A stretch of DNA of 64,000 bases from Bacteroidaceae bacterium (GTDB lineage: Bacteria > Bacteroidota > Bacteroidia > Bacteroidales > Bacteroidaceae), in NCBI GenBank assembly GCA_024697785.1, contig JAILEU010000079.1:1-64000 (forward strand), in the 5' to 3' direction. A program made the position numbers and the translations under genes. Numbering within the stretch: position 1 is the first letter of the stretch; the number at the start of each line of letters is the position of its first letter. Shown here piece by piece: positions 1 through 64,000 of the stretch. The notes beneath the pieces are model-generated. The model did no database searches. It was not told where the DNA came from and saw only the letters and a list, made by a program, of their open reading frames with translations.

Positions 1-48
1 CGGCGCGAATTGCGCCATTTGTGACACTTCGATTGTTTGTTCTGTCAT
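1..48 (-). CDS. N-terminal end of an unidentified gene, cut by window edge
   Basis: Reading leftward from ATG at 48, sixteen codons (MTEQTIEVSQMAQFAP) stay open to the window edge. No other in-frame start competes, because the ATG ten bases upstream is in another frame and stops after four codons. The product is not recognisable from this length. The gene is notable for its 5' flank, which carries two sets of short repeats within 310 bases. Confidence is limited by the truncation. Confidence 0.4.
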   Translation of the reverse strand, partial: MTEQTIEVSQMAQFAP

Positions 49-105
49 GCTGATTCCATTATGTATGTTTTTCTCCTTTTCCTGGCGGCGTAAGGAGTTT
101 TTCTT

Positions 106-192
106 AAAACGCAACTGGGTTTTAATAAAAACGCAGCTGTGTTTTAATTAGAACGCAATCGGGTTTTAATTAAAATCCAATTGCGTTTTAAG
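106..192. repeat. 22-bp phased array of four palindromic units
   Basis: Units of 21 bases start at 106, 128, 150 and 172, exactly 22 bp apart. Each has the form AAAAC-GCA-nn-TG-GTTTT followed by AAT. The half-sites pair if G-T wobbles are allowed (for example AAAACGCAGCTGTGTTTT), so the units could act either as DNA operators on one face of the helix or as RNA hairpins. Confidence 0.8.
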
Positions 193-263
193 AAAAGAGA
201 AAGGGAATGTCCCTGTCTCTGTGGCTTTTCTGCGATAAAGGGCGAATAACGCTTCGGACTGTA

Positions 264-356
264 GTGTGACGCAGAAATTGTGCGTCACACGTGCGTCATG
301 CGTTGCGTCACACTTTATCCGTCAAGGAATCTGTGCGTTAGATGAGGTGTGACGCA
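264..356. repeat. Inverted and direct copies of GTGTGACGCA
   Basis: GTGTGACGCA occurs at 264-273 and 347-356, and its reverse complement TGCGTCACAC at 281-290 and 304-313. An extra TGCGTCA core lies at 292-298. The first pair forms a 10-bp stem with a 7-base loop. It lies between the leftward gene at 1-48 and cdd and looks like a protein-binding cluster. The rest of 49-412 shows no gene. Confidence 0.65.
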
Positions 357-412
357 CGCGACGCAGAAAAACAACTTTTTTGTGGGGGAGAGGCGTTTTT
401 CTGCGGGGGCGA

Positions 413-895
413 TTACTCTTTCAGGAAGCTGCCGTCGAACGTGAGGGGGAGAATCTGGCTGACGCTCTCGAAGACATAGACGCCCTGTGTGCCGTAGAGC
501 AGGATGCGCATGGGGCGTCGGGAGCGTGTCTCCGTCTCTAGCATCACCTGGCGGCAGGCGCCGCAGGGCGGGGTGGGGGTAGGCGTCAGTCCGTTTGCGT
601 CGGCCGCCGCGATGGCCAGCGCATCAACGGCGCGGTCGGGGTACTGCGCTCCGGCGTAGAACAACGTGGTGCGCTCGGCGCAGAGGCCCGACGGGAAAGC
701 CGCGTTCTCCTGATTGCTGCCGGTGACCACCGTGCCGTCGTCCAGGCGTGCTGCCGCACCCACATGGAAATGGCTGTAAGGCGCATAGCTGCGTTGCGTC
801 GCCTCCTGGGCTGCCAGCACCAGCGCGCGGTCGGCATCGGAAAGTTCGTCGAAGGGGTATAGCGTGTAGTGGCACACGTGAGTGAATTCTTTCAT
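413..895 (-). CDS. cdd: Cytidine deaminase
   Basis: Zinc-dependent deaminase of cytidine and deoxycytidine to uridine forms, in cytosolic pyrimidine salvage. The 160-residue product has both family signatures: the C-A-E box (GLCAERTTL, Cys ligand and proton-shuttling Glu) and the PPCGACRQV box with two zinc cysteines. Length matches the tetrameric class of about 130-160 residues. The start at 895 (MKEFTHV) is preferred over an upstream ATG at 946, because that one lies within the promoter. It is transcribed divergently from the glucosaminidase gene from overlapping promoters. Confidence 0.93.
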   Translation of the reverse strand: MKEFTHVCHYTLYPFDELSDADRALVLAAQEATQRSYAPYSHFHVGAAARLDDGTVVTGSNQENAAFPSGLCAERTTLFYAGAQYPDRAVDALAIAAADANGLTPTPTPPCGACRQVMLETETRSRRPMRILLYGTQGVYVFESVSQILPLTFDGSFLKE

Positions 896-915
896 TTTCT
901 TTCGCAGATTTTCTG

Positions 916-946
916 CAAAAATAAAGGAACTGTTGCATAAAAACAA
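916..946 (-). promoter_or_regulatory. Bacteroidetes promoter for cdd
   Basis: On the minus strand TTG (944-946), a 20-bp spacer and TATTTTTG (916-923) match the -33/-7 consensus. The start codon at 895 follows after about 15 bases of leader. Confidence 0.7.
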
Positions 947-963
947 AAAATTCTGTATTTTTG
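933..963 (+). promoter_or_regulatory. Bacteroidetes promoter for the glucosaminidase gene
   Basis: TTG at 933-935, a 20-bp spacer and TATTTTTG at 956-963. It overlaps the divergent cdd promoter by 14 bp, so the two probably exclude each other. Confidence 0.7.
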
Positions 964-998
964 TGCGCTGAAACCCATAAGAATCCTCTTTTTAAACG

Positions 999-1880
999 AT
1001 GAGACGCCTTCTTCTGACTGTTTTCGTGGCTGCCACGACCCTATCTGCCTCGGCGCAGAACCAGCAATATCTCACATACATCAATGAGCATAAAAGTCTG
1101 GCTGTTGACCAGATGAAGAAATACCACATCCCGGCCAGCATCACGCTGGCGCAGGCGTTGCTGGAGTCGGGCGCCGGTCAGAGCGAGCTGGCCCGCAAGA
1201 GCAACAATCACTTCGGCATCAAGTGTCACGACTGGGCCGGGCGCAAAGTCTATCACGACGACGACCAGCGCGACGACTGCTTCCGCGTCTATAAGTCCGT
1301 CCGCGACTCGTACGAAGACCACTCCATCTTCCTCTCGTCGCACCAGCGCTACTCAGGCCTCTTCCGGCTGAAGCCGACCGACTATGTCGGCTGGGCACGC
1401 GGGCTGAAGACGGCAGGCTATGCCACCAGCTCGACGTATGCCGACCGGCTCATCAACATCATCGAGTCGTACAGCCTCGACCGCTACGACTCAGACAACT
1501 GGAAGTACGCCCCCACCTACTATCCCGAAAGTCCCCACACGCCCCATCTGGCCAACGGCCTGGTGTACGTCATCGCCCGTCAGGGCGACACCATGCAGGG
1601 CATCGCCGACGAATTCAAGATTCCGCGCAGCAAGCTCATCCGCTACAACGACCTCTACAAGACCTACGTCCCCCAGAAGGGCGACATCATCTACCTGCAT
1701 CGCAAGAATGCCCGCGCCCAGAAGGGCTATGCCCTCCACATCGTCAAGGACGGCGAGAGCATGTACCTCATCTCGCAGATGTACGGCATCCGCCTGGCCC
1801 GCCTCTATAAATTAAATAAGGATAAGGGCGACATCTATACCTACAGCCCCCGTGTGGGCGACCTCATCCGCCTCCGCTGA
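999..1880 (+). CDS. Secreted glucosaminidase with two LysM domains
   Basis: Predicted periplasmic or surface peptidoglycan hydrolase. A signal peptide (residues 1-19, ending SASA-Q) precedes a GH73-type N-acetylglucosaminidase domain (about 25-165) with the ESGAGQSELA segment holding the likely catalytic Glu56 and the NHFGIK motif. Two LysM modules follow (about 189-233 and 247-293) that would bind glycan chains. This order is standard for Bacteroidetes autolysins used in cell separation or wall turnover. The gene lies 24 bases upstream of the SDR gene and may be cotranscribed. Substrate cleavage is inferred from the family. Confidence 0.9.
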   Translation: MRRLLLTVFVAATTLSASAQNQQYLTYINEHKSLAVDQMKKYHIPASITLAQALLESGAGQSELARKSNNHFGIKCHDWAGRKVYHDDDQRDDCFRVYKSVRDSYEDHSIFLSSHQRYSGLFRLKPTDYVGWARGLKTAGYATSSTYADRLINIIESYSLDRYDSDNWKYAPTYYPESPHTPHLANGLVYVIARQGDTMQGIADEFKIPRSKLIRYNDLYKTYVPQKGDIIYLHRKNARAQKGYALHIVKDGESMYLISQMYGIRLARLYKLNKDKGDIYTYSPRVGDLIRLR

Positions 1881-1904
1881 TTCATAAACCATATACGATA
1901 CGCC

Positions 1905-2939
1905 ATGAAGATATTGATTATTGGTGGCACGGGCACCATCAGCAGCGCCATCACCCGTCAGCTTTCCGAGAGCGGCCACGAGCTGTGGCTGCTGAATCGC
2001 GGCAACCGCAAGAGTGAAGTACCGTCAAATGTCCGTCAGGTCGTCTGCGACATCAACGACGAGGCCGGGGTGCTGCGTCAGGTGGGCAGCGAACGGTTTG
2101 ATGCCGTCTGCGAGTTCATCGGCTTTGTGCCGTCGGACGTGGAGCGCGACATCCGTCTCTTCCGCGGCCGCACCCGCCAGTACGTCTATATCTCGTCGGC
2201 TTCGGCCTACGCCAAGCCCGCCGCCAGCCACGTCATCACCGAAGGCACGACGCTCGCCAATCCCCATTGGCTCTACTCTCGCAACAAGATTGCCTCGGAA
2301 GAGGTGCTGATGAAGGCCTACCGCGAAAGCGGCTTCCCCGTCACCATCGTCCGCCCCAGCCACACCTATTGCGAGCGGAGTGTGCCCGTGAGCATCCACG
2401 GCCCGAAAGGCAGCTGGCAGGTGCTGCGCCGGATGATGGACGGCAAGCAGGTGCTGGTGCAGGGCGACGGCTCGTCGCTCTGGACCATGACGTGGAACGA
2501 GGATTTCGCCCGCGGCTTCATCGGCCTTCTGGGCAATCCCAAGGCCATCGGCGAAGCGTTCCAGATCATGAGCGACGAGTCGTTGACGTGGAATCAGATA
2601 TACCAGAGCATCGCCCATGCTCTCGGCGTCAGCTTCCGCCCCTATTACGTCGCCTCGGATTTCCTGGCTGCCGTTTCGCCCAAGGAATGGGACTTCGAGG
2701 GCAACCTCCTGGGCGACAAGAGCGTATCGGTCGTGTTCGACTGCACGAAGCTGAAGCGTGCCGTGCCCGGCTTTCAGGCAACAATACGCTACGACGAGGG
2801 CGTCCGCCGCTGTGTCGCCCACATCCTTCGTCACCCTGAGCTGCAGGTTGAAGACCCCGCCTTCGACGCGTGGTGCGACCGGGTCATCGCCGCGCAGGAG
2901 GCGGCCAGGCAAAGCCTCCTTCCGCCCCACACGGCGTAG
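1905..2939 (+). CDS. NAD(P)-dependent SDR-family epimerase/reductase
   Basis: A 344-residue extended short-chain dehydrogenase/reductase. The N-terminal Rossmann glycine motif GGTGTIS (residues 7-13) follows a beta strand, and the Tyr-x-x-x-Lys catalytic pair is seen as YSRNK (Tyr124). Members of this branch act on nucleotide sugars or isoprenoid-like substrates, or are atypical RNA-binding relatives (CSP41 type). The sequence alone does not give the substrate. It is cytosolic, with no signal peptide. It follows the glucosaminidase gene closely, which hints at an envelope-sugar role but does not show it. Confidence 0.82.
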   Translation: MKILIIGGTGTISSAITRQLSESGHELWLLNRGNRKSEVPSNVRQVVCDINDEAGVLRQVGSERFDAVCEFIGFVPSDVERDIRLFRGRTRQYVYISSASAYAKPAASHVITEGTTLANPHWLYSRNKIASEEVLMKAYRESGFPVTIVRPSHTYCERSVPVSIHGPKGSWQVLRRMMDGKQVLVQGDGSSLWTMTWNEDFARGFIGLLGNPKAIGEAFQIMSDESLTWNQIYQSIAHALGVSFRPYYVASDFLAAVSPKEWDFEGNLLGDKSVSVVFDCTKLKRAVPGFQATIRYDEGVRRCVAHILRHPELQVEDPAFDAWCDRVIAAQEAARQSLLPPHTA

Positions 2940-2978
2940 CAAACGCCATCCTTTTTCAAGAGAAATGAGGAGGGAGGA

Positions 2979-4199
2979 TTATTTCATCCTCCCCGTATAA
3001 GCGTCAACGCCCGAATTGTCGAAGGACTGGGCGAAGAACTTCTCGGCTGCCTTATCGACAGCTGCCGACCAGGGCTGCGGGCCGCCGGCGCTCTGGATAA
3101 CCCAAAGCCGGAGCTCCTTCTTGTGCCAGTTGACGGAGCAGTTCGTGCCCCACGCGCCTCCGTGTCCGAACCACGCATTCTCGTTGTCCTCCACCGGAGC
3201 CGACAGGCCGAGCGAGTATCCGCTCATGCCCTCGGGGCGGGTGGAGCGTGCCAGGATGTTCTTGACCGTCTCTTCCTTGAGGATGCGCACGCCGTTCTGG
3301 CCCACACCCAGATTCATCAGCATCATGTAGAACTTCAGCTGGTCGTTGGCCGTTGTCCACAGCCCGGCGCCTGCCGAAGGAAACACGTGCGAGTCGTTGT
3401 ACGGCCGCTGTTCCCATGCCATCTCCTCGCGCCACTCGGCCGGAGCATCCGCCTTGTATTCATAGAGTTCAATCTTCTTCTTGAGCTGTTTGTCGGTGGG
3501 CCAGAACCACGTCGATTTCATGCCCAGCGGGTCCAGCACCTCCTTCTTGAGGTATTGTTCCCACTTCATGCCTGTGATGACCTCCACGACGGCGGCTCCG
3601 ATGTCGATGCCCGTGTTGGAGTAGAGCTCGCGTGTGCCCGGTTCGAACATCAGGGGCGAGGCGGCAGCAATAGAAGCCGTCTGGCGGAGTGGAGCGCCGC
3701 CCGACCATCCGCCTCCGCGGACGTCGCTACGCTTGGCGCTGATCTCGAAGGGGAAACCGCCTGTGTGGTTGAGCACCATGCGGACGGTCAGCACGTTCTT
3801 TGCCTTGTGGAGCGTCTTGATGCCGTCTTTCTCTCCGTCCAGCACCCACAGCTCGCCGAACTCAGGCAGGTACTTCGATACGGGGTCGTCGAGCGACAGA
3901 CGTCCTTCCTCCACCAGCTTAGCTATCGTCACACCGCAGAATCCCTTTGTCTGCGAACATTGCATGAAGACGTTGTCCATGCGGATTGGGCGTTTGGCCG
4001 CCACGTCGGCATAGCCGATGCAGCAGGTCTCCTGCACGCCGTCGTGATAGAACACGCTGATGGCGCCAGCCAGCTGACCGCTGTTCACGTAGGGTTGTAA
4101 TGCTTCCTGAGCATAATGAGTCTTAGAGTCTTTCGGCCCTGTTTTTGCTGACGCCGTCAGACAGAACGATGCAATCAGCAGGATGATTACTTTTCTCAT
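2979..4199 (-). CDS. Secreted serine hydrolase, class C beta-lactamase fold
   Basis: The 406-residue product starts with a signal peptide (MRKVIILLIASFCLTASA). It carries the three catalytic elements of the beta-lactamase/D-Ala-peptidase/EstB family: S-x-x-K as SQTK (Ser82, Lys85), Y-x-N as YSN (Tyr193) and a C-terminal HGG. Such proteins act in the periplasm as esterases, DD-peptidases or, rarely, beta-lactamases. The motif set does not separate these, and nothing indicates an antibiotic-resistance role. The start at 4199 is chosen for the signal peptide over an in-frame start 75 bases upstream. It converges with the SDR gene. Confidence 0.9.
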   Translation of the reverse strand: MRKVIILLIASFCLTASAKTGPKDSKTHYAQEALQPYVNSGQLAGAISVFYHDGVQETCCIGYADVAAKRPIRMDNVFMQCSQTKGFCGVTIAKLVEEGRLSLDDPVSKYLPEFGELWVLDGEKDGIKTLHKAKNVLTVRMVLNHTGGFPFEISAKRSDVRGGGWSGGAPLRQTASIAAASPLMFEPGTRELYSNTGIDIGAAVVEVITGMKWEQYLKKEVLDPLGMKSTWFWPTDKQLKKKIELYEYKADAPAEWREEMAWEQRPYNDSHVFPSAGAGLWTTANDQLKFYMMLMNLGVGQNGVRILKEETVKNILARSTRPEGMSGYSLGLSAPVEDNENAWFGHGGAWGTNCSVNWHKKELRLWVIQSAGGPQPWSAAVDKAAEKFFAQSFDNSGVDAYTGRMK

Positions 4200-4330
4200 A
4201 CTCTTGTTACTATTAAAGATGAATGAATGCCTTTCAATGGTTTTTTCCTGTGGGGAAAAAGTATAAAACAACAATTACTTTTCAGCGTCTTTTGCAAAAG
4301 GATATATCACAACTAAGAAAAATATCACGG

Positions 4331-4361
4331 CAAAGGTATGAAAGAATTTTGTGATATGCAA
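4331..4361 (-). promoter_or_regulatory. Promoter of the serine hydrolase gene
   Basis: Minus strand TTG (4359-4361), a 20-bp spacer and TACCTTTG (4331-4338), the optimal -7 form. The leader to the start codon is about 125 bases. With the promoter at 4554 it accounts for the gene-free stretch 4200-4663; nothing else is apparent there. Confidence 0.72.
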
Positions 4362-4553
4362 GAAATATGCGAAAAAATCTTCCCGCCGACCAGGGCTGTA
4401 ATTAAATAAGGAAAGAGACGCGATTTGCGTCCGTAGCCTTTTGCGGATAGTCTTTTCTGCTCCGTTCGTCTGCTGACGTGTTCGTTCTGCCTGTGTATGT
4501 CTGCAAGAATATGCGAAAAAGTTCGTTTGGCCGCGAAAAAAAAACGGAAAAAG

Positions 4554-4584
4554 TTGCAAATGCAAAATTTTGTTATTTACTTTG
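4554..4584 (+). promoter_or_regulatory. Promoter of the 1220-aa secreted protein gene
   Basis: TTG at 4554-4556, a 20-bp spacer and TTACTTTG at 4577-4584, one mismatch from TAnnTTTG. An AT-rich leader of about 75 bases leads to the ATG at 4664. Confidence 0.55.
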
Positions 4585-4663
4585 CGGGTCATTAGTGGCG
4601 AAAAGTAGGCAACAAAAGAAAGTGATTGATAATTAATAAATGTTTAACTAAAAAAGTAAGCTT

Positions 4664-7600
4664 ATGAAACTGAGAAAATTACTTCTCTGTGGCGTATGTG
4701 CTCTGAGTGCTACCTTCGCATTTGCTCAGAACCAGACGTTCCCGTTCACGCTGACTACGGCCGACGGTCTGCCCGAACAGACTTCAGCTGCAGCAAACTC
4801 CTTCTCGAAGTGGATCTCTCCGACGTACACGTTCGACGAGCCTGTCACTTCATTCCGCTTAACGGTCACCCACACCAGCTGGCAGGATGCCTACAACACC
4901 AGCCGTAACGGTGGTAATGGCTACATCTTCTTCACCATGGGTGAGTTCTACCTCTACGATGCTGCCGGCAACCAGGTCGCGCTGACCGCCGACAACTTCT
5001 ATGGTAACGCTACCGAGTCCCCCGCCACCAACGACGGCGTCATCGGTAACCTGTGCGACGGCGATATCAGCACGCACTACCACACCATGTACAGCGCTAC
5101 CGAGGAGCCCCGTCCTATCGGTAAGGAGTACTATCTGGAAATCACCCTTCCCGAACCGATGCAGTCGTTCTCCTTCGGTTTCCAGAAGCGTAGCAACAGC
5201 GCCAACATCCCCAGCGAGATCATCGTGACCAAGGGTGGTGTCGATGCTGACCCCTATGCTGAGTTCGGCTTCCAGCTGGGCGAAAAGGTGACCGAAATCG
5301 AAGGCGGTGGCCTCTACGTCTTTGCTGACGAAGGCAACATCAAAACCGAAAACTGGGAAGGCGAGCTGACCACCTGGCTGGCCACCGGTAGAGATCCCCG
5401 TTACGAAAGCCCCGCCGGTACCGACAAGTACTATCGTATTCGTCGTACCCCCAATGTGGACTGCATCTTCGAGGCCATTCCCGCTGGCGACGGCAAGTTC
5501 TTCCTGAAGTCCTACCTCGGCGAATCCTACATCAAGGCTGCCAACGAATCCGACGGCTCCATCTTCGTCGATCAGACGCTCAGCGTTGCCGAAGCCGGTA
5601 AGTTCTCGCTCGATGAGGAAGGCTATCTGGTGTGCAACAACCACTACTATGCCACCAACAGCCAGGAGACCCTCGTGGCCTACGATCACGCCGTCCGCAT
5701 CCTCTCCATCTACAAGGCCAGCATCAACAACACGTACCTCCTGAAGGACCTCAACAAGCTGATTGCTGAAGCCGAGAGCGCTCTTGCCGCCAACAAGGAG
5801 AAGCTCGCGTCTGCTTCCGACGGCGAGATTGAAGCCCTCGAGGCTGCTATCGCCAATGCCAAGAAGGTGACCGACGCCAACACCGCCGAGGAGATTTCGA
5901 CGGCCAAGGCTGATGTCGATGCCGCTGCTGTCGCCTTCATGAAGCTCTACATCTATTATTATATGGACTACATCCAGGAGCTGCTCGACGAGGACAACTT
6001 CGGTATGTCCTTCGGCCAGTATCCTCTGGGCGACAAACCCAAGCTTGAGGCTAAGCTTGAGGAACTCCAGGCCGACGAAGAGAACCGCTCGTTCTCGTCG
6101 CTGAGCGATGTGTCCACCTATGTGGCTCAGCTCCTTGCCTTCTTCGATCAGATCCAGCCCATCCAGGAGTACGACACCCTCCCGCAGACCATCGTCGCTG
6201 CCGACGGTGAGAAGCAGCTGGGTACGCTGGTTGACTACGCGGGCTATCCCAACGTCTCGAGCAACAACAACAAGTACGTCTATACCTCGAAGACCTTTGT
6301 CCTTGAGCAGCCCATCGGCGACTTCTACGTGACCTTCGTCCACACCAACGACGGTGACCACGGCGGCGGCTACGAGTGCACCGCTCTGGCTAACTTCTCC
6401 GTCTTCGATGAGAACGGCGACGAGGTTGACCTCGCTTCCACCGACTTTGAGACCAACGCTCAGGAGTCCTCTGAGGGCCCGATGGAAGGCATCTGCGACA
6501 AGTACGACGACGGCACGCCCGATGTCAGCACCTACTGGCACTCGCTCTGGAGCAGCTCTGACAAGTCCACCGGCGAGCACTACATCCACGTGACGCTTCC
6601 CAAGACGCTCAGCGCCTTCAGCTTCCAGTACATCACCCGTGGCACGGGCATCGCCCCGAAGGAAATCGTGGTCGGTCTTGAGCCTTATCACTACATTCCC
6701 GATGCAACGGTCAACATCCGTCAGCAGATCACGAAGGCTTCTGAGCTCGACCCGAGCAAGTACTACATCTTCTACGGCAACATCGAGAAGGTTTCTGCCG
6801 GTAAGGATGGCACGGGCTTCTACGCAGGCCTCAGCTCCACCTATGGCAGCACGCCGATGAAGGAAGGCGTCTTCAAGGTCATTCCTGGCGAAGCCGAAGG
6901 CTCGTACAAGGTCAACTTCGTCGTTGACGGCATCTTCCTCACACGTCCTACTTCCTGGACATCCGCTACCTCTACCATCAACTCTGCCGAGGCTGGTGAG
7001 TTCTTCTTCACCGAGAGCGCTAACCTGGCCGACGCCTTCAAGGTCTGGGCTGGTCCCACGGAGGCCGACGAGGCTGACACCAAGTACATGCTTCAGGACT
7101 GGAGCGGCAACATGGGTTACTTCAAGATTGCCGGCGAAGGCTTTGAGGCTGACGATACCGACGGCGAGTCCGACTGGTATGTCTATGAGGTCGATCCCGT
7201 TGCTTACAACGTCTTTGTCACGCCTATCAAAAAGGCCTCTCAGCTCAACACCGAGGATCAGTACGCCATGTACGGTAACCTCGAGGTCGTCAGCAAGGGC
7301 GCTTCTGGCTCAGGCTTCTATCGTGGCTTGAATTCGCTGGGCGCTGGTGTACAGGCCAACAACTTCACGCTCTTCAAGCTCGAAGAGGGTGCTAACGGCA
7401 CGTACAAGATCCACTTCATCGATGACGATGTCTATCTGAAGGCTCCCACCTCATGGGCTGCTATGGCTACGACCGAGAATGCCGCTGAGGCTGGCGAGTT
7501 CGTCTTCGACGAGAGCAGCAACCTCTCTGGTGCATTCAAGATCTACGCTAAGGGCACGTTCGAGAAGGATAACGCTCAGATGGAAGGCCTCAACATGCTG

Positions 7601-8326
7601 CAAGACTGGGGCGAGTACATGGGTTCATTCCCCATCCCCTCTCTGGCCGATGACGATACCGACGGCGAGTCCGACTGGACGCTCTTCAAGGTCGGCGACC
7701 CGAACGAGGAGGAACTCTTCCTTGAGGACTTCCTTGGCGACTACGAGTACAGCTGGAACAACTACTGGGAGACCTCCGAGACCAAGACGTTCGACTGCAC
7801 GCTCGTTGCCGATCCCGATGTTGAGAACGGCATCATCATGCAGAGCTACTACAACGAAGGTCCGTGGAAGGGCGTCTTCGACGGCAAGGCTCACACCATC
7901 ACCTTCCCGGGTGCTCAGATCATCAACGACACCAACGACGAGCGCTGGTATGGTGTTGTCATGCGCACCAGCGGCATCGACGACGACATCATCTTCCAGA
8001 TCGACCTGCTCAACAACACCATCGTTGCCAGCGGCCAGATTGGTATCCAGTATGTCGATCGCTACTGGTACGAGACCCGCACCGGCGAAGCCAGCAATGG
8101 TGGTTGGTGGATGCTGTCCAGCTCTTGGACCAAGCTCACCAAGAAGGGTGGCGACGACCGCATCGACCAGCCCATCGTGGACAACGCTTCCGATGCTAAG
8201 GTGGTCAGCGTAAGCTTCTACACCGTCGGTGGCCAGGCTATTGCCGAGCCCGTCCAGGGTGTCAACATCGTCCGCACCGTCCTCTCCGACGGCACAGTCA
8301 AGACCGCAAAGGTGCTGGTGAAGTAA
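4664..8326 (+). CDS. Large secreted repeat protein with T9SS-like C-terminal tail
   Basis: A 1220-residue exported protein of unknown ligand. A signal peptide (ends FAFA-Q, residues 1-21) is followed by a discoidin-like module (about 25-195) that recurs at about 505-680. Between them lies an Ala/Glu/Lys-rich helical stretch (about 360-430). Two tandem copies of a roughly 165-residue module follow (about 690-1020); both end in ADDTDGESDW-type sequence and contain PTSW. The last 40 residues (GGQ...GVNIVR...DGTVK..KVLVK) resemble a type IX secretion sorting domain, suggesting export to the cell surface. The repeats suggest adhesion or glycan binding. It stands alone with its own promoter and a strong terminator. 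Confidence 0.75.
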   Translation: MKLRKLLLCGVCALSATFAFAQNQTFPFTLTTADGLPEQTSAAANSFSKWISPTYTFDEPVTSFRLTVTHTSWQDAYNTSRNGGNGYIFFTMGEFYLYDAAGNQVALTADNFYGNATESPATNDGVIGNLCDGDISTHYHTMYSATEEPRPIGKEYYLEITLPEPMQSFSFGFQKRSNSANIPSEIIVTKGGVDADPYAEFGFQLGEKVTEIEGGGLYVFADEGNIKTENWEGELTTWLATGRDPRYESPAGTDKYYRIRRTPNVDCIFEAIPAGDGKFFLKSYLGESYIKAANESDGSIFVDQTLSVAEAGKFSLDEEGYLVCNNHYYATNSQETLVAYDHAVRILSIYKASINNTYLLKDLNKLIAEAESALAANKEKLASASDGEIEALEAAIANAKKVTDANTAEEISTAKADVDAAAVAFMKLYIYYYMDYIQELLDEDNFGMSFGQYPLGDKPKLEAKLEELQADEENRSFSSLSDVSTYVAQLLAFFDQIQPIQEYDTLPQTIVAADGEKQLGTLVDYAGYPNVSSNNNKYVYTSKTFVLEQPIGDFYVTFVHTNDGDHGGGYECTALANFSVFDENGDEVDLASTDFETNAQESSEGPMEGICDKYDDGTPDVSTYWHSLWSSSDKSTGEHYIHVTLPKTLSAFSFQYITRGTGIAPKEIVVGLEPYHYIPDATVNIRQQITKASELDPSKYYIFYGNIEKVSAGKDGTGFYAGLSSTYGSTPMKEGVFKVIPGEAEGSYKVNFVVDGIFLTRPTSWTSATSTINSAEAGEFFFTESANLADAFKVWAGPTEADEADTKYMLQDWSGNMGYFKIAGEGFEADDTDGESDWYVYEVDPVAYNVFVTPIKKASQLNTEDQYAMYGNLEVVSKGASGSGFYRGLNSLGAGVQANNFTLFKLEEGANGTYKIHFIDDDVYLKAPTSWAAMATTENAAEAGEFVFDESSNLSGAFKIYAKGTFEKDNAQMEGLNMLQDWGEYMGSFPIPSLADDDTDGESDWTLFKVGDPNEEELFLEDFLGDYEYSWNNYWETSETKTFDCTLVADPDVENGIIMQSYYNEGPWKGVFDGKAHTITFPGAQIINDTNDERWYGVVMRTSGIDDDIIFQIDLLNNTIVASGQIGIQYVDRYWYETRTGEASNGGWWMLSSSWTKLTKKGGDDRIDQPIVDNASDAKVVSVSFYTVGGQAIAEPVQGVNIVRTVLSDGTVKTAKVLVK

Positions 8327-8404
8327 AAAATGGTTAGAGGTTAGGGGTTAGAGGTTAGGGCGTATGCCTCTCCAACCTTTACCCAGACCCTCGTAAACCC
8401 TCTC

Positions 8405-8437
8405 AAGTGGGGCGGCCGAAAGGTCGCCCCACTTTTT
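8405..8437 (+). terminator. Rho-independent terminator after the secreted protein gene
   Basis: A 13-bp GC-rich stem with one G-T pair (AAGTGGGGCGGCC / GGTCGCCCCACTT), GAAA loop and T run to 8438. It lies about 80 bases after the stop codon. A short ggttagagg-type direct repeat (8333-8358) intervenes. Confidence 0.85.
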
Positions 8438-8565
8438 TCGTGTCTGTACGTCTTGCCAGAAAAATATAAATGATTATCCGCCATCACCCGACAGACGGCC
8501 TGAAAGGCCAACAGCTTATAGCCCAGGGCATCGCCCTGGGTATAATTCAAGCACACATCATCCCA

Positions 8566-8618
8566 CGCCCTGAAGGGGCAAAAGCATTGTTATTAAAGGC
8601 TTTTGCCCCTTCAGGGCG
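8566..8618. repeat. Perfect 20-bp inverted repeat
   Basis: Arms at 8566-8585 and 8599-8618 are exact reverse complements around a 13-base AT-rich centre. The arms contain CCCTGAAGGGG, a small palindrome. It adjoins the 60-bp tandem repeats and looks like one family of REP-like intergenic elements. Confidence 0.8.
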
Positions 8619-8648
8619 AGAGTTTCTTATGCCGTTTGTACCCAGGGC

Positions 8649-8807
8649 GTTGCCCTGGGCTATGTTCTTGCTGCCCCTTCGGGGCGCTCCTTTCAATGCA
8701 ATTATCACGTTGCCCTGGGCTATGTTCTTGCTGCCCCTTCGGGGCGCTCCTTTCAATGCGATTATCACGTTGCCCTGGGCTATGTTCTTGCTGCCCCTTC
8801 GGGGCAC
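8649..8807. repeat. 60-bp tandem repeat, two full units plus a partial
   Basis: Units start at 8649, 8709 and 8769, the third truncated. The first two differ at one base. Each holds two hairpins: TTGCCCTGGGC-type and GCCCCTTCGGGGC. This palindrome-rich make-up resembles REP elements mobilised by Y1 transposases, but no transposase gene is in the window. Confidence 0.85.
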
Positions 8808-8981
8808 CATCGAGTGATTGCGGATAATCGTAAAAACCTATTACCGTCCGCTCAAAACCCCGAGGGGCTATAGCGGTCAGCCGTAATCTCATTTCAGCTT
8901 CTTTGCGGCCAGCCACAAAAAAACGGACATTCGCGTTATGAAACGTAAATGGGTTTGAAATTAGGGGGATTATCGTTTATC

Positions 8982-9132
8982 GTTTAACGTTTAATGTTTA
9001 ACGACCCTGATAACTTCGTTAATTGACAATTGACAATGGACAATGGATAATTCTCAATTTCCAATTATCAATTATCAATTGCGCCAAAGGCGCCAGACGT
9101 GTTCGTTAAACGTTAAACATTAAACGTTAAAC
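8982..9132. repeat. Long imperfect inverted repeat of TTTAACG words
   Basis: The left arm (8982-9004) reads as repeated GTTTAACG/GTTTAATG words. The right arm (9103-9132) is its reverse complement with one extra word. The centre holds further near-palindromic ACAATTGACAAT/ATTATCAATT runs. The 151-bp block is AT-rich, noncoding and could fold as a cruciform. No gene is seen in 8327-9156. Confidence 0.65.
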
Positions 9133-9156
9133 CCAAATCTAAGGCCTCTTTGTAAG

Positions 9157-9227
9157 AGCGGAATACGGGAATCGAACCCGCCTCCTCGGCTTGGGAAGCC
9201 GATGCACTACCGATGTGCTAATTCCGC
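9157..9227 (-). tRNA. tRNA-Gly(CCC)
   Basis: The minus strand folds as a complete cloverleaf: acceptor GCGGAAT/ATTCCGC, anticodon stem TCGGC/GCCGA with loop TTCCCAA (anticodon CCC), and T-arm GCGGG TTCGATT CCCGT. The CCA end is not encoded. Discriminator base is U. Confidence 0.93.
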
Positions 9228-9257
9228 AAATCTGATTTCGGCTGCAAAGATAAGGAC

Positions 9258-9391
9258 AAAAATGCGATTAAGCAAGAGCAAAGGAAATTTTTTTCCTTTG
9301 CCGAGCGTGAGCATTTAAGACCGAAGGTCAAAAATGCGATTAAGCAAGAGCAACGGAAAAAATATTTTTCCTATGCCGAGCGTGAGCATTT
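9258..9391. repeat. Two direct copies of a 58-63 bp element beside tilS
   Basis: Copies at 9258-9315 and 9329-9391 share AAAATGCGATTAAGCAAGAG at one end and GCCGAGCGTGAGCATTT at the other. A GGAAA-T-run-TTCC hairpin lies in the middle. The second copy ends one base before the tilS stop codon. On the minus strand the hairpin could serve as the tilS terminator. Confidence 0.7.
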
Positions 9392-10570
9392 TCACATCTT
9401 CTTCACCACCAGCAGTTCGGTGGCGTCGGCGGGAACGCGGAAACGTTCGTCGCTGCGCAGGCCGACCACCCAGGCGATGTCGTTGCCGATGCAGAGCACC
9501 ATCTGGTTGTCGCGCTCGGCGCGGCTGAGGTGGGCGTCGGTAAGAAGGTCGCTGACGAGCTTTGTCCTTCCGCCCATGCCGAAGGGACAGAAGCGGTCGC
9601 CCTCCTGCCAGCGGCGCAGGGTGATGGGGGCGCCGAGCTGGCGTATGTCAAGGTAAAGGATGTCGCCGGAACGGCATAGGCCGTCCACCCCTGCTTTCTC
9701 TATGCTAAACCGTAGGCTGGGGATGGCTGCCTGGAGGCTGGCGACGGAACGGGGGATGAGCGTGGAGCGATGGTGGCGAAGGGCTTCAAGTAGGTTCTGC
9801 ACCTGGGTGCTGTTGTAGCCCGACGGGGCGAGGTAGTGGTGGAGGAGGGTAGTGGCCGCCTCGTCGGTCACCTTGCTGTCGCAGATGTCAGCCGTACCGC
9901 GCAGGTTGCGAGCCGTAGTGAGGATGTTTTGCACAGCGGCAGGATTCATCTCCTCCATGAGGGGCAACAGGCGATGGCGGACACGGTTGCGGGCATAGTC
10001 GTCGGTGGCGTTCGTGCTGTCGTCCACCCACGTCTGGCCGAGGGCGTTGAGATAGGTGGTGATGTCGTGGCGGGTGACGCCGAGCAGGGGACGCACGATA
10101 TGGCCGTTCCGGGGACGAATCCCCGTAAGCCCGTCGATGCCTGTGCCGCGGATGAGGTTCATGAGGACTGTCTCGGCGCTGTCCTCGGCATGATGGCCCA
10201 CGCAGATGGCGTCCAGCCCGTGGCGGATGCGCAGCTGCTCAAACGCCTCGTAACGCTGTTCGCGTGCCGCCATCTCGATGGACACCTTATGCTCGGAGGC
10301 ATAAACTGCCGTGTCGAAGTCCACCACGTCCAACTCAACCTTCAGCTGTTGGCATAGGTTACGCACGAACGCCTCGTCGCGTTCCGACTCCTCGCCGCGG
10401 AGGTGGAAGTTACAATGTACGGCGCGGCACGTATAGCCAAGGCTAATCATCACCCGCAGCAGCGCCACGCTGTCAGCCCCGCCACTTACGCAGACCAACA
10501 GATGGTCATCGGTACGGACGAGAGCATTTTGCTGGATAAAGTCACAGACGCTATGCTTGAAGTCTTTCAC
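9392..10570 (-). CDS. tilS: tRNA(Ile)-lysidine synthase
   Basis: Modifies C34 of the CAU-anticodon isoleucine tRNA to lysidine using ATP and lysine, so the tRNA reads AUA. The N-type PP-loop ATPase motif SGGADS (residues 29-34) is present, and the 392-residue length fits an enzyme with its C-terminal domains. The start is GTG at 10570: no in-frame ATG precedes it and the nearest upstream ATG is out of frame with an early stop. An essential housekeeping gene, consistent with chromosomal DNA just outside the prophage. Confidence 0.92.
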   Translation of the reverse strand: MKDFKHSVCDFIQQNALVRTDDHLLVCVSGGADSVALLRVMISLGYTCRAVHCNFHLRGEESERDEAFVRNLCQQLKVELDVVDFDTAVYASEHKVSIEMAAREQRYEAFEQLRIRHGLDAICVGHHAEDSAETVLMNLIRGTGIDGLTGIRPRNGHIVRPLLGVTRHDITTYLNALGQTWVDDSTNATDDYARNRVRHRLLPLMEEMNPAAVQNILTTARNLRGTADICDSKVTDEAATTLLHHYLAPSGYNSTQVQNLLEALRHHRSTLIPRSVASLQAAIPSLRFSIEKAGVDGLCRSGDILYLDIRQLGAPITLRRWQEGDRFCPFGMGGRTKLVSDLLTDAHLSRAERDNQMVLCIGNDIAWVVGLRSDERFRVPADATELLVVKKM

Positions 10571-10634
10571 GCCGCGAAGATACGCATTTAATCAGAAAAA
10601 ACCCGCCCGGAATGAAAAAAAGTGCGCCTAAATG

Positions 10635-10664
10635 TTGGAAGTTCGGAATTTTGTCGTACCTTTG
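10635..10664 (+). promoter_or_regulatory. Promoter of tRNA-Cys
   Basis: TTG (10635-10637), a 19-bp spacer and TACCTTTG (10657-10664), followed by the tRNA 18 bases later. A related sequence, 16 of 20 identical (10645-10664 against 10840-10859), recurs inside the prophage left end. Confidence 0.75.
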
Positions 10665-10681
10665 CGCCGCAATACGCTCTT

Positions 10682-10752
10682 GGTGAGTTGGCCGAGCGGT
10701 TAGGCAACGGTCTGCAAAACCGTGTACAGCAGTTCGATTCTGCTACTCACCT
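10682..10752 (+). tRNA. tRNA-Cys(GCA), phage attachment gene
   Basis: Complete cloverleaf: acceptor GGTGAGT/ACTCACC, anticodon stem ACGGT/ACCGT with loop CTGCAAA (anticodon GCA), T-arm loop TTCGATT, and the U73 discriminator typical of tRNA-Cys. Its last 12 bases lie in the attL core, so the integrated phage restores the 3' end and the tRNA stays intact. Confidence 0.95.
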
Positions 10753-10755
10753 CAC
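10741..10755 (+). other. attL core, 3' end of tRNA-Cys
   Basis: TGCTACTCACCTCAC spans the acceptor-stem 3' strand, the discriminator and three following bases, and recurs exactly at 59051-59065. Flanks differ on both sides. Confidence 0.88.
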
Positions 10756-10765
10756 TTATGATTCG

Positions 10766-10796
10766 GATAGCCATCCCGCAAAACGGGGTGGCTATC
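10766..10796 (+). terminator. Phage-borne hairpin behind tRNA-Cys
   Basis: A 13-bp stem with one G-T pair (GATAGCCATCCCG / CGGGGTGGCTATC) and five-base loop, followed by a short TTTT at 10802. It lies 10 bases inside the prophage and probably replaces the tRNA terminator displaced to the right end. It could also be an integrase arm site. Confidence 0.5.
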
Positions 10797-10948
10797 GGTA
10801 GTTTTAAGAGGATGTGTAAGTTACGATGGGCAGAAAATAGGAATTTTTTCGTACTTCCGTGCAACAGTTCGGACGAATGGGCTGCAAAACGGTCTACACA
10901 GGGACAAAACAACATACATATTTCGCAGATAAATAAAACATTATAGCC

Positions 10949-12109
10949 ATGAACGTAACATTCTACATTAGGAAAACCAACAAGGAGGACGAGGTGGGAA
11001 CGGTGTCCTATTCGTTCTACGTGAAAAGAGAGAAAGTAAACCGCACTACGAAGCTGCGCGTCCACGAGAAGGACTGGGACGAACGGCGCGAACGCCTCCG
11101 CCGTGGGGCCGAGCATGCCGCGGACTACAACCTTATCCTGGACAAGATAGCCGCACGCATAACCGACGTCGAGGTGCGCTTCCGCCTGATGAACCGCAAC
11201 CCCACGAGAGAGACGTTCATGCGTGCGCTCTTCAGGCCGTGCGACTACGACAACTTCTTCGACTACGTGGACAGCATACGGGCGAGGGATGCGCGTCTGG
11301 GCGTGAGCACGCGGAAGACGGAGAAGACGGTCTTCGACAAGCTCCGGCAGTTCCGGCCCGGGCTGGCCATCGAGGAGATAGACCGGCAGTTCCTCGACGA
11401 GTTCCTCGCCTGGCTGATGAAGGACCGCGACAACAACCTGAACACGGCCAACAAGAATATCTCCGTGCTGCGCAAGTATGTGCTGGCGGCGAAGCGCGAC
11501 GGATACATCGACACGGATCCCTTCGAGGGCTGGCGCATGCCGCGGCGGCAGCCGTCGGTGGTGTTCCTCACGGAGGAGGAGCTGCAGCGCCTGGTGGAGA
11601 TGTACCGCGACAGCAACTACGACTACCTCCACCACCGCGCGCTGGAGACGTTCCTCTTCCTCTGCTTCTCGAGCCTCCACATCGGCGATGCGCGCCAGCT
11701 CACCATCGAACAGTACGGCGACGGGACGTTCACCTACCGGCGCAAGAAGCTGGAGACACGCACCATGACCGACATCATCGTGCCCATCAGCGAGCCCATG
11801 CGCACCCTCACCGCCAACATGGTGGGCACGCGGCGCCGTGGGCCGGTCATCGTCGGCGCTCCCTCGGACCAGGCCATGAACCGGGCCCTGAAGGACATCG
11901 CCGACGATGCACGCATCAACAAGAACCTCTCGCTGAAGGTGGGACGACACACGTTCGCCACCATCTTCCTCCGGAGGACGCACGACCTGCTGTCGCTGAA
12001 GAGCATCCTCGGACACGCGGACATCAAGGACACGCTGGTCTATGCCCACGTGATGGACGAAGATAAGAGGACGGGGGTTCATACGGCCTTCGGGGAATTC
12101 GATGTATAA
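10949..12109 (+). CDS. int: Tyrosine integrase
   Basis: Site-specific recombinase of the Bacteroidetes phage/ICE type, 386 residues: an N-terminal beta-rich arm-binding segment (about 1-80), SAM-like core-binding domain (about 100-195) and catalytic domain (about 205-386). Visible active-site residues are Arg333 in GRHTFAT, His356 in LGH and the nucleophile Tyr365 in LVYAHV. The usual first Arg region reads SSLHIGDARQL, so that arginine is shifted or replaced, as in several Bacteroidetes integrases. It sits 194 bases inside attL, pointing inward, and would catalyse exchange at the 15-bp core in tRNA-Cys. Confidence 0.92.
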   Translation: MNVTFYIRKTNKEDEVGTVSYSFYVKREKVNRTTKLRVHEKDWDERRERLRRGAEHAADYNLILDKIAARITDVEVRFRLMNRNPTRETFMRALFRPCDYDNFFDYVDSIRARDARLGVSTRKTEKTVFDKLRQFRPGLAIEEIDRQFLDEFLAWLMKDRDNNLNTANKNISVLRKYVLAAKRDGYIDTDPFEGWRMPRRQPSVVFLTEEELQRLVEMYRDSNYDYLHHRALETFLFLCFSSLHIGDARQLTIEQYGDGTFTYRRKKLETRTMTDIIVPISEPMRTLTANMVGTRRRGPVIVGAPSDQAMNRALKDIADDARINKNLSLKVGRHTFATIFLRRTHDLLSLKSILGHADIKDTLVYAHVMDEDKRTGVHTAFGEFDV

Positions 12110-12144
12110 AACGTGTGCGAAGAGACACATGGCGGTCACATGAA

Positions 12145-12429
12145 TCATGGCCACCTCTTTTCAACCTTAATGGAAGCCAGTCGCAGGAAGTCGCGACGGA
12201 TGCCCCAGATGGTCTTGATCAGGTCCAGCTTATCGATGCCTTCGCCCACCTCGATCTCCTCACTGAGGATAAGGTCGGCAAGATGCTCCATGTCCTCGGC
12301 ATCGTCTTCTGCCCAGCCGCAGACATCGGCCAGCGTCGCCAGTTCGGACTCGCCGAGCTCGGCCGTATAGCCGCAGAGGTCAATGCTGGCCACCTGACGT
12401 ACTACGGCGGTCGGTTCATTAGCACTCAT
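12145..12429 (-). CDS. Small acidic protein, last gene of a coupled trio
   Basis: A 94-residue acidic protein with no recognised family. The C-terminal half is helix-friendly (GIDKLDLIKTIWGIRRDFLRL). The ATG overlaps the stop of the upstream gene by four bases (ATGA), so translation is probably coupled. It converges with the integrase gene, 35 bases away. Confidence 0.6.
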   Translation of the reverse strand: MSANEPTAVVRQVASIDLCGYTAELGESELATLADVCGWAEDDAEDMEHLADLILSEEIEVGEGIDKLDLIKTIWGIRRDFLRLASIKVEKRWP

Positions 12430-12917
12430 ACGGCACCTCCTTCCTGGTCGTCATCGTCCGACGTCGAGTCGTCGACCTCGTCGTCATCGTCCGACGGCGA
12501 GTCGTCGACCTCGTCGAACAGCAGGCCGCAGGTATAGACATCAAAAGGATCCGCCCAGAGCAGGTCGCCCGATTCGCTGTGGTCGAGGACGTAGCTCACG
12601 GGGGTTGATGTGACAGAAAGCACCGCCTCATAGCTCCAGCTGTGGTCCGAAATGGGACAGACGCAGCGGAGGCGGGGCGTCCTTTCACGGCCTCCCAGAT
12701 AGGTCTCTATGTGGAACTGGATGCCGAACTCCCTGGACACCTCTTCGGCCTTGCGGCGCAGGTCGGCCACAATGAACGGCCACGAAGAGTCGGGGACGAG
12801 GCAGCTGTCGTAACGCATGAAGGCATAACGCTGCAGCTTGTCGTAGGCAGCAGCCGGCTCGGGAAGCGGATTCATGCCGACCTCGAGGAAAAACAGTCTG
12901 TCGTTCTGGTGTCTCAT
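12426..12917 (-). CDS. Unknown protein with an acidic repeat tail
   Basis: 163 residues, not recognised. The N-terminal 115 residues look globular (with WPFIVADLRRKAEEV and a HIETYLGG segment). The C-terminus holds two copies of an 11-residue VDD-S-SDDDD unit, encoded by a tandem 33-bp duplication at about 12445-12510. The start at 12917 is chosen because it has a rare clear Shine-Dalgarno (GGAGG, 7 bases upstream) and overlaps the preceding stop by four bases. It sits between a membrane protein and a small acidic protein in one leftward operon. Confidence 0.6.
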   Translation of the reverse strand: MRHQNDRLFFLEVGMNPLPEPAAAYDKLQRYAFMRYDSCLVPDSSWPFIVADLRRKAEEVSREFGIQFHIETYLGGRERTPRLRCVCPISDHSWSYEAVLSVTSTPVSYVLDHSESGDLLWADPFDVYTCGLLFDEVDDSPSDDDDEVDDSTSDDDDQEGGAV

Positions 12918-13183
12918 AAGGCACCTCCTTCCATGCTGCCCACGAGGCCGAGGATGACGAGGAACAGGAGCACGCCGGCGTAGCACGCCAGCACCTGCAG
13001 GCGGGTGAACGCCTCGCCCGTGATGCGCACCCACAGACGGCTGGGACGGCGCAGCCAGGCGCGAAGGCGCACGGACAGGGATGCGACGGATTGTTTGACA
13101 CTGGCCACCGTGTCGGTGACGTTTCTTCTCTCTCTGACCGGAACTAAGGTGAAGCCGGTCACCACCTTCAATGACTGTTGCAT
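12914..13183 (-). CDS. Small membrane protein, first gene of the leader-controlled trio
   Basis: An 89-residue, basic product with one predicted transmembrane helix near the C-terminus (about 64-83, CYAGVLLFLVILGLV). It is probably anchored with the basic N-terminal part in the cytoplasm. No family recognised. The ATG at 13183 lies four bases from a 17-bp inverted repeat. An in-frame ATG at 13267 would add 28 residues read through that repeat, and cannot be excluded as the true start. It overlaps the next gene by ATGA. Confidence 0.55.
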   Translation of the reverse strand: MQQSLKVVTGFTLVPVRERRNVTDTVASVKQSVASLSVRLRAWLRRPSRLWVRITGEAFTRLQVLACYAGVLLFLVILGLVGSMEGGAL

Positions 13184-13186
13184 TGT

Positions 13187-13249
13187 GTATGTTTTGTTAG
13201 CAAGGCAGACAAAAAGAACGGCTGCCGATCCGTTGCTAACAAAACATAC
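13187..13249 (-). promoter_or_regulatory. 17-bp inverted repeat directly before the trio
   Basis: GTATGTTTTGTTAGCAA (13187-13203) and its perfect reverse complement (13233-13249) flank a 29-base centre. In the leftward mRNA the hairpin ends three bases before the ATG at 13183 and would block ribosome loading. As DNA it could be an operator. Confidence 0.65.
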
Positions 13250-13308
13250 GACGGTGCCCTTCGGCATCAGTTGGTTTTCGGATGGCAGCCGCCTCTGTTT
13301 CGTACAAC

Positions 13309-13336
13309 ATCATTTTCTTGAATTCGAGAAAATGAT
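13309..13336. promoter_or_regulatory. 28-bp palindrome in the leader
   Basis: Arms ATCATTTTCT and AGAAAATGAT around T-GAATTC-G make a palindrome with a single mismatched pair. It overlaps the end of the upstream small ORF. Confidence 0.55.
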
Positions 13337-13408
13337 CGAGGGCATAAAGAAGGCCCATTTCGCGATGGGCGTCTCTGCGACGCCGGAGGGACGGTGGCTG
13401 ACCGTCAT
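13310..13408 (-). CDS. Possible 32-residue leader peptide
   Basis: ATG at 13408 opens 32 codons (starts MTVSHRPSGV, ends SNSRK) and stops inside the 28-bp palindrome. It is the first ORF after the promoter at 13425-13456. Position before an inverted repeat suggests a leader peptide for attenuation, but coding status rests only on placement. Confidence 0.35.
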   Translation of the reverse strand: MTVSHRPSGVAETPIAKWAFFMPSIIFSNSRK

Positions 13409-13424
13409 ATGTATGTTAGCGCTG

Positions 13425-13456
13425 CAAAGGTAGGGGATATTTACTAACTAACCAAA
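13425..13456 (-). promoter_or_regulatory. Promoter of the leader-controlled trio, with candidate operator
   Basis: Minus strand TTTG (13453-13456), a 20-bp spacer and TACCTTTG (13425-13432). The spacer holds TTTACTAAC on the plus strand (13440-13448), nearly the same word found at the cargo promoter (14898-14906) and the replication-block promoter (58198-58206). Confidence 0.72.
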
Positions 13457-13505
13457 GAAAACAGCGGAAATTTTCGAAAAATTTCCCGAAACATGCTGCA
13501 CAACA

Positions 13506-13537
13506 TAAAAATCCCCGGCGGACTGACCGTCGGGGAT
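13506..13537 (-). terminator. Terminator of the HEPN/SecB-like cassette
   Basis: ATCCCCGACGG-type stem (13511-13521 with 13527-13537, one mismatch) followed on the minus strand by TTTTT. With the promoter and leader elements it accounts for the gene-free stretch 13184-13594. Confidence 0.75.
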
Positions 13538-13594
13538 GCGCGCAGGAAGCGAGTTTCGCGCCGTCAAACAAAAACGCAACTTTTTTTTGCAATT

Positions 13595-14017
13595 CTATTC
13601 TTGTGCGCCAACCGCAAATTTATAGTCTTCCTGAATGGTGTTGGACACGTCAAAAGAGGGGAGGATGATGTTGCCCATCATAGTTCCCTCAGTCTTACAG
13701 TGCAGTATTCCGCGTGATGTTCCTATGGTCTGGACTACAAAATACTCCATTGTCTGCTTGGGGATAGTAATCATTCCATCAGCCATGCAAGCGTTCCAAT
13801 CTTCGGGGAATATGGCAAACTCACAGAATACCGACAGGATCATAAAGCACGTATCCTGTTCATAAAAGGAAAAGCTCGCAAGCACTCCTATCTGCTTCTG
13901 GGCGGGAGCGTGTTTGGGAGTTATGGTCAAGCGTACTTCATATTCACCAGGGACAGGCGCTTGTGTAAGTATCGCAAACTGCTCTACAGTGATTTTTACC
14001 ATTCTAATCCGTATCAT
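13595..14017 (-). CDS. SecB-like small protein, third gene of the cargo cassette
   Basis: 140 residues. The middle-to-C-terminal pattern TIGTSRGILHCKTEGT followed by ILPSFDV resembles SecB-fold proteins of Bacteroidetes, in which RGIL-x-KT-x-GT leads into a conserved LP pair. SecB-like chaperones can act as antitoxin helpers in toxin-antitoxin-chaperone systems. The start at 14017 overlaps the preceding stop by ATGA, so it is translationally coupled to the middle gene. The assignment to the SecB fold is pattern-based; a general function cannot be proved here. Codon and base use is more AT-rich than the flanking phage genes. Confidence 0.5.
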   Translation of the reverse strand: MIRIRMVKITVEQFAILTQAPVPGEYEVRLTITPKHAPAQKQIGVLASFSFYEQDTCFMILSVFCEFAIFPEDWNACMADGMITIPKQTMEYFVVQTIGTSRGILHCKTEGTMMGNIILPSFDVSNTIQEDYKFAVGAQE

Positions 14018-14445
14018 GCGGCCTTTCTGTTTTGATTTGGCATAATAGTTTCAAACGATTCGGAGGAGGACGAAACCACGGATTCCTGATTCTCGGATTC
14101 ATAGGTTACATGTCCCTCCCAAATGACAGCACAGCTGGTAATAATCAAGGGAATGGAAACCAGAGTGCCTTGGAAGACCTCGGCATGTCCAGAAAGACGG
14201 AAGAGTCTTTCTTCGTCGCAGAATAGGGGGGCATCGTCGGGGAACATCAGATTCATCTCATCCTCAAAGCTCATCGACTCCCTGCAGAACGCTTCGTTGT
14301 CTTCTATGACTGCCGATGGGGAGTAAGATACAAGATAGCGGTCCCGAGCATCGCTGTACTCAAACTTGATGGTAAGCCATTCGTATTTTCTTACCATCTC
14401 CTTTGCCCAATCGCGGAGGGCCTGCCCAATCTTATCTTTATTCAT
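14014..14445 (-). CDS. Unknown middle gene of the cargo cassette
   Basis: 143 residues, no named family. It begins with a basic helix (MNKDKIGQALRDWAKEMVRKY), followed by a beta-rich region and a conserved-looking APLFCDEERLFRLS segment; the C-terminal 25 residues are Ser/Glu-rich and probably disordered. It overlaps both neighbours by ATGA (4 bp), which argues for one protein complex made from one mRNA. Its mate genes suggest either an antitoxin for the HEPN-like protein or a third component. Base composition is lower in GC than the tail genes nearby. Confidence 0.55.
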   Translation of the reverse strand: MNKDKIGQALRDWAKEMVRKYEWLTIKFEYSDARDRYLVSYSPSAVIEDNEAFCRESMSFEDEMNLMFPDDAPLFCDEERLFRLSGHAEVFQGTLVSIPLIITSCAVIWEGHVTYESENQESVVSSSSESFETIMPNQNRKAA

Positions 14446-14837
14446 GATGCTGTTTTAATGAACCTGTTAAGTTGTGAGACCAACCTTTCCGCCTGCGATT
14501 TGCAGTCAACTCCCTCGTCGAGCGTAAAAACCCTGCCGGTGTAGTCCGCTTCCTTTCTCTTTTCTTTCAAGTCTCTGAAATCTTGGGCGAATTGCCTTTC
14601 TTCTTTGTAATCCTTAATCTTGTTTTTTATCTTATCCAGTATCAATTCATGTGAGTCCTTGCTCCTCGTCAACGCCTTCTGTTCTTCATACGAAATTGGG
14701 TCGTCAATCGCATTGGCCAGCTTGTAACACATCAGCTGAAGAACCCCGTAATAGGAACAATGCACGCTTTGCGTAGGACATCTCTGTTCAATGAGAATCT
14801 GGGCAGCATGCAACGTGGCATCTGATTTTTTCTTCAT
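14442..14837 (-). CDS. HEPN-like protein, first gene of the cargo cassette
   Basis: 131-residue, all-helical protein. The N-terminal SVHCSYYGVLQLMCYKLA helix and the C-terminal EKRKEADYTG...A..LVSQLNRF pattern match HEPN-family proteins, where the (R)x4-6(H/Y) region forms an RNase or nucleotidyl-acceptor site. Here Tyr replaces the His of canonical RNase forms, so catalysis is uncertain. HEPN proteins are common toxins and phage-defence effectors. The gene has its own promoter 46 bases upstream, and its location between the tail genes and integrase trio is a usual place for prophage cargo (morons). Confidence 0.6.
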   Translation of the reverse strand: MKKKSDATLHAAQILIEQRCPTQSVHCSYYGVLQLMCYKLANAIDDPISYEEQKALTRSKDSHELILDKIKNKIKDYKEERQFAQDFRDLKEKRKEADYTGRVFTLDEGVDCKSQAERLVSQLNRFIKTAS

Positions 14838-14882
14838 GTGGTTTGACGGTATGCGGTATTGGTATCCAGCTCAAATTCGATG

Positions 14883-14914
14883 CAAAGATATAACTAACTT
14901 ACTAACCACACAAA
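14883..14914 (-). promoter_or_regulatory. Promoter of the cargo cassette
   Basis: Minus strand TTTG (14911-14914), a 20-bp spacer and TATCTTTG (14883-14890). The spacer carries CTTACTAAC (14898-14906), shared with two other prophage promoter regions and possibly an operator. Confidence 0.78.
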
Positions 14915-14958
14915 AAAAACAATGTTAATTTTTTCGTTTCATGAAGAAATCCCTTGCG

Positions 14959-17166
14959 TCAGTAGGCGGTGGCGGTGCGGGTGACGGTGACCTCGGTGGA
15001 CGAGGTACGGGTGGACTCGCCCTTCTCCCAATGGTTCCAGCCTGTGCGCTTGTAGCTGTAATGACAGTCGAGCACCAGCCGGTAGGTGTAGGTGAAGTGG
15101 GCGATGGAGGCCACCTGCTCGGCCGTGGGCAGCTCTGCATCGTTGGTGATATGCTTCCCAATTTCGGTCCAGGTGCACTCGAGTATCTCGATGGTGGCGC
15201 CCGGGTACTGCGTCTCGAGCGCGCTGCGCGCGTCCTGCAGCAGGGCGGCGCGGACGGCATCCTCATTGCTGTCCACGGCCCAGTAGCCTGCTGGTCGTGC
15301 GACGTCGGCAACGGGGACGGGCTCGGAGGGCGACAGTTCTTTCATCGTGCGCAGGGTGACGCCACGGGTGGCGTGACGGGAGAGCGGGAAGGCCTGGCTG
15401 AGGGTGTCTATGAGCACGGGCTGGCCGAAGAGCGTCTTAGGCCTTGCGAAATCGGCCACGTCGGCGGCATATATGCCGTGCAGCCGTGTCTCCACGCGGC
15501 GGTTGGAGTAGCGCAGCAGACGGTCGTAGGCTGCCCAGTACTGGGCATAGGCGCCGCTCTCGCCGACGTAGAGAAGGCTGCTGTGGTAGGGGTTGCCAAA
15601 GCTGTCCACGAAGTGGCTGCCGTCGGGGGCGTAGCAGAGGGGACTGCCGTAGAAGAGCCCGTAGGGCTGTCCGTCGCCGGGGGTGACGAAGTCCCCATGG
15701 GCGAAGCAGAGGGCAAGGTCGGTGGAGCGGGTGAGGGTGTCGTCGTCCTGGGCAGAGGCGGCAAGCTGTGTGTGGGCATTGCGCACGCCACTCAGGTAGA
15801 GAGGCAGCGCAAAGAGGTTGAAGGGAGGCAGACCGCCGACGGTGGCCGTGCCGCGGTACTGGTACATGGGGACGAGGGTGTCGGCACCGTCCACCGCCTC
15901 GGCTGCCACCCTGTCCGTGCGGCGGTTCCAAGGCCAGTGCATCGAGGTGAAGAAGGTCTTGTGCATCTGCGTCTCGCCGTTCATGAAGATGGTGCCGGTG
16001 AACAGATCCTGCTCGTACTTCGGCACGCCTTTCACAAGACGGCCGCCGGCATTGGTGTCGGTGAGCGCACCGTACTTCGTCAGGAACGTGGCAAAGCTCT
16101 CCTCGCGTGTGTCGCCGTAGGTGTAGCTGCTCTTGCTGGAGAGCACCAGCTGGCGGGGCTCGTTGAAGTCAAGCGCCGGACGCGAGGCATGGAAGGGGGT
16201 GAGGTCGTCGTCGGGCTCCGCTGCCAGCGTGTCGCGCACCAGCACGCAGCGGGCCGTCTGGCTGCCGCCATCGAGATAGAACACCGCGCCGAAGTGCGCC
16301 CTCAACGTGTCAAGCAGCTCGTTGACGGTGCAGTCCGGCAGCAGGTCGGCATAGGAGAGCGAGCCGGTGACAATGGCGTCGGCCGTGTTGTTCAGCATCA
16401 CAAGGTGGCGGAGCTGGGGGTCGGTGTCGAAGACGTTGTCGGCAAGCACGTAACCGTAGCAGTCGAAGAGGATGCGGAGGAACCGCCCCACCTTCAGGAA
16501 CGGCGTGATGCCGTAGCCGCGCGGCACAAGCACCGTGTTGCCCTTCGCGCTGTCACCCACAGCCACCGTGCGCTCGGCACTATATAATGTAGTGCCGATG
16601 AGGTCTCCAGGGCGGCGCACAGTGTCGTCGCGATACACTTCGTTGAGCACCGTGCAGACGGGGATGGCGTCTGCGCCTGCATCGTCCGCGGGTTCATCGA
16701 ACTCAACGGCCACCGGGAAGACGTGGTAGTCCAGCTCCACTTCCCGGCGATAGCAGGCGTTCATCAGCCCGATGAGCGTGCCCAGCGGGTCGATGTCGTC
16801 GGGCGTATAGACGGGAAGCCCGGGGATGTCGCGGAGCTTGCGGTCGGCCCACTCGGCATACACCAGGCTTTCATCCGTCCCGAGGGAGACGGCGATGCCG
16901 TCATCGGACACGCCGACCAGGTTAATCTTGCAACGGCGCCAATAGACGCCGTCGGCAAAGGCGCCATCGCGCACGTCGTGACGGGTGGCGGCATCGATAC
17001 GCCCGGGGAAGCCGAGCAGCCGCATGTTGTGGGGTGTCGCGGGAAGCGTCACAGGGAGGGACTGGCTGCCCCGCTCGTTGAACAGCGGCGAGGTGAGGCC
17101 CCACTCCAATGTGCAGTTGCGAGGGAGGTCGAGGACCTCGTCGCCGATGTAGATCTTCAGAGCCAT
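14959..17166 (-). CDS. Tail hub / baseplate protein after the tape measure
   Basis: 735 residues; position directly after the tape measure gene marks it as a distal-tail or hub protein at the tail tip. The N-terminus (MALKIYIGDEVLDLP...SPLFNERGSQSLPVTLPAT) has the look of Bacteroidetes phage tail proteins that start with a short beta domain joining the tail tube. The body is beta-rich with no cysteine-rich or enzymatic motif visible, and the final 25 residues are Thr/Ser-rich. GC content is high (about 60 percent). It ends a leftward operon led by the promoter at 22944. A catalytic domain is neither seen nor excluded. Confidence 0.65.
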   Translation of the reverse strand: MALKIYIGDEVLDLPRNCTLEWGLTSPLFNERGSQSLPVTLPATPHNMRLLGFPGRIDAATRHDVRDGAFADGVYWRRCKINLVGVSDDGIAVSLGTDESLVYAEWADRKLRDIPGLPVYTPDDIDPLGTLIGLMNACYRREVELDYHVFPVAVEFDEPADDAGADAIPVCTVLNEVYRDDTVRRPGDLIGTTLYSAERTVAVGDSAKGNTVLVPRGYGITPFLKVGRFLRILFDCYGYVLADNVFDTDPQLRHLVMLNNTADAIVTGSLSYADLLPDCTVNELLDTLRAHFGAVFYLDGGSQTARCVLVRDTLAAEPDDDLTPFHASRPALDFNEPRQLVLSSKSSYTYGDTREESFATFLTKYGALTDTNAGGRLVKGVPKYEQDLFTGTIFMNGETQMHKTFFTSMHWPWNRRTDRVAAEAVDGADTLVPMYQYRGTATVGGLPPFNLFALPLYLSGVRNAHTQLAASAQDDDTLTRSTDLALCFAHGDFVTPGDGQPYGLFYGSPLCYAPDGSHFVDSFGNPYHSSLLYVGESGAYAQYWAAYDRLLRYSNRRVETRLHGIYAADVADFARPKTLFGQPVLIDTLSQAFPLSRHATRGVTLRTMKELSPSEPVPVADVARPAGYWAVDSNEDAVRAALLQDARSALETQYPGATIEILECTWTEIGKHITNDAELPTAEQVASIAHFTYTYRLVLDCHYSYKRTGWNHWEKGESTRTSSTEVTVTRTATAY

Positions 17167-17190
17167 ATATCAAAGACTGTCTTTAAGGTA

Positions 17191-20100
17191 CTAACGCTTA
17201 TCCCTGCGGGTGAACGGGGCTTCGCTGCGGCTCCGCAGGTCTTCTGCCTTGTCGATATCCGTAAGGAGGACGTAGGCCTTCAGGAGGGTGGGCCATGCGC
17301 GCATGAGGGCCTTGATGTCGTCGAGACGCTCCAGCACGGCCGTGTCATCAGAACCTGACACGTGCGATGCTTTCGGGGGGAGCGCCGCGTAGTTGCCTTC
17401 AGCACGCTGGGGGACCGTGCCCCTGCGGGCGTCGTTGATCGCATCGACGACCAGGCCGTAGTTCACATGAGCCTGCAGGCGGCGGAGGTCGGTAGCATTG
17501 ACAATCAGTTCCGCCCCGCTCTCAGCGATCAGGGCGGGCTGACTGACGATGCCCGTCTGGGGACGGCCTACCCACGGCACATGTGAATAGGTCTTGCCGT
17601 CCGATGCTCCGATGACGTCGTAGCGGCCGGAGGCATACTGCACGACGCGCTCCATCGCAGCCGGCGCCGCCGACGCCGCCGGACCGGCGGAGGGTCCCGA
17701 CGACAGACTCATGGCCTTGACCTTATTATATTCAGCCAGGGCAGAGACGTACTGCGCCGCACCCGTGGCCGCCAACATGGTGGCTGCTACGGCACCGGCC
17801 ACAGGACCGAGCTGGGCAAAGCCGGTCATGATGGCCACCGCCGTGTCGGCCGTGATCTGCGACAGCTTCATGACCAGGTTCGAGAGGGCGTACTTTTTCT
17901 GGATCTCGAGCTTGGCATTGGCCTGCTCGGTCTCCAGGGCCTGCGTATCCTCGCCGTTGTTCTCGGCGGCACGGATAAGCACTTCGTACTTGGCCTCCAC
18001 AGCATCGATCTCGGCCTGCTGCAGGGCAGCGACGGCATCCGATGCTACGCTGTGCAGCCGGTCGTAGTAGGCACGTGCCTCAGAGAGGCGCAGCTCGCGC
18101 AGCGCCCGCTCATGCTCGGCCTCGGTCATGTACTTATACTTCAGGTAGAGGTCGAGTTCCTTACGCTTCAGCTCGTACTCGCTGGCGATGCTGTCCTGCG
18201 TCAGCATGCCGTGCCACTTCTCCTCGGCGGTGAGCTCGCGCCGCTCTTCCTGGAAGGCGCGGCGCCGGGAGTCGCGCTTCAGCTTGTCGCTCTCGTCGAA
18301 GTACCACTGGTCGAGTGCCAGCATCGCCTGCTGGTAGAGCTGATAGGCCTGCAGGTTGGCCGCCTGACGCTCCTGCTCGTCCTGATAGAGCTTCTCGTTC
18401 GCAGCCAGCACCGCCTGATAGTACTCTTCCAGGGACTGCTGCTTCTGTGCGTATTCATTATCGACGGCGTCGAAGGGACGGGCACGACGGCTCACCAGGT
18501 CGCGCCCTTCTTCCAGCTTCTTAAGACTATTCTGCATGACCTCTTCAATCCGGATGCGAGCCTTCGCCGACTCATCGGCGGCCTTCTCGCGCTCGCGATG
18601 GATGCTGCGCAGCTTCTTCGTGCGCTGCCCTTCCTGATCGGTCTCCACGCGGCTCATCTCGGCGTGGTACGACGTGAACAGTCCGGACAGCTGCTCGTAG
18701 TGCGTGCGGTCAAGCTCGGCCATGCGGACATTGTACTGTTCCTTGGTGACAAGCTTCTGCGCCAGCTGTCGCTCGAAGTTCCGCTTGTCATCCTCGTACT
18801 GCTCGTTGAGCAGCGTGATCAGCCCGTTCTCGCCTTCGTACTTCTCGACGAGGATATCAAAAGCGGTACTTACATCACCTCCGTCATCGCCTCCGTCATC
18901 GCCACCGCCACCGCCGGTGCTTGAAGTGGCGATAAAAAAGCCATCGGCCTCAATCTGTTGAGTTATCTCACGTATCGCAGCAGCATACTGACGCAATTCC
19001 TCTTCAGTCTTTATCCTAACATTACGCGCTTTGTTATAAGCATCTTCCAATGATTTGTCCACGGCATTGGCATTGGAGGCAATGGATCGAGTTCCTGGCG
19101 TTGACAATTTCTGTTGCGCTTGGAACATTGTTTCCCTCTTGGAAGAATTCCAAAGACGCTTGGATTTCTCTTCTTCCTCTTGCAAGCCGGGAAGTTCACG
19201 CTCCAGCCTCATTTGTTCTTTGGTGAGCTTCAGGAGTTCTTCCTTGGCCGCCTCGAGACGGATAGCTTTGGTTAGATTATCAATGTATGTCGTGAGGGCT
19301 GTATTATTGTCATTGATAAGCGTGTTCTCTTTCGTAAGTGCCCCATGATAGTCGGGTACAATCTTCTTCAGCTCGTTCAGCGCGGACAAACGTTGGTTGT
19401 AGGTTAGGGCATTATTGTGTATGGCATCGTTGAGGATTTTTATACGTGCTGCCTCTTCTGCCATACCGTCAGCCGTTATCTTGGCAATCTCGTTCATGCT
19501 GCGTTGCGCTACGGTCACCTCGCGCGTATGTTTAGCATAGTTTCTCAGGAACGAAACAGCAATCGTCAATACGGTTAAAAAGGCTCCAAGGGGATTTGCC
19601 TTAATTGTAGCCCACAATGTCCTAAAACTCTTCTCCAGTGTTTTCGTCCAGAAAACCTTCAGTTTGTCTGCTATGACAGCCCTATTCACCATTATGGTAT
19701 ATGCTGAGAGGGCAATAGTTGCCGTTGCAATTGCAGTTCCGTAACGGGCAATTAAAGTGACTGTTTCGGAGATTATCTTCAATGAAATCGTCCCTAACGA
19801 ATAAATACTCGCAACGACCGGCTGGAGCTTTTCACCGAGCTCCACGCGCAGCGCCTGAATCTGCTTGATGTGTTTCTCGCGCTTGGCCTGAAGGGTATTA
19901 TTCATCACATCGAACTCATGCTGCGCCTCAATATTCTCGGCATAGGCTTCACTGGCTTGCTGCTGGGCTATGCGAATCTTGTCGGTATGCTGCGCCAAAG
20001 TGGTAAGCACTTGAACAGCGCGTTTACCGCTCATATTCATCTCGTCGAACATGGGTGCAATCTCCATAAGGCCGCCACGGTCATTCATTTTCTGAATGAA

Positions 20101-21414
20101 AGTGATGACAGCCTCGTTCATATCCTCGCGGACGAGCTTCGTGAAGGTCTCAACCTCTAACGAAGCGAGACGGGCGAACTTGGCAGGATCCTTGGCCATA
20201 TTCACGATGAGCGTCGAAAGAGCTGTGGCTGACATCTCCACCTTCTGCATATTCTGATCGAGCGCACTGCCGAGGCCGAGGATATCGGCGATGGTTATGT
20301 GGGCCGTCTCGCCGACGCCGCCGAGGCGCGAAGCGAATTCAACCAGGTAGGGTTCGGAGGCTGAGGAACTCTTGGCCAGTTTCGTCACAGCACTCGCTGA
20401 ACTCATCATGGCGGTCTCAAGACCGAGACGCTTATCTTCACCGAAGAGCTGCGACAGCTTTCCAATATTCTTCACCGCGTCCTCTCCGAGATCTTCACCC
20501 AAAGCAATCTTTATTTTGTCGGCCGTTTCGACGAAACGAGTCAAGTTCTCCACTCCCTTGATGCCGAGACGGCCGGCGTCAGCAGCAAGAGCCTCCAGCT
20601 CCAATTGCGAAGTCCGGGTGTTGATTTCTCCAAGCGAGCGGTTGAGTTTATGCACTTCTTCATCGGTGAGACCCGTGTATTTACGCACTTTAGCCATTGC
20701 TTCCTCTATATCCCGCAAGGCGGCTACCGCCTTACGGCCTGCACTGATGAGCGCCGTCAGGCTGGTCATCGAGGCGGTCATCATCAATGCGTATCTATTG
20801 ATCGCCCGCGCAGCACGTGACAACAACCCCTGGCGCGCGGCCAGATCGCTATTCCATTGTTTATCGACAGCCTTCAGGCGGACGGTGGTATCGCGCAGCA
20901 GCTCCAGCGTGCGATTATATCGCTCGGTACCGGGAACCAGCTCACGCAACTCGCGCTTCAGCGCAGCCTGTGCGACCTTCAGCTGGTTGTAGGTGGCGCC
21001 GGAGAGATTGTTCAGCGTCTGGCGCAGCTGCTCATTCTTCTGACGCTGCGCCTCCACCTTCTTCTCAAAGCTGGCAAGCGAAGTTTCGGCGCGTTTCGTC
21101 TCGCGCGAGCAGTCGGCAAGCGTTTTATTCATCTTCCTCAGGTCACCCTCATAGGCGCTGATCTTAACACGCAGCTCGGAAGCCTGCTCACTCTCGCCCT
21201 TGCCTGCAGCCTCCAAGGCGGCAAGCTGCTGCTTCATCGCGCCAAGGGAGACAGTAAGATTATCAACGGACGTCTTCTGTGCAGCTCCGGCTGCTCGAAG
21301 ATCATCCAACTTCTTACGGTAACCCTCCAGTGCAGCCTCCATGCTCTTTAGCGACTGTGCATACTGACTGCTGTCAAGATAAACCTTGATAGATCTCGTT
21401 AAATCCTGTGCCAT
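17191..21414 (-). CDS. Tail tape measure protein
   Basis: 1407 residues. N-terminal 220 residues are Lys/Glu/Ala coiled coil (SLKSMEAALEGYRKKL onward), followed by a segment matching phage tail tape measure proteins (EEAMAKVRKYTGLTDEEVHKLNRSL, GVENLTRFVETADKI). A hydrophobic pair of helices (about 540-620) comes next, then a long charged coiled coil (about 860-1190) and a Gly/Ala-rich hydrophobic stretch (VAGAVAATMLAATGAAQY) before the end. It sets tail length, runs through the tail lumen and may help genome delivery. Length predicts a tail near 200 nm if the usual rule of about 0.15 nm per residue holds. Start at 21414 avoids an extension without support. Confidence 0.88.
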   Translation of the reverse strand: MAQDLTRSIKVYLDSSQYAQSLKSMEAALEGYRKKLDDLRAAGAAQKTSVDNLTVSLGAMKQQLAALEAAGKGESEQASELRVKISAYEGDLRKMNKTLADCSRETKRAETSLASFEKKVEAQRQKNEQLRQTLNNLSGATYNQLKVAQAALKRELRELVPGTERYNRTLELLRDTTVRLKAVDKQWNSDLAARQGLLSRAARAINRYALMMTASMTSLTALISAGRKAVAALRDIEEAMAKVRKYTGLTDEEVHKLNRSLGEINTRTSQLELEALAADAGRLGIKGVENLTRFVETADKIKIALGEDLGEDAVKNIGKLSQLFGEDKRLGLETAMMSSASAVTKLAKSSSASEPYLVEFASRLGGVGETAHITIADILGLGSALDQNMQKVEMSATALSTLIVNMAKDPAKFARLASLEVETFTKLVREDMNEAVITFIQKMNDRGGLMEIAPMFDEMNMSGKRAVQVLTTLAQHTDKIRIAQQQASEAYAENIEAQHEFDVMNNTLQAKREKHIKQIQALRVELGEKLQPVVASIYSLGTISLKIISETVTLIARYGTAIATATIALSAYTIMVNRAVIADKLKVFWTKTLEKSFRTLWATIKANPLGAFLTVLTIAVSFLRNYAKHTREVTVAQRSMNEIAKITADGMAEEAARIKILNDAIHNNALTYNQRLSALNELKKIVPDYHGALTKENTLINDNNTALTTYIDNLTKAIRLEAAKEELLKLTKEQMRLERELPGLQEEEEKSKRLWNSSKRETMFQAQQKLSTPGTRSIASNANAVDKSLEDAYNKARNVRIKTEEELRQYAAAIREITQQIEADGFFIATSSTGGGGGDDGGDDGGDVSTAFDILVEKYEGENGLITLLNEQYEDDKRNFERQLAQKLVTKEQYNVRMAELDRTHYEQLSGLFTSYHAEMSRVETDQEGQRTKKLRSIHREREKAADESAKARIRIEEVMQNSLKKLEEGRDLVSRRARPFDAVDNEYAQKQQSLEEYYQAVLAANEKLYQDEQERQAANLQAYQLYQQAMLALDQWYFDESDKLKRDSRRRAFQEERRELTAEEKWHGMLTQDSIASEYELKRKELDLYLKYKYMTEAEHERALRELRLSEARAYYDRLHSVASDAVAALQQAEIDAVEAKYEVLIRAAENNGEDTQALETEQANAKLEIQKKYALSNLVMKLSQITADTAVAIMTGFAQLGPVAGAVAATMLAATGAAQYVSALAEYNKVKAMSLSSGPSAGPAASAAPAAMERVVQYASGRYDVIGASDGKTYSHVPWVGRPQTGIVSQPALIAESGAELIVNATDLRRLQAHVNYGLVVDAINDARRGTVPQRAEGNYAALPPKASHVSGSDDTAVLERLDDIKALMRAWPTLLKAYVLLTDIDKAEDLRSRSEAPFTRRDKR

Positions 21415-21475
21415 AGATTTATTATATTTCCATAGCACAAAAATAGCCTGTCAGGAACAGGCGGCAAAGGACAAA

Positions 21476-21682
21476 CTACGAAAGAATAGCGGCAAGTAGG
21501 ACGCCGAAAATAACAGCGCAGACTACGAATGAAGTGAAGGTTGAACTGCCAGATTCAGATGGTCGATTCTCCGAAGGTAATGGCCTTGCATGACGTGGGC
21601 GTGTACGCTCTTCCTCCTCGTCAGCCTGAACAGTAGCGTTAATGAGGGTGATGTCGTGCAAGGTTGGGTTCTGAAATAACAT
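21476..21682 (-). CDS. Small phage membrane protein before the tape measure
   Basis: 68 residues with an acidic/basic middle and one C-terminal transmembrane helix (FTSFVVCAVIFGVLLAAILS). It directly follows the promoter at 21703 and precedes the tape measure. Not recognised. Tail chaperones often sit here, but this has no such fold visible. A membrane-tail protein could influence injection or superinfection. Confidence 0.5.
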   Translation of the reverse strand: MLFQNPTLHDITLINATVQADEEEERTRPRHARPLPSENRPSESGSSTFTSFVVCAVIFGVLLAAILS

Positions 21683-21702
21683 GGCGGTTCTTTTTTCTGC
21701 TG

Positions 21703-21733
21703 CAAAGATAGGTCATCTTCCGGACTCCTGCAA
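21703..21733 (-). promoter_or_regulatory. Promoter before the tape measure unit
   Basis: Minus strand TTG (21731-21733), a 20-bp spacer and TATCTTTG (21703-21710). A 16-bp word TATGTTTTGCAGCATA (21744-21759) lies just upstream; related copies lie at 13492 and 25622. Confidence 0.75.
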
Positions 21734-21763
21734 GAGGAGGATATATGTTTTGCAGCATATACA

Positions 21764-22426
21764 TTATAGGTATAGGAACTCACTATGCACAACCATGTCG
21801 GCGCAGTAGCGCGCAGCGATGTCGAGCAGCTGCGGGGCGTAGCGGTCCATGACGGGATTGAACCAGTCCTTGGGTGACCGCCTGCCGTGCCCGGCCTTGC
21901 CGAGACTGGCGGGATTGGTCTCCATGCGCTGCCCCAGACGGTTCAGCCAGTGTGAACCCTGTTTGCCACCCTCGCCACGGCCTGCACCATGGTGCAGATA
22001 GATGCCGTGGCGGGCAAAGCTGAAGCCGATGGACACCGGCTCCTTGCCGAAGCGCTTATCGTAGCGCACCTTGTAGCTGATGGAGTAGGTCAGCCGTCGC
22101 GACGGATCGGTCTCTTTCGACAACCCCGTATGTTGGGCTGAACTGATACGTAGAGCCTGCACGACCTCATCGCCCCACTTCTTCAGCGCCGTGTCGAAGG
22201 CCTTCAGGGATTCCCTGTCCTCGAGGCGCACAATCTGCATGGCATCGGCGGGGCTTTCGAACACGACGTGAGGCTGCTGGCTGCGCCCCCTCACCTCGTA
22301 GGGCACGAAGATGTCAGCCTTCGTGGCCAGCGCCTTCATGCTCCGGAACCGCCAGGCGGGAAGCGCGTGCTGCGCCTCCAGCCAGTCGTTCAGGGTGAAC
22401 TCGTCAAGCGGCTTGTTGAGCGGCAT
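21764..22426 (-). CDS. Probable tail-completion or minor virion protein
   Basis: 220 residues, unknown family. It starts MPLNKPLDEFTLNDW, contains a Gly-rich HHGAGRGEGGKQGSHW segment that looks surface-exposed, and has no membrane helix. It follows the 162-residue gene by two bases and precedes the tape measure unit, the slot usually held by neck or tail-completion proteins in siphovirus maps. No catalytic motif is evident. Placement is the only guide to its role. Confidence 0.5.
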   Translation of the reverse strand: MPLNKPLDEFTLNDWLEAQHALPAWRFRSMKALATKADIFVPYEVRGRSQQPHVVFESPADAMQIVRLEDRESLKAFDTALKKWGDEVVQALRISSAQHTGLSKETDPSRRLTYSISYKVRYDKRFGKEPVSIGFSFARHGIYLHHGAGRGEGGKQGSHWLNRLGQRMETNPASLGKAGHGRRSPKDWFNPVMDRYAPQLLDIAARYCADMVVHSEFLYL

Positions 22427-22428
22427 GA

Positions 22429-22917
22429 CTAAACCCCCTCCACGGGCATAAACAGCGTCTCGTCGGGCGCGTAGTCATCATACGCCACCATGGAGAACTC
22501 CAGCGCCACGCCGTGGAAATTGTCGGCTATCGGACCGACGGCGAAGATGCTTGACGAGCGCGACATCTCCATTGGGTAGCGCCTGATGAGCACGTTGCGT
22601 ACGGCTTTTGCCAGTAACCGGCATGCCTGCTGTGCGGCATGCACCGTGTCGGGATGGTCGTTGTCGGTACTCTGGGCCAGGATGATGAAGAACTTGTTGC
22701 TGTCCTCCAGCCCCTCTGCGCCGAAGCCCCGCGTGTCTGTCTCGCCGGTATCGACACCGATGAGTACCGTACCGCTCACCGCGCTCAGCCTGTCCTCCAG
22801 GTCGGCGAACCATTCGCCTCCGCTGGCCTTGAAAAAGCGCTGCCGTTTGTCGGTGTGGCCGACAGCCCGCAACCTGCGCGCCATCTCCTCGCAAAATTCA
22901 TAGTGATTGTAGTTCAT
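22429..22917 (-). CDS. Unknown phage protein at the head of the tail operon
   Basis: 162 residues with an alpha/beta pattern (helix EEMARRLRAVGH, strands around TVLIGVDTG and KFFIILAQS). Size and place would suit a tail terminator or neck protein, but no motif proves it. The start at 22917 (MNYNHYEF) is 27 bases from a good promoter. An in-frame extension of 58 codons upstream would run through that promoter and looks less likely. Confidence 0.5.
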   Translation of the reverse strand: MNYNHYEFCEEMARRLRAVGHTDKRQRFFKASGGEWFADLEDRLSAVSGTVLIGVDTGETDTRGFGAEGLEDSNKFFIILAQSTDNDHPDTVHAAQQACRLLAKAVRNVLIRRYPMEMSRSSSIFAVGPIADNFHGVALEFSMVAYDDYAPDETLFMPVEGV

Positions 22918-22943
22918 AGGCCGTTGTTCCTTGGGTGCGAGAG

Positions 22944-22974
22944 CAAAATTAGAAACCATACGCCTGAGCCCAAA
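22944..22974 (-). promoter_or_regulatory. Promoter of the tail operon
   Basis: Minus strand TTTG (22971-22974), a 19-bp spacer and TAATTTTG (22944-22951). A second, weaker candidate (TTG at 23143-23145, 21-bp spacer, TACCTTCG at 23114-23121) lies upstream. Together with the rightward element at 23222 these fill the gene-free region 22918-23328. Confidence 0.6.
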
Positions 22975-23189
22975 GGACAAACCACGCTGCCGCTGTACCA
23001 GGGACATCTGCGGGGTCACGCGCAGCACTCTTCTTCCTCTCGTGGCCATGATGGAGCATGGTCCTGACTTCGGCAGGAGCTGCCACCACATAGGCGTTCA
23101 TCCATTTACGCCGCGAAGGTAGCGCATCCTCTCTACGCCTGTCAAGGGTGAATGGAACACGCTCTGAAAAATTTGAAAAACTTTTCCTG

Positions 23190-23235
23190 GGAAAACTTTT
23201 GTAAAATTTTTCCGGCGTGCCCTTGACTGGCTATC
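23190..23235 (+). promoter_or_regulatory. Shared rightward control element A
   Basis: GGAAAACTTTTGT (23190-23202) and CTTGACTGGCTATC (23222-23235) recur, slightly changed and respaced, before the other rightward block at 50094-50145. No Bacteroidetes -7 box is seen here, so this may be a phage-specific promoter for rightward genes. Confidence 0.45.
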
Positions 23236-23328
23236 GCTTCTGCGCTGTTCCTTGCCGCGTAAATGGGCATGAACCCTACGTTCAGCAGCCCCATTACACG
23301 AAGTCAAACCATTTAATTCTTATCCATC

Positions 23329-23757
23329 ATGGCAACAAAGACAAAGAAAGAGAGTGCTAACACGCGTATCGAAACCCCGCAGACAACCCCGGCACAGCCG
23401 CAGAGCGAGGCCGCCAAGAAAGGCGTACAGTTTACTAACCCATTCACCCTCACACCTAAGGAGGAACGGCGCAAGCGCCTGCACGAAATCACCGGCAAGC
23501 TCGTCGAGGAGGCGAAGGCCACGGGCGACTGTTCCAACCGCAACCAACTGCTGCTGCGCTACTACAAGGACCAGTGCGGGGCTACCGTCCTGAGGACGAT
23601 GGAGGCCTGGGCCGAGCAAGGCAAGCGGGTACGGAAGGGCGCCAAGGCGTTCCTTCTCTGGGACAGACCGCAGGCATCCAGCGAGGAGGAGGCAGGGAAC
23701 TTCTTCCCCATGAAATTCGTCTTCGACATCCGACAGGTGTACAGCGTCAAGGGATAA
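23329..23757 (+). CDS. ArdC-like N-terminal domain protein
   Basis: 142 residues. A disordered Thr/Ala/Gln start (1-40) precedes a domain with the pattern W-x4-G-x-x-V-x-K-G-x-K-A (MEAWAEQGKRVRKGAKAFLLW) and PMKFVFDIRQVY, resembling the N-terminal ssDNA-binding domain of ArdC-type antirestriction proteins. No protease domain follows. It could protect incoming phage DNA from restriction, as inferred from the family. It opens the rightward cluster, begins after the leader AACCATTTAATTCTTATCC, and a hairpin follows its stop codon. Confidence 0.55.
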   Translation: MATKTKKESANTRIETPQTTPAQPQSEAAKKGVQFTNPFTLTPKEERRKRLHEITGKLVEEAKATGDCSNRNQLLLRYYKDQCGATVLRTMEAWAEQGKRVRKGAKAFLLWDRPQASSEEEAGNFFPMKFVFDIRQVYSVKG

Positions 23758-23765
23758 ACAACCAC

Positions 23766-23787
23766 GGGCGGGCCACAAGGCTCGCCC
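23766..23787 (+). terminator. Intergenic hairpin
   Basis: GGGCGGGCC / GGCTCGCCC stem with one mismatch and ACAA loop, 8 bases after the ArdC-like stop. T-poor, so it is more likely an attenuator or mRNA end stabiliser than a full terminator. Confidence 0.5.
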
Positions 23788-23803
23788 TTCAATCTACACA
23801 GCC

Positions 23804-24331
23804 ATGCTACGTTACGCCCTGCACGACTACTGGCCAAAGCGCCGCCTAAGACGAGCTTCGTTCGAACAGAAGGAAACGAGCCGCCGCATCCTCGACTTCA
23901 AGGACGGACGCCGCTATGCCACAGCCTGGGCAGCCAGGGAGGTAGCGAAAGCGCTTGCCGCCATCAATCTCCGAGATGTAGTCATCGCCTGCTGTCCCGC
24001 CTCGTGCCAGCGGACATACGTCCGCCGCTACCGTCGGTTCTCGGCTGAGCTGTGCCAGATAAGCGGCGCTGCCGACGGCTTCAGCCATATATCGGTAACC
24101 GGCCGGCGCAGCAAAGTGCACATCGACAGACAGGCGATGGCAGGTGGACAGTGGCTTGCTAACGTTGCCGTCGACGCCGGCTTCTTCCAAGGCAGAAAGG
24201 TAATCATCTTCGACGACATCTGCACGACAGGGAAGACGGCCGACGGCTTTATCAGACTGCTCAGCGATGCCGGGGCTGAGGTCAAGATGGCGATATTCCT
24301 CGGCAAGACAAAACGGTTTATCCATCACTAA
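23804..24331 (+). CDS. Phosphoribosyltransferase-like protein (ComF type)
   Basis: 175 residues. The PRPP-binding signature is clear: VIIFDDICTTGKT (about residues 135-147), with flanking hydrophobic strand and acidic pair typical of type I phosphoribosyltransferases. An upstream CCPASCQRTYVRRYRRF segment resembles ComF-family proteins. Possible roles include nucleotide salvage during lytic growth or a non-enzymatic role in DNA uptake/processing as in ComFC. It lies in the rightward phage cluster between the ArdC-like gene and a small basic ORF. Start at 23804 follows a hairpin by 16 bases. Confidence 0.7.
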   Translation: MLRYALHDYWPKRRLRRASFEQKETSRRILDFKDGRRYATAWAAREVAKALAAINLRDVVIACCPASCQRTYVRRYRRFSAELCQISGAADGFSHISVTGRRSKVHIDRQAMAGGQWLANVAVDAGFFQGRKVIIFDDICTTGKTADGFIRLLSDAGAEVKMAIFLGKTKRFIHH

Positions 24332-24337
24332 ACAATC

Positions 24338-24502
24338 ATGATCATGTATAAAATCAAAGTTGCCTACGACAAGAAGGGAATGAAGATATACTGCGTCTGC
24401 AGGGACGGAAAGCTGAAGTACTGTACCAGCTCGCCTGACAAAGCCTGGCGGGTTAGGCAGATGTTCCTGAACTTCTACCGCAAGGAGGGCGTAGCCGTGT
24501 AG
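24338..24502 (+). CDS. Small basic phage protein
   Basis: 54 residues (52 if the second ATG at 24344 is used). Starts M-I-M-Y-K-I-K, has two cysteines as CVC and another as YCTSS, and is rich in Lys/Arg; it looks like a compact beta-beta-alpha protein. The small ORF is compatible with the same leader pattern as its neighbours and is bracketed by a stop 7 bases upstream and a hairpin just after. Function unknown. Confidence 0.5.
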   Translation: MIMYKIKVAYDKKGMKIYCVCRDGKLKYCTSSPDKAWRVRQMFLNFYRKEGVAV

Positions 24503-24504
24503 GT

Positions 24505-24520
24505 GGCGGCTATAGCCGCC
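24505..24520 (+). terminator. Intergenic hairpin GGCGGC-TATA-GCCGCC
   Basis: Perfect 6-bp GC stem two bases after the preceding stop codon, with a weak CTTCTT tail. Same class as hairpins after other genes of this phage. Confidence 0.5.
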
Positions 24521-24534
24521 CTTCTTGGTGGGTT

Positions 24535-24825
24535 ACAAACGTTTGTTTAAGCCCAAACGGCTCAAGCAAGCGTTGTTTTATTTTTATCCAAGGGGTCTAT
24601 CTCTCTGTTTGTACAAAGTTACGGCGTCCGGCTGACACGTCCAAAAGGGTCTGAATAAACGTTGTAGGGAACCCACCATTTTTTCTGCGAAAAAATCGTT
24701 ACCCCTTCAAAGTTTCTTCAGCTTCCTTTTGGAGCCAGTCAGCCGGAGGTAAGGAACGGTAGCGCAGCGGCATAAGCCGCCACGCTACCGTCCCTTACTG
24801 GCGCCGTTGTCTCTGTACAAACAGA
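24535..24825 (+). ncRNA. Candidate structured RNA or leader in the 24.5-24.9 kb gap
   Basis: The gap 24503-24890 has no gene but dense pairing. ACAAACGTTTGT is a perfect palindrome (24535-24546). TCTGTTTGTACA (24604-24615) pairs with 24814-24825, enclosing CCGGCTGAC (24628-24636) with 24738-24746, and CCAAAAGG (24641-24648) with 24725-24732. A 16-bp hairpin with one mismatch (24749-24764 with 24783-24798) has an inner GCGGC/GCCGC stem. GGAGCCAGT (24731-24739) can instead pair with ACTGGCGCC (24797-24805), competing with the long stem. This looks like an RNA switch or a noncoding RNA; expression is not shown. Confidence 0.45.
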
Positions 24826-24890
24826 TGAGAACGTCCGTGTTTGAATCTGTTAGTTTATTTATTGTTTAACCCTTTAATACCTCAAAAACT

Positions 24891-25109
24891 ATGGTAAACA
24901 AAAGGAACCGCGCTCAGCTGGAAGTTGCGCCCAGCAAGTTCTATGTGATTTCGGGACATCAGGACTGGCCCGAAACGTTCTACATGGTCTTCTTCTCGGA
25001 GAAGGAGGCAAACGAGGCCGCAGAAGCCGAGGCAGACAACAACTGTTGGTGCTACGTGGCTACGTCGTTGCCTAAGTCAAACAAGCCGTATCACGAGATA
25101 TGCGCTTGA
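24891..25109 (+). CDS. Small phage protein
   Basis: 72 residues: an FYVISGHQDW strand region, then a helix rich in Glu/Ala (SEKEANEAAEAEADNN) and a CWCYVATSL segment. Not recognised; two-layer small host-takeover type proteins often look like this. Start follows the leader TTTAACCCTTTAATACCTC, similar to that before the genes at 25179 and 50220, which supports it. It may be controlled by the structured RNA upstream. Confidence 0.55.
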   Translation: MVNKRNRAQLEVAPSKFYVISGHQDWPETFYMVFFSEKEANEAAEAEADNNCWCYVATSLPKSNKPYHEICA

Positions 25110-25119
25110 CACATCCGGA

Positions 25120-25140
25120 GGGCAGCCGCAAGGCTGTCCC
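25120..25140 (+). terminator. Intergenic hairpin between small genes
   Basis: GGGCAGCC-GCAA-GGCTGTCCC, 8-bp stem with one bulge, 10 bases after the preceding stop. Confidence 0.5.
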
Positions 25141-25178
25141 CTTCATTTCCTTTCGTTCAACATTTAAACCTCAATCAT

Positions 25179-25442
25179 ATGGAAAAAACATTCTCAACCA
25201 TCAACGATTTCGTCACAGTAACCGAAACCCACTACCACGTCTGCTTCAACGGGTGGACACGCGCGACAAAGAAATCTGTCACCTACGCTTCCTTCAGGGA
25301 TGCTTACGAGGCATTCGTCGAAGGGCGCATGAGAGCGGTCAGGAAGAACATTGAATCCAGGAGGGACAGGTTCTCCATTCAGATCAGCTGGGACATGCCA
25401 GTCATCGGCAAGTACGACCACAAGCACAGCTTCGTAGGTTGA
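25179..25442 (+). CDS. Small phage protein
   Basis: 87 residues, unknown. A TETHYHVCFNGW segment and a YASFRDAYEAFVEGRMRAVRKNIESRRDRF helix are visible. It shares with its upstream neighbour the motif of an aromatic beta strand followed by a charged helix, so the two may be diverged relatives. Leader TTTAAACCTCAATCAT supports the start. It is the last rightward gene and is followed by a strong terminator. Confidence 0.55.
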   Translation: MEKTFSTINDFVTVTETHYHVCFNGWTRATKKSVTYASFRDAYEAFVEGRMRAVRKNIESRRDRFSIQISWDMPVIGKYDHKHSFVG

Positions 25443-25448
25443 GACAGG

Positions 25449-25477
25449 GAGGCGGCCGCAAGGCCGTCTCTTTTTTT
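25449..25477 (+). terminator. Terminator of the rightward small-gene cluster
   Basis: GAGGCGGCC-GCAA-GGCCGTCTC (9-bp stem with one G-T pair) followed by T7. Confidence 0.88.
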
Positions 25478-25635
25478 GTTCGACAGGGTGAAACAAAAAT
25501 GAACGGCGCTACTGGTAAGGCAAAGGAAAAGCCCGTGCAGCGCCGCTCACCTCAAAAACTGCGACAAAAATAGGGAGAATATCCCGGTTGGCCAAACATT
25601 GACGCGAAAAAAAGCTGAGCCTATGCTGCAGAACA

Positions 25636-25664
25636 TAAAAGCCCCGGCGCAATGGCGTCGGAGC
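25636..25664 (-). terminator. Terminator after the DUF5053-like gene
   Basis: On the minus strand a GC-rich imperfect stem (25641-25650 with 25655-25664) is followed by TTTTATG. The 16-bp word TATGCTGCAGAACATA (25622-25637) overlaps its tail. Confidence 0.55.
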
Positions 25665-25704
25665 TTCTCCCGGGCATGGGTGTGATAAGATGATGCCTGA
25701 AGTG

Positions 25705-26145
25705 TCAAACAAGGCGGGTGCCCAGGAGTGTACGTCCAAGGTCATGCAGGGCATCCTGCACCATCTTCGCCTCTTCGGAGGTGAAATGTGCTTCGCGCCC
25801 GTTCACCTTGTGACCGCAGAGACGCTGCGACAGCCACGACTTGCTCTTTCCGCAACGCCCTGCAATATAGCTCAGCGACACGGCCTGCGGCACGTCGCCC
25901 AGCTTGCGGCGCATGGCTTCGGCACGGAGGTCGGCGATGTCTTCGTCGATGGCGGACAGGATGCGGTAGTGGTCTTCAACGCTCTCCCTGGTGTAGGCTT
26001 CCAACTCTTCGGGGGTCATGGCGGATTCTACTTCAAGCTGGTACTGTTTGGCTGCTTCCTTCTCTTCGGGAGTTACGGCGCGGTCATACCGCTCCATGAT
26101 CTTCTTCATGGTCGGGTTTTGAATTTGGTCATGTAAGTTTCTCAT
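25705..26145 (-). CDS. DUF5053-like DNA-binding protein
   Basis: 146 residues. The N-terminal 75 residues form a charged helix bundle. The C-terminus (VSLSYIAGRCGKSKSWLSQRLCGHKVNGREAHFTSEEAKMVQDALHDL) has a helix-turn-helix look: SYIAGRCGKSKSWLSQRL reads as the two DNA-contacting helices. Proteins of this kind are widespread in Bacteroidetes phages and integrative elements and are probably transcription regulators. The gene follows a 66-residue gene on the same leftward unit, from which it is separated by a hairpin. Confidence 0.65.
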   Translation of the reverse strand: MRNLHDQIQNPTMKKIMERYDRAVTPEEKEAAKQYQLEVESAMTPEELEAYTRESVEDHYRILSAIDEDIADLRAEAMRRKLGDVPQAVSLSYIAGRCGKSKSWLSQRLCGHKVNGREAHFTSEEAKMVQDALHDLGRTLLGTRLV

Positions 26146-26170
26146 TGCTTTTCTTTTTATGGTTTTTTGT

Positions 26171-26194
26171 GGGCAGCCCCTACGGGGCCGCCCC
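26171..26194 (-). terminator. Intergenic hairpin before the DUF5053-like gene
   Basis: Minus-strand GGGCGGCCCC-GTAG-GGGCTGCCC-type stem between two co-directional genes, followed by ACAAAAAACC. It fits the intergenic hairpin class of this phage. Confidence 0.5.
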
Positions 26195-26199
26195 TGTGA

Positions 26200-26400
26200 T
26201 TACTTCTCTTCGTCTTCGTCTTCTCCTTCAAGCGGTATTCCCAGACCCTTCAGGGCTTCATCGACAATCTTCCAGCGCTCGAGGTAGTAGTTTATGAGCT
26301 TGTTTCTCGTTTTCTCGGATATCCCCTTTTGATTGGCAATACCAGCGAGGAGATTCTCGATGTACCTCTTGTAGGCTAAGGCTTCTTCTTTGGTAGGCAT
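26200..26400 (-). CDS. Small charged phage protein
   Basis: 66 residues, mostly helical and acidic at the end (EGEDEDEEK). The segment KEEALAYKRYIENLLAGIANQKGISEKTRNKLINYYLERW resembles two helices of a small regulator or adaptor, but no family is recognised. The start at 26400 is chosen because an upstream in-frame start at 26478 would lie in the promoter's -33 box. It opens a two-gene leftward unit with the DUF5053-like gene. Confidence 0.55.
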   Translation of the reverse strand: MPTKEEALAYKRYIENLLAGIANQKGISEKTRNKLINYYLERWKIVDEALKGLGIPLEGEDEDEEK

Positions 26401-26448
26401 TGTTTCGTTGCTTTGAGGTTTGACACTTATGTTGTTCTTATCACGTTG

Positions 26449-26480
26449 CAAAGATAATAAACTTTTGTTTATTGACAAAG
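26449..26480 (-). promoter_or_regulatory. Promoter of the 66-aa / DUF5053-like unit
   Basis: Minus strand CTTTG (26476-26480), a 19-bp spacer and TATCTTTG (26449-26456), 49 bases upstream of the start codon. Confidence 0.75.
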
Positions 26481-26519
26481 AAAAAACCGATATTTTTTTC
26501 AGAAAAGCCGATTTTTTAA

Positions 26520-27117
26520 CATTTCAGGGATGGATGCTACCTAAGCGGGTAGAGAGGACGCTGCGCCGACCGAGCGCGCCCCGTTCAGCAAGCTGGGCGT
26601 GTCGCGCTCCGTCGGTGCAGCTTAAAAGCGGTGTCATCGAGCGCAGCGAACCCCGATTTCGCTCCGCGATGCTCTGCGAAATTGGATTTCGCTACGCACG
26701 ATGCGTTTTGAGGGCGCGTTTTGGGGCGTGGGGCGGCTCTCGGGGCGGTAGGGCGGCGGGGCGGCGGCGTTACATATAACAGCACAAAGGCTTTTCGGCC
26801 GAAGCCGTCCGAGAGGGCGGCGCGCGGTTCCGTGCGGTAACAAGGGAAGAATCCGTTCTTCCCTTGACCCTTCCGGTTTTAAACACAGCCCGTTAAAGTG
26901 CGCCAACGTGGGAATAAGGCGCGAAAGCCAGGAAAGCGGTTCCCGGGGCATCGGAAACCGCATGAAAAAGGCAGGACAGCACGTGTCCCGCCCGCTCAGT
27001 CAAACAATGAAAGAGAACTGTATCCGGCGGCCTGCATCGCTGCTGTCCGCCGGCAGGGGTTACAACCCAACACACACATGAATTATCCTGAATCCAATTA
27101 CCATAAAAGATTATACG
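26520..27117. other. Gene-free, GC-rich structured region
   Basis: No convincing gene in about 600 bases. CTGCGCCGACCGAGCGCG (26561-26578) pairs with 26603-26620 at 16 of 18 positions. CAAGGGAAGAA (26841-26851) forms a perfect 11-bp hairpin with 26856-26866, and CCGGCGG/CCGCCGG stems lie near 27023 and 27048. Composition is shifted to runs such as GGGCGGCGGGGCGGCGGCG. It follows the leftward head operon, so it would be a long 3' UTR or a separate RNA. Confidence 0.4.
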
Positions 27118-27927
27118 TTATTTCTGCAAGGCTCGTTTAGCATCTTCCGCCCTGCGGATGGTCTCATCCATGCTGAAGAGGGCGTCGTAGAGAAGGCCGC
27201 GACGGACGGCGTCTGCCTTTGTCATGTCACCGTCGGCCAGGGCGTTGATGACACGCTGCTGCTCTTCAAAGACATTGCCTCCTGAGGCGCCACCGCTGAA
27301 GACACGCGGAAACAGCTGGCGGATGGCAGACAGGCAACCGCACCAGTACCAGAACATCACTGTCTGGCGTTCCTTGGACAGACGTGAGAGACGGCGGGCG
27401 TCACGCTCAATGAGCGACGGGTCGAAGTGTTGACGACGGTGCCACAGGCAGGCCAACAGGCGCGGGAGGGCCTGCAGGTCGCTGGAGGTGAGCTGAGACA
27501 TGTAGGTGTGGGCATAAACAAACTGGTCGTAGGTGAGGCGGTCAAGCACGTCGCCGGGGCCAAAGAAGGGAAACAGGCCGTCGGTCAGGTGTGGATAGGG
27601 GTCTCGGGTGAGACCTGAGACAACAATATAGGTGCCTGGCTTTTCCTCAATCTCGCCGAAGAGGAAATCATAGACGGAGATGAGTCGGGCCATCTCGTCG
27701 GTGGTGATGGTGCCGCGACGATGACGCCAGACGAAGCGGAAAGTGTCGTCCCCAACCTTACGCGTGATACGCAGTGCTAGCAGGTTGAGGACGAGATAGA
27801 GCTTGACCGTCTCGACTGGGAGCGAGCTGGAGACAAGACGGGCAATGAGCTCGAGCTGGGCAGCGCTGAACTCCTGCCATTCGGACGGCAATTGTACGGT
27901 CTTGGAACCTATGACAACGGGACGCAT
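27118..27927 (-). CDS. Phage protein at the end of the head operon
   Basis: 269 residues, no named family. It begins MRPVVIGSKTVQLPSEWQEFSAAQLELIARL, a pattern seen in Bacteroidetes phage proteins downstream of the portal gene. It is helical throughout with several Trp/Tyr (FWYWCGCLSAIRQLF), and ends in a charged helix. It follows the 302-residue gene by three bases. Possible neck or tail-chaperone role, by place only. Confidence 0.5.
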   Translation of the reverse strand: MRPVVIGSKTVQLPSEWQEFSAAQLELIARLVSSSLPVETVKLYLVLNLLALRITRKVGDDTFRFVWRHRRGTITTDEMARLISVYDFLFGEIEEKPGTYIVVSGLTRDPYPHLTDGLFPFFGPGDVLDRLTYDQFVYAHTYMSQLTSSDLQALPRLLACLWHRRQHFDPSLIERDARRLSRLSKERQTVMFWYWCGCLSAIRQLFPRVFSGGASGGNVFEEQQRVINALADGDMTKADAVRRGLLYDALFSMDETIRRAEDAKRALQK

Positions 27928-27930
27928 GAC

Positions 27931-28839
27931 TTATCCATAGAGGTTGAAGATTCGTTTGCCAGGACCGTTCCAGTCGTCGGCGATGGACGAGGGCTGGACG
28001 TCGAGCTCCTCGGCATGAGCCTCGATGAAGGCCGTGACGCTAGCGAGGGCAGCGTCGGCCATCTCGCCATACCAGTTACCGTCGCCTTCAGCATCATCGA
28101 AGAGCGGACGTACGACGGGATGCCATTCGACGACGTCAACGCGACTTCGCTGCTGGCGGGTGGTCTTGCTGGTGTGGAGCTGGGCACAGCGGTAGATGAC
28201 GTAGGGCTTACAGAGGTCGGCAAGAGCCGTGATGGTCTCCGTACGCTCAGACTGCAGCAGCCGAGCGAAGAGCGACTGGCCGATGCTGGCAGCAAGACGC
28301 TCCTGAACGCCACGCATCAGAGGCAGCAGGTCGAAGAATGCCACGTAGTCACCCTGAAGACTGACGTAACTCTCGAAGGTCTCGATATCTGCCACAAGCA
28401 TGCGCTGCAGTTGTACCAGCATGGGGCAGCCTGAGCGGTCATAGACTGCCGATGCCAGGGCATAGCGGATAAGGTCGCTCAGGGCGGCCATGCCGCGAAG
28501 TATCAGGCTGCGTTTCGCTGCGGCAATCTTCGCGTCGCTGGCCGGACTGCGCTTCCCTTGGTCGTTCTGAACGGTGATGCCGCTGTCACCGATGCTGATG
28601 CTCATCTCGTCGGCCGAGAGTGCCACGGCCAATGGACCGACGGCACGGCGGGCATGGCCCCAGAATACAACGTCCGTTTCGGGAACCAGGTCAAGGTAGG
28701 CAGCGCTGAAATAGCGGAGCAGATAGATGTTCCAGGCGCTGTCGATATACGGCAGCAGCGACGACCAGGGAATGCTTGCGTTGATCTTGACAACAGAGCG
28801 AAGATCCTCCGCGTCGGCGAATAGGGTGATGCTTGTCAT
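27931..28839 (-). CDS. Putative head-tail connector protein (DUF6712-like)
   Basis: 302 residues. Sequence features (N-terminal TSITLFADAEDLRSVVKINASIPWSSLLPYIDSAWNIYL, helical core with CPMLVQLQRML) resemble DUF6712 proteins of Bacteroidetes prophages, which sit next to portal genes. It overlaps the portal stop by ATGA (four bases). The family name is from memory of pattern and place; a structural role in the connector is inferred. Confidence 0.5.
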   Translation of the reverse strand: MTSITLFADAEDLRSVVKINASIPWSSLLPYIDSAWNIYLLRYFSAAYLDLVPETDVVFWGHARRAVGPLAVALSADEMSISIGDSGITVQNDQGKRSPASDAKIAAAKRSLILRGMAALSDLIRYALASAVYDRSGCPMLVQLQRMLVADIETFESYVSLQGDYVAFFDLLPLMRGVQERLAASIGQSLFARLLQSERTETITALADLCKPYVIYRCAQLHTSKTTRQQRSRVDVVEWHPVVRPLFDDAEGDGNWYGEMADAALASVTAFIEAHAEELDVQPSSIADDWNGPGKRIFNLYG

Positions 28840-30254
28840 GAGTCGTGAGTGTCTTGGTTGGTATCAGGGCGAATGCCCTTCTGTTTGACGGCGCCGCTGT
28901 TGGCGTCGAGCACAGTGAGCTGCAGGTTGGCGATGGCAAACTCGAGGTCGGCATCCCAGCCGTTCATTGACTTGGCGAAGTAGAGAGGCTGAACCACCAG
29001 CTGCTGGAGGTACTTGCTCAGCGCCTGCTGGATGGTGAACAACTCGCGGGCCTCGGTGCCGTTGATGGTCTTACTCTTGCCAGGGCTGTTGCCGAGGATG
29101 CTGCTGTGTACGCCCATGCCATAGCAGAGCACATTACTGCTCTCCTCGCTGTCCTCGATGTAGTCGCCGCCCTTCTGTTTGTCATCGACGTTATCAATGA
29201 TGATATCCTTCATCTCGCCGCCCTTCATCTGATTGTACTCGAAGGGACTGAGGATGCCGGTACCGGCATTTTCCTCTCCGGCAAGGAAACTGTCAATGTC
29301 CTTCAGGAATTTTGTGCGGACAGCTTTCTTCTTATCGGGCGTGTCTGCTCCGTGGTCCTTGTAGAGCTTCTCGTAATAGCTATCGCGGATATAGACGATG
29401 TGGCGAGGCACCATCTCGTTATGGATAAGGGCTTTCTTGAAGGTGATGATGCTGTTTGAGAAGTCATACCATCCGCTGTCGAATATCGACCACCAGTAGG
29501 GATGAGCGTAGTAGAACCTGCCGCTCGTGGGCAGCGAGAGCATCTGCACCAGACGGCGCTCGCCTGTGGGCTTCTGCTCGCCGTTGTCGTCGGGTACCAT
29601 GCCCATGTGGCGCTTCAGGTCGTAGAGCGGGAAGTTGCGGTCGAGCAGGGGAGTGGCCAGGGTTTCCGTATAGCTCTTGCGCGCCCAGTCGTCACAATAA
29701 CCATGGTAACCAATGTGACCCTTCTTATCCATCCGGCTGATCAAGCTGTAGCAGGTCTCACGCGAACGCATCTGAACCAGGCGATGACCGTCGGTGTTGC
29801 GGTCGAAGATATACTCCACAAACGCATCGCCAAAAATGCGCAGGTCGTTGATGAGCTCCAGGATGAAGCGGTTGACATCGTTGTGCTCCAGAAAGTCGAA
29901 CACCTCAGGCGCCTCGCTGCGCAGCACCTCGTCGACGTGAATCTTGCCGTCATCGGCACGATGACGACGCAGCACCTGAACACCCTCACCATAGGCAATG
30001 GCAGTTTTGAAATCGAGGTTGCTTGAAACAGTGACGTTGCTGCCCGACTTGCGGATGATGTCGAGAGGCAGCGTGTTACTGCCGCCGTCGCGGGGGACGA
30101 AGTCAATCTCCTTGTTGAGGTTCTTCGGCGTCACCTTGAATCCAGCGACGTCGAAGTCCATGATGGTGTCCGAGGTGTCAAAACCAAGCACCACCGAGTT
30201 GCTCTTGCCGAGCAACACGTATTGGCCGAAATCTTCTATGTGGGAGTGTCTCAT
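28836..30254 (-). CDS. Portal protein
   Basis: 472 residues. The portal forms the dodecameric ring at the capsid vertex through which DNA enters and leaves. Supporting traits are length, the place downstream of terminase, and a pattern of an alpha/beta wing (LDFKTAIAYGEGVQVLRRH, LINDLRIFGDAFVEYIFDRN) with a long stem helix near GVHSSILGNSPGKSKTINGTEARELFTIQQALSKYLQQLVVQPL, typical of phage portals. The last 40 residues are likely flexible. Overlap by four bases with the DUF6712-like gene indicates a coupled head operon. Confidence 0.75.
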   Translation of the reverse strand: MRHSHIEDFGQYVLLGKSNSVVLGFDTSDTIMDFDVAGFKVTPKNLNKEIDFVPRDGGSNTLPLDIIRKSGSNVTVSSNLDFKTAIAYGEGVQVLRRHRADDGKIHVDEVLRSEAPEVFDFLEHNDVNRFILELINDLRIFGDAFVEYIFDRNTDGHRLVQMRSRETCYSLISRMDKKGHIGYHGYCDDWARKSYTETLATPLLDRNFPLYDLKRHMGMVPDDNGEQKPTGERRLVQMLSLPTSGRFYYAHPYWWSIFDSGWYDFSNSIITFKKALIHNEMVPRHIVYIRDSYYEKLYKDHGADTPDKKKAVRTKFLKDIDSFLAGEENAGTGILSPFEYNQMKGGEMKDIIIDNVDDKQKGGDYIEDSEESSNVLCYGMGVHSSILGNSPGKSKTINGTEARELFTIQQALSKYLQQLVVQPLYFAKSMNGWDADLEFAIANLQLTVLDANSGAVKQKGIRPDTNQDTHDS

Positions 30255-30256
30255 TG

Positions 30257-30526
30257 TTAATGATAGACTTTCTTGTGGTTGAACTCAGTAATCAGGCACG
30301 TCCTCACCTTGCGGGGGTGGAGGGTGTGGGGTGGCTGGATGTTGACCGTCCCGCCGCTGCTGTGGCGCGAGGTAAGGGAACAGCCCGTCCACGTGATAAA
30401 CGCCCGGTCGCTCCGGCTGAAGAAAGTGAGCGAAAACCGCACTGGTCGACCATCTGGCCTGAGACTGGCCATATCTTCCAACATCTTCTGATATTTGATG
30501 AAGTGTTCATTCATCGCGGGATGCAT
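30257..30526 (-). CDS. Small phage protein between spanin and portal genes
   Basis: 89 residues (85 if ATG at 30514 is used), basic, with VRFSLTFFSRSDRAFITWTGCSLTS and RKVRTCLITEFNHKKVYH segments predicting a small beta protein. It overlaps the end of the putative spanin gene and stops two bases before the portal start. Unknown family. Compact placement supports coding. Confidence 0.55.
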   Translation of the reverse strand: MHPAMNEHFIKYQKMLEDMASLRPDGRPVRFSLTFFSRSDRAFITWTGCSLTSRHSSGGTVNIQPPHTLHPRKVRTCLITEFNHKKVYH

Positions 30527-31097
30527 ATTGGGCTATACGGCACAGCAGCTTAAAAAGCAGGGCCACTATAATGGACAACAATATGAAAAGCACAAAACCC
30601 ATCAGCCAGGCCACCGCACGCGAAAGGCCGCCTTTCATAGGGTCGTCTTCTGAAAAAGAAGAGGCTGCCGAGGAAAGGGTGTCGGCGTTGATGAAAAGCG
30701 ATGTGTCAACAGCTGCAGATGTGGAGAGCGACATAGTCTCGGACGCCGACTGTTCTACCGTCAACACCGACCGCTGCGACTGCGAGGTGTCGTGGCGTGA
30801 GGTGGTGCGGTGCCGGACGGCAGACGTCAGAACCACACGGCCACCCAGCGTGTCCCACGTCAGCGCCAGACTGTCCATTTCGGACATCTGTTCATCACGG
30901 ACTGTGTACGCGCTGTCATCTGTTATAGCAAGAAGAGCGGATAGGGCGCGAATGCTATCGGTGGCCGATTCTATATGAGCCGACATGGTCTGAACAGCAT
31001 TGTGCCTCACCGTGTGGCGACGGCTGACACAAGATGCCAACAGCACAAGCAGCATGGCGGTAGCGAAGAGGGGGAGAAGGTTACGGTTCGTCTTCAT
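30507..31097 (-). CDS. Putative unimolecular spanin (lipoprotein plus C-terminal TM)
   Basis: 196 residues. The start at 31097 gives a lipoprotein signal with lipobox L-A-S-C (Cys23); longer in-frame starts lack it. A polar periplasmic stretch of about 135 residues rich in Ser/Thr follows. The C-terminus has one transmembrane helix (about 161-186, WLMGFVLFILLSIIVALLFKLL) and a short basic tail. This outer-membrane lipid anchor plus inner-membrane helix is the layout of u-spanins (T1 gp11 type), which fuse the two membranes in the last lysis step. It overlaps the holin gene by 17 bases. Confidence 0.65.
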   Translation of the reverse strand: MKTNRNLLPLFATAMLLVLLASCVSRRHTVRHNAVQTMSAHIESATDSIRALSALLAITDDSAYTVRDEQMSEMDSLALTWDTLGGRVVLTSAVRHRTTSRHDTSQSQRSVLTVEQSASETMSLSTSAAVDTSLFINADTLSSAASSFSEDDPMKGGLSRAVAWLMGFVLFILLSIIVALLFKLLCRIAQYASRDE

Positions 31098-31344
31098 CTT
31101 TCTGGGTAATGGTGACCGACGTGTTGTTGTGCTCAACCTTTGCACCAAGGCCCTTGTCGATGGCGCGGTGAACTTCGTAGAGCGCGGCGAAGGCGAAGAT
31201 TTCGCCCACACCGGCAAAGACGGACGGGTCGATGGCACCCGTGGGAGGCAGCACGAACGAGGCAATGATGAGCCCCAGACTGGCCAGCGAGAACACCTGA
31301 AACAGGATGTCGCGCTTCAATACGGAAATAATCTTCTTGGCCAT
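31081..31344 (-). CDS. Putative holin
   Basis: 87 residues with two hydrophobic helices (FQVFSLASLGLIIASFVL and VFAGVGEIFAFAALYEV) joined by a short turn, and a polar C-terminus (KVEHNNTSVTITQKDEDEP). This hairpin topology and size fit class II holins or pinholins that permeabilise the inner membrane to trigger lysis. The ATG at 31344 is used; a TTG codon two codons upstream is less likely. It is next to the putative spanin gene and downstream of terminase, whereas the endolysin lies 9 kb away. Confidence 0.6.
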   Translation of the reverse strand: MAKKIISVLKRDILFQVFSLASLGLIIASFVLPPTGAIDPSVFAGVGEIFAFAALYEVHRAIDKGLGAKVEHNNTSVTITQKDEDEP

Positions 31345-31401
31345 ACACAACGTTTTTTCTCATACAAAAGTATATACGTAGATAACGCGCGGAAAGGACA
31401 A

Positions 31402-33111
31402 TTATCGCCCGATAAACACGAGACCTCCACTGCGCTCGGAACCGTCGGTATAATAGAAATTCATACCATACCAAAGAGTATCGAAAGCATCGGTGACGTG
31501 CGTCTTGTACTCATCTGGATTGTCAGGGGTGTCCTGTGTGCCTTCGGGAGTCTTGTCTTTTTCAAAGCCGTTCTTACCCTGGCGAATACCTGTCTGCTCC
31601 ATGGCCAGCTTCAGGAACTCTGTCCCCATGGCATTGAAACGGATAGCCAGATAACCTGGATCACCTTTGAGGGCGAGGTCGATGGCTTCATGCTTCCACG
31701 CATGCTGAGGGGGCGGGCCGACGAATCTCATGGTGACCGTCCAGCCGTTCTCCTCAAAAACTCGCTCGATCAAGTCGGCATAACTCTCACTGCTGCTGCC
31801 GGTCTCCCAGACAAAGGTGGAATCATAATAGACTGTGCACGTATGCGACAGCTTGGGCGCGTAATAGTCGCAGACGTTCTGTACGAGCTCCTGTAGCTTC
31901 AGGGGAGTCTTCACGAAAAAACTGTGCAACACCTTCATGGTGTGACCGTCTTTCTGTGCTACCACAGCGCTGTTGATGGCAGCATTGGAGTCGAAAGCCA
32001 TGTGAAGCGGACGGTTGTAGTCAACGTCATCGTCGCCCAGGCAATTGGCTGAAGTGGCGATTAGCGACTTCCAGTTGCGGGGAAGACTGTCTATCGTCCC
32101 GCTGTCTGAAGGGATATAGAAATGAACGTTGTCATCCAATGCGGAGTAGAACCCATTGGGCACCTTGAAAAGGCGCTCGTTTAAAAAGGCCGTCCGCCAG
32201 ATCAGAGGAGGGGAGTCGCGGTACATCTGCCAGATGTAATCTTCTCCGACTACCTCGAGATTGTCAAAGATGTCATATTCGCCATAGAACACCGTGAACT
32301 CCCTGGTCTTTCCTTTCTGTTTAATGACGGGCGGCTGGAACTTACGGGCAAGGTCCAGATCCTTGCGCAGCAGACGGACACAGCGGTCGCGGTACTCCTC
32401 AGTGATTCCTTCCGTTCGCTCCATCGTCTTCAGCTGGCGATAGAGGTTCCTGATATAATTAATGTGCCCGGCATCCATCTCTTCCTCCTTATCGAGAATC
32501 CATCGCCCGCGGCTGGAGGTAGGCATGTCGGTGGTATAGCAGACGCTGTGGTGATGGGGGCAGTTGCCGAAGTACTGTTCGTTACCTCGGTTGGCGGGAT
32601 TGACTTCGCTCTTGATCTTCTCGTAGTCGAGAAACTTGGCCTCTGGACCGATGACCCAGTCGAGGCTCATGGAGTTAGCACTCATGCCCTGGTTGAAAGA
32701 CAGGACAACAACAAACGTGCCGTTCCAGAAGTGCATCCCGTTCTTATAAGCATCCATCAGTACGGGCCGCTTGGGCTGTGCAAAATTCATGCTCGGAGGC
32801 GCTTTGTGACCGACTACGTAATGAACGCCTTCAATGTAGCCCCATGTCTTCAGGGCGTGGCAGATGGCAGGAAGGGTGTTGTTCCATGCCTTGCTGTAGG
32901 TGGGCGACAACAGTGCTCCGGTGCTGCCAGGCATTTCCCATACGTTGCGGAGGATGAAACGGGCATCGACACCTTCGCTCTTGCCGGTTCCGCGGCTGCA
33001 TACAAGGTATTCGTCGTGCGCTCCAATGGCCATGGCGGCACGCTGCATCTTATTGAAGAACTTCTTCTGGACGTCGGCCGCACGCTTGCGAAACATCTGC
33101 TCGTCAATCAT
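31402..33111 (-). CDS. terL: Terminase large subunit
   Basis: 569-residue packaging motor. An N-terminal ATPase with Walker A SRGTGKS (residues 39-45) and a motif-II-like hydrophobic strand (MSLDWVIGPEAKFLD) is followed by an RNase-H-like nuclease domain with acidic residues at MAFDSNAAINSAVV (about 385) and VYYDSTFVWE (about 430). It translocates DNA into the prohead and cuts concatemers. Start overlaps the upstream gene by eight bases. Family details suggest a Bacteroidetes-specific terminase subgroup. Confidence 0.85.
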   Translation of the reverse strand: MIDEQMFRKRAADVQKKFFNKMQRAAMAIGAHDEYLVCSRGTGKSEGVDARFILRNVWEMPGSTGALLSPTYSKAWNNTLPAICHALKTWGYIEGVHYVVGHKAPPSMNFAQPKRPVLMDAYKNGMHFWNGTFVVVLSFNQGMSANSMSLDWVIGPEAKFLDYEKIKSEVNPANRGNEQYFGNCPHHHSVCYTTDMPTSSRGRWILDKEEEMDAGHINYIRNLYRQLKTMERTEGITEEYRDRCVRLLRKDLDLARKFQPPVIKQKGKTREFTVFYGEYDIFDNLEVVGEDYIWQMYRDSPPLIWRTAFLNERLFKVPNGFYSALDDNVHFYIPSDSGTIDSLPRNWKSLIATSANCLGDDDVDYNRPLHMAFDSNAAINSAVVAQKDGHTMKVLHSFFVKTPLKLQELVQNVCDYYAPKLSHTCTVYYDSTFVWETGSSSESYADLIERVFEENGWTVTMRFVGPPPQHAWKHEAIDLALKGDPGYLAIRFNAMGTEFLKLAMEQTGIRQGKNGFEKDKTPEGTQDTPDNPDEYKTHVTDAFDTLWYGMNFYYTDGSERSGGLVFIGR

Positions 33112-33676
33112 CGGCCACCTCCTCGTACTGTGCGTCCTCAGCCCTGCCCAGGAAAAGCTCGCGGAGACGCTTCCTTTTTGCCTCCAGCTCGTCAGTAGGT
33201 ATAGCCTTCATCCCCTCTATAAGCGTGAGGTCGTCAGATGGCTCGAAGATAGGAGGCAGCATCTCACTCCAGTCCATGGACTCGTCATCCTTATCAAGCC
33301 GCGTATATTTGCCCAGTTTGTCGAGCGCGGCTGCTGCACCCTTGGCATCCTCCTTGCGCATGGCCATGGCATAGATTTCCTTAGCCCCTTCGATAACAAG
33401 ATGCCGGTACCAGTTCTTACCGGCAAGGGATATGTTGCCAGTAATCTTGGTCACGGCAGCCACATCGCGGTATGCCTGGCTCTTTCCAACAGGGTCACAA
33501 AGACCGTTGCAGCCGTGCATAAGGTAGTCCACTATCTCCTTGTCAGGCGTCAGCGGATTGTCCATCTTTCGCGTTATACACAGTTCATAGCGACGCTTCA
33601 CCTGCAGCTCCAAAGGAGAGAGAGACGAGCAGACGGAAGCATCCTTAAACAGAAACTGTGTGATATCGCGCTTCAT
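33104..33676 (-). CDS. Phage protein before terminase large subunit
   Basis: 190 residues, helix-rich and charged. The order of the genes (next to terL) suggests a role in terminase or DNA recognition. A PLTPDKEIVDYLMHGCNGLCDPVGKSQAYRDVAAVTKITGNIS stretch could be a DNA-binding helical bundle. It overlaps terL by eight bases and its own start overlaps the upstream stop by four. No specific motif seen; with the 112-residue gene it is one of two small-terminase candidates. Confidence 0.5.
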   Translation of the reverse strand: MKRDITQFLFKDASVCSSLSPLELQVKRRYELCITRKMDNPLTPDKEIVDYLMHGCNGLCDPVGKSQAYRDVAAVTKITGNISLAGKNWYRHLVIEGAKEIYAMAMRKEDAKGAAAALDKLGKYTRLDKDDESMDWSEMLPPIFEPSDDLTLIEGMKAIPTDELEAKRKRLRELFLGRAEDAQYEEVADD

Positions 33677-34011
33677 AAATAATCGTTTTCTTGAAGGTAA
33701 CTGTCGGCCAATGGCTGTGCTGCAGGACTCCCCTTCAGGGCGAAGTCGACGACTTTCTTCCTCAGCTTTAACTTGGTGTCGAGACGGCCTTTCTTATAGG
33801 CTATGGATAAGGGGGTGTTGATATCATTCTTCAGATTGTAAATAAAAAGGCCCGTCTCTTCAGGTGTCATCCCAATGAGCAGAGCGACCTCACGGGCTGG
33901 CATCAGAGCTGCCGCCATGCGTTCTATCTCTGAACACGACTCGGCATCCTCAAACCTCGACAGGGAGGGCTGCGTCAAAGATGGAGTCAAAGGATTCTCT
34001 GAAGTATTCAT
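33673..34011 (-). CDS. Possible terminase small subunit
   Basis: 112 residues. Central MPAREVALLIGMTPEETGLFIYNL resembles the helix-turn-helix in small terminases. The flanking KGRLDTKLKLRKKVVDFALKGSPAAQPLADSYLQEND region is typical of phage terminase small-subunit-like or DNA-binding proteins that end in a repeated helical tail. Start at 34011 is chosen from the protein look; the gene lies partly inside the end of the PLD-like gene (62-base overlap). DNA recognition is inferred. Confidence 0.6.
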   Translation of the reverse strand: MNTSENPLTPSLTQPSLSRFEDAESCSEIERMAAALMPAREVALLIGMTPEETGLFIYNLKNDINTPLSIAYKKGRLDTKLKLRKKVVDFALKGSPAAQPLADSYLQENDYL

Positions 34012-34432
34012 AATGCCGTCCTGATGTAAAGTAAAAACCACTTTCGATACGGGTGGCTCGGTTTAGATTGGCGCTGCCGGTGATGCCGAACTGATAGCAT
34101 TCGTTCTCTATGAGCAGCAGCTTAGCGTGGGTGTGATCGATACGGATATCCGTTGTTAGGCTGGAGGCGAAAAGGAGAAGGCCAATCTTGTGACGCTGAA
34201 TGCCGAGGTCGAGCACCATTTTCAGGTTTCGGACGTTGGCGGTACCGCTGATCACACGCAGGCTCTCCTCACTGATATTGTATGACATGAGACGCAAATC
34301 GGCAGGTCCGATGGTTTCTAACAGAGAGGGCAGCACATCATGTACTGCCCAGTCTCCTCTGTTCATGAAAGGCTCTATCGAACCAGGCTCTAAAGCCATG
34401 GGGAAGAATTCGTCAAGAAGCTGCTTCCTCAT
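33950..34432 (-). CDS. Phospholipase D-like (HKD) domain protein
   Basis: 160 residues. One half-HKD motif is visible: H-T-H-A-K-L-L-L-I-E followed by GSANLNRATRIESG, with Glu replacing the usual Asp. Such single-HKD proteins act as dimers, often as nucleases (Nuc type) rather than phospholipases. The gene lies between the unknown 262-residue gene and the small terminase candidate, overlapping each (20 and 62 bases). Proteins like this occur in Bacteroidetes phage packaging modules; role unknown. Confidence 0.65.
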   Translation of the reverse strand: MRKQLLDEFFPMALEPGSIEPFMNRGDWAVHDVLPSLLETIGPADLRLMSYNISEESLRVISGTANVRNLKMVLDLGIQRHKIGLLLFASSLTTDIRIDHTHAKLLLIENECYQFGITGSANLNRATRIESGFYFTSGRHYEYFRESFDSIFDAALPVEV

Positions 34433-35201
34433 CGGCTATCTGTTTCTCGAGATCCGCCAGTTCCTGCTCATATCGGGCGAGGCGCTCAAGAGCCTTGGCG
34501 GCAGCTTCGGCATTGCCTTCAGCCTGATATTTCTCCGCCGCCTTGCGGTTAGTGCGGATGTTGTCATTGAGCCGTTTCAGATTACGTGTGAGCTCTATGC
34601 CCTTGGCAACATCGCTGCGCTGCATCCCAGCATCGTCGGTTGACGAGCCGTCCTTGTCTGACGCCCAGTCGTCAAGTTCGTCCCAGAGCTGACGACGTTC
34701 ATCGTCCAGCTTGCACAGCTCATCGGCGATGGTAGCGGCTTCTTCGCCCTCTGCATGCGAGAGGTCGGCATGCAGCCTGGCCATCAGGGGAACGAGCTCC
34801 TTGATGCGCCCGTACTTGGCCGACATCTCTTCAGGAAGGTCGCCCTCCAGGAACTTCTTTGTGCCTCCAGCGAGCTCGATATAGGCAGGAGCTTCGTCCT
34901 TCGCATTTGGAGCAGGCTGGGCAGGCGTAGCTGCGGGCTTGCTCGGAGAGACGTACTCCGCCTGCAGCACTTGCTGGTAGGGAAGCGGATTCAGCGAAAT
35001 GTTCTCCGCGATGCGCTGCAGCTTGGCAACAAGCAACGTCATGTGCTGGGCTCCGGCCGGAACTGCTGCGACGCTATGGAAGTAGACTCCATAGCGTTCT
35101 ACGAGCTCCTTGTTGGCCAGGCGGTCAAACAGCACGAGACCCTCAGCGTAGTTGCGCTGAGGTTCTCGTAACCATTGATTAAGTTTCTCTAATGTCGTCA
35201 T
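34413..35201 (-). CDS. Coiled-coil phage protein between capsid and packaging genes
   Basis: 262 residues: a helical N-terminal domain (1-75), a Pro/Ala-rich linker (about 85-105), and two coiled-coil stretches ending in a long Ala/Glu/Lys helix (about 200-262, EAAAKALERLARYEQELADLEKQI). No family recognised. The gene starts 12 bases after the stop codon of the upstream hydrophobic-leader protein. Its place in the capsid region suggests a virion or assembly role. Confidence 0.5.
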   Translation of the reverse strand: MTTLEKLNQWLREPQRNYAEGLVLFDRLANKELVERYGVYFHSVAAVPAGAQHMTLLVAKLQRIAENISLNPLPYQQVLQAEYVSPSKPAATPAQPAPNAKDEAPAYIELAGGTKKFLEGDLPEEMSAKYGRIKELVPLMARLHADLSHAEGEEAATIADELCKLDDERRQLWDELDDWASDKDGSSTDDAGMQRSDVAKGIELTRNLKRLNDNIRTNRKAAEKYQAEGNAEAAAKALERLARYEQELADLEKQIADEEAAS

Positions 35202-35213
35202 AGCTGTTGAAAC

Positions 35214-35903
35214 TTAGGAGGGATAGGTCAGCGTACCCGCAACGGGGTCAACGGTGAACTGGTCGTCCAGATAGACATCGGACTGATTGCTCGGTGCCGA
35301 GAACTCGAACTTCGAGCCGCGAAGATCTGCGCGAGCCTGGCCGCCAGTCTTGCTGGGAGAAATGTGGCAGGGAAGGGCGGGAGTGCCGACCATCTGCTGC
35401 TTTCCGTCTGGATCAGCGATGATGACGATGCAGGGACGGTTCTTGATAAAGGCCGCGAAGCCGGCTATCTCTGACTCATTGCCAGGATAGAAGAACTCAC
35501 CCTTCTGCTCAAAGCTCTTACCATCCACCTCACCAACACTGTCTGCATTGTAGGTTACCTTGGCCTCGGTGGAATAGATGAATATAGGAGCATACTTGTT
35601 TTCCGTCTCGCCGATATTCTTGAAGATAAACTTACCGGCAGCGGTTACATAGTCCGCCCAGTCGGCTGGAACTGCGGGAAGGGCTGGAGCTGCAGAGATG
35701 TAGTCCAGGGGAATCACGGCAGCCCAGTTGCTGTAGCCGCCCATGTTATTCTTTCCCTGCTGATAGAGCAGAGGCCCCATCACAGCGAGGGACACGGCAA
35801 CATCGTCGCCAAGAGGAAGACCGAACGCCTGAGCGCCCGAGAAAAGGAGAGCCGTGGCCAGCAGCCCGGCGAAAACGAGAAGAATTTTCTTAAAAGTTTT
35901 CAT
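35214..35903 (-). CDS. Virion-region protein with N-terminal hydrophobic segment
   Basis: 229 residues. It begins with a hydrophobic segment resembling a signal peptide (MKTFKKILLVFAGLLATALLFSGAQA), followed by a beta-rich domain with many aromatic residues. The size and location downstream of the capsid gene would suit a head decoration or head-tail protein; the signal-like start is odd for a virion protein. Start at 35903 gives the signal-like leader. A strong hairpin separates it from the capsid gene. Confidence 0.5.
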   Translation of the reverse strand: MKTFKKILLVFAGLLATALLFSGAQAFGLPLGDDVAVSLAVMGPLLYQQGKNNMGGYSNWAAVIPLDYISAAPALPAVPADWADYVTAAGKFIFKNIGETENKYAPIFIYSTEAKVTYNADSVGEVDGKSFEQKGEFFYPGNESEIAGFAAFIKNRPCIVIIADPDGKQQMVGTPALPCHISPSKTGGQARADLRGSKFEFSAPSNQSDVYLDDQFTVDPVAGTLTYPS

Positions 35904-35919
35904 TTTATTCTTTTTTAGC

Positions 35920-35943
35920 GGGGAGCCGCGCAAGCGACTCCCC
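35920..35943 (-). terminator. Hairpin between capsid gene and next gene
   Basis: Stem GGGGAGCCGC/GCGACTCCCC with GCAA loop (one mismatch), followed on the minus strand by GCTAAAAAAG. It may limit read-through so the capsid gene is expressed more than downstream genes. Confidence 0.6.
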
Positions 35944-35953
35944 TGGTGAATGG

Positions 35954-37222
35954 TTAGTTAGCGGTATAAGACGCCGTCTTGACGATGTCTTCACCGGCCT
36001 TGACCGTGATGCTGATGTCAGCAGGAGCGGTATAGCCTTCGACAGCCTCGAACTTGATGGTGTAGCTGCCAGGAACAAGGCCGAGGATGTACTGGCCGGA
36101 GCTGCGATGCTTGGTGTAGCCATCCAGATACCAGCGGGCAGCAGAGGGACCGGTGATATCGACACGAACGGCACCCGTGGAGGTGTAGTCGCCGGCAAGG
36201 TTCAGGCTGTTGTTGGTCTGGTCGTTCACACGGAACATCTTCTCGTGCCAGTCGCGGAGACGCGTGCCATAGCTGGCCTGCAGCCAGAACTGCACATCGT
36301 TGGGATCCTCGTAGGGGCTGCGAACCAGCACGAACTGCGAGGCGGAAGAGGTGTTCCAGCCGAAGTCGAGCAGACCGGGCTTCATGAGCATGACACGGTT
36401 GCCCGTGCCGATGGCGACATGGGAGATGAACTCCAGACCGGGGCAGAGGGCGTCCTCGCGAATCTGTGTCTTCACCTGCTCCATGGTGGGCATGTCGAAC
36501 GCCTTGACCTTGTTGCGGAAGGCGGCACGGACGTTGACAAGCACGTTCTCCGGAATGTAGAGCAGCGGGGCACCACCGATGTTGCTGCGGAGCATGTTGT
36601 GAGCACCGCCGATGAAGTCGACCAGGTTCTCGTAGGCAGCCGTATCGTTGCTGTCCACAGGGGCGTCAAAGGCTCCGGTGGGGGCATAGTTGCCGCGGGC
36701 TGCGGTGATGTTGCCGCCGGTGATGAGGGCGTCGATGATAGCATCGAAGCCGTTGAAGCACGAGAGGGCGTTGACGCCTTCGTCGTTACGCTCGGCGGGG
36801 AACAGGGCAAACATCAGGTCTTCGGCGTGAGTCTTGATCATCGTCTGGATGATCTTATACTCCAGGGGGTGCTGCTTCGTCTTGTTGTCGAAGGGTTTGC
36901 CACCGAGGAACTGCACGTCGGTATCCTTGTAGTTCGTGATGTTTTCCTTGGCCGAGAAATAGGTCTCATAAACCGAGAGGTCGGAGCTCTCGTAGGCGAG
37001 CATGCCATCCTTATAGGAGACTGTGAGACCAGCCACGTAGGGACGGGTACCGCCGCTCTTGCGACGCTCGTTGTGGATGACATCCTTCATGTCCACCTTC
37101 ATCACGTTCAGGCGGAGGGCCTTGATGGCCTCGGTCAGCGCAAAGGCCGGCAGCTGGCGAAGCAGAGGATCATACTTCTCAGCAGCCTTGCGCAGACCGT
37201 CAACAGTTACAATTTTTGCCAT
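35954..37222 (-). CDS. Major capsid protein with C-terminal Ig-like domain
   Basis: 422 residues, with its size and place (after the prohead protease, before packaging genes) typical of an HK97-fold capsid protein. The main body spans about 1-350. The C-terminal 65 residues (WYLDGYTKHRSSGQYILGLVPGSYTIKFEAVEGYTAPADISITVKAG) look like a PEGA/Ig-like domain of the sort displayed on capsid surfaces to bind host glycans or mucus. A long charged N-terminal region (1-80) may be scaffold-like delta domain. The gene lies 39 bases after the protease gene. Assigned by context and domain order. Confidence 0.75.
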   Translation of the reverse strand: MAKIVTVDGLRKAAEKYDPLLRQLPAFALTEAIKALRLNVMKVDMKDVIHNERRKSGGTRPYVAGLTVSYKDGMLAYESSDLSVYETYFSAKENITNYKDTDVQFLGGKPFDNKTKQHPLEYKIIQTMIKTHAEDLMFALFPAERNDEGVNALSCFNGFDAIIDALITGGNITAARGNYAPTGAFDAPVDSNDTAAYENLVDFIGGAHNMLRSNIGGAPLLYIPENVLVNVRAAFRNKVKAFDMPTMEQVKTQIREDALCPGLEFISHVAIGTGNRVMLMKPGLLDFGWNTSSASQFVLVRSPYEDPNDVQFWLQASYGTRLRDWHEKMFRVNDQTNNSLNLAGDYTSTGAVRVDITGPSAARWYLDGYTKHRSSGQYILGLVPGSYTIKFEAVEGYTAPADISITVKAGEDIVKTASYTAN

Positions 37223-37260
37223 GGATAGGAAAGGTTAAAAGGTTAGTTGTTCGTGGCTGA

Positions 37261-38229
37261 TTAGTCCAGCATGCCGAGCTTGTCGGCGCCGGCAATGATG
37301 GAAGCGTAGTCGTCGGTATTGGCAGCTGCCTGGAGGAACTTGTCCACGTCGCTCAGCGTCTCATCGGCAGGATCACCGGCAGGGTTGAGGTCGGGCGAGG
37401 GGACGGCCGACTTCTTCAGGTTCTCAACTTGCTGCTTCAGGGCGGACTCGGAAGTCTTGAGCGAAGCAATCTCGCTGTCCTTGGATGCCAAGGCGGTGGC
37501 GTGAGAGGCGATGACATCCGAGAGCTCCTTCGTCTTTGAAGCCAGCTCCGTGGTCTTCGTCTCCAGCTCGCTGCGCAGACGCGCCATCTCGCCGTCAAGC
37601 GACAGCAGCTGCTCGTCGGTCAGCTCTGTTTCCTGAGCCTTATCCTTCGGAATACCGAGGAAGGCCAGCACAGCAGAAAGGGTTTCTTTCAGTTTCATAG
37701 GCTGTTTTTGGGGGTTAGAGGTTGGTAATGAGGGTATGTAGTTCACATCGTTTTTCAGCGAAAGGGCAAGTACGTTGTCCGAGGGGCCATAGAGGCGCAC
37801 GGCGTTGGCGTTGGCGGGAATATCGACGAAGCTGGCCTCCATGAGTTCCCACTCCGTTACAGACTCGCGCGTCTGGCCGGGAAGAAGATCCTTCTCGTTC
37901 TTCGACGTCGAGATGACGACAAGGCCGATGGAGGTGGCGCTGATGGTGCCCGCCTCCACCTTGGCGCAGACAAGCTTCGACAGATCGTCCACACAGTCGA
38001 ACACCGGCACGGCCGTGATACTTTCGTCCGTCACCTCGATGTCCTCCCAGTGGCCGATGGGCTTAGACTCGCCCCAGTACTGGTTACCCTCATCCCTGAA
38101 GTGCATCCAGAGCATGACGGGGTTCTTCTTGAAACGCTCCAGACGGCCGCCGCTCGTGATGACGCGGTAGCCATAAGAGTTCAGACTGTTGTCTGTAAGA
38201 ACAAAGCGCTTGTCAATCTTCTTGGCCAT
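37261..38229 (-). CDS. Prohead protease fused to scaffold
   Basis: 322 residues. The N-terminal 150 residues match the HK97 prohead protease/S78 pattern: WMHFRDEG (His), then GTISATSIG (Ser in TS) and MEASFVDIPANANA. The remaining part is a coiled-coil scaffold of about 145 residues (DGEMARLRSELETKTTELASKTKELSDVIASHAT..) ending in an acidic helix. Such fusions mature the prohead by cleaving scaffold and capsid. An internal in-frame ATG at 37698 (MKLKETLSAV) could give free scaffold. Promoter-like CAAAGATA sits 20 bases upstream (38249-38256), with a poor -33 box. Start at 38229 is based on domain borders. Confidence 0.78.
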   Translation of the reverse strand: MAKKIDKRFVLTDNSLNSYGYRVITSGGRLERFKKNPVMLWMHFRDEGNQYWGESKPIGHWEDIEVTDESITAVPVFDCVDDLSKLVCAKVEAGTISATSIGLVVISTSKNEKDLLPGQTRESVTEWELMEASFVDIPANANAVRLYGPSDNVLALSLKNDVNYIPSLPTSNPQKQPMKLKETLSAVLAFLGIPKDKAQETELTDEQLLSLDGEMARLRSELETKTTELASKTKELSDVIASHATALASKDSEIASLKTSESALKQQVENLKKSAVPSPDLNPAGDPADETLSDVDKFLQAAANTDDYASIIAGADKLGMLD

Positions 38230-38248
38230 AGCATGATTATTTACGCTA

Positions 38249-38256
38249 CAAAGATA
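38249..38256 (-). promoter_or_regulatory. Possible -7 box before the capsid module
   Basis: TATCTTTG on the minus strand, but no TTG at 19-21 bp upstream (TTTTTCGC there). It may be a phage-activated late promoter. Confidence 0.35.
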
Positions 38257-38291
38257 GGCAGACGCACCCCGCGCGAAAAAGACTAAAAACG

Positions 38292-38735
38292 CTATTGCAA
38301 CCCTTGGTAAGGGACCTCCGAGACAAGTTTCAGCCGATAGTTGTGACCGTCGGCTGCTGTCGTGCCTGGTACCCGCACCAGCGAACCGTGCATCGGCCAT
38401 TCCTTGGTGCCATAGAAAACGACGTCACCCGAGGCGTAGAAGCAGCGCAGCAGGCAACCCTTCACCGTCGCCAGCGAAGCATAGCTCTTCAGCGGTTCCG
38501 TCACACGGAAGAGGTTCAACGTCGCCTCCGTATGCAGCAGCTTGCCCGCATCGGAGTCCTCTACGTCGGGGCTGACCGTCGAACGAAGCTGAGCCAAAGG
38601 GAGCGACACCCAGACAGCACCCGGCTCTAACACAAGCGACACTACGTAGCCGTCGGCAATCTCAACCGACGCTACTTCGTCAATACACACAATGTCCGCG
38701 GCCACAATACCGCCAAGCCTATTCTCTATTTCCAT
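38292..38735 (-). CDS. Phage protein upstream of the protease
   Basis: 147 residues of beta-rich, Val/Ala-rich sequence (ADIVCIDEVASVEIADGYVVSLVLEPGAVWVSL). Not recognised; it resembles small tail or joining proteins and has no membrane helix. Start chosen at 38735 (MEIENRLG). It sits between the protease-scaffold gene and the 160-residue gene, each on the same leftward strand. Confidence 0.5.
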   Translation of the reverse strand: MEIENRLGGIVAADIVCIDEVASVEIADGYVVSLVLEPGAVWVSLPLAQLRSTVSPDVEDSDAGKLLHTEATLNLFRVTEPLKSYASLATVKGCLLRCFYASGDVVFYGTKEWPMHGSLVRVPGTTAADGHNYRLKLVSEVPYQGLQ

Positions 38736-38814
38736 ATTATAGGTGTTTTGTAGTGATTCTGTAAAAATCCGCCCAGGGACGGAAGACAAAATGAACGAAA
38801 ATCGGCATGCATTT

Positions 38815-39297
38815 TTAAGATTTTTTTGCAGAAAAATGGATGTCTATGCGCTCTTTCTTCTCACGCTGCTGCATCCGCTGGTAATTCTTCAGCAGCATGT
38901 CTTCGTTTGACTGCGTCAGACCGTTCACGCTGATGAAGAGTAGGACGGCGTCAAGGATCCTGTCGCCATAGACATGGACACGCCTCGACATGAACAGATG
39001 GAACTCCCGCCAGTACATCCGATATACGGCGCTCGCGATGCGCCCCTTCGCCTGGCGGCTGATGAAGTTCGTCCGGCTGGTGACGCGGGCACCGCCCTGA
39101 CGCTTCGGATCCGGAAGGATAACCTCGACGTTCCCCTCCTCCTTCTCGCCGATGGGCCGCTTGCGCAGACTGTCATAGACCATCTCATACAACCGGCTGC
39201 TCGGCGGCAGCTTCACCATTCCGGGCTCTCCGGCAGGGTAGCGCTTCTGCAAGTACTCCGCAAGATAGGGCTTCAGGGTAAGTTTAATGGTATACAT
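38815..39297 (-). CDS. Small conserved-looking Bacteroidetes phage protein
   Basis: 160 residues. Features: N-terminal TIKLTLKPYLAEYLQKRYPAG, a KRQGGARVTSRTNFISRQAKGRIASAVYRMYWREFHLFMSRRV basic helical centre, and a GLTQSNEDMLLKNYQRMQQREKK end that looks like a helix-turn-helix or adaptor. Such proteins are common in Bacteroidetes prophages next to structural modules, and a DNA-binding role (late regulator) is possible. The start at 39297 follows a strong promoter by 29 bases. Confidence 0.55.
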   Translation of the reverse strand: MYTIKLTLKPYLAEYLQKRYPAGEPGMVKLPPSSRLYEMVYDSLRKRPIGEKEEGNVEVILPDPKRQGGARVTSRTNFISRQAKGRIASAVYRMYWREFHLFMSRRVHVYGDRILDAVLLFISVNGLTQSNEDMLLKNYQRMQQREKKERIDIHFSAKKS

Positions 39298-39325
39298 GGC
39301 ACTTTCAATGGACAAATAAATCGTA

Positions 39326-39356
39326 CAAAGTTACTGAAATACATGTAAAAAAGCAA
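39326..39356 (-). promoter_or_regulatory. Promoter of the capsid-side operon
   Basis: Minus strand TTG (39354-39356), a 20-bp spacer and TAACTTTG (39326-39333). Confidence 0.72.
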
Positions 39357-39465
39357 GTGAATTGCTGTTTTTTTTCGGGGAATGAAACAACTTTTAACGC
39401 CCCGCACAAAACTACCCGTTCAAAAAATGGGGTCAAAAATCGTGCAAACTCTTTTTTTGTGCAAA

Positions 39466-39481
39466 TGTTTCACGTGAAACG
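39466..39481. promoter_or_regulatory. parS-like 16-bp palindrome
   Basis: TGTTTCACGTGAAACG matches the conserved chromosomal parS consensus (TGTTTCACGTGAAACA) at 15 of 16 positions. It lies in the gene-free stretch 39298-40090, which also has CTGTAC/GTACAG and CGTAC-rich palindromes (39503-39670), repeated ATCGTGCA words and three terminators. Confidence 0.65.
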
Positions 39482-39705
39482 CTGATTATTAGCGCGTTTA
39501 GTGCTGTACAAAAAACGTACAGTTTCCGCACTGCCCGTACTATTTCGCCAATTCGTGCGAATCGTGCAGAAGTGTGCAAAATCGTGCAAAAATCGTGCGG
39601 ACGTAGTACGTTGATTCCCTTTGCGTTTAGCGTGCCTTCCGTACGTTTCGTACGAAAGTACGATTTTTTCCCTATTTATAGGGTAGGGTATTTTTGAGAG
39701 AAGAA

Positions 39706-39755
39706 AATTTTTAAAAAAAGAATAAGAGCGCCCGCGGTTTTTCGCAGACGCTCTT
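39706..39755 (-). terminator. Terminator in the parS-like gap
   Basis: AAGAGCG (39724-39730) with CGCTCTT (39749-39755), the inner part also pairing, followed on the minus strand by TATTCTTTTTTT. Confidence 0.65.
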
Positions 39756-39885
39756 GATAGTGAGGCCGTTCGCTTGTGCGGCTTCCCCCGCACCCCCTCC
39801 TCATCACGCCAGTCCGGCTGTACGGTTGTCCAAATGCTTTTTGATTTAAATAGGGGAGTCAAGAGGGGAAGCGGTTCGGATGAAA

Positions 39886-39910
39886 CGCTGGGCGGCCGAG
39901 CCGCCCAGCG
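39886..39910. terminator. Perfect 11-bp hairpin
   Basis: CGCTGGGCGGC-CGA-GCCGCCCAGCG; no T run on either strand of note, so it may be a bidirectional block or mRNA stabiliser. Confidence 0.55.
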
Positions 39911-39951
39911 GAAGGAAGAGGGGTTGAAATGCTCCAGGATCGACATCCAAT

Positions 39952-39984
39952 AAAACCCCGCAGGACTATGGGAAGACTGCGGGG
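39952..39984 (-). terminator. Terminator of the tail-fibre/lysis operon
   Basis: CCCCGCAG (39956-39963) with CTGCGGGG (39977-39984), then TTTTATTGG on the minus strand, about 105 bases after the endolysin stop. Confidence 0.75.
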
Positions 39985-40090
39985 CGGGACAGAGGTTCTG
40001 CTGGATTGGTGGGCGAGGCTGCCTGTGATAGAACCCTTAGCTTAACGCACGACAAAGGTATGGAGCCGTTGTTGAACCGGTAAAGACAAA

Positions 40091-40522
40091 TCAGGCGATG
40101 CGGACGTAGTAGCGGCCGTTCCATCGGAGGACCTGACGGCGGATCACAGGCGCCCAGGAGACATGCACCCACTGGGGATAGGCGGCAGTGCCCTTTTCCC
40201 AAATGAGCTGGTCGAAGGGGAGATGGTCGGCGATAATCCGGAAAAGGCGGGCATTGTCCGTCAGGTCGCGGGCACGGATGTCGGCGGCCTGACCGAGCAC
40301 GTGCTGCGAGCTGGGGGCGCCGCCAAGCAGCGTGTTGAGCATCGGGCTGCGGTAGCCGCTATTGACATAAACGGGACGGCCGTAGAGCTCGCGCAGGGGG
40401 TCGAGGACGTTGGCCACGAGCCGGCACAGGTTTTCCTCTTCAGCTCGCCCGGGCGTGTTGGCCATATGGCGCGCTTCAGCATAGTCGCTGTGGCAGAGCT
40501 CGGAAAGGGTGAAGTACTTCAT
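40091..40522 (-). CDS. Endolysin, M15-type peptidase
   Basis: 143 residues, close in pattern to D-Ala-D-Ala/L-Ala-D-Glu carboxypeptidases of family M15: YVNSGYRSP, then SSQHVLGQAADI (His74 and Asp81 zinc ligands) and WVHVSW (His120). It would cut peptidoglycan stem peptides after holin opens the membrane. No signal peptide, so it depends on the holin. An alternative ATG at 40540 overlaps the upstream gene by eight bases; 40522 starts directly at the domain. Confidence 0.85.
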   Translation of the reverse strand: MKYFTLSELCHSDYAEARHMANTPGRAEEENLCRLVANVLDPLRELYGRPVYVNSGYRSPMLNTLLGGAPSSQHVLGQAADIRARDLTDNARLFRIIADHLPFDQLIWEKGTAAYPQWVHVSWAPVIRRQVLRWNGRYYVRIA

Positions 40523-40532
40523 AGGGTATGAC

Positions 40533-41012
40533 CTAAGCATCTTCTTCCGGCGCGTTCCACAGTACGCCGAACAACAGTTCTTCGACGATGCCGCTAAACA
40601 CGTCCTTTGCCTGTCCCCCGGGGCTGTCTTGCCTGTTCTCGTCCTGCAGCTTCCGCCACTCCTCGTAGGGGATGGTCTTCACGCCATCCAGCGTGACCTC
40701 CTCGTCATGCAGCTCTTTCCGCTGCCGCACCAGCAAGCGGTACCGACCGTTCATCTCTTCCAGTTCCTTCCTCTCGCTCTCCGACGGCTTCTCCAGCGAT
40801 GCCAGTTCGGCACGCCTCATGTCAAAGGCCTGTGCGTCCTCGATGCCACATTCATTCACCAGCTCGTCGTCCTGCGCCAGCAAGGCGTTGAATGCCTTAC
40901 GTACCTGGCTCTTGAGTTTGAATACCTTGTACGCGTGAGCCATGCTCACCGTGTGCTGCGTAGCCTCCAGCACACCGCCCTGCACCAGGGCCAGAATCTC
41001 TGAATTCTTCAT
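40533..41012 (-). CDS. Helical phage protein upstream of endolysin
   Basis: 159 residues. The N-terminal KNSEILALVQGGVLEATQHTVSMAHAYKVFKLKSQVRKAFNALLA helix and the EMNGRYRLLVRQRKELHDEEVTLDGVKTIPYEEWRKLQDEN coiled coil are characteristic of small helical phage proteins of the DUF1617 type, but the family link is weak. It shares an operon with the glycosyltransferase and endolysin genes. Role unknown. Confidence 0.5.
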   Translation of the reverse strand: MKNSEILALVQGGVLEATQHTVSMAHAYKVFKLKSQVRKAFNALLAQDDELVNECGIEDAQAFDMRRAELASLEKPSESERKELEEMNGRYRLLVRQRKELHDEEVTLDGVKTIPYEEWRKLQDENRQDSPGGQAKDVFSGIVEELLFGVLWNAPEEDA

Positions 41013-41059
41013 TTCATCTTGTTTTTTGGGTTAATACTATTTAGATGTCTTCTTATATG

Positions 41060-41908
41060 TCAGCTCTCTGCGAACTGCTTCAGTTCCTCCCACTCCTTAC
41101 GGTATGGGGCCACCATGTCGTCTGTGGGGTTACACTGTGCGAGCTGCTCCAACCCGTACCGGTAAGCCTCTTCCCACGGGTAGGCGTCCAGCCATCTCGG
41201 GTCGTACTCAGCGAAGAACCTCACAAGGTCTGCGATGCACAGGGTCTTGAACAGGGCTGTTTTGAAGGCGTCGGCCGTGTGTGTCAGACTCCCCGCATTG
41301 TACATGTAATGGTAGCCCTGTCCGCCCACGAAGCACACCAGGCCCGCCCACCAAAGCAATTTCACGCAAGTCGGAACATCTTCTATATACCGCCTGTCCG
41401 AATAAGGCACCTTGCCGTATAGCGACCTCCTGACGAGGCGGTTGTTCAGGAACATCGTCGTCTGCATGAAGTAGTCCGCTATCTTTGCGTCGCCCTCCAC
41501 CGTCCTTTCCGCATAGCTCATCTCGCACACGCGGCCGTCGCCTCCGTGCATCGTGACGCCGCCTGTCACGATGTCGGCGTCCTCTTCCATAGCTTTCCGC
41601 GCCAGTCGCTCCACATAGTCCGGCTCTATCCAGTCGTCGCCGTCCAGCAGCAGCACGTAGTCGCCCGTCGCGTAGCTGATACCCCTTCGGCGGGCCAGCC
41701 CTGCACCGACGTTCCTACTGCAGAGCAATACGGTCACGTCAGGATATTTCTCGGCAAGCTCGAAGAGAACGTCACGGGTGCCGTCGGTCGATTTGTCCTC
41801 AACGACTATCACCTCCACGTCATCCCACGTCTGCCATACAGCACTCTCCACAGCCTTCCGCAGCGTGTGCCCGACATTGTAGGCCGTTATAACGATGCTC
41901 ACCTTCAT
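41060..41908 (-). CDS. Glycosyltransferase family 2 in the tail module
   Basis: 282 residues. GT-A fold with MKVSIVITAYNVGHTLRKAVESAVWQ (UDP-sugar site), VIVVEDKSTDGT and the metal-binding DxD motif as LLLDGDDW (about residue 88). It transfers a sugar from a nucleotide donor; acceptor unknown. There is no membrane helix. The gene lies between a tail-tip protein and a DUF1617-like gene and shares their operon, so it may glycosylate virion proteins or modify host surface glycan after infection. Start at 41908 is at the usual motif border. Confidence 0.8.
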   Translation of the reverse strand: MKVSIVITAYNVGHTLRKAVESAVWQTWDDVEVIVVEDKSTDGTRDVLFELAEKYPDVTVLLCSRNVGAGLARRRGISYATGDYVLLLDGDDWIEPDYVERLARKAMEEDADIVTGGVTMHGGDGRVCEMSYAERTVEGDAKIADYFMQTTMFLNNRLVRRSLYGKVPYSDRRYIEDVPTCVKLLWWAGLVCFVGGQGYHYMYNAGSLTHTADAFKTALFKTLCIADLVRFFAEYDPRWLDAYPWEEAYRYGLEQLAQCNPTDDMVAPYRKEWEELKQFAES

Positions 41909-41915
41909 GGTATGC

Positions 41916-43493
41916 TCATTGCCAGTCGTGGCTGTCAAGGCTGTAGCCCCGGCTCTCTATCAGGGCCGCTATCTCACTCTCGCCGGAGGCTTCCACGACA
42001 AATCCCCCGGCCGTCGCCAGCACCGCCACTTCGGTATCCGACCCGTATTCGCAGGCATAGACGATGAAATCCACGTCACCCGTCACGCCTAGCGTGGTCT
42101 TGTCACATACCTCCACCAGCCTGTGCCCGACGGCGTTCAACGTCATGCCAGACCAGTCATACTGGGCCTCGCTGCTGATGGCTCTTCCCGTTGCAGAGTC
42201 ATATGCCTGCACCCAGACCTCATCGAGCGTCATCGCCGCACCGGAATAGTTGTAGAAGGCGACCGCAAGCGACCATCTCGTCTGCCCGTTCGCGCCATCA
42301 ACACCATGCTTTCGCATCCATGCCAGTCGGAGCTGTACCGTCGGAATGGTGCTGTTACGGCGGACAAGCTTCAGCCCCGTTGCTGTCGCTTCGCTGCCGC
42401 GGACACAAAGCGTCGTCCCTTGTGGTATGTCGCTCAGCAGGAGCCTTTGGGAACAAAAGAACGTCTTCAGCTTCCACCCCTTCATGGCTGTAATGCCCGC
42501 GACAGTGTCCGCGTTGGAGCCGGTGGGCAGCTCAATGTAAATCCGCAGCCAGTTGCCAAGATTGTCGCTGTGCCTGCCTGCCGCGCTACCCCACAGCATG
42601 TAGTCAACGTGCCCGTCCACCTCGTCCGTGTGGTACAGGACGCCGCAAAGGTACATGTTTTTCGGGTTGAAATCCGTGTCGCGCAAGGCAATGCAGGTGC
42701 AGAGTTCGTCAAACGTAATGTTGCCTCCGACGACAACATTCCCCACTTTCCGGCTTTCTGGAAGGCCGCCCGGCAGGATGGCATCGGCTATGACCTTCCA
42801 CGTGCCGCCGTCCTGATAGACGCCGAACTCCAGACCGCTTTGTACAAAAGGCAGTGGGCTCACGGCGTTCCCGTCATAGCCGTCGAAGTCCAGAATCCTG
42901 AACGGGATGAAGCTCGTACCCTGATCCTTCAGCGGGGGCTCATAGCGCCAGCGAAGCGTCGTAACGCGTGTGTTGATTACCCTCTCCCCGTCAAGGACCA
43001 GACCCGCGAGGAAGCCTGTTGATGGCAGCCCGTCCACGCTCGTAGGCAGCCCGTCAGCCAACACCGACCCCGTCCCTGTTGTAATGGCCTCATTGAACAG
43101 TGCCTCGCCTGACGGAATCTCCATGCCGTAGGCCATCTTGAAAGGCCTACCTGTGTACGCATCCGTCCTGTAACCCTCGCCGTTGCCTTGCTGGCGTGCC
43201 ATTATCTGCGCCGCCGTCGCGTCAGGGCCGAGGAAGCTCTGCGAGCCCGTGAAAAACACCGGCTTAGCCTTCGACCAGCAGTTAATCTGGCCTACATAGG
43301 CATTGCTTTCCGCATACGTGGGGTTTGTGCTCACACCTTCGGCATGGCCGTCCTCGTAGTCTTTCATGCCCTGACAAAGCGTGCCAAGGTCGCGGGAGGC
43401 AAGCCCGATGCCCTTAGCGATATCGTCGAGGCTGACACCCTTAGGAGGGGTCGTGCTCGTGTCTCTGTAAATCTTTCCGTTATTAACTGGCAT
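41916..43493 (-). CDS. Putative tail-tip / receptor-binding structural protein
   Basis: 525 residues. It opens MPVNNGKIYRDTSTTPPKGVSLDDIAKGIGLASRDLG, a short conserved N-terminal adaptor pattern of Bacteroidetes phage fibres, then a long beta-rich body with PFKMAYGMEIPSGE and several Gly/Asp turns. No enzymatic motif is apparent. Context (two fibre genes upstream, glycosyltransferase downstream) favours an adhesin or baseplate role. High GC, long beta. Confidence 0.6.
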   Translation of the reverse strand: MPVNNGKIYRDTSTTPPKGVSLDDIAKGIGLASRDLGTLCQGMKDYEDGHAEGVSTNPTYAESNAYVGQINCWSKAKPVFFTGSQSFLGPDATAAQIMARQQGNGEGYRTDAYTGRPFKMAYGMEIPSGEALFNEAITTGTGSVLADGLPTSVDGLPSTGFLAGLVLDGERVINTRVTTLRWRYEPPLKDQGTSFIPFRILDFDGYDGNAVSPLPFVQSGLEFGVYQDGGTWKVIADAILPGGLPESRKVGNVVVGGNITFDELCTCIALRDTDFNPKNMYLCGVLYHTDEVDGHVDYMLWGSAAGRHSDNLGNWLRIYIELPTGSNADTVAGITAMKGWKLKTFFCSQRLLLSDIPQGTTLCVRGSEATATGLKLVRRNSTIPTVQLRLAWMRKHGVDGANGQTRWSLAVAFYNYSGAAMTLDEVWVQAYDSATGRAISSEAQYDWSGMTLNAVGHRLVEVCDKTTLGVTGDVDFIVYACEYGSDTEVAVLATAGGFVVEASGESEIAALIESRGYSLDSHDWQ

Positions 43494-43525
43494 ATATCTT
43501 CGTTTTTTCTGTTCTTTTTCGTTCG

Positions 43526-45676
43526 TTACAGCGCCTTCGTATATTTGGCCAAAACCTTCCAGCCCGACGAGTAGCCTATCTCAATGAAGTTGACTTCGAC
43601 TGTGCCGCTGTTGGGACAGGAATAATAGTATAACAGGATGCTCGAGCTGCCTCTGCTTCCCACATGTACGTCCAGACGCACGTTGTAGCTCACCCCGTTC
43701 ATGCTTTCCACCGCCCTTACGTGCAGTCTCGCCCTCCCGTTGGCAATGTTCGTCAGAAAGTTCGGGAGGTTCAGGACCGAGGTGGGGATGGACGTCCCCG
43801 CCGTGTAGCCGAACACGGTCGTCAGGTTATACTCATAGACGCCCTTGACGTTGCCGCCGTTCGCGTCGATAATGCTGCTGCCGTACAACGTCAGCGAGGC
43901 CGACCGGGAGGAGTTGCCGACATACACCTCCCCGCCCGATCCGCCCCACAGGGCTTTCGCAACCACCCCGTTACCCGCCACGAAGAGGCCCTTCCCCGAG
44001 GCAAGCGTGACGTCCTGGCCGAGCAGGGCCGCACGGCTGCCCTCGTCCCACGACATCACGTTATACACGCTTCCGCCACCCTCAAGGAACCACAGCGACC
44101 CGCCAGGGGCTATCTTCACACCGTCCAGCGTCGCCGTCCCGTCCTTCACTCCTGACAGCGACGCACCCAGCGTCACGGCGTAGTCATACACCTTCTGCAC
44201 AGCATGGGCATTGAACACCGTCCCCGCGTCGCCCGCCGACAGCGCATCGCCCATGTGGCTCCAGTCCAGAACGGTCTCCACCACGCTGCTGCCCGCCGGC
44301 ACGCCGTCGCTCACGCCGCCGCCGCTCACACTGCTGTCGCTGTAGAAAGGTAGGTTCGTGTGAAGGTATCTCACCCCACCGACGGTCTTGACCTCTAAAT
44401 AGTCCGACGTTCCGCCGTTGAACCCTATCTTCTGCCCCGAAGCCACCGTCAGACCGGCGCTGAACGTGGCCACGCCCGTCGACGTCAGCGACGCTACCGT
44501 CGTCGCACCTGCACCCAGCGTCCCGTTCACATGCAGCAGGTATAGCGGATCGGCAATGCCGATACCCCAGTAGCCGCTGTTCGTCGCTCCGCTATACGTC
44601 TTCGAGCCCGTGTACGTCAGCGCACCCATGTATCCCGCATAGCTCGTGCCTATCACCAGCGGGTAGTAGTACGCGTCCTCATAGCTGTACAGCTTCCATC
44701 CTTTTACCGTGTCGCTGCTGTTGCTTAGGCCGAACAGCTGTAGCGTCACGTCTGACACGTGCGTCCCCTCGTCATAGGTCACCGTGTCATACAGGTGAAG
44801 CTCCCTCGCATGCAACGGCCCGTAGGGCATGGTCGCCGTGCCTATCGGCCGCGTCCGCGCTGCATCGGGCGTCATGGCATGCGTCGTCAGCTCACCGCCC
44901 ACATACAGCTTCTTGGCAATGTAGGCGCCGCCGCGTATGTCCAGCGCAGCGCTCACTACACCTTCCGAAACGCTGTAGTCCGTTGTCAGCGAGCTGGTCA
45001 CCTTGCCCGTCGACGTAACAGACGGCACCGTCAGCGCGCCCGTCAGCGTCAGGGACCCAAGCTTGCTCGCCGCTCCGCCCACGCCCAGGTAATAGGAACT
45101 GCTCCCCAGACGCACCTGGCTCGTGAAAGTCTTGATTCCCGCCACCGTCTGGTCGCCCGTCAGCGACACCGCGTCCGTGATGCCGTAGCCGGATAGCGTC
45201 GTCGGCTTACCCGACACAATCTTATCCCATCCCAGCCCGGGGATGTCGGACGCATTGAGCAGCGAGCCCACGTTGCCCGTGTGCAGGAGGGCATGGGTGT
45301 CGTACGTCACCCCGTCCGTGCCTATGCACAGCTGGTGCTTGCCCACAGCGTCCACCCACCACTCCGTGTTCGCCTGGGGGCTCAGCACCAGCTTCTGCGC
45401 CGTGTTGTGGAACCCGATGTAGCTCGTCAACGCCCCGCCTGCCGCATAGCTCGCCACAAGGTACTTGGCCCTCGACGTGTCCACGTCGTACGGCACCGCC
45501 CACGGCTCTCGAAGCGACTCCAGGCGTCCTTTCACCGCCGATGCCGTCAGCGCCCTCGTCGTCCCGCCAATCCGCAGGCGGACAGCGTCCGCACCGTCGC
45601 ACTCCAGGGCGAATTCCTCCACCCAGCCCTTCGTCACCAGGTCGGCGCCATCGTCAAATTCACCAAGGTTCTTCAT
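43526..45676 (-). CDS. Tail fibre protein A
   Basis: 716 residues, Gly/Thr/Ser/Val-rich beta-solenoid style. It has repeated units of the type TGNVGSLLNASDIPGLGWDKIVSGKPTTLSGYGITDAV (typical of phage fibre repeats), a QKIGFNGGTSDYLEVKTVGGVRYLHTNLPFYSDSSV block (about 412-450), and a C-terminal domain that may be the receptor tip. The shared block is also in the next two proteins. It binds host surface structures by homology of architecture. GC is about 60 percent. Confidence 0.7.
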   Translation of the reverse strand: MKNLGEFDDGADLVTKGWVEEFALECDGADAVRLRIGGTTRALTASAVKGRLESLREPWAVPYDVDTSRAKYLVASYAAGGALTSYIGFHNTAQKLVLSPQANTEWWVDAVGKHQLCIGTDGVTYDTHALLHTGNVGSLLNASDIPGLGWDKIVSGKPTTLSGYGITDAVSLTGDQTVAGIKTFTSQVRLGSSSYYLGVGGAASKLGSLTLTGALTVPSVTSTGKVTSSLTTDYSVSEGVVSAALDIRGGAYIAKKLYVGGELTTHAMTPDAARTRPIGTATMPYGPLHARELHLYDTVTYDEGTHVSDVTLQLFGLSNSSDTVKGWKLYSYEDAYYYPLVIGTSYAGYMGALTYTGSKTYSGATNSGYWGIGIADPLYLLHVNGTLGAGATTVASLTSTGVATFSAGLTVASGQKIGFNGGTSDYLEVKTVGGVRYLHTNLPFYSDSSVSGGGVSDGVPAGSSVVETVLDWSHMGDALSAGDAGTVFNAHAVQKVYDYAVTLGASLSGVKDGTATLDGVKIAPGGSLWFLEGGGSVYNVMSWDEGSRAALLGQDVTLASGKGLFVAGNGVVAKALWGGSGGEVYVGNSSRSASLTLYGSSIIDANGGNVKGVYEYNLTTVFGYTAGTSIPTSVLNLPNFLTNIANGRARLHVRAVESMNGVSYNVRLDVHVGSRGSSSILLYYYSCPNSGTVEVNFIEIGYSSGWKVLAKYTKAL

Positions 45677-45706
45677 CGTCCATCCAGCCTATCCAGTCCA
45701 TCCAGC

Positions 45707-47737
45707 CTATCTGCCTACAACCACCACCTTGAACGTCTTTCCTGCAGACGCTGTGCCCTGCGCCTGCCCGAAGACGAGCTTCACCGTGTCCTCGCCCGTA
45801 ATCGTCACGTCCGTCATAACCAGCTCCCACCCGGCCGAGTCGCTTCCCGTGTAGAGGAACACCGCCACGTTTCTCGTCCCCAGACCATGCGTCACCGTCT
45901 TTTCCGTGACGCCGGTCAGCGTCACGCTCCCCGCAAAGCTCTTTGTCCGGTAAGCGCTCGCCAGGCTCACCGTCCTGCTGCCGCTCGACGTGATGGCGGC
46001 CGCGTCGCTCACCGTTATGCCCGTCCCGGCCGTTATGGTCACGCTCGTCACCGTGCCCGTCTTCTTCAGGCCGGCAAAGTTCGTCTCGTTCACGTACGAC
46101 GTGTAGTTCCCCGAGTGCAGCAGCTTCACCCACTCCGGCCAGCTCTCTGAAAACACGCCATTGCTCGTCTGGGTCGAGCACGCTCGGTACCAGATGTCCT
46201 GTCCCGACGTGGGGAAGGCTATCTGGGGCAGCAGGTTGACGGTCCCGTCCGTCTTGCCCACGGCCCTCGCCATCTGCAGCAGAAGGCCGGCATTAACGGG
46301 GGCATGACTGTCGCCGATGGCTCCGAGGCTGAACAGTGACAGCCACAGACCCGCAGAGTCCGGGAAGTTGTTGAAGTCTGCCGTCTCTCCGTCAAGATAG
46401 CCGAAGCTCTTCAGCGCCACGTGCGACGCCTCACCCTTCGTCACCGTCAGGGTCGTTCCGCTCTTCGCGACGCCTGTCACCACGTCGCCCGCCCCCGACA
46501 CGGTCAGCGTCGTCGCACTGCCGCCTTCCAGACTTGCTATACGCCCCCCGAGCTCCGTCCATATCCTGTTCACCGTGTAGGCGTTGAACACCTTGGTCGT
46601 GTCGCCGTCGGTCAGTGACGATTCCAGGCCGCTCCAGCCCAGCACCGTCTCCACCACGCCGCCGCCCGACGACCCGCCGCCGCTCACGCCGCTGCCGCTC
46701 ACGCTGCCGTCGCTATAGAACGAAAGGTTCGTATGAAGGTATTTCACCCCGTCAACGGTCACTACCTCCAGATAGTCCGACGTCCCGCCGTTGAATCCTA
46801 TCTTCTGGCCCGACGCCAACTTCAGGCCAGCACTGAACGTCGCCGCACCGCTGAAGGTCTTCGCACCCGCCAGCGTCTGCACACCCGTCGTCACCACACC
46901 GCTCGCCGTGGCCGATGCCGACGGAACCGCCACCGCCGTGCTTGTGTTGCCCATCGCCTTGACCTTCAGTGTCGGGCCGGACGTCGTGCCGCCCGTCCAT
47001 GTCACCACGGGCGTGTCCCGCACTACCGTGCCGCGCAGCTCCTGACCGCTCATCACCAGGTTCACGTCGCCGACCGCCGTCGAGCCGCCACGCAGCGTCA
47101 CCGCACCTGTCACGCCGCCCAGCGTCGTCACGTAGTTCGTCAGGTTCGTCTGGATAACGTCGTAGCTGCCCTGCGTCGTGCCCGCGCCGTCCTGGTTCAC
47201 AATCACCATGTCGCCGGCCTCCACAGCAACCGTCCCGAACCAGCCGCTGCCCGTCACCTTGAACGTCCAGCCCTTACCCATCTTCGACAGGTCAACGGTC
47301 GTCCCGCCTGCAACCAGGCCTCCGCCCGATGACGAACTGCCGGATATCGTGAATTGCGACGCCTGGATGCTGCCGCTCGAACCCGCGGCAGCTACCGTGC
47401 CCATATACACCATCGCGTCCGCCATCTTCAGTGCGTCTCGCACGTATGCATAGACCGCACCCGTCGACGGAATCTTCTCACCGCCGCTCACAATGTCGCT
47501 CACCGACGTCGTGAAGTCCGCCAGCATCGGTATCGTCACACAGCCCGCACGGCCGTCAAGCAGCGTTCTCCACGCCGCTACACCGTTCACCGTGCCATAC
47601 ACCTTCGGCGCATGCACACCCGCCGTCGAGTCAAAATACACAGCTCCCGTCTTCGCCGTCGGCGCCGTACCGCTCGGGTGAAGGACAACGTTCTGAAGCT
47701 GATTCGAATGAAGATTCAGATTGCTAAGTACATTCAT
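45707..47737 (-). CDS. Tail fibre protein B
   Basis: 676 residues. N-terminal adaptor MNVLSNLNLHSNQLQNVVLHPSGTAP-TAKTGAVYFDSTAG is typical of phage fibres that attach to the baseplate. The body has long stretches of beta repeats and a block QKIGFNGGTSDYLEVVTVDGVKYLHTNLSFYSDGSV nearly identical to protein A. C-terminal segment (TGVTEKTVTHGLGTRNVAVFLYTG) resembles a trimeric fibre tip fold. It is one of a family of modular receptor-binding proteins produced by duplication in this operon. Confidence 0.7.
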   Translation of the reverse strand: MNVLSNLNLHSNQLQNVVLHPSGTAPTAKTGAVYFDSTAGVHAPKVYGTVNGVAAWRTLLDGRAGCVTIPMLADFTTSVSDIVSGGEKIPSTGAVYAYVRDALKMADAMVYMGTVAAAGSSGSIQASQFTISGSSSSGGGLVAGGTTVDLSKMGKGWTFKVTGSGWFGTVAVEAGDMVIVNQDGAGTTQGSYDVIQTNLTNYVTTLGGVTGAVTLRGGSTAVGDVNLVMSGQELRGTVVRDTPVVTWTGGTTSGPTLKVKAMGNTSTAVAVPSASATASGVVTTGVQTLAGAKTFSGAATFSAGLKLASGQKIGFNGGTSDYLEVVTVDGVKYLHTNLSFYSDGSVSGSGVSGGGSSGGGVVETVLGWSGLESSLTDGDTTKVFNAYTVNRIWTELGGRIASLEGGSATTLTVSGAGDVVTGVAKSGTTLTVTKGEASHVALKSFGYLDGETADFNNFPDSAGLWLSLFSLGAIGDSHAPVNAGLLLQMARAVGKTDGTVNLLPQIAFPTSGQDIWYRACSTQTSNGVFSESWPEWVKLLHSGNYTSYVNETNFAGLKKTGTVTSVTITAGTGITVSDAAAITSSGSRTVSLASAYRTKSFAGSVTLTGVTEKTVTHGLGTRNVAVFLYTGSDSAGWELVMTDVTITGEDTVKLVFGQAQGTASAGKTFKVVVVGR

Positions 47738-47773
47738 ATTCTCTCTTTTTTCTAAAATCTGATTACGCTAATT

Positions 47774-48403
47774 TCAGTTCAGGTATGCCCTCCCGCTGAA
47801 CTCAGCGTTGAAGACCACCCTCACCGTGTCCTTGTTGATGTAAAATACGTCGCCAACCACCACATTGCCCGCGTCATCCACTATCGTCACGCTCGGCCAT
47901 TTGTCCAGATTATGAACAATCACCCAAACGCTCGACGCCTCTGTTTGGAGGTGCTCATAATGGCGATCTCCGCCAACACCGTCAGGCGGACTATCGCCTT
48001 CCTCCTCGATGCCATCATCGACGCCCGTCCCGCCACCCGCCACCCAGCTGTCGCTATAAAACGGTAGCGTGCTATGAAGAACATATTCCGGCATCTCAGC
48101 TGTGCCGAGATTGATGACTTCCAAACGATGACGGTTGTCTCCGAATATCAATGAACATACAATTTGGGAGAAATGCAGGTTACCGCTCACATCTGCACTG
48201 CCATCGAACTGATTCCCCCAAAGAAAAACAGGATTCTTGAACTTGACGGCTTCAGCAGTAAGTACCTGCTCGCTTAATTCTTGTGACCGTCGATTCAAAA
48301 AGTCCAGGATAGTACCTACCATCACGTTTGTCACGCTTCCGGCTTCGACGGCATCGTTGATGGCCTGGATAAGCTGGTCTATATAGGACTGAGCGGTTGT
48401 CAT
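47774..48403 (-). CDS. Short fibre protein with the shared block
   Basis: 209 residues: helical N-terminus (about 1-55, SYIDQLIQAINDAVEAGSV), then RLEVINLGTAEMPEYVLHSTLPFYSDSWVAGGG, related to blocks in fibres A and B, and a C-terminal SVWVIVHNLDKWPSVTIVDDAGNVVVGDVFYINKDTVRVVF domain common in phage tail-fibre proteins. It likely forms a fibre base or alternative tip. Start at 48403 follows the stop of a 152-residue gene closely. Confidence 0.6.
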   Translation of the reverse strand: MTTAQSYIDQLIQAINDAVEAGSVTNVMVGTILDFLNRRSQELSEQVLTAEAVKFKNPVFLWGNQFDGSADVSGNLHFSQIVCSLIFGDNRHRLEVINLGTAEMPEYVLHSTLPFYSDSWVAGGGTGVDDGIEEEGDSPPDGVGGDRHYEHLQTEASSVWVIVHNLDKWPSVTIVDDAGNVVVGDVFYINKDTVRVVFNAEFSGRAYLN

Positions 48404-48404
48404 A

Positions 48405-48863
48405 TCAGTTGAACTGGGCTGCAAAGACAGCCGTATGGATTCGGTAATCCGAGGGAACGGAAACAGGGAAAGAGCTGGTGTAGCTATCAGCTGAAGCAAA
48501 CCTCAGCCGCAGTTTCAGCGACTGCGGCGAAGAGGTGGAGAGCTGAAGAAGCACATCTTCTGCAGAAGGGATTACTTTGACATTATGGCCACGCCACGCC
48601 AACAAAGTAACGTCAGAACTTAGAGCCATATCGACGATGTTCATCAGGTTCGGCAGGTCGAGCCATGAAGATACAACTACCAGCTCAGGACGAATAGGCG
48701 TTCGAAGGCTGTTCTCCTGGAGGCTGTCAGATAGGGCGTCGTATGAGTCAGCTGCAGCTCCGCCCTCATCGTCTCCGATATACAGGGATCTTCCGTTCAG
48801 TATAAGGGAGCGATAGATGCCGTCGGCATCAAGATAGCGGAGGGTATAGGTGGACGTTCCCAT
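48405..48863 (-). CDS. Tail-associated protein, 152 residues
   Basis: Beta-rich with STYTLRYLDADGIYRSLILNGRSLYIGDDEGG, resembling N-terminal domains of distal tail proteins. Its ATG and the upstream stop share one base (TGATG), so the two are coupled. The LAWRGHNVKVIPSAEDVLLQL segment recalls YRGADRKVTAKCENYEVALASF in the neighbour, and the two proteins may be paralogous tail parts. Function inferred from placement. Confidence 0.5.
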   Translation of the reverse strand: MGTSTYTLRYLDADGIYRSLILNGRSLYIGDDEGGAAADSYDALSDSLQENSLRTPIRPELVVVSSWLDLPNLMNIVDMALSSDVTLLAWRGHNVKVIPSAEDVLLQLSTSSPQSLKLRLRFASADSYTSSFPVSVPSDYRIHTAVFAAQFN

Positions 48864-49912
48864 CAGCCTGCGGCGATATCTGCGTCAACAAAACGGAACT
48901 CAAAAACAAGACTCCCCGGCGAGAAGGAAGCCAGCGCCACCTCATAGTTTTCGCACTTTGCCGTCACCTTTCGATCGGCGCCACGGTAGGATAGCAAGGT
49001 GACATCCTCGCTCTGCAGCAGCTCCTGAAGGAACATCAGTTCAGACTCCGTCTGATAGCCGGTGTTCATGGTGATGACAGGACGGGCCTCAATACGGCTC
49101 CGAGCTTCTTCGAAACTGTCTGTCAACTCATCGTATTGTTGGAAGGTAGCATCTTCGCCTGAGTCAATACCCTGACGGGCCAGACCGCGAAACTCGACCA
49201 CACAATAGCATCCGAGAGAATCAAGGAAACGTACAAGGTAAGCGTCTTTTGTCAGGGGAGACGGCTCAAAGACAATACTGCAGCATTTCCCACCGTATCC
49301 GAATACATCGAAGTGGTCAGGAACATAACCATAACGAGTCTGCCAGTAGGCACGGAGCCGTGACAGGTTCAGCGCTGCAAAACTTCCAACGGCAGCATCT
49401 GAGGTATAGGTGTCTTCACCGCACTTCAGCTGAAGATTGGCCGGGACAATCATCGGCAACGGAGCTATCTCCGTCTCCTTCATCTTAATCAGCGACGACG
49501 TGCCACGCGAAGTGAAGAAAAAATTGGTAACGTTCATGAAACGGACGGTGAAGATGTTTCGGTTGCCAAGCGAACGAACAGTCTGCTTAGACACACCACC
49601 CAAATAAACGGAAAGCGAGCGCTGAACCGGAGTGTTGTCATCATCCCATACCTCCACTACCACGTTCACCATTTGCCCAGTGATAGGAATAACTATGTTT
49701 TGGTTGTCGTTGCTACATAGCTGTGCGGCCAGATAGGGCTGAATGAGCTCGCCAAGAAAAACAGAAAAGGCGCCTGAGCCGCTGCCGGTGAAGACATTAT
49801 CTCCGCCGACTAAGACGCGGTAGAAGGCGATGCCGTCCGATGCCACGGATAGCTTGATAGGGTTGCCCACAAGAGCCCTCCCCGAAGGGGTTAAGGTGAC
49901 TGCAAGACTCAT
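48863..49912 (-). CDS. Tail protein, 349 residues, first of the fibre operon
   Basis: Begins MSLAVTLTPSGRALVGNPIKLSV, with strands and Gly turns throughout, and a C-terminal part related to the 152-residue neighbour. It probably is a baseplate or upper-tail protein. Start at 49912 is preferred over 49993, which would lie at the promoter. It opens the leftward tail-fibre and lysis unit from the promoter-like box at 49991. Confidence 0.5.
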   Translation of the reverse strand: MSLAVTLTPSGRALVGNPIKLSVASDGIAFYRVLVGGDNVFTGSGSGAFSVFLGELIQPYLAAQLCSNDNQNIVIPITGQMVNVVVEVWDDDNTPVQRSLSVYLGGVSKQTVRSLGNRNIFTVRFMNVTNFFFTSRGTSSLIKMKETEIAPLPMIVPANLQLKCGEDTYTSDAAVGSFAALNLSRLRAYWQTRYGYVPDHFDVFGYGGKCCSIVFEPSPLTKDAYLVRFLDSLGCYCVVEFRGLARQGIDSGEDATFQQYDELTDSFEEARSRIEARPVITMNTGYQTESELMFLQELLQSEDVTLLSYRGADRKVTAKCENYEVALASFSPGSLVFEFRFVDADIAAG

Positions 49913-49990
49913 AGTAAGGCAAAGGTATAGTCCAGAGGATATAGTATAAAGGACAAAATTGACAACTTGGCCTTCTTTCCTATTGCCGTG

Positions 49991-49998
49991 CAAAGGTA
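49991..49998 (-). promoter_or_regulatory. -7 box of the tail-fibre operon
   Basis: TACCTTTG on the minus strand, 79 bases upstream of the start. No TTG at 19-21 bp, only TTTACTG (about 50018-50023). Gap 49913-50219 holds this box and the rightward element at 50094-50145. Confidence 0.5.
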
Positions 49999-50093
49999 GC
50001 AGCTGCCGTCAACCGCAGTAAAGCGAGCTGAAGGGGAACGCCCCTGCCAATCTTTTCAAAACTTTCCAGAACTTTCAAGTTCGCTCCAACCTG

Positions 50094-50145
50094 GAAACTT
50101 TTGTCCCCTCCGGAAAACATTGGCCAATTCACTTGACTGCGTATC
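50094..50145 (+). promoter_or_regulatory. Shared rightward control element B
   Basis: GAAACTTTTGT (50094-50104) and CTTGACTGCGTATC (50132-50145) match element A at 23190-23235 (14-base word with two changes). Confidence 0.45.
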
Positions 50146-50219
50146 CGGCTGCTGCTGATATAAGCACGTCAATAGAAGAAAACCAAGTTCAATTTATGTT
50201 TAACCTTAATTCAATCTCT

Positions 50220-51131
50220 ATGGGAACTGAACTTATGGCCGCTGAACCTACTCAGCAATTCGATTTTACCACCAACAAGGTGCAGTGTATGACACTTGAC
50301 ACGCTCAAGCGAACCGTCAAGGAGAAGGATTGGGACGGCAACCCCGTCAAGGGAATCTACCATTACGAGGCCATCGAGCGGGTTGGCGAGATATGCAATC
50401 GCTACAATCTCAACTGGAGCATCCACGAGATCTTCGCCAGCTCTACTGGACCAAAGGCCATGATGGGCGTGTCTGTCGCTCGAGAACTCGAAGAACAGTA
50501 CGGAGAGAAAGCTGTTGAAGCCCATATCCTCCGCCGCGTCTTCGCAACCATCGACATCCGCAACTGGGAGACCGACGAACTGACAACGGCACTGGCCATC
50601 TCATTCCATCAGGACGGACTAACTTTCGCCATCGGACCTTGCGTCAAGATTTGCCACAACCAGTGCATTCTTGGCGCCCTTCATCGCTGCTCCAACTATG
50701 GAGGAAAGGATAAGCTTACCATCGAACAGATGTTCGAGCGCGTCGACGGATGGCTTAAGAACTTCGAGACCGAGATGACGGAGGACCGCGAAAGAATCCG
50801 CCGCCTGAAAGAGCGGATCTTGTCTGCCACCGACATCTACGTGCTCATTGGTATGCTGGTGACTGAACGCGTCACGCATGACAGCAGCGCCATCAACGCC
50901 AAGATTAGCGATGACGAGAAGGTGAGGCAGTACGCCCTTAACCAGGCGCAGATATCCACGTTTACCGAAAACATGCTGCTGCTATCGCGTGAAAAGGCAG
51001 AACGGGGACAACTCGTCACCGCATGGGATGCCTACAACGTGGCAACCGAAATCTACAAGCCGGGCAAGACAGACTTCCCGTCTATCATCCCGCAAAACGC
51101 TGCCATGGCCGAAATGATACTTGATTTCTAG
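50220..51131 (+). CDS. DUF3871/DUF932-like protein
   Basis: 303 residues. Recognisable pattern: DFTTNKVQCMTLDTLKRTVKEK, VGEICNRYNLNWSIHEIFAS, ALAISFHQDGLTFAIGPCVKICHNQCILG and a charged helix WLKNFETEMTEDRERIRRLKERIL. It resembles DUF3871/DUF932 proteins found on Bacteroidetes plasmids and phages, of unknown function but usually near replication or methylation genes. The start at 50220 (MGTELMAAEP) is chosen from its leader TTTAACCTTAATTCAATCTC, which matches those before the small genes at 24891 and 25179; 50196 is the alternative. A hairpin follows. Confidence 0.55.
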   Translation: MGTELMAAEPTQQFDFTTNKVQCMTLDTLKRTVKEKDWDGNPVKGIYHYEAIERVGEICNRYNLNWSIHEIFASSTGPKAMMGVSVARELEEQYGEKAVEAHILRRVFATIDIRNWETDELTTALAISFHQDGLTFAIGPCVKICHNQCILGALHRCSNYGGKDKLTIEQMFERVDGWLKNFETEMTEDRERIRRLKERILSATDIYVLIGMLVTERVTHDSSAINAKISDDEKVRQYALNQAQISTFTENMLLLSREKAERGQLVTAWDAYNVATEIYKPGKTDFPSIIPQNAAMAEMILDF

Positions 51132-51132
51132 C

Positions 51133-51154
51133 AGGAGGGGCTTCGGCCCCTTCT
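51133..51154 (+). terminator. Intergenic hairpin after the DUF3871-like gene
   Basis: AGGAGGGGC-TTCG-GCCCCTTCT with TTCTT tail. Same class as the hairpins after other rightward genes. Confidence 0.55.
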
Positions 51155-51169
51155 TAATATATTCAAGTC

Positions 51170-51505
51170 ATGAATACGATAGTAATGAAACAGTTCCGGG
51201 ACCTGAAGGCGAAACATCCTGACGCCATCCTCCTGTTCCGGTGCGGCGACAACTACGAAGCATATAACGAGGATGCCGACGCCACGAGTGAAATCCTCGG
51301 CCTGGCGATTCAAAGCGTGCCCGGTACGCGATGGACGCAGTTCCCGCACCACCAGCTGGACATCAACCTGCCGAGACTCGTAAGAGCCGGCAAGCGTATT
51401 GCCATCTGCGACCAGCTTCAGCCGCCGAAGCCGAAAGGGAATACGAGAGGGCTGCTGTTAGAGAAGAAAGCGAAATCAGAGCCGATACAACTAAGCCTAT
51501 TCTGA
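51170..51505 (+). CDS. Stand-alone MutS domain-I-like protein with clamp-binding tail
   Basis: 111 residues resembling the N-terminal mismatch-contact domain of MutS ([63 protein letters not shown]). The clamp and ATPase domains are absent. The protein ends in PIQLSLF, with the pentapeptide QLSLF that binds the bacterial beta sliding clamp. It may act at replication forks without MutS ATPase. It precedes the methyltransferase-like gene by one base. Confidence 0.65.
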
Positions 51506-51506
51506 T

Positions 51507-52292
51507 ATGGAAACAGTAGTGCCGAACCTGGCCAGGGAGATTGAGAAGTTCAGCTACCGAAACGGACTGAGGATGGCCGAGACTCTTACAGCTCTCCTCG
51601 ATTATATCATCGGTTTTGCCGACCCCGACGGCAAGCCTGTTGAAGGATGGAAGTACAACCAGGAGCAAAATGAAGGATTCTACTCGCTGATGAGATGCTA
51701 CTTCCTGACGATGCAGGAAAAGCTGAAGGGAGACAGATGGCATGATGCCTTTGGCGATCTGTTCCTGGAGTTCGGGGCAAACAAAAGCGGACTCGGCCAG
51801 GTATTCACGCCGAAGCACATCTGCGACCTCATGGCCGAATGCTCAATAGGAGAGATAGACGAGGAACCGAAGTTCTGTTGCAGAGGATTCGGCAAGAGAA
51901 TAACAGTCAATGACCCGACATGCGGAAGCGGACGCATGCTGCTGGCCGCTGACAGCGTATTCCGGAAGAGAGAACTGCCGAAGCCTTATCTGATAGGAGA
52001 GGACATAGACCCGACTTGCTGCAAGCAGACGGCGGTGAACATGATGATGCATGGCTGCTTCGGCGAAGTCATCTGCCATGACACACTTACAGAACCAGGC
52101 GAGGTAAGGGTCGGCTACATCGTCAACGAAGGCCTGTATCCGTTTCCCGCAGTTCCTACAATCCGACGCTTCAGCGACCCGGGAAGATTCGTCGGCTGCA
52201 GGGTATGGAACTACAGGAAAACAATAAAGGAGACCGAGCCGACCGGCACAACGGAAAGACTGCCGCAGCCCGTTCAGCTGAGTCTATTCTAA
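51507..52292 (+). CDS. DNA methyltransferase-like protein lacking motif IV, with clamp-binding tail
   Basis: 261 residues. Adenine-methylase fold of the N6_Mtase type: GLGQVFTPKHICDLMAE, motif I as DPTCGSGRMLL and IGEDIDPTCCKQTAVNMMMH. The catalytic NPPY/F box expected after this is absent (VGYIVNEGLYPFP is found in its place), so methylation is doubtful. The C-terminus ends in PVQLSLF, identical in the last five residues to its upstream neighbour. It may bind SAM and DNA at replication forks or be a decoy. A terminator follows at once. Confidence 0.62.
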   Translation: METVVPNLAREIEKFSYRNGLRMAETLTALLDYIIGFADPDGKPVEGWKYNQEQNEGFYSLMRCYFLTMQEKLKGDRWHDAFGDLFLEFGANKSGLGQVFTPKHICDLMAECSIGEIDEEPKFCCRGFGKRITVNDPTCGSGRMLLAADSVFRKRELPKPYLIGEDIDPTCCKQTAVNMMMHGCFGEVICHDTLTEPGEVRVGYIVNEGLYPFPAVPTIRRFSDPGRFVGCRVWNYRKTIKETEPTGTTERLPQPVQLSLF

Positions 52293-52321
52293 AAGAGGGC
52301 ACGCATTGGCGCACCCTCTTT
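52292..52321 (+). terminator. Terminator of the rightward clamp-tail block
   Basis: AAAGAGGG / CCCTCTTT stem with an inner CGC/GCG pair, followed by TTTC. It begins with the last base of the stop codon. Confidence 0.65.
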
Positions 52322-52397
52322 CAAAAACAACTCAAGCACATGGGCGCTCCTTTCGCCCGGTTAAAGTTAATAATGATTGTTACCTGCCTTTCGGCGT

Positions 52398-52435
52398 GGA
52401 GGAGTCCGGACTCGAACCGGCGCTCAGCGAGCTTT
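52398..52435 (-). pseudogene. tRNA 3'-fragment-like sequence
   Basis: On the minus strand the order is hairpin GCTC-GCT-GAGC (like a class II variable arm), T-arm CCGG-TTCGAGT-CCGG, then ACTCCTCCA like an acceptor 3' strand. No matching 5' half (GGAGGAGT) lies upstream. The gene-free interval 52293-52619 holds nothing else recognised. Confidence 0.35.
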
Positions 52436-52619
52436 CAGGACATCACAAGTTCAAGGGCAGGAACTTTGAATCATATTGCCATCGTATTTATTCCATCGTC
52501 TTGCTCCATTTAGACGCTTTCTCCCCCGAGATTGCCCGTGCTGTTTCGGGCCGTCACCGGTTTAAGGCCTTTACACGGGGATTCCGTTCCGTTGGCACTG
52601 GTATATAGAGAGGGTACTT

Positions 52620-52883
52620 TCAAATATGTCCAAGTATAGAATCCCTATTATCCCGTAAGTCCACCTCGCGACCGTCTGGATAGATGCAGAATAGTTTCTT
52701 CCAAAGACCGAGCCTTTCATCGAACACCTTAACGATTATCCCTATCTCGGGATGGTGTAGTTTGCCTTCCATGCTCTTAGCATGAAGCATGGCTTCACTT
52801 CGGGCGTCCTCCATGGTCAACTCCTTGGGAGGAGTAGCTAAGGCTCCGCCATAGCAAAAGATAAAAAGATGTTTCAGTTCCAT
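52620..52883 (-). CDS. Small phage protein
   Basis: 87 residues, unknown; MELKHLFIFCYGGALATPPKELTMEDARSEAMLHAKSMEG then a beta-type GIIVKVFDERLGLWKKLFCIYPDG region. May be an early host-takeover protein. It is 14 bases after the YopX-like pseudogene, leftward. Confidence 0.5.
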   Translation of the reverse strand: MELKHLFIFCYGGALATPPKELTMEDARSEAMLHAKSMEGKLHHPEIGIIVKVFDERLGLWKKLFCIYPDGREVDLRDNRDSILGHI

Positions 52884-52897
52884 AGGACGGAATAACC

Positions 52898-53281
52898 TTA
52901 TAGAAGATGAGGGTTGTCATGAATGTTGCCGACAACTTCCGCCCATTCATGCGTTGGTGACAGAGTGGGAAACTCATCATCCAAATCACCACCCCAAAGA
53001 AAGGCGAAAACACCTCTGACAAAGCGGACTTCAAGGAGTTCTTTTTCTGCATAAAAAGACAGTATATCTCCTTCATATATCTCCTTCCCGGTCTTGTCTC
53101 TTAAAGAAGTGAATTGAGATATGGTCTCGGGTCGAACAGCCTCATTCATCCAACCGCTCTCAGGGTCTCAATAGTTAATAGAATACTCTTCGTCCGATGG
53201 ATCTGTGCCAGAACGGAAGAGGTCACCGAAAATCCATCTGGTATTTCGCAATGTCTTAGCTCTGAATTTAATTGTTCTCAT
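52898..53281 (-). pseudogene. YopX-like gene interrupted by one TGA
   Basis: ATG at 53281 starts MRTIKFRAKTLRNTRWIFGDLF, the normal YopX beginning. The frame continues to a TGA at 53168-53170 and then, with no shift, to DPESGW-MNEAVRPETISQFTSLRDKTGKEIYEGDIL and a normal C-terminus. Total of 127 codons fits the YopX family. Either a nonsense mutation or recoding. An internal ATG at 53149 could still express the C-terminal 83 residues. Function of YopX is unknown. Confidence 0.72.
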
Positions 53282-53288
53282 TAGTAAG

Positions 53289-53621
53289 TCATATCTTAAT
53301 TAGGTCAGACTCATACCATACTTTGCAGAGGAAGCGATACTTCTCGGGCAGATAGCTGGTACCGACGACCACAGCTAGCCCAGAAAGGGATAGCTGATAG
53401 AGTCGTTCAATGAGCTCAGGGCTATGGCGGAAGTCGAGGAAGTCGGCCAGCACGAAATAAGGATCTGAAGCCAGCACGCTCTCATCGACCACAGGGACGA
53501 TGATCTTACGGGCATCGCTCCTAGTACGAGCAAAGCCAAAACGAACGGCAAGAGACGCAACAAGAGTGCGTCTAATAGCTGGATCGCTACAGAAGACAAC
53601 GTTAATCTTTCTCGGCTTCAT
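53289..53621 (-). CDS. Small phage protein
   Basis: 110 residues, no family. It starts MKPRKINVVFCSDPAIRRTLVASLAVRFGFARTR, alpha/beta with VVVGTSYLPEKYRFL near the end; a compact Rossmann-like or nucleotide-binding fold is possible, but no P-loop is visible. It overlaps the upstream gene by ATGA. Confidence 0.5.
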   Translation of the reverse strand: MKPRKINVVFCSDPAIRRTLVASLAVRFGFARTRSDARKIIVPVVDESVLASDPYFVLADFLDFRHSPELIERLYQLSLSGLAVVVGTSYLPEKYRFLCKVWYESDLIKI

Positions 53622-53938
53622 TGAATAGCATTCATTTTTTTTATACCTGAGCAGTCCGGCAACATCTCATAAACGACGGCCTTACGACGCTCTTTCTTAT
53701 CCATCTTGGCATAGGAATGCTTCGAAAGAAAGGCGCGCCAGCAGAGCCATTTCACAACGAGGTTGTATTGTCTCGGAAGAGAGGTGCAGTCCGTTACGAG
53801 CAGCGTGCCCCCAAGAGGCAGAGCCTCTAATCTGGCATTAAGCATGCATGTGAACTCAACAAAGCGCGTTGAGTCGAACCTTATAAATACCTCCAGCTCT
53901 GAAGGAGAATTGAGTGCAAAACTACGAAAGTCAGGCAT
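53618..53938 (-). CDS. Small phage protein
   Basis: 106 residues, not recognised: PDFRSFALNSPSELEVFIRFDSTRFVEFTCMLNARLEALPLGGTLLVTDCTSLPRQYNLVVKWLCWRAFLSKHSYAKMDKKERRK. The basic C-terminus may bind nucleic acid. The ATG at 53938 overlaps the upstream stop by eight bases (ATGCCTGA); longer upstream starts clash with that gene. Confidence 0.5.
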   Translation of the reverse strand: MPDFRSFALNSPSELEVFIRFDSTRFVEFTCMLNARLEALPLGGTLLVTDCTSLPRQYNLVVKWLCWRAFLSKHSYAKMDKKERRKAVVYEMLPDCSGIKKMNAIQ

Positions 53939-54191
53939 CGGGCTTGATTTTTCGATACAGCATATCACAAGGAAGAAGGCCATTCTCCTGGAGCAAAAGA
54001 AGTAGGCGTAGAGCTCGGGCACTACAATGAAGACGGGCAACTGCGCCTTCTGGAAGAATCGGCACTGGCTGCTGGCCATGGACAACAAGCATATCGCACA
54101 GAATGGCCGCATCATGATTCTGTAGGTTAGAAAATTCAACCTCATACAATAGCGGCTCATAAGGGGAGGGGGAGGGGCTAGGAAACAACAT
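53931..54191 (-). CDS. Small phage protein
   Basis: 86 residues starting MLFPSPSPSPYEPLLYEVEF; a Leu-rich RALRLLLLLQENGLLP run near the C-terminus could be a helix. No family. It overlaps the 29-residue ORF by 14 bases and the 106-residue gene by eight bases, so the cluster is read as one coupled mRNA. Confidence 0.45.
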   Translation of the reverse strand: MLFPSPSPSPYEPLLYEVEFSNLQNHDAAILCDMLVVHGQQPVPILPEGAVARLHCSARALRLLLLLQENGLLPCDMLYRKIKPDA

Positions 54192-54267
54192 CAGGAGAAG
54201 GCTTAAAATCAAAACCAAATTGAACCTGAATACCAGGCTTGATATAACGTCGTTTCTTTGACATCAT
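54178..54267 (-). CDS. 29-residue basic ORF
   Basis: Starts MMSKKRRYIKPG and ends DFKPSPDVVS. It fills the space between the FISUMP-like gene and its neighbour with overlaps typical of coupling. Small and without family; coding is likely only from context. Confidence 0.35.
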   Translation of the reverse strand: MMSKKRRYIKPGIQVQFGFDFKPSPDVVS

Positions 54268-54292
54268 AATAAAGAGCTGAAGGGTTAAAGGG

Positions 54293-54685
54293 CTAATCTG
54301 CCACATCTTCAACCGGCCGAGCAATGTAGCTATTCGTCGCCTTAAGGTAGTAGGTGACGTAGCCAGAACCCAAATACATGCCCCAAGCACGCGCGGCACT
54401 GTACTCGGTACTCGTCCAGTACAAGCCTTTAAGAGGAGACCCGCCTGCATCCTGCAGAGCTTCATTTATCACGTCAATGAAAGCTTCTATGATGTGAGCC
54501 TGCTTCTTTGTAAACATCTTTTTACCCTCCTCAGCTAGAAGACGGGTTGCTTCAAACCAATTCTTGCGATCACCGTTGAAGGCGTCATGAAGGGCAATGA
54601 TGAAATCTTCATCGCCGACATGGACGCGCACGCCGTCTGGCATTCCGGCATCATAGTTAATCTTTAGAAATTCATTTGTTTTCAT
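54293..54685 (-). CDS. FISUMP/DUF1566-like protein
   Basis: 130 residues. The C-terminal half (GLYWTSTEYSAARAWGMYLGSGYVTYYLKATNSYIARPV) matches the DUF1566/Fib_succ_major pattern, a C-type-lectin-like fold, while the N-terminal 70 residues are helical. Such folds bind proteins or sugars. Its position in the early/replication block, not the tail genes, is unusual. Unknown role; possibly binding a host component. Confidence 0.65.
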   Translation of the reverse strand: MKTNEFLKINYDAGMPDGVRVHVGDEDFIIALHDAFNGDRKNWFEATRLLAEEGKKMFTKKQAHIIEAFIDVINEALQDAGGSPLKGLYWTSTEYSAARAWGMYLGSGYVTYYLKATNSYIARPVEDVAD

Positions 54686-54726
54686 ATGGAATATAAATTA
54701 ATAGTGAATTGCATCTAATGCTAATA

Positions 54727-57700
54727 CTAAAATGGCCCATCTTCGTCTGGGGTTGAAAGTCCGTCGGGAATATAGTCAAACTTGGGCGGCTGCCCGTCCT
54801 TGGTGCCGACCATGAAGTACTCCACGCCCCCCTTTTTATAGTCAGTGACGGGCCGTCCGTCGCGATCAAACTGGAAGGGCTTGCCTGTAGTCTGATCATA
54901 CATGTTTGGGTTGAACACCCAGCCATAATACTCGCAGGCTTTCTTGAAGCGTTTCTTGAACAGCGTAGGAGACGTGTTCATCTCTGTCTTCTTGCGACAC
55001 TGTTCCTGCAGCTCGCTGCGTGGTAGCAGTACGCCGAAGCGCCCAGCATCGCTGAAGTATTCGCTGAACCACTGCAGGAAGCCTTCGGTAATCTCCTGGC
55101 GCAGCCGGCGGTGCTCGGCTCGGTCACCCGGAGCCTGAACGACGCCGTAGGTGAGGTACAGCTGGACGCACTGGGCAATCAGGTTCCATGTCAGCGACCA
55201 TTGCAGGAACTCCCATTCAGAAAAAAACTGACAGCCGAAGTCGTCTATCGGCTTGTGCGTCTCGTTGTAATAATCGGAGAAAAGAATAATCCATTGTCTG
55301 TCTCTGAATGAGGATCCGCTGCCTACGACCGCGTGATTGGTCGGAATATAGATCTTCGGTGAACGCTCAAAGGGCAGCGTGACACGCTCGCCCCCCTTAT
55401 GGTTGACCATCCAGTCGCCGGTGATGAGCGGGAAAAGCATCTCAAAGTCGAAATTCTGCTTCACGTCATCAATGAATACCAGGCGAGTTTTCTCGGTTAT
55501 GCCGTCCCAGATGAACTGATCATCGAGCAGCTTATCTTTTTTGCCACCTATGTAGGCGACCGTTGTGACGCGACGCATCAGCTCGCCGACAAGGCTCTTT
55601 CCACTACGGCCGTTGCTCTCGCCGACTTCGCTCTGCTTACCGTCCATGGCTACGACAGCCCGCGTAACTCCGGCGTCTTTGATGTCCATGGACATGTAGC
55701 CAATAGCGCAGAGCTTCGAGAGCAGATGTTGCGCCATCTCGGCCTTCTCTGCTTCGTCGATCTGGCCATTGTCCTCCTTGCGCCAGGAGAAATTCGAGGT
55801 ATTCTCAAGGAACCGGAGGAAATGGCACATCTCGCCAACTGGAGTTATAGTATAGGTGTAATGACCATTTTCATCCTGACTGAAATCAACCAGGGATGGG
55901 TAGCGAGTTACCTCTACATCCTTGCGCATGTCAGCCCATACATCATGGGTAAGCATGTTGTACTTCATCTCCTCGATGCCGCTTCTCGTTACACGCCAAT
56001 AGACATCACGGAAGTAGAAAAACTGGCATTCGCGCGAAGGCTGAAGGAATCCGGGCTTAAGTTCCTTCAGCATGCTCAGCTTGTCAGGTCCAAGATACTG
56101 GACGCTGCCCTTCAGCAGCATCTCGAGCACCAGTTTCCCACAGTTGTCCTCGGCAAAGGTAACAAGGTAGTCGCGGACATCAAAAGGCTGAACCATGGTC
56201 ACAAAATGCTTCTCGAGATGAACGAACTCATACGACCTGTCGCTAATGCGGTAGCGACCGAAACCATGTCTATGGAGAAAGTTGCGTGCATTAACATAGC
56301 TATACTGGCACTCCACGCGCTCGTTGCCGTTACGGTCTGCCTTCGTTAACTCTTCCCAAAACTTCTCATCATCATCGAAAGCTTCCGCAAGTTCCGCCTT
56401 ACCATTAACGATACGATAGCGGTGGCCATGGAACGTAAATTCGGGGAGTAGGGAAAGTTCCTGAAGATGCATCTCAGCAAAAGACTGAACATTCTCCAGA
56501 CCCCAGAGACGCATCAGCTGGGCATCCTTCATCGTTGAGACCTTATCGACATGGACATAGGTGCCAGTCATAACCTTCTGCGTCATCAAATGGTCTATGT
56601 CGACCAGCAGCTCATCTTCGCGTCCCTTCAGCGTATGCGCAAGGAGGTCGTCGATGCCCTTGTCGCCATTGTGGCTGATGGTGTGGCCTATATAGATCTC
56701 GACATTCAGATCGTAAGCCTCCAGGCCGCGCATGTATTCCTTGAAGTTCTTGGCTGCATGAAAGAAGTTATTCGGGCGTTTCTCGGCTGCTACGCTAACA
56801 CGCAGCCCATGGCTAAGATCATTCCAGTCGGAGTCAAAGAGAAAGACAACCTCTTGAACCTTACATTTTCGTATGAAGTTCACGATGTCCTGAGGCAGAG
56901 CACCATTATAACCGAGATTCTGAATGCCACTTATGCCAAAGGATAGGATGCCATGCTTACAGGCCTTTTCGGCTTTCTTTTCGCCTTCCTGAATAAATAG
57001 CCTCCTAACCTCCTCTCCATTCTGGTAGGCTGTCCGAAGACGCTGAGGAATATAAATCGGGGTACCTGCACCATATGGCGACTTATATTTAAAACTATTC
57101 CCCTCTTTGTCTTTATGCGCTTCAGGATATTGCCATCGGACGCGATAGTAGGCCGACATGACACCCGTCCCGCGACGTTTATAGTCCTTACGTTCATAGG
57201 TGACAGGCTTTCCCTCGAGGTCGTAGTATTCGATGATGGCGTCATCACCCTCCACAATCTCGCCTTTGTCGTTCACTGTCCCAGGGCGGAAGGTTCGGGC
57301 TGTGGGCTTCGTGGCGCCGTTGCCAAGGTCAACCGTAGCCGTCACATCCTTATACGTCAGGCCGCTCTCCTTCAGCATCCGCTCGCAGAAAGACCTCCCG
57401 CCTACCTTAGACTCATGATGGATTGGGGCAGGGTCACCATCTCCAATGCAGATATTGTATTTAGAAGCCACGGCACGAAGCCCGTCTTCATAAGAACTGC
57501 TTGTGACGGCCTCCATAAGGGTGAATATATCATCGCCCTTGAAGCCACACGATTCACAACGCCATAGGCGACCCTTGTCCAACGGCGTAACATACAAACG
57601 TTGAGCCTTACAACGAGGACATAGGCCGGCATAACCGGCATCCTTTCGTGTTAGACTGATGTAGTCGCCTATAATCTCCAGTTCGCGACCTTCAGCAATC

Positions 57701-57732
57701 TTACGAATTTCCTGAATCTTTTCTTTAGTCAT
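54727..57732 (-). CDS. DNA primase-helicase
   Basis: 1001-residue replication protein. N-terminal CHC2-type zinc ribbon (Cys38, Cys41, Cys59, Cys62), a TOPRIM primase core (LFIQEGEKKAEKACKHGI, about residues 246-263, followed by VVFLFDSDWND), a central region of unknown fold, and a C-terminal ATPase/helicase with Walker A GESNGRSGKS (about 705-715) and Walker B RLVFIDDV (about 748-755). It would unwind and prime phage DNA. Start overlaps the upstream stop by eight bases. The combination is typical for Bacteroidetes phages with primase-helicase fusions. Confidence 0.85.
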   Translation of the reverse strand: MTKEKIQEIRKIAEGRELEIIGDYISLTRKDAGYAGLCPRCKAQRLYVTPLDKGRLWRCESCGFKGDDIFTLMEAVTSSSYEDGLRAVASKYNICIGDGDPAPIHHESKVGGRSFCERMLKESGLTYKDVTATVDLGNGATKPTARTFRPGTVNDKGEIVEGDDAIIEYYDLEGKPVTYERKDYKRRGTGVMSAYYRVRWQYPEAHKDKEGNSFKYKSPYGAGTPIYIPQRLRTAYQNGEEVRRLFIQEGEKKAEKACKHGILSFGISGIQNLGYNGALPQDIVNFIRKCKVQEVVFLFDSDWNDLSHGLRVSVAAEKRPNNFFHAAKNFKEYMRGLEAYDLNVEIYIGHTISHNGDKGIDDLLAHTLKGREDELLVDIDHLMTQKVMTGTYVHVDKVSTMKDAQLMRLWGLENVQSFAEMHLQELSLLPEFTFHGHRYRIVNGKAELAEAFDDDEKFWEELTKADRNGNERVECQYSYVNARNFLHRHGFGRYRISDRSYEFVHLEKHFVTMVQPFDVRDYLVTFAEDNCGKLVLEMLLKGSVQYLGPDKLSMLKELKPGFLQPSRECQFFYFRDVYWRVTRSGIEEMKYNMLTHDVWADMRKDVEVTRYPSLVDFSQDENGHYTYTITPVGEMCHFLRFLENTSNFSWRKEDNGQIDEAEKAEMAQHLLSKLCAIGYMSMDIKDAGVTRAVVAMDGKQSEVGESNGRSGKSLVGELMRRVTTVAYIGGKKDKLLDDQFIWDGITEKTRLVFIDDVKQNFDFEMLFPLITGDWMVNHKGGERVTLPFERSPKIYIPTNHAVVGSGSSFRDRQWIILFSDYYNETHKPIDDFGCQFFSEWEFLQWSLTWNLIAQCVQLYLTYGVVQAPGDRAEHRRLRQEITEGFLQWFSEYFSDAGRFGVLLPRSELQEQCRKKTEMNTSPTLFKKRFKKACEYYGWVFNPNMYDQTTGKPFQFDRDGRPVTDYKKGGVEYFMVGTKDGQPPKFDYIPDGLSTPDEDGPF

Positions 57733-57979
57733 ACCAAATCTCCCAGATCTGTTCAGGTGTCAGGTCGCACACTTCCTTAAAAAGAGCGTCGATACTGACT
57801 TTTGTCTCATAAGGTATATTGGGATAATCATTGACTCGCTCATAGAAGAAACTTCGACGAGGGTTGCCCAATATCACCCTCAAACGGCCGCGAACACTTC
57901 GGCGGCAATTCTCAGGGACGGCATCATAGCCAGGCCGGCAACTGTAATGAGCTTTTGTTTTCATGGGGGGGGTAATCAT
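57725..57979 (-). CDS. Small phage protein with a poly-G/C tract at its start
   Basis: 84 residues, basic; PENCRRSVRGRLRVILGNPRRSFFYERVNDY looks DNA-binding. ATG at 57979 overlaps the upstream stop (ATGA), then C8 follows on the coding strand, and a second in-frame ATG at 57964 starts KTKAHYSC. A slip in the C8 run would move the first start out of frame. Unknown family. Confidence 0.5.
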   Translation of the reverse strand: MITPPMKTKAHYSCRPGYDAVPENCRRSVRGRLRVILGNPRRSFFYERVNDYPNIPYETKVSIDALFKEVCDLTPEQIWEIWYD

Positions 57980-58173
57980 AGCATGCGTGTTACGCGTACA
58001 GTGTTGGACTCTTTTTGTATCTTGGTTGAATACACACGGCCACGCATAGTTCCCAATATCGACGCGGTCGACTTGACAACATCATAGCGCTCGAGAGGGT
58101 ATTCGACCCAAGAGCCTATACCAAGGCCCTCCAGAATGGGGCGAATAGGCTGGTGCTCTTTGTTTTTTGCCAT
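57976..58173 (-). CDS. Small first gene of the replication operon
   Basis: 65 residues, basic C-terminus (RGRVYSTKIQKESNTVRVTRML). Starts MAKNKEHQPIRP at 58173, 43 bases from the promoter's -7 box. Unknown; could be a Cro-like or replication helper, though no HTH is visible. Confidence 0.5.
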   Translation of the reverse strand: MAKNKEHQPIRPILEGLGIGSWVEYPLERYDVVKSTASILGTMRGRVYSTKIQKESNTVRVTRML

Positions 58174-58215
58174 GATTATTTTGAATTGTAAAATAAACTT
58201 ACTAACTTTCGGGTG

Positions 58216-58247
58216 CAAATGTAACCATTTTCATTACAAATAACAAA
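58216..58247 (-). promoter_or_regulatory. Promoter of the leftward replication block
   Basis: Minus strand CTTTG (58244-58248), a 20-bp spacer and TACATTTG (58216-58223). CTTACTAAC (58198-58206) lies just downstream, as a candidate repressor site. Confidence 0.72.
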
Positions 58248-58334
58248 GAGAAAAAAGAATTTTAACATTTTGAAGAAAGATATTCCCTTACAAAAAGGAT
58301 AATGTTTAACCATTCTAAAGTTTAATTTTACATC

Positions 58335-58643
58335 ATGAAATTCGAGAGAGTAAACATGGGGGAAATAATCCTCCAAAAGATGAATGAAAAGGGGCTGAAA
58401 AAGAGCCAACTTGCAAGGTTGCTTGGAAAAAACAGGCAAGACATCGACCGTGCCGTGTTCAACAAAAGAAGCATAGATACGGAGTTCCTTTGCGAGATTT
58501 CAGAGAAGCTTGATTGTAACTTTTTCGACTACATAAAATGTAGTGAAAATGATGACAATTTGAAGGTCATTGCAAAACTCACCCTGGAGATAGAAGGAGA
58601 AAACAAAAGCAAAGAAGTGAGATTTGAATTCAAAAAAACATAG
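58335..58643 (+). CDS. XRE-family HTH repressor
   Basis: 102 residues. HTH in MGEIILQKMNEKGLKKSQLARLLGKNRQDIDRAVFNKRSIDTEFLCEISEKLDCNFFDYI: the recognition helix is around RQDIDRAV. It is divergent from the replication block promoter and next to attR, the normal place for a lysogeny repressor. AT-rich relative to structural genes. No protease domain, so induction likely uses another partner such as the next gene. Confidence 0.78.
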   Translation: MKFERVNMGEIILQKMNEKGLKKSQLARLLGKNRQDIDRAVFNKRSIDTEFLCEISEKLDCNFFDYIKCSENDDNLKVIAKLTLEIEGENKSKEVRFEFKKT

Positions 58644-58647
58644 AAAA

Positions 58648-58926
58648 ATGAAGGAGCGTAAGAAGACCCTATACACATTGGAAGAAGCCTATAAAGATAT
58701 TAAAAAGGCCGAGAAAGCATTGAAACTACTTAAAAAAGAAATAAGAAACGATACTGAAGATAACTACGAGAAAGAAATAAAAGTTCATATAAAGGGTTTG
58801 TTCACGCCATACAAAAAATTAGTGGAGAGAATCAGAGTCAAAGAAAGATGGGAACAATACCAAAAAAGGAAGTTCGAAAAAGAAATGAAAGAATGGGAAG
58901 GAATACCTTCAATGGAAGATTCATAG
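58648..58926 (+). CDS. Coiled-coil partner of the repressor
   Basis: 92 residues of charged helix (KKAEKALKLLKKEIRND, KLVERIRVKERWEQYQKRKFEKEMKEW). Cotranscribed with the XRE gene, five bases after its stop. Could stabilise or antagonise the repressor. Start at 58648 chosen because the 58624 start overlaps the HTH gene. The region 58927-59050 to attR contains no gene. Confidence 0.5.
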   Translation: MKERKKTLYTLEEAYKDIKKAEKALKLLKKEIRNDTEDNYEKEIKVHIKGLFTPYKKLVERIRVKERWEQYQKRKFEKEMKEWEGIPSMEDS

Positions 58927-59027
58927 GAGAAAGTAGCCCAAGACGTAGTCCGGAGAAAAACAAGACTTAAATTCCGAAAAGATACAATCATGCACGGAAC
59001 AAAAATATATGAAAAATCGATCTTTAC

Positions 59028-59045
59028 GAACATCAAGGGATGTTC
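59028..59045. promoter_or_regulatory. GAACATC/GATGTTC hairpin beside attR
   Basis: 7-bp inverted repeat with AAGG centre, ending five bases from the attR core; possibly an integrase/Xis arm or core-type site. Confidence 0.4.
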
Positions 59046-59050
59046 ATCTG

Positions 59051-59065
59051 TGCTACTCACCTCAC
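59051..59065 (+). other. attR core
   Basis: TGCTACTCACCTCAC, identical to attL at 10741-10755; the chromosome to the right resumes with the terminator at 59075. Confidence 0.88.
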
Positions 59066-59074
59066 CCTTTTTTC

Positions 59075-59107
59075 AGACTTCAGACGCAACGAGCTGAAGT
59101 CTTTTTT
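59075..59107 (+). terminator. Displaced tRNA-Cys terminator
   Basis: AGACTTCAG (59075-59083) and CTGAAGTCT (59094-59102), a perfect 9-bp stem, followed by T6. Before integration it would sit 22 bases after the tRNA. Confidence 0.8.
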
Positions 59108-59127
59108 AATATCTGACGGAACAGCCT

Positions 59128-61491
59128 ATGGCCATGCAAAACGACCGAATCATCATCCGCGGTGCGCGGGAGAACAACCTCAAGGATATTTCGCTGGAGA
59201 TACCCAAACATCAGATAACGGTCTTCACGGGCGTCAGCGGCTCGGGCAAGAGCTCGCTGGTGCTCGACACCATCGCCGCCAAGAGCCGGCGCGAGCTCAA
59301 CGACACGTTCCCCACCTTCGTGCAGCAGTATCTGCCCAAGTATGGCCGCCCGCATGTCGATGCCATCGAGAACCTGCCCATCGCCATCGTCATCGACCAG
59401 AAGAAGCCCAGCCAGAACTCCCGTTCGACGGTGGCTACCTACACCGATGTGGCGGCCCTGCTACGCCTGCTCTTCTCGCGCGTCGGACAGCCCTTCGTAG
59501 GCTATGCCGAGTCGTTCAGCTTCAACCACCCCGAGGGCAGCTGCCCCCGTTGTTCCGGTCTGGGCGAGATTCGCGAGCTCGACATCCACAAGCTGGTCGA
59601 TTTCGACAAGAGCCTCAACGACGAGGACACCATCCACTACATCGCCTTCGGCAAGGGTGGCTGGCGCTGGATACGCTACGCCCACAGCGGGCTCTTCGAC
59701 CTTGACAAGAAAATCCGCGACTATACCCCCGAGGAGCTCGACCTCTTCCTCAACAGCCCCCAGATACGTCTGAAGAACCCTCCCTCCAACTGGCCTAAGA
59801 CAGCCAAGTACGAAGGACTTATCCCCCGCATGTACCGCAGCATCATCAACAGCGAGGAAGGACTGCTGCACGCCGCCGTGCTGAATCCCATGCTGCGTAT
59901 GGGCGTCTGCCCCGACTGTGGCGGCACGAGGCTTAGTCCCAGGGTGCTGTCATGTAAGATCGACGGGAAGAACATCGCCGAGGTCAGCGCCCTCTCCATC
60001 ACCAAAGTGAACGCCTGGATACGTTCGCTCACATCGCCTCTGGCGGCCGACCTCAAGGTGGCCATCGGCGCTCGTCTGACGGCGCTGGAAGAGATTGGCC
60101 TCGGCTACCTCAGTCTCGACCGTGCCGTCGGCACCCTCTCCGGCGGCGAGGCACAACGTTGCAAGATTGCCAAGTACATCAACTCCTCCCTCTCCGACGT
60201 CCTCTATATCCTCGACGAACCCAGCACGGGGCTTCATAACCACGACATCGAGCTGATGAAACACTCCGTGCGCCGTCTGCGCGATGCCGGCAACACCGTC
60301 CTGCTCGTCGAGCACCATCCCGAGATGATCCGCATCGCCGACCATGTTGTTGATATGGGTCCGGGACCGGGCGCCGACGGAGGGCAGATTGTCTTCGAAG
60401 GCAGCTACGACGCCCTGCTGCATAGCCGGACGGCAACGGGACTGGCACTCGGCGCTCATGGCCGTTTCAAGGAGCATCCCCGGACAGCTTCACGCCACTT
60501 TGCCCTCTCCCATGCCACGTTGCACAACCTCAATGACGTCACGCTGTCGTTGCCGCTCGACGTGTTGGCGGTGGTGGCCGGTGTGGCCGGTTCGGGTAAG
60601 AGCTCGCTGATGGAGTGCTTCCGCCAGTCGTGGCCCACGCCCGCCGACGTCGTCTATGTCAGTCAGAAGAACATCGGCGTCAGCCTCCGCTCCACCCCCG
60701 CCACCTACCTCGATGTCGCTCCCGACATCCGCAAGCGCTTTGCCAAGGCCCACCACATGAAGGAACTCTATTTCACCTTCAACGGCGCAGGCGCCTGTCC
60801 CGTCTGCGGCGGCAAGGGCGTCGTCATCTCCGAGATGGCCTTCATGGATAACATCGAGACCGTCTGCGAAGCCTGCGGCGGCCTCCGCTACTCGGACGAG
60901 GCGTTGCAATACACCATCGAAGGTTCGTTCGCTGAACATCCGGAAGCCGGCAACGTTTTTATTAAGCCAAATGACCAAAGCAAAGCTTGCTTTAGCTTTG
61001 GCATGGCGAGAAAACGAAGGATGGAATCCAAGGTTTCGTTGAACATCGCTCAGGTCTTCGACCTCTCCGTACGGCGAGCCAGCGCGTTCTTCCGCGGCAC
61101 TATTATAGAGGAAAAGCTGCGTCCGTTGATGGATGTCGGTCTCGGTTACCTCCATCTCAACCAGGCCCTCTCGACCCTGTCCGGCGGAGAGCTTCAGCGC
61201 CTCAAGCTCGCCTCCCATCTGGGCGAGCAGGGCAAGATCTTCATCATCGACGAGCCTACCGACGGGCTCCATCTCCGCGATGTCCACCACCTGATTGCCC
61301 TCTTCGAGCGTATGGTCGATGCCGGCAACACGCTTTACGTCATTGAGCACAACATCGACGTCATCCGTGCCGCCGACTACGTCGTCGAGCTTGGCCCCGG
61401 CGCCGGCGAGAACGGCGGCAACATCCTCTTTGCCGACACTCCCTCCGCCCTCAAGTCCTGTCCCACATCCGTCACCGCCCCTTACCTTTGA
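59128..61491 (+). CDS. UvrA-like ATPase with an in-frame insertion
   Basis: 787-residue UvrA paralogue of the shorter type, lacking the UvrB-binding domain of true UvrA (about 940 residues). Two ABC ATPase halves: Walker [10 protein letters not shown] (residues 35-43) and GVAGSGKSS (about 485-493), signature motifs LSGGEAQR and LSGGELQR, and two zinc CPxC/CGG clusters (CPDCGG, CPVCGG). Such proteins take part in drug or DNA-damage resistance, but a repair role is not assured. Residues about 600-637 are an insertion (a palindromic repeat) absent in the family. ATG at 59128; next to attR. Confidence 0.85.
60952..61001. repeat. Repeat unit inserted in the UvrA-like gene
   Basis: 35 bp (60952-60986) recur at 61874-61908 with one mismatch. 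CCAAAGCAAAGC (60975-60986) pairs with GCTTTAGCTTTGG (60989-61001), one bulge. Read in frame with no stop. Confidence 0.75.
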
Positions 61492-61494
61492 ATC

Positions 61495-61887
61495 ATGCCG
61501 TTCAACCACACCAACAGGCCAGGCTTCTGGCTCGGGTTCATTGATTTCCTAACCTTCGGGCTGTTTTTCTTGTGCTACATGCCGTTAGGCGGTCTGCAGC
61601 AGGAGTTGGATGTCATTCTTGGCCGACGGACTCAGCGGTATTGGGTGGCGTATCTTTTAGGAATACCCACACTTTTCATTTACACGCTTGTTTGGATGGC
61701 GCGGATTGCTGAGGAGTTGAAAGCCAAAGCCATAGAGATGGGAATTGAGGGGCCCTATACATCGTGGTGGCACATGTTCGGATGGAATGTGTTTGGCCTC
61801 CCCCTGATGGGTCCAGCTGTGGCTACGCAACGGTTCTTTGACACCCTAAATAGGGTTGAACGAAAGTTAAATGAACGTTTTTGTTAA
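61495..61887 (+). CDS. Small membrane protein (DUF4234-like)
   Basis: 130 residues. Two hydrophobic segments (FWLGFIDFLTFGLFFLCYM and YWVAYLLGIPTLFIYTLVWM) and a third, weaker WNVFGLPLMGP stretch. It resembles DUF4234 membrane proteins. The ATG follows the UvrA-like stop by three bases, so they form one operon. The last codons and stop lie in the second copy of the 35-bp repeat at 61874-61908. Confidence 0.65.
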   Translation: MPFNHTNRPGFWLGFIDFLTFGLFFLCYMPLGGLQQELDVILGRRTQRYWVAYLLGIPTLFIYTLVWMARIAEELKAKAIEMGIEGPYTSWWHMFGWNVFGLPLMGPAVATQRFFDTLNRVERKLNERFC

Positions 61888-61993
61888 GCCAAATGACCAA
61901 AGCAAAGCATAACCATTCCTTGCCTGAAACCACAGACAGCCTACGGCCCCAGCAGTACAACCAAGAAAAACCGTAAAAAAACGAAAGCAGAGT

Positions 61994-62115
61994 CAAGTTT
62001 GCTTGAACCGACGCCAAACCGAGAGCCATCAAGCTTGCTTGAACCGACGCCAAGATGAGAGCCATCAAGCTTGCTTGAACCGACGCCAAGATGAGAGCCA
62101 TCAAGCTTGCTTGAA
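61994..62115. repeat. 36-bp tandem repeat
   Basis: Units begin at 61994, 62030, 62066 and a partial at 62102; no spacers. Core CAAGCTTGCTTGAACCGACG. Followed by GGCCGAGGCGCGAAGGAGGAAG units of 33 bp. This and the next four entries fill the gene-free stretch 61888-63782. Confidence 0.85.
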
Positions 62116-62332
62116 TGGCCGAGGCGCGAAGGAGGAAGACGAAGTCAATGGCCGAGGCGCGAAGGAGGAAGAGCGAAGCTCAACCGAAGGAGCAGCGAGC
62201 GCAGAGTCAAACTTGTTTGAACTCTGCCGAGTCGCGACGGAGGAAGAGCAAAGCTCAACTATGCTGAGGTGCATCCTGCTTTGCAGCTCTGTCCTGTGTG
62301 CTAACGGTTTTCTAGCGATAGCGGGGTTTTTC

Positions 62333-62454
62333 TTTTGCTCTGGTATCATCCAGTATGGATGGTGTTATGGCTGTAGGCTTTTATCTGTAAGCTGGCTTAC
62401 AAGGAAAAGCCTACAGCCAGAATATCTGAGACAACGTCTCTGAACAGAGCAAAA
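62333..62454. repeat. Nested inverted repeats, 122 bp
   Basis: TTTTGCTCTG (62333-62342) pairs with 62445-62454; GGCTGTAGGCTTTT (62369-62382) with 62405-62418. Confidence 0.7.
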
Positions 62455-62539
62455 GGGTTTTGATGGTTTTGGTTCATGGAAACACAGGTTTCTGCAAGTG
62501 AACCAAGAAATCCAACACGAAAACCATACCGCACCACAC

Positions 62540-62620
62540 AAAGGCGTTTCTAACCAGGCGAAAGGCCTTTCTTAACTGCACGAAGGCCCTTCTAATTGTT
62601 CGAAAGGCCATTTTATGAGA
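62540..62620. repeat. 21-22 bp array of GAAAGGCCTTTCT units
   Basis: AAAGGC cores at 62540, 62561, 62582 (AAGGC form) and 62603. The second unit is a perfect 12-bp palindrome. Confidence 0.7.
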
Positions 62621-62661
62621 ACAGAAAACGGGATAGACGTATTTGTTTAAGCTCCCGTCAA

Positions 62662-62721
62662 TTCCAAGCGCTTGGAAGTTATAATCCAAGCGCTTGGATT
62701 TTACATTTCAAGCGCTTGGAA
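62662..62721. repeat. 22-bp array of CCAAGCGCTTGG palindromes
   Basis: 16-bp palindromic units begin at 62662, 62684 and 62706, exactly 22 bp apart; outer bases co-vary to keep the palindrome in units 1 and 2. Confidence 0.85.
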
Positions 62722-62938
62722 TTACGCTATACTCCTACGTTTTTTTCCTGATCGCTACGCAGAATCATAGAGTGATAGAAAAAGGACAAACTGAATCAAA
62801 TAACCACCCCCTGATTTCTTCCCCTGATTCCTGTGATTCCTGTCCCCCTGATTCCTTATCGTGCGCCGTCCATCTTACATCTTCCATCTTACATCTTCCC
62901 TCTTACATCTTTGAGCGTGACGGGTTCCGAAAGAAGCG

Positions 62939-63139
62939 ATTCCACTATAGAAATGGTCTCTGCTGAGCGGTTTCCTTTTCAACCCGTCACTCAACCAAAG
63001 GTGTTTTCGGGTCGAGAAGGGCATCAGAATGGAGTGGAGAAAAAGGTTACAATCTGAAAGCAGGAGCAGAAGGGAGGGCATTTCCGAGTGACGGGTCAAA
63101 AAGGAAACCGCGCAGAAGAACGGAGTTTCTCCGTGGAAT
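62939..63139. repeat. MITE-like imperfect inverted repeat
   Basis: 26-base arms (62967-62992 and 63086-63111) match at 24 positions; outer ATTCCAC/GTGGAAT (62939-62945, 63133-63139) extends them. The central 93 bases have no gene. Simple ACATCTTCC direct repeats (62876-62912) lie to its left. Confidence 0.6.
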
Positions 63140-63265
63140 GGAGGAACCGAAGGTCCTTCGTTGCCGTCTGTCCTAACCTTCTCCCGGCCTGCAAACGTCG
63201 TCTTTCCAGGTCGTAGTTACAGATTGTAAGCAGGGAGATATGATTTCTCGCTTAAACGCCAAGCT

Positions 63266-63312
63266 GTCAGAATCAAACGCTATCCCGCCAGAATCAAACG
63301 CTGTGATGTCAG
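63266..63312. repeat. 21-bp array with GTCAGAATCAAACGCT
   Basis: Units start at 63266, 63287 and 63308 (partial), exactly 21 bp apart; AAACGC cores at 63254, 63275 and 63296. Confidence 0.75.
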
Positions 63313-63331
63313 CCCCTTGCTTTGTGCGCCC

Positions 63332-63407
63332 AGCGCACTACGTCACGGCCACGACGTAGTGCGTCCGCAGATAGACGTAGTGCGTCCCGATGCAGACGCA
63401 CTACATC
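63332..63407. repeat. 21-bp array of GACGTAGTGCGTC in mixed orientation
   Basis: 13-bp units at 63332 (minus), 63353 (plus), 63374 (plus) and 63395 (minus), exactly 21 bp apart. Region to 63782 shows no gene apart from a repeated TATGCCCTCA tract. Confidence 0.8.
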
Positions 63408-63782
63408 AATGGTCAATCGCAGTCCAGCGAAGTCTTGATGGCTATAGATGCCAGTCCTTTGTTATATCGGATACAAGGAGGAAAGGAGTTGGTTATAACC
63501 ACAAATCATTAATCTTAATCATAAACCCTATATGCCCTCAGCCCTCATACATCATACATCAGCCATCAGACTTCATTAACCCTTAACCATATATGCCCTC
63601 ATACATCAGCCATCTTCTTTCTCTTGTAAGTACAAAATGTCCTGTCCCCCTCGATTAGTGACGTTTTGATGCCAAAATGCGGTAAAAAACGCCTTCTTCA
63701 CCTTATTTAATATGGCAAGTTATCTGTAATTGGTGGAAAAGTTGTAACTTCGCGGCGCAAAGTTTGTAAAACAGCAGACAAT

Positions 63783-64000
63783 ATGGCAAAGATAACAGTA
63801 CAGAATACGCAGATAACGGTCATTAGGCAGAATGAAGATGACTACATCAGCCTAACAGATATGTTGAAGGCTAAGGATGGTGAGTTTTTCTTCTCCAATT
63901 GGCTACGCAATCGCAACACCATAGAGTTCCTTGGAATATGGGAGCGGTTGATGAATCCGAATTTTAATTGTGCCGAATTCGACATAATTAAATCTCAGGC
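63783..64000 (+). CDS. KilA-N domain protein, C-terminus beyond window
   Basis: 72 codons are visible: MAKITVQNTQITVIRQNEDDYISLTDMLKAKDGEFFFSNWLRNRNTIEFLGIWERLMNP. The YISLTDM and NWLRNRNTIEFLGIWE pattern is that of KilA-N DNA-binding domains, which occur in phage regulators and in free-standing chromosomal genes of Bacteroidetes. Frame remains open to the end of the window. Probably a transcription or antirepressor factor; may belong to another mobile element beginning here. Confidence 0.75.
   Translation, partial: MAKITVQNTQITVIRQNEDDYISLTDMLKAKDGEFFFSNWLRNRNTIEFLGIWERLMNPNFNCAEFDIIKSQ

Follow-up and report, generated by a model that had tools for sequence, protein, structure and literature searches.

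The peptide QL[S/D]LF is the consensus motif for binding to the sliding clamp, and in E. coli, binding is reduced or lost when its conserved residues are mutated (PMC12309361). The last residues of B. subtilis PolC are exactly QLSLF (PMC12309361). Clamp tails on mobile-element proteins and phage inhibitors that bind DnaN are already known: transposases of mobile elements carry the motif (PMC4549789), and the phage proteins Twort gp168 and G1 gp240 bind DnaN and have been described as shutting off host replication (PMC3594737). A further described group is that of the polyvalent proteins, in which a MutS domain I (MutS-I) and an ArdC-N domain occur together about 80% of the time (Iyer et al. 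2017, PMC5512222). Outside MutS itself, MutS-I has been stated to be seen only inside such proteins (PMC5512222).

The phage gene pair described here shares with PolC, MutS and the IS transposases the clamp consensus on a C-terminal tail that is predicted to be flexible. In contrast to those proteins, however, the tail is found here on a stand-alone MutS-I protein and on a pseudo-methyltransferase, both in one gene pair, and clamp binding is predicted. The likeness to Twort gp168 and G1 gp240 as candidate clamp-targeting phage proteins is drawn from their described function. The polyvalent proteins occur in the same kinds of elements and are built from the same set of domains (MutS-I, ArdC-N, ParB-like, N6 methylase), but they join several domains in one polypeptide, whereas here the domains are split among small genes, a clamp tail is added and the methylase is apparently dead. 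Our searches, which covered open-access literature, turned up no report of a phage family of clamp-tailed pseudo-methyltransferases, nor of such proteins being paired with MutS-I.

Results

Two adjacent genes with the same C-terminal peptide

The window, by which we mean the whole stretch of 64,000 nucleotides analyzed, has the following features at the locus:

50133..51131, + strand: DUF932-like conserved neighbor, 332 aa from TTG
51133..51154, + strand: RNA hairpin between the DUF932-like gene and MutS-I; 9 pairs, UUCG loop, −16.7 kcal/mol, z −3.6
51170..51505, + strand: stand-alone MutS domain I protein, 111 aa; C-terminal PIQLSLF, then TGA
51488..51502, + strand: QLSLF codons of the MutS-I protein, a putative beta-clamp-binding motif
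51507..52292, + strand: methyltransferase-like protein, 261 aa; C-terminal PVQLSLF, then TAA
52275..52289, + strand: QLSLF codons of the methyltransferase-like protein, a putative clamp motif
52292..52321, + strand: hairpin right after the methyltransferase-like stop codon; −15.8 kcal/mol, z −4.4

A first-pass annotation had singled out two adjacent, unrelated genes that both finish in QLSLF. This holds: both open reading frames and both tails are present, and the folds are unrelated, one protein matching Pfam MutS_I (5.6e-20) and the other N6_Mtase (7.9e-12). The pair is carried by a virus integrated in a Bacteroidales-type bacterium. Since a single base separates the MutS-I stop from the methyltransferase-like start and strong hairpins stand on either side, the two genes look like a two-gene unit. 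The downstream hairpin may mark the end of that unit; the upstream one is a possible terminator or processing site, and a terminator scan did not flag it. The true start of the DUF932-like gene is probably the ATG at about 50220 (MGTELMAAEP).

The tail codons read CAA CTA AGC CTA TTC in the MutS-I gene and CAG CTG AGT CTA TTC in the methyltransferase-like gene. Because they differ, a recent DNA duplication of the tail between the two genes was ruled out. Confidence of the AF2 models is low across the two tails (46–61 and 62–79), which suggests that they are probably unfolded or flexible. Both proteins thus offer the accessible QL[S/D]LF or QLxLxF peptide by which clamp binders are recognized.

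In the host assembly as a whole (a draft of 3.24 Mb in 201 contigs, 85% complete, searched by DNA pattern), the QLxLF-stop pattern occurs at chance level (10 matches; the reversed control has 17). Only three of these 10 matches end an ORF of at least 100 aa, namely the adjacent gene pair and one QFTLF, and so two tailed neighbors are not a background feature of this genome. Indeed, the only two ORFs of at least 100 aa in the assembly that end in QLxLF are the MutS-I and methyltransferase-like genes, and they are adjacent. When all ORF ends in the window were checked, no other one carried the motif. The third gene-like match, QFTLF, closes an ORF of the host, 505 aa or longer (L267; G000:C113:32567-32584), that looks, judged by eye, like a topoisomerase subunit. 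The assembly contains one DnaN (L230:1111-2235, − strand), homologous to solved clamps and located outside the window, in which no clamp gene was found.

A family of half-size pseudo-methyltransferases

The methyltransferase-like protein shares with HsdM (N6_Mtase, PF02384) its N-terminal helices, FTP motif X, motif I DPxCGSG and an acidic motif II, and the similarity ends near residue 197. The SAM-binding motif I and the FTP motif X are both present, FTP being found in 79 of 80 family members, and Q98, F100, T101, D136, G140, S141, R143, D166 and N178 are invariant or nearly so in the family. In contrast to HsdM, the family lacks motif IV and the second half of the Rossmann sheet, measures 210–310 aa against about 500, and has gained a tail. 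The catalytic motif IV, (N/D)PP(Y/F), occurs in 0 of 80 non-redundant and 0 of 64 aligned members; its alignment column shows VNE, INP and the like, whereas full-length HsdM-type controls matched by the same search do have NPP(Y/F). A canonical active adenine methyltransferase is ruled out by this absence.

In the AF2 model (pLDDT 91.9), strands 1–4 are followed by a single short strand, a helix and then the tail, and the complete seven-strand fold is not reached. As the modeled fold ends after strand 4 and the short strand, the latter half of a class I methyltransferase is missing. A Foldseek search of the PDB with this model returned only partial HsdM-type matches. A truncated or frameshifted gene was considered and ruled out, since the homologues share the length range and the end. 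The protein matches PHROG 5696 (function unknown; 101 bits), an existing phage family, to which our analysis adds the pseudo-enzyme status and the clamp tail. Together, these sequences describe a family of half-size HsdM-like pseudo-methyltransferases, widespread in phages and integrative and conjugative elements (ICEs) and apparently dead. The conservation of the FTP motif, the SAM loop and the family-specific residues suggests that the SAM pocket probably retains some use. In one relative, L114 (3983-5648), the pseudo-methyltransferase is split into two ORFs with an NPPF methyltransferase directly downstream, and both proteins finish in a clamp motif (QLTLFD and QLSLFD).

Inheritance of the tail

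A scan of viral contigs with the single protein (query P0001) gave no match, and profile scans were needed; searches of viral contigs and genomes with profiles yielded the 80 non-redundant members. Homologues were retrieved through conserved peptide patterns, and all counts given here are therefore those of samples. Counting only the last few residues of each protein, so that internal motifs are missed, we found a METHYLTRANSFERASE-like pentapeptide at the end of 36 of the 80 methyltransferase-like homologues, compared with 15 of the 2659 other ORFs that share their loci. Its forms include QLSLF, QLTLF, QLNLF, QLELF, QLDLF, QLTLW and QLSIF. A hexapeptide of the QLxLxF type ends eight more of the 80 (12 of 2659 other ORFs), which brings the clamp motif to 44 of 80 and leaves 45% of the family without a recognizable tail. 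The enrichment over other ORFs in the same loci has a p of about 1e-47, and reversed motifs end 0 of the 80.

The trait is strongly clustered on a tree inferred after removal of the tail columns: it requires 11 changes, against a mean of 21.1 for shuffled tails, and 0 of 500 shuffles gave a number as low. The window protein falls in a well-supported group of six that are all tailed. Absence or loss is concentrated in two clades, one of ICE type whose hosts belong to the same bacterial family and a short one linked to ArdC-N. Enrichment among homologues, inheritance on the tree and the synonymous-only changes in the MutS-I tail (see below) all show that the tail is under selection. In the methyltransferase-like protein, it is an old, selected, family-wide feature. 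Because 45% of this family and most small MutS-I proteins are tailless, docking would not be needed for the core function.

A MutS domain I without the rest of MutS

The MutS-I protein matches profile positions 3–92 of Pfam domain I, and its AF2 model has the MutS domain I fold followed by a low-confidence tail. It therefore resembles the MutS ATPase in domain I sequence and fold, and host MutS too has a clamp-like motif, but the window protein is domain I only, without domains II–V or the ATPase. It also differs at the wedge: the GDFYE motif reads GDNYE in the window and GDSYE in the nearest relative (L150, 75% identical), so that neither has the Phe-x-Glu of mismatch recognition. The wedge Phe is kept in 33 of 40 small MutS-I proteins, and its replacement by N and S makes mismatch recognition doubtful in this lineage.

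The relative L150 ends in PVQLSLF. Compared with the window gene, its tail codons differ only synonymously (three of the five), and 12 of the 19 linker codons change the residue. The protein of L147 (55% identical) comes from a prophage of the same genus, where it likewise follows the DUF932-like gene, and its ending is EQLCLCFE. Other endings are VQLELQFT (L079), QLTFDF (L216) and QLSLFDE (L196 and L200), and in L198, QLSLAF lies just behind the domain instead. Overall, only five of the 40 small MutS-I proteins in the non-redundant set carry a terminal clamp motif. In the relatives L040 and L041, MutS-I forms the C-terminal part of large proteins. Bacteroides phage B124-14, an isolated phage, encodes a bare, tailless MutS-I of 81 aa (ORF064; L036:2543-2788), annotated as a "putative mismatch repair protein."

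These comparisons refine what the first-pass annotation had proposed. Its reading of QLSLF as a clamp peptide is strongly backed by conservation (44 of 80, inheritance on the tree, tails on the nearest MutS-I relatives), and docking on DnaN itself stays a prediction from sequence. The pentapeptide was expected to be conserved among homologues; it is so in the methyltransferase-like family and in close MutS-I relatives, but not in distant MutS-I proteins, the ICE clade or the ArdC-N-associated clade. The proposed independent fusion of the tail to both genes fits the MutS-I protein, where only a minority is tailed, better than the methyltransferase-like protein, where the tail is old and family-wide.

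Gene neighborhoods in related elements

MutS-I also lies upstream of the methyltransferase-like gene in L079/L241, L198/L199, L218/L219 and L224, on distant branches of the tree. The pairing thus recurs in at least four other phage lineages, and the methyltransferase-like protein is tailed in every one. Loci fetched through MutS-I inflate this co-occurrence; among 74 loci fetched through the methyltransferase-like profile, MutS-I is present in one (L079). In a viral structure library, phage ctZro7 gives the top match to both proteins. In seven other loci, an ArdC-N protein takes the upstream place of MutS-I, abutting the methyltransferase-like gene or overlapping it, usually by a few bases, and the methyltransferase-like tail is absent in all seven. 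In L220 and L228, ArdC-N overlaps MutS-I directly.

The DUF932-like gene adjoins the MutS-I or the methyltransferase-like gene in many relatives. Methyltransferases of the PF01555 family whose catalytic motif is intact (DPPY, DSPY or SPPY) also occur near the family and often have a clamp tail (L003/L094, L073, L077, L141 and L244/L245), in several relatives within 5 kb of the pseudo-methyltransferase. Clamp-tethered methylation may be common in Bacteroidales phages.

Discussion

We propose that the two genes form a phage module tethered to the host sliding clamp, which probably shields or marks new DNA against restriction or modification; we give this reading an even chance of being right. 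Both tails would very likely bind DnaN, as their match to the consensus suggests. They could reasonably be expected to bring both proteins to the replication forks of the phage (or host), and the MutS-I domain and the pseudo-methyltransferase would bind the DNA newly made there. There, the pair might shield, mark or read that DNA, with protection or anti-restriction the probable outcome. On this view, the two proteins may act as accessory factors tethered to the clamp, much like the ArdC-N and MutS-I domains with which anti-restriction (polyvalent) proteins bind DNA. Anti-restriction is favored because ArdC-N can replace MutS-I and because tailed methyltransferases occur in related elements; this probable role is drawn from gene neighborhoods and from the polyvalent-protein literature (PMC5512222). 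Blocking of repair, an idea of the first-pass annotation, is weakened by the loss of the wedge Phe insofar as it would involve mismatch reading, and methylation of DNA is weakened by the absence of the catalytic motif.

The tailed proteins could instead be competitive inhibitors that fill the clamp cleft and displace host clients such as MutS and polymerases, shutting down host mismatch repair or replication, with MutS-I and its tail acting as a dominant-negative mini-MutS. QLSLF fits the clamp consensus (PMC12309361), Twort gp168 and G1 gp240 stop host replication by targeting DnaN (PMC3594737), host MutS has its own clamp-like motif, QMSFF, and the MutS-I protein would compete for the same DNA sites. 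Yet such competition for mismatches is doubtful with N in the window and S in L150 at the wedge, two clamp binders that each carry a folded DNA-related domain exceed what inhibition needs, and the SAM-site residues of the pseudo-methyltransferase are conserved. Moreover, blocking the clamp would bring little benefit to a prophage that itself needs the replication machinery of its host, and we consider this explanation unlikely. Alternatively, the pseudo-methyltransferase might serve as the catalytically inert half of a heteromeric DNA methyltransferase, in parallel with two-M-subunit enzymes, and activate a phage or host methyltransferase at the fork, in keeping with the conservation of the SAM site without the catalytic motif. 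Its best relatives, HsdM subunits, act as multimers; several relatives have a tailed PF01555 methyltransferase no more than 5 kb away, and in L114 a tailed NPPF methyltransferase lies directly downstream. However, no such enzyme was found in the window, and most of the 144 partly redundant loci lack one nearby (two candidates by motif plus the PF01555 set), which leaves a partner subunit improbable, if slightly less so than an inhibitor.

That the tail is no clamp ligand at all, but a chance or composition-driven C terminus or a ligand of some other partner, seems very unlikely. The motif is short and is absent from many homologues, but chance accounts poorly for the enrichment (p about 1e-47), the QLxLxF variants in other members, inheritance on the tree, the synonymous-only substitutions in the MutS-I tail and two adjacent gene ends that stand alone in the host assembly.

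Returning to the clamp-tethered module, we advance a broader version tentatively, as a possibility of lower probability than the module itself: in phages and conjugative elements of Bacteroidales, a dead HsdM-like protein that keeps its SAM site would be hooked to the clamp together with a swappable small DNA-binding partner, MutS-I or ArdC-N, as a replication-coupled counter-defense that reads or shields nascent DNA. If the module works as proposed, phages place non-catalytic DNA readers on the replication ring of the host; for PHROG 5696 and the stand-alone MutS-I genes, it offers a testable hypothesis. The clamp tail shared by several unrelated DNA-modifying genes (pseudo-methyltransferase, PF01555, PcfK-like) points to a wider habit of Bacteroidales phages.

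Other observations

Tailed PF01555 proteins were recorded at L003:1672-2334 (QLTLFD), L077:7960-8649 (QMTLFGL), L073:5222-6172 (QLRLF), L244:7656-8339 (QLDMFDM), L225:3058-3810 (QMELF) and L141:524-1198 (QMKLF). PcfK-like proteins (PF14058) ending in QLSLF or QMSLF lie near the pseudo-methyltransferase gene at L073:2039-2569, L075:1985-2575 and L087:6385-6810. A second conserved family, of 377–420 aa and with no Pfam assignment, stands beside stand-alone MutS-I in nine loci (L158, L160, L162, L165, L171, L198, L205, L213 and L224). Grouping the window DUF932-like gene in one family with the 377-aa upstream gene of L198-type loci was unsupported (hhalign probability 0.1).

Elsewhere in the window, an ArdC-N-like protein is encoded at 23329-23757(+) (2e-19 with our own ArdC-N profile, 0.009 with Pfam), followed at 23804-24331(+) by a phosphoribosyltransferase-like gene with a weak PADLOC match to ShosT. 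These two genes form a + strand island among the − strand structural genes of the prophage. Near the contig end, 59128-61491(+) encodes a 787-aa ABC/UvrA-like ATPase (PHROG 21263, E 3e-186), which may be bacterial rather than phage.
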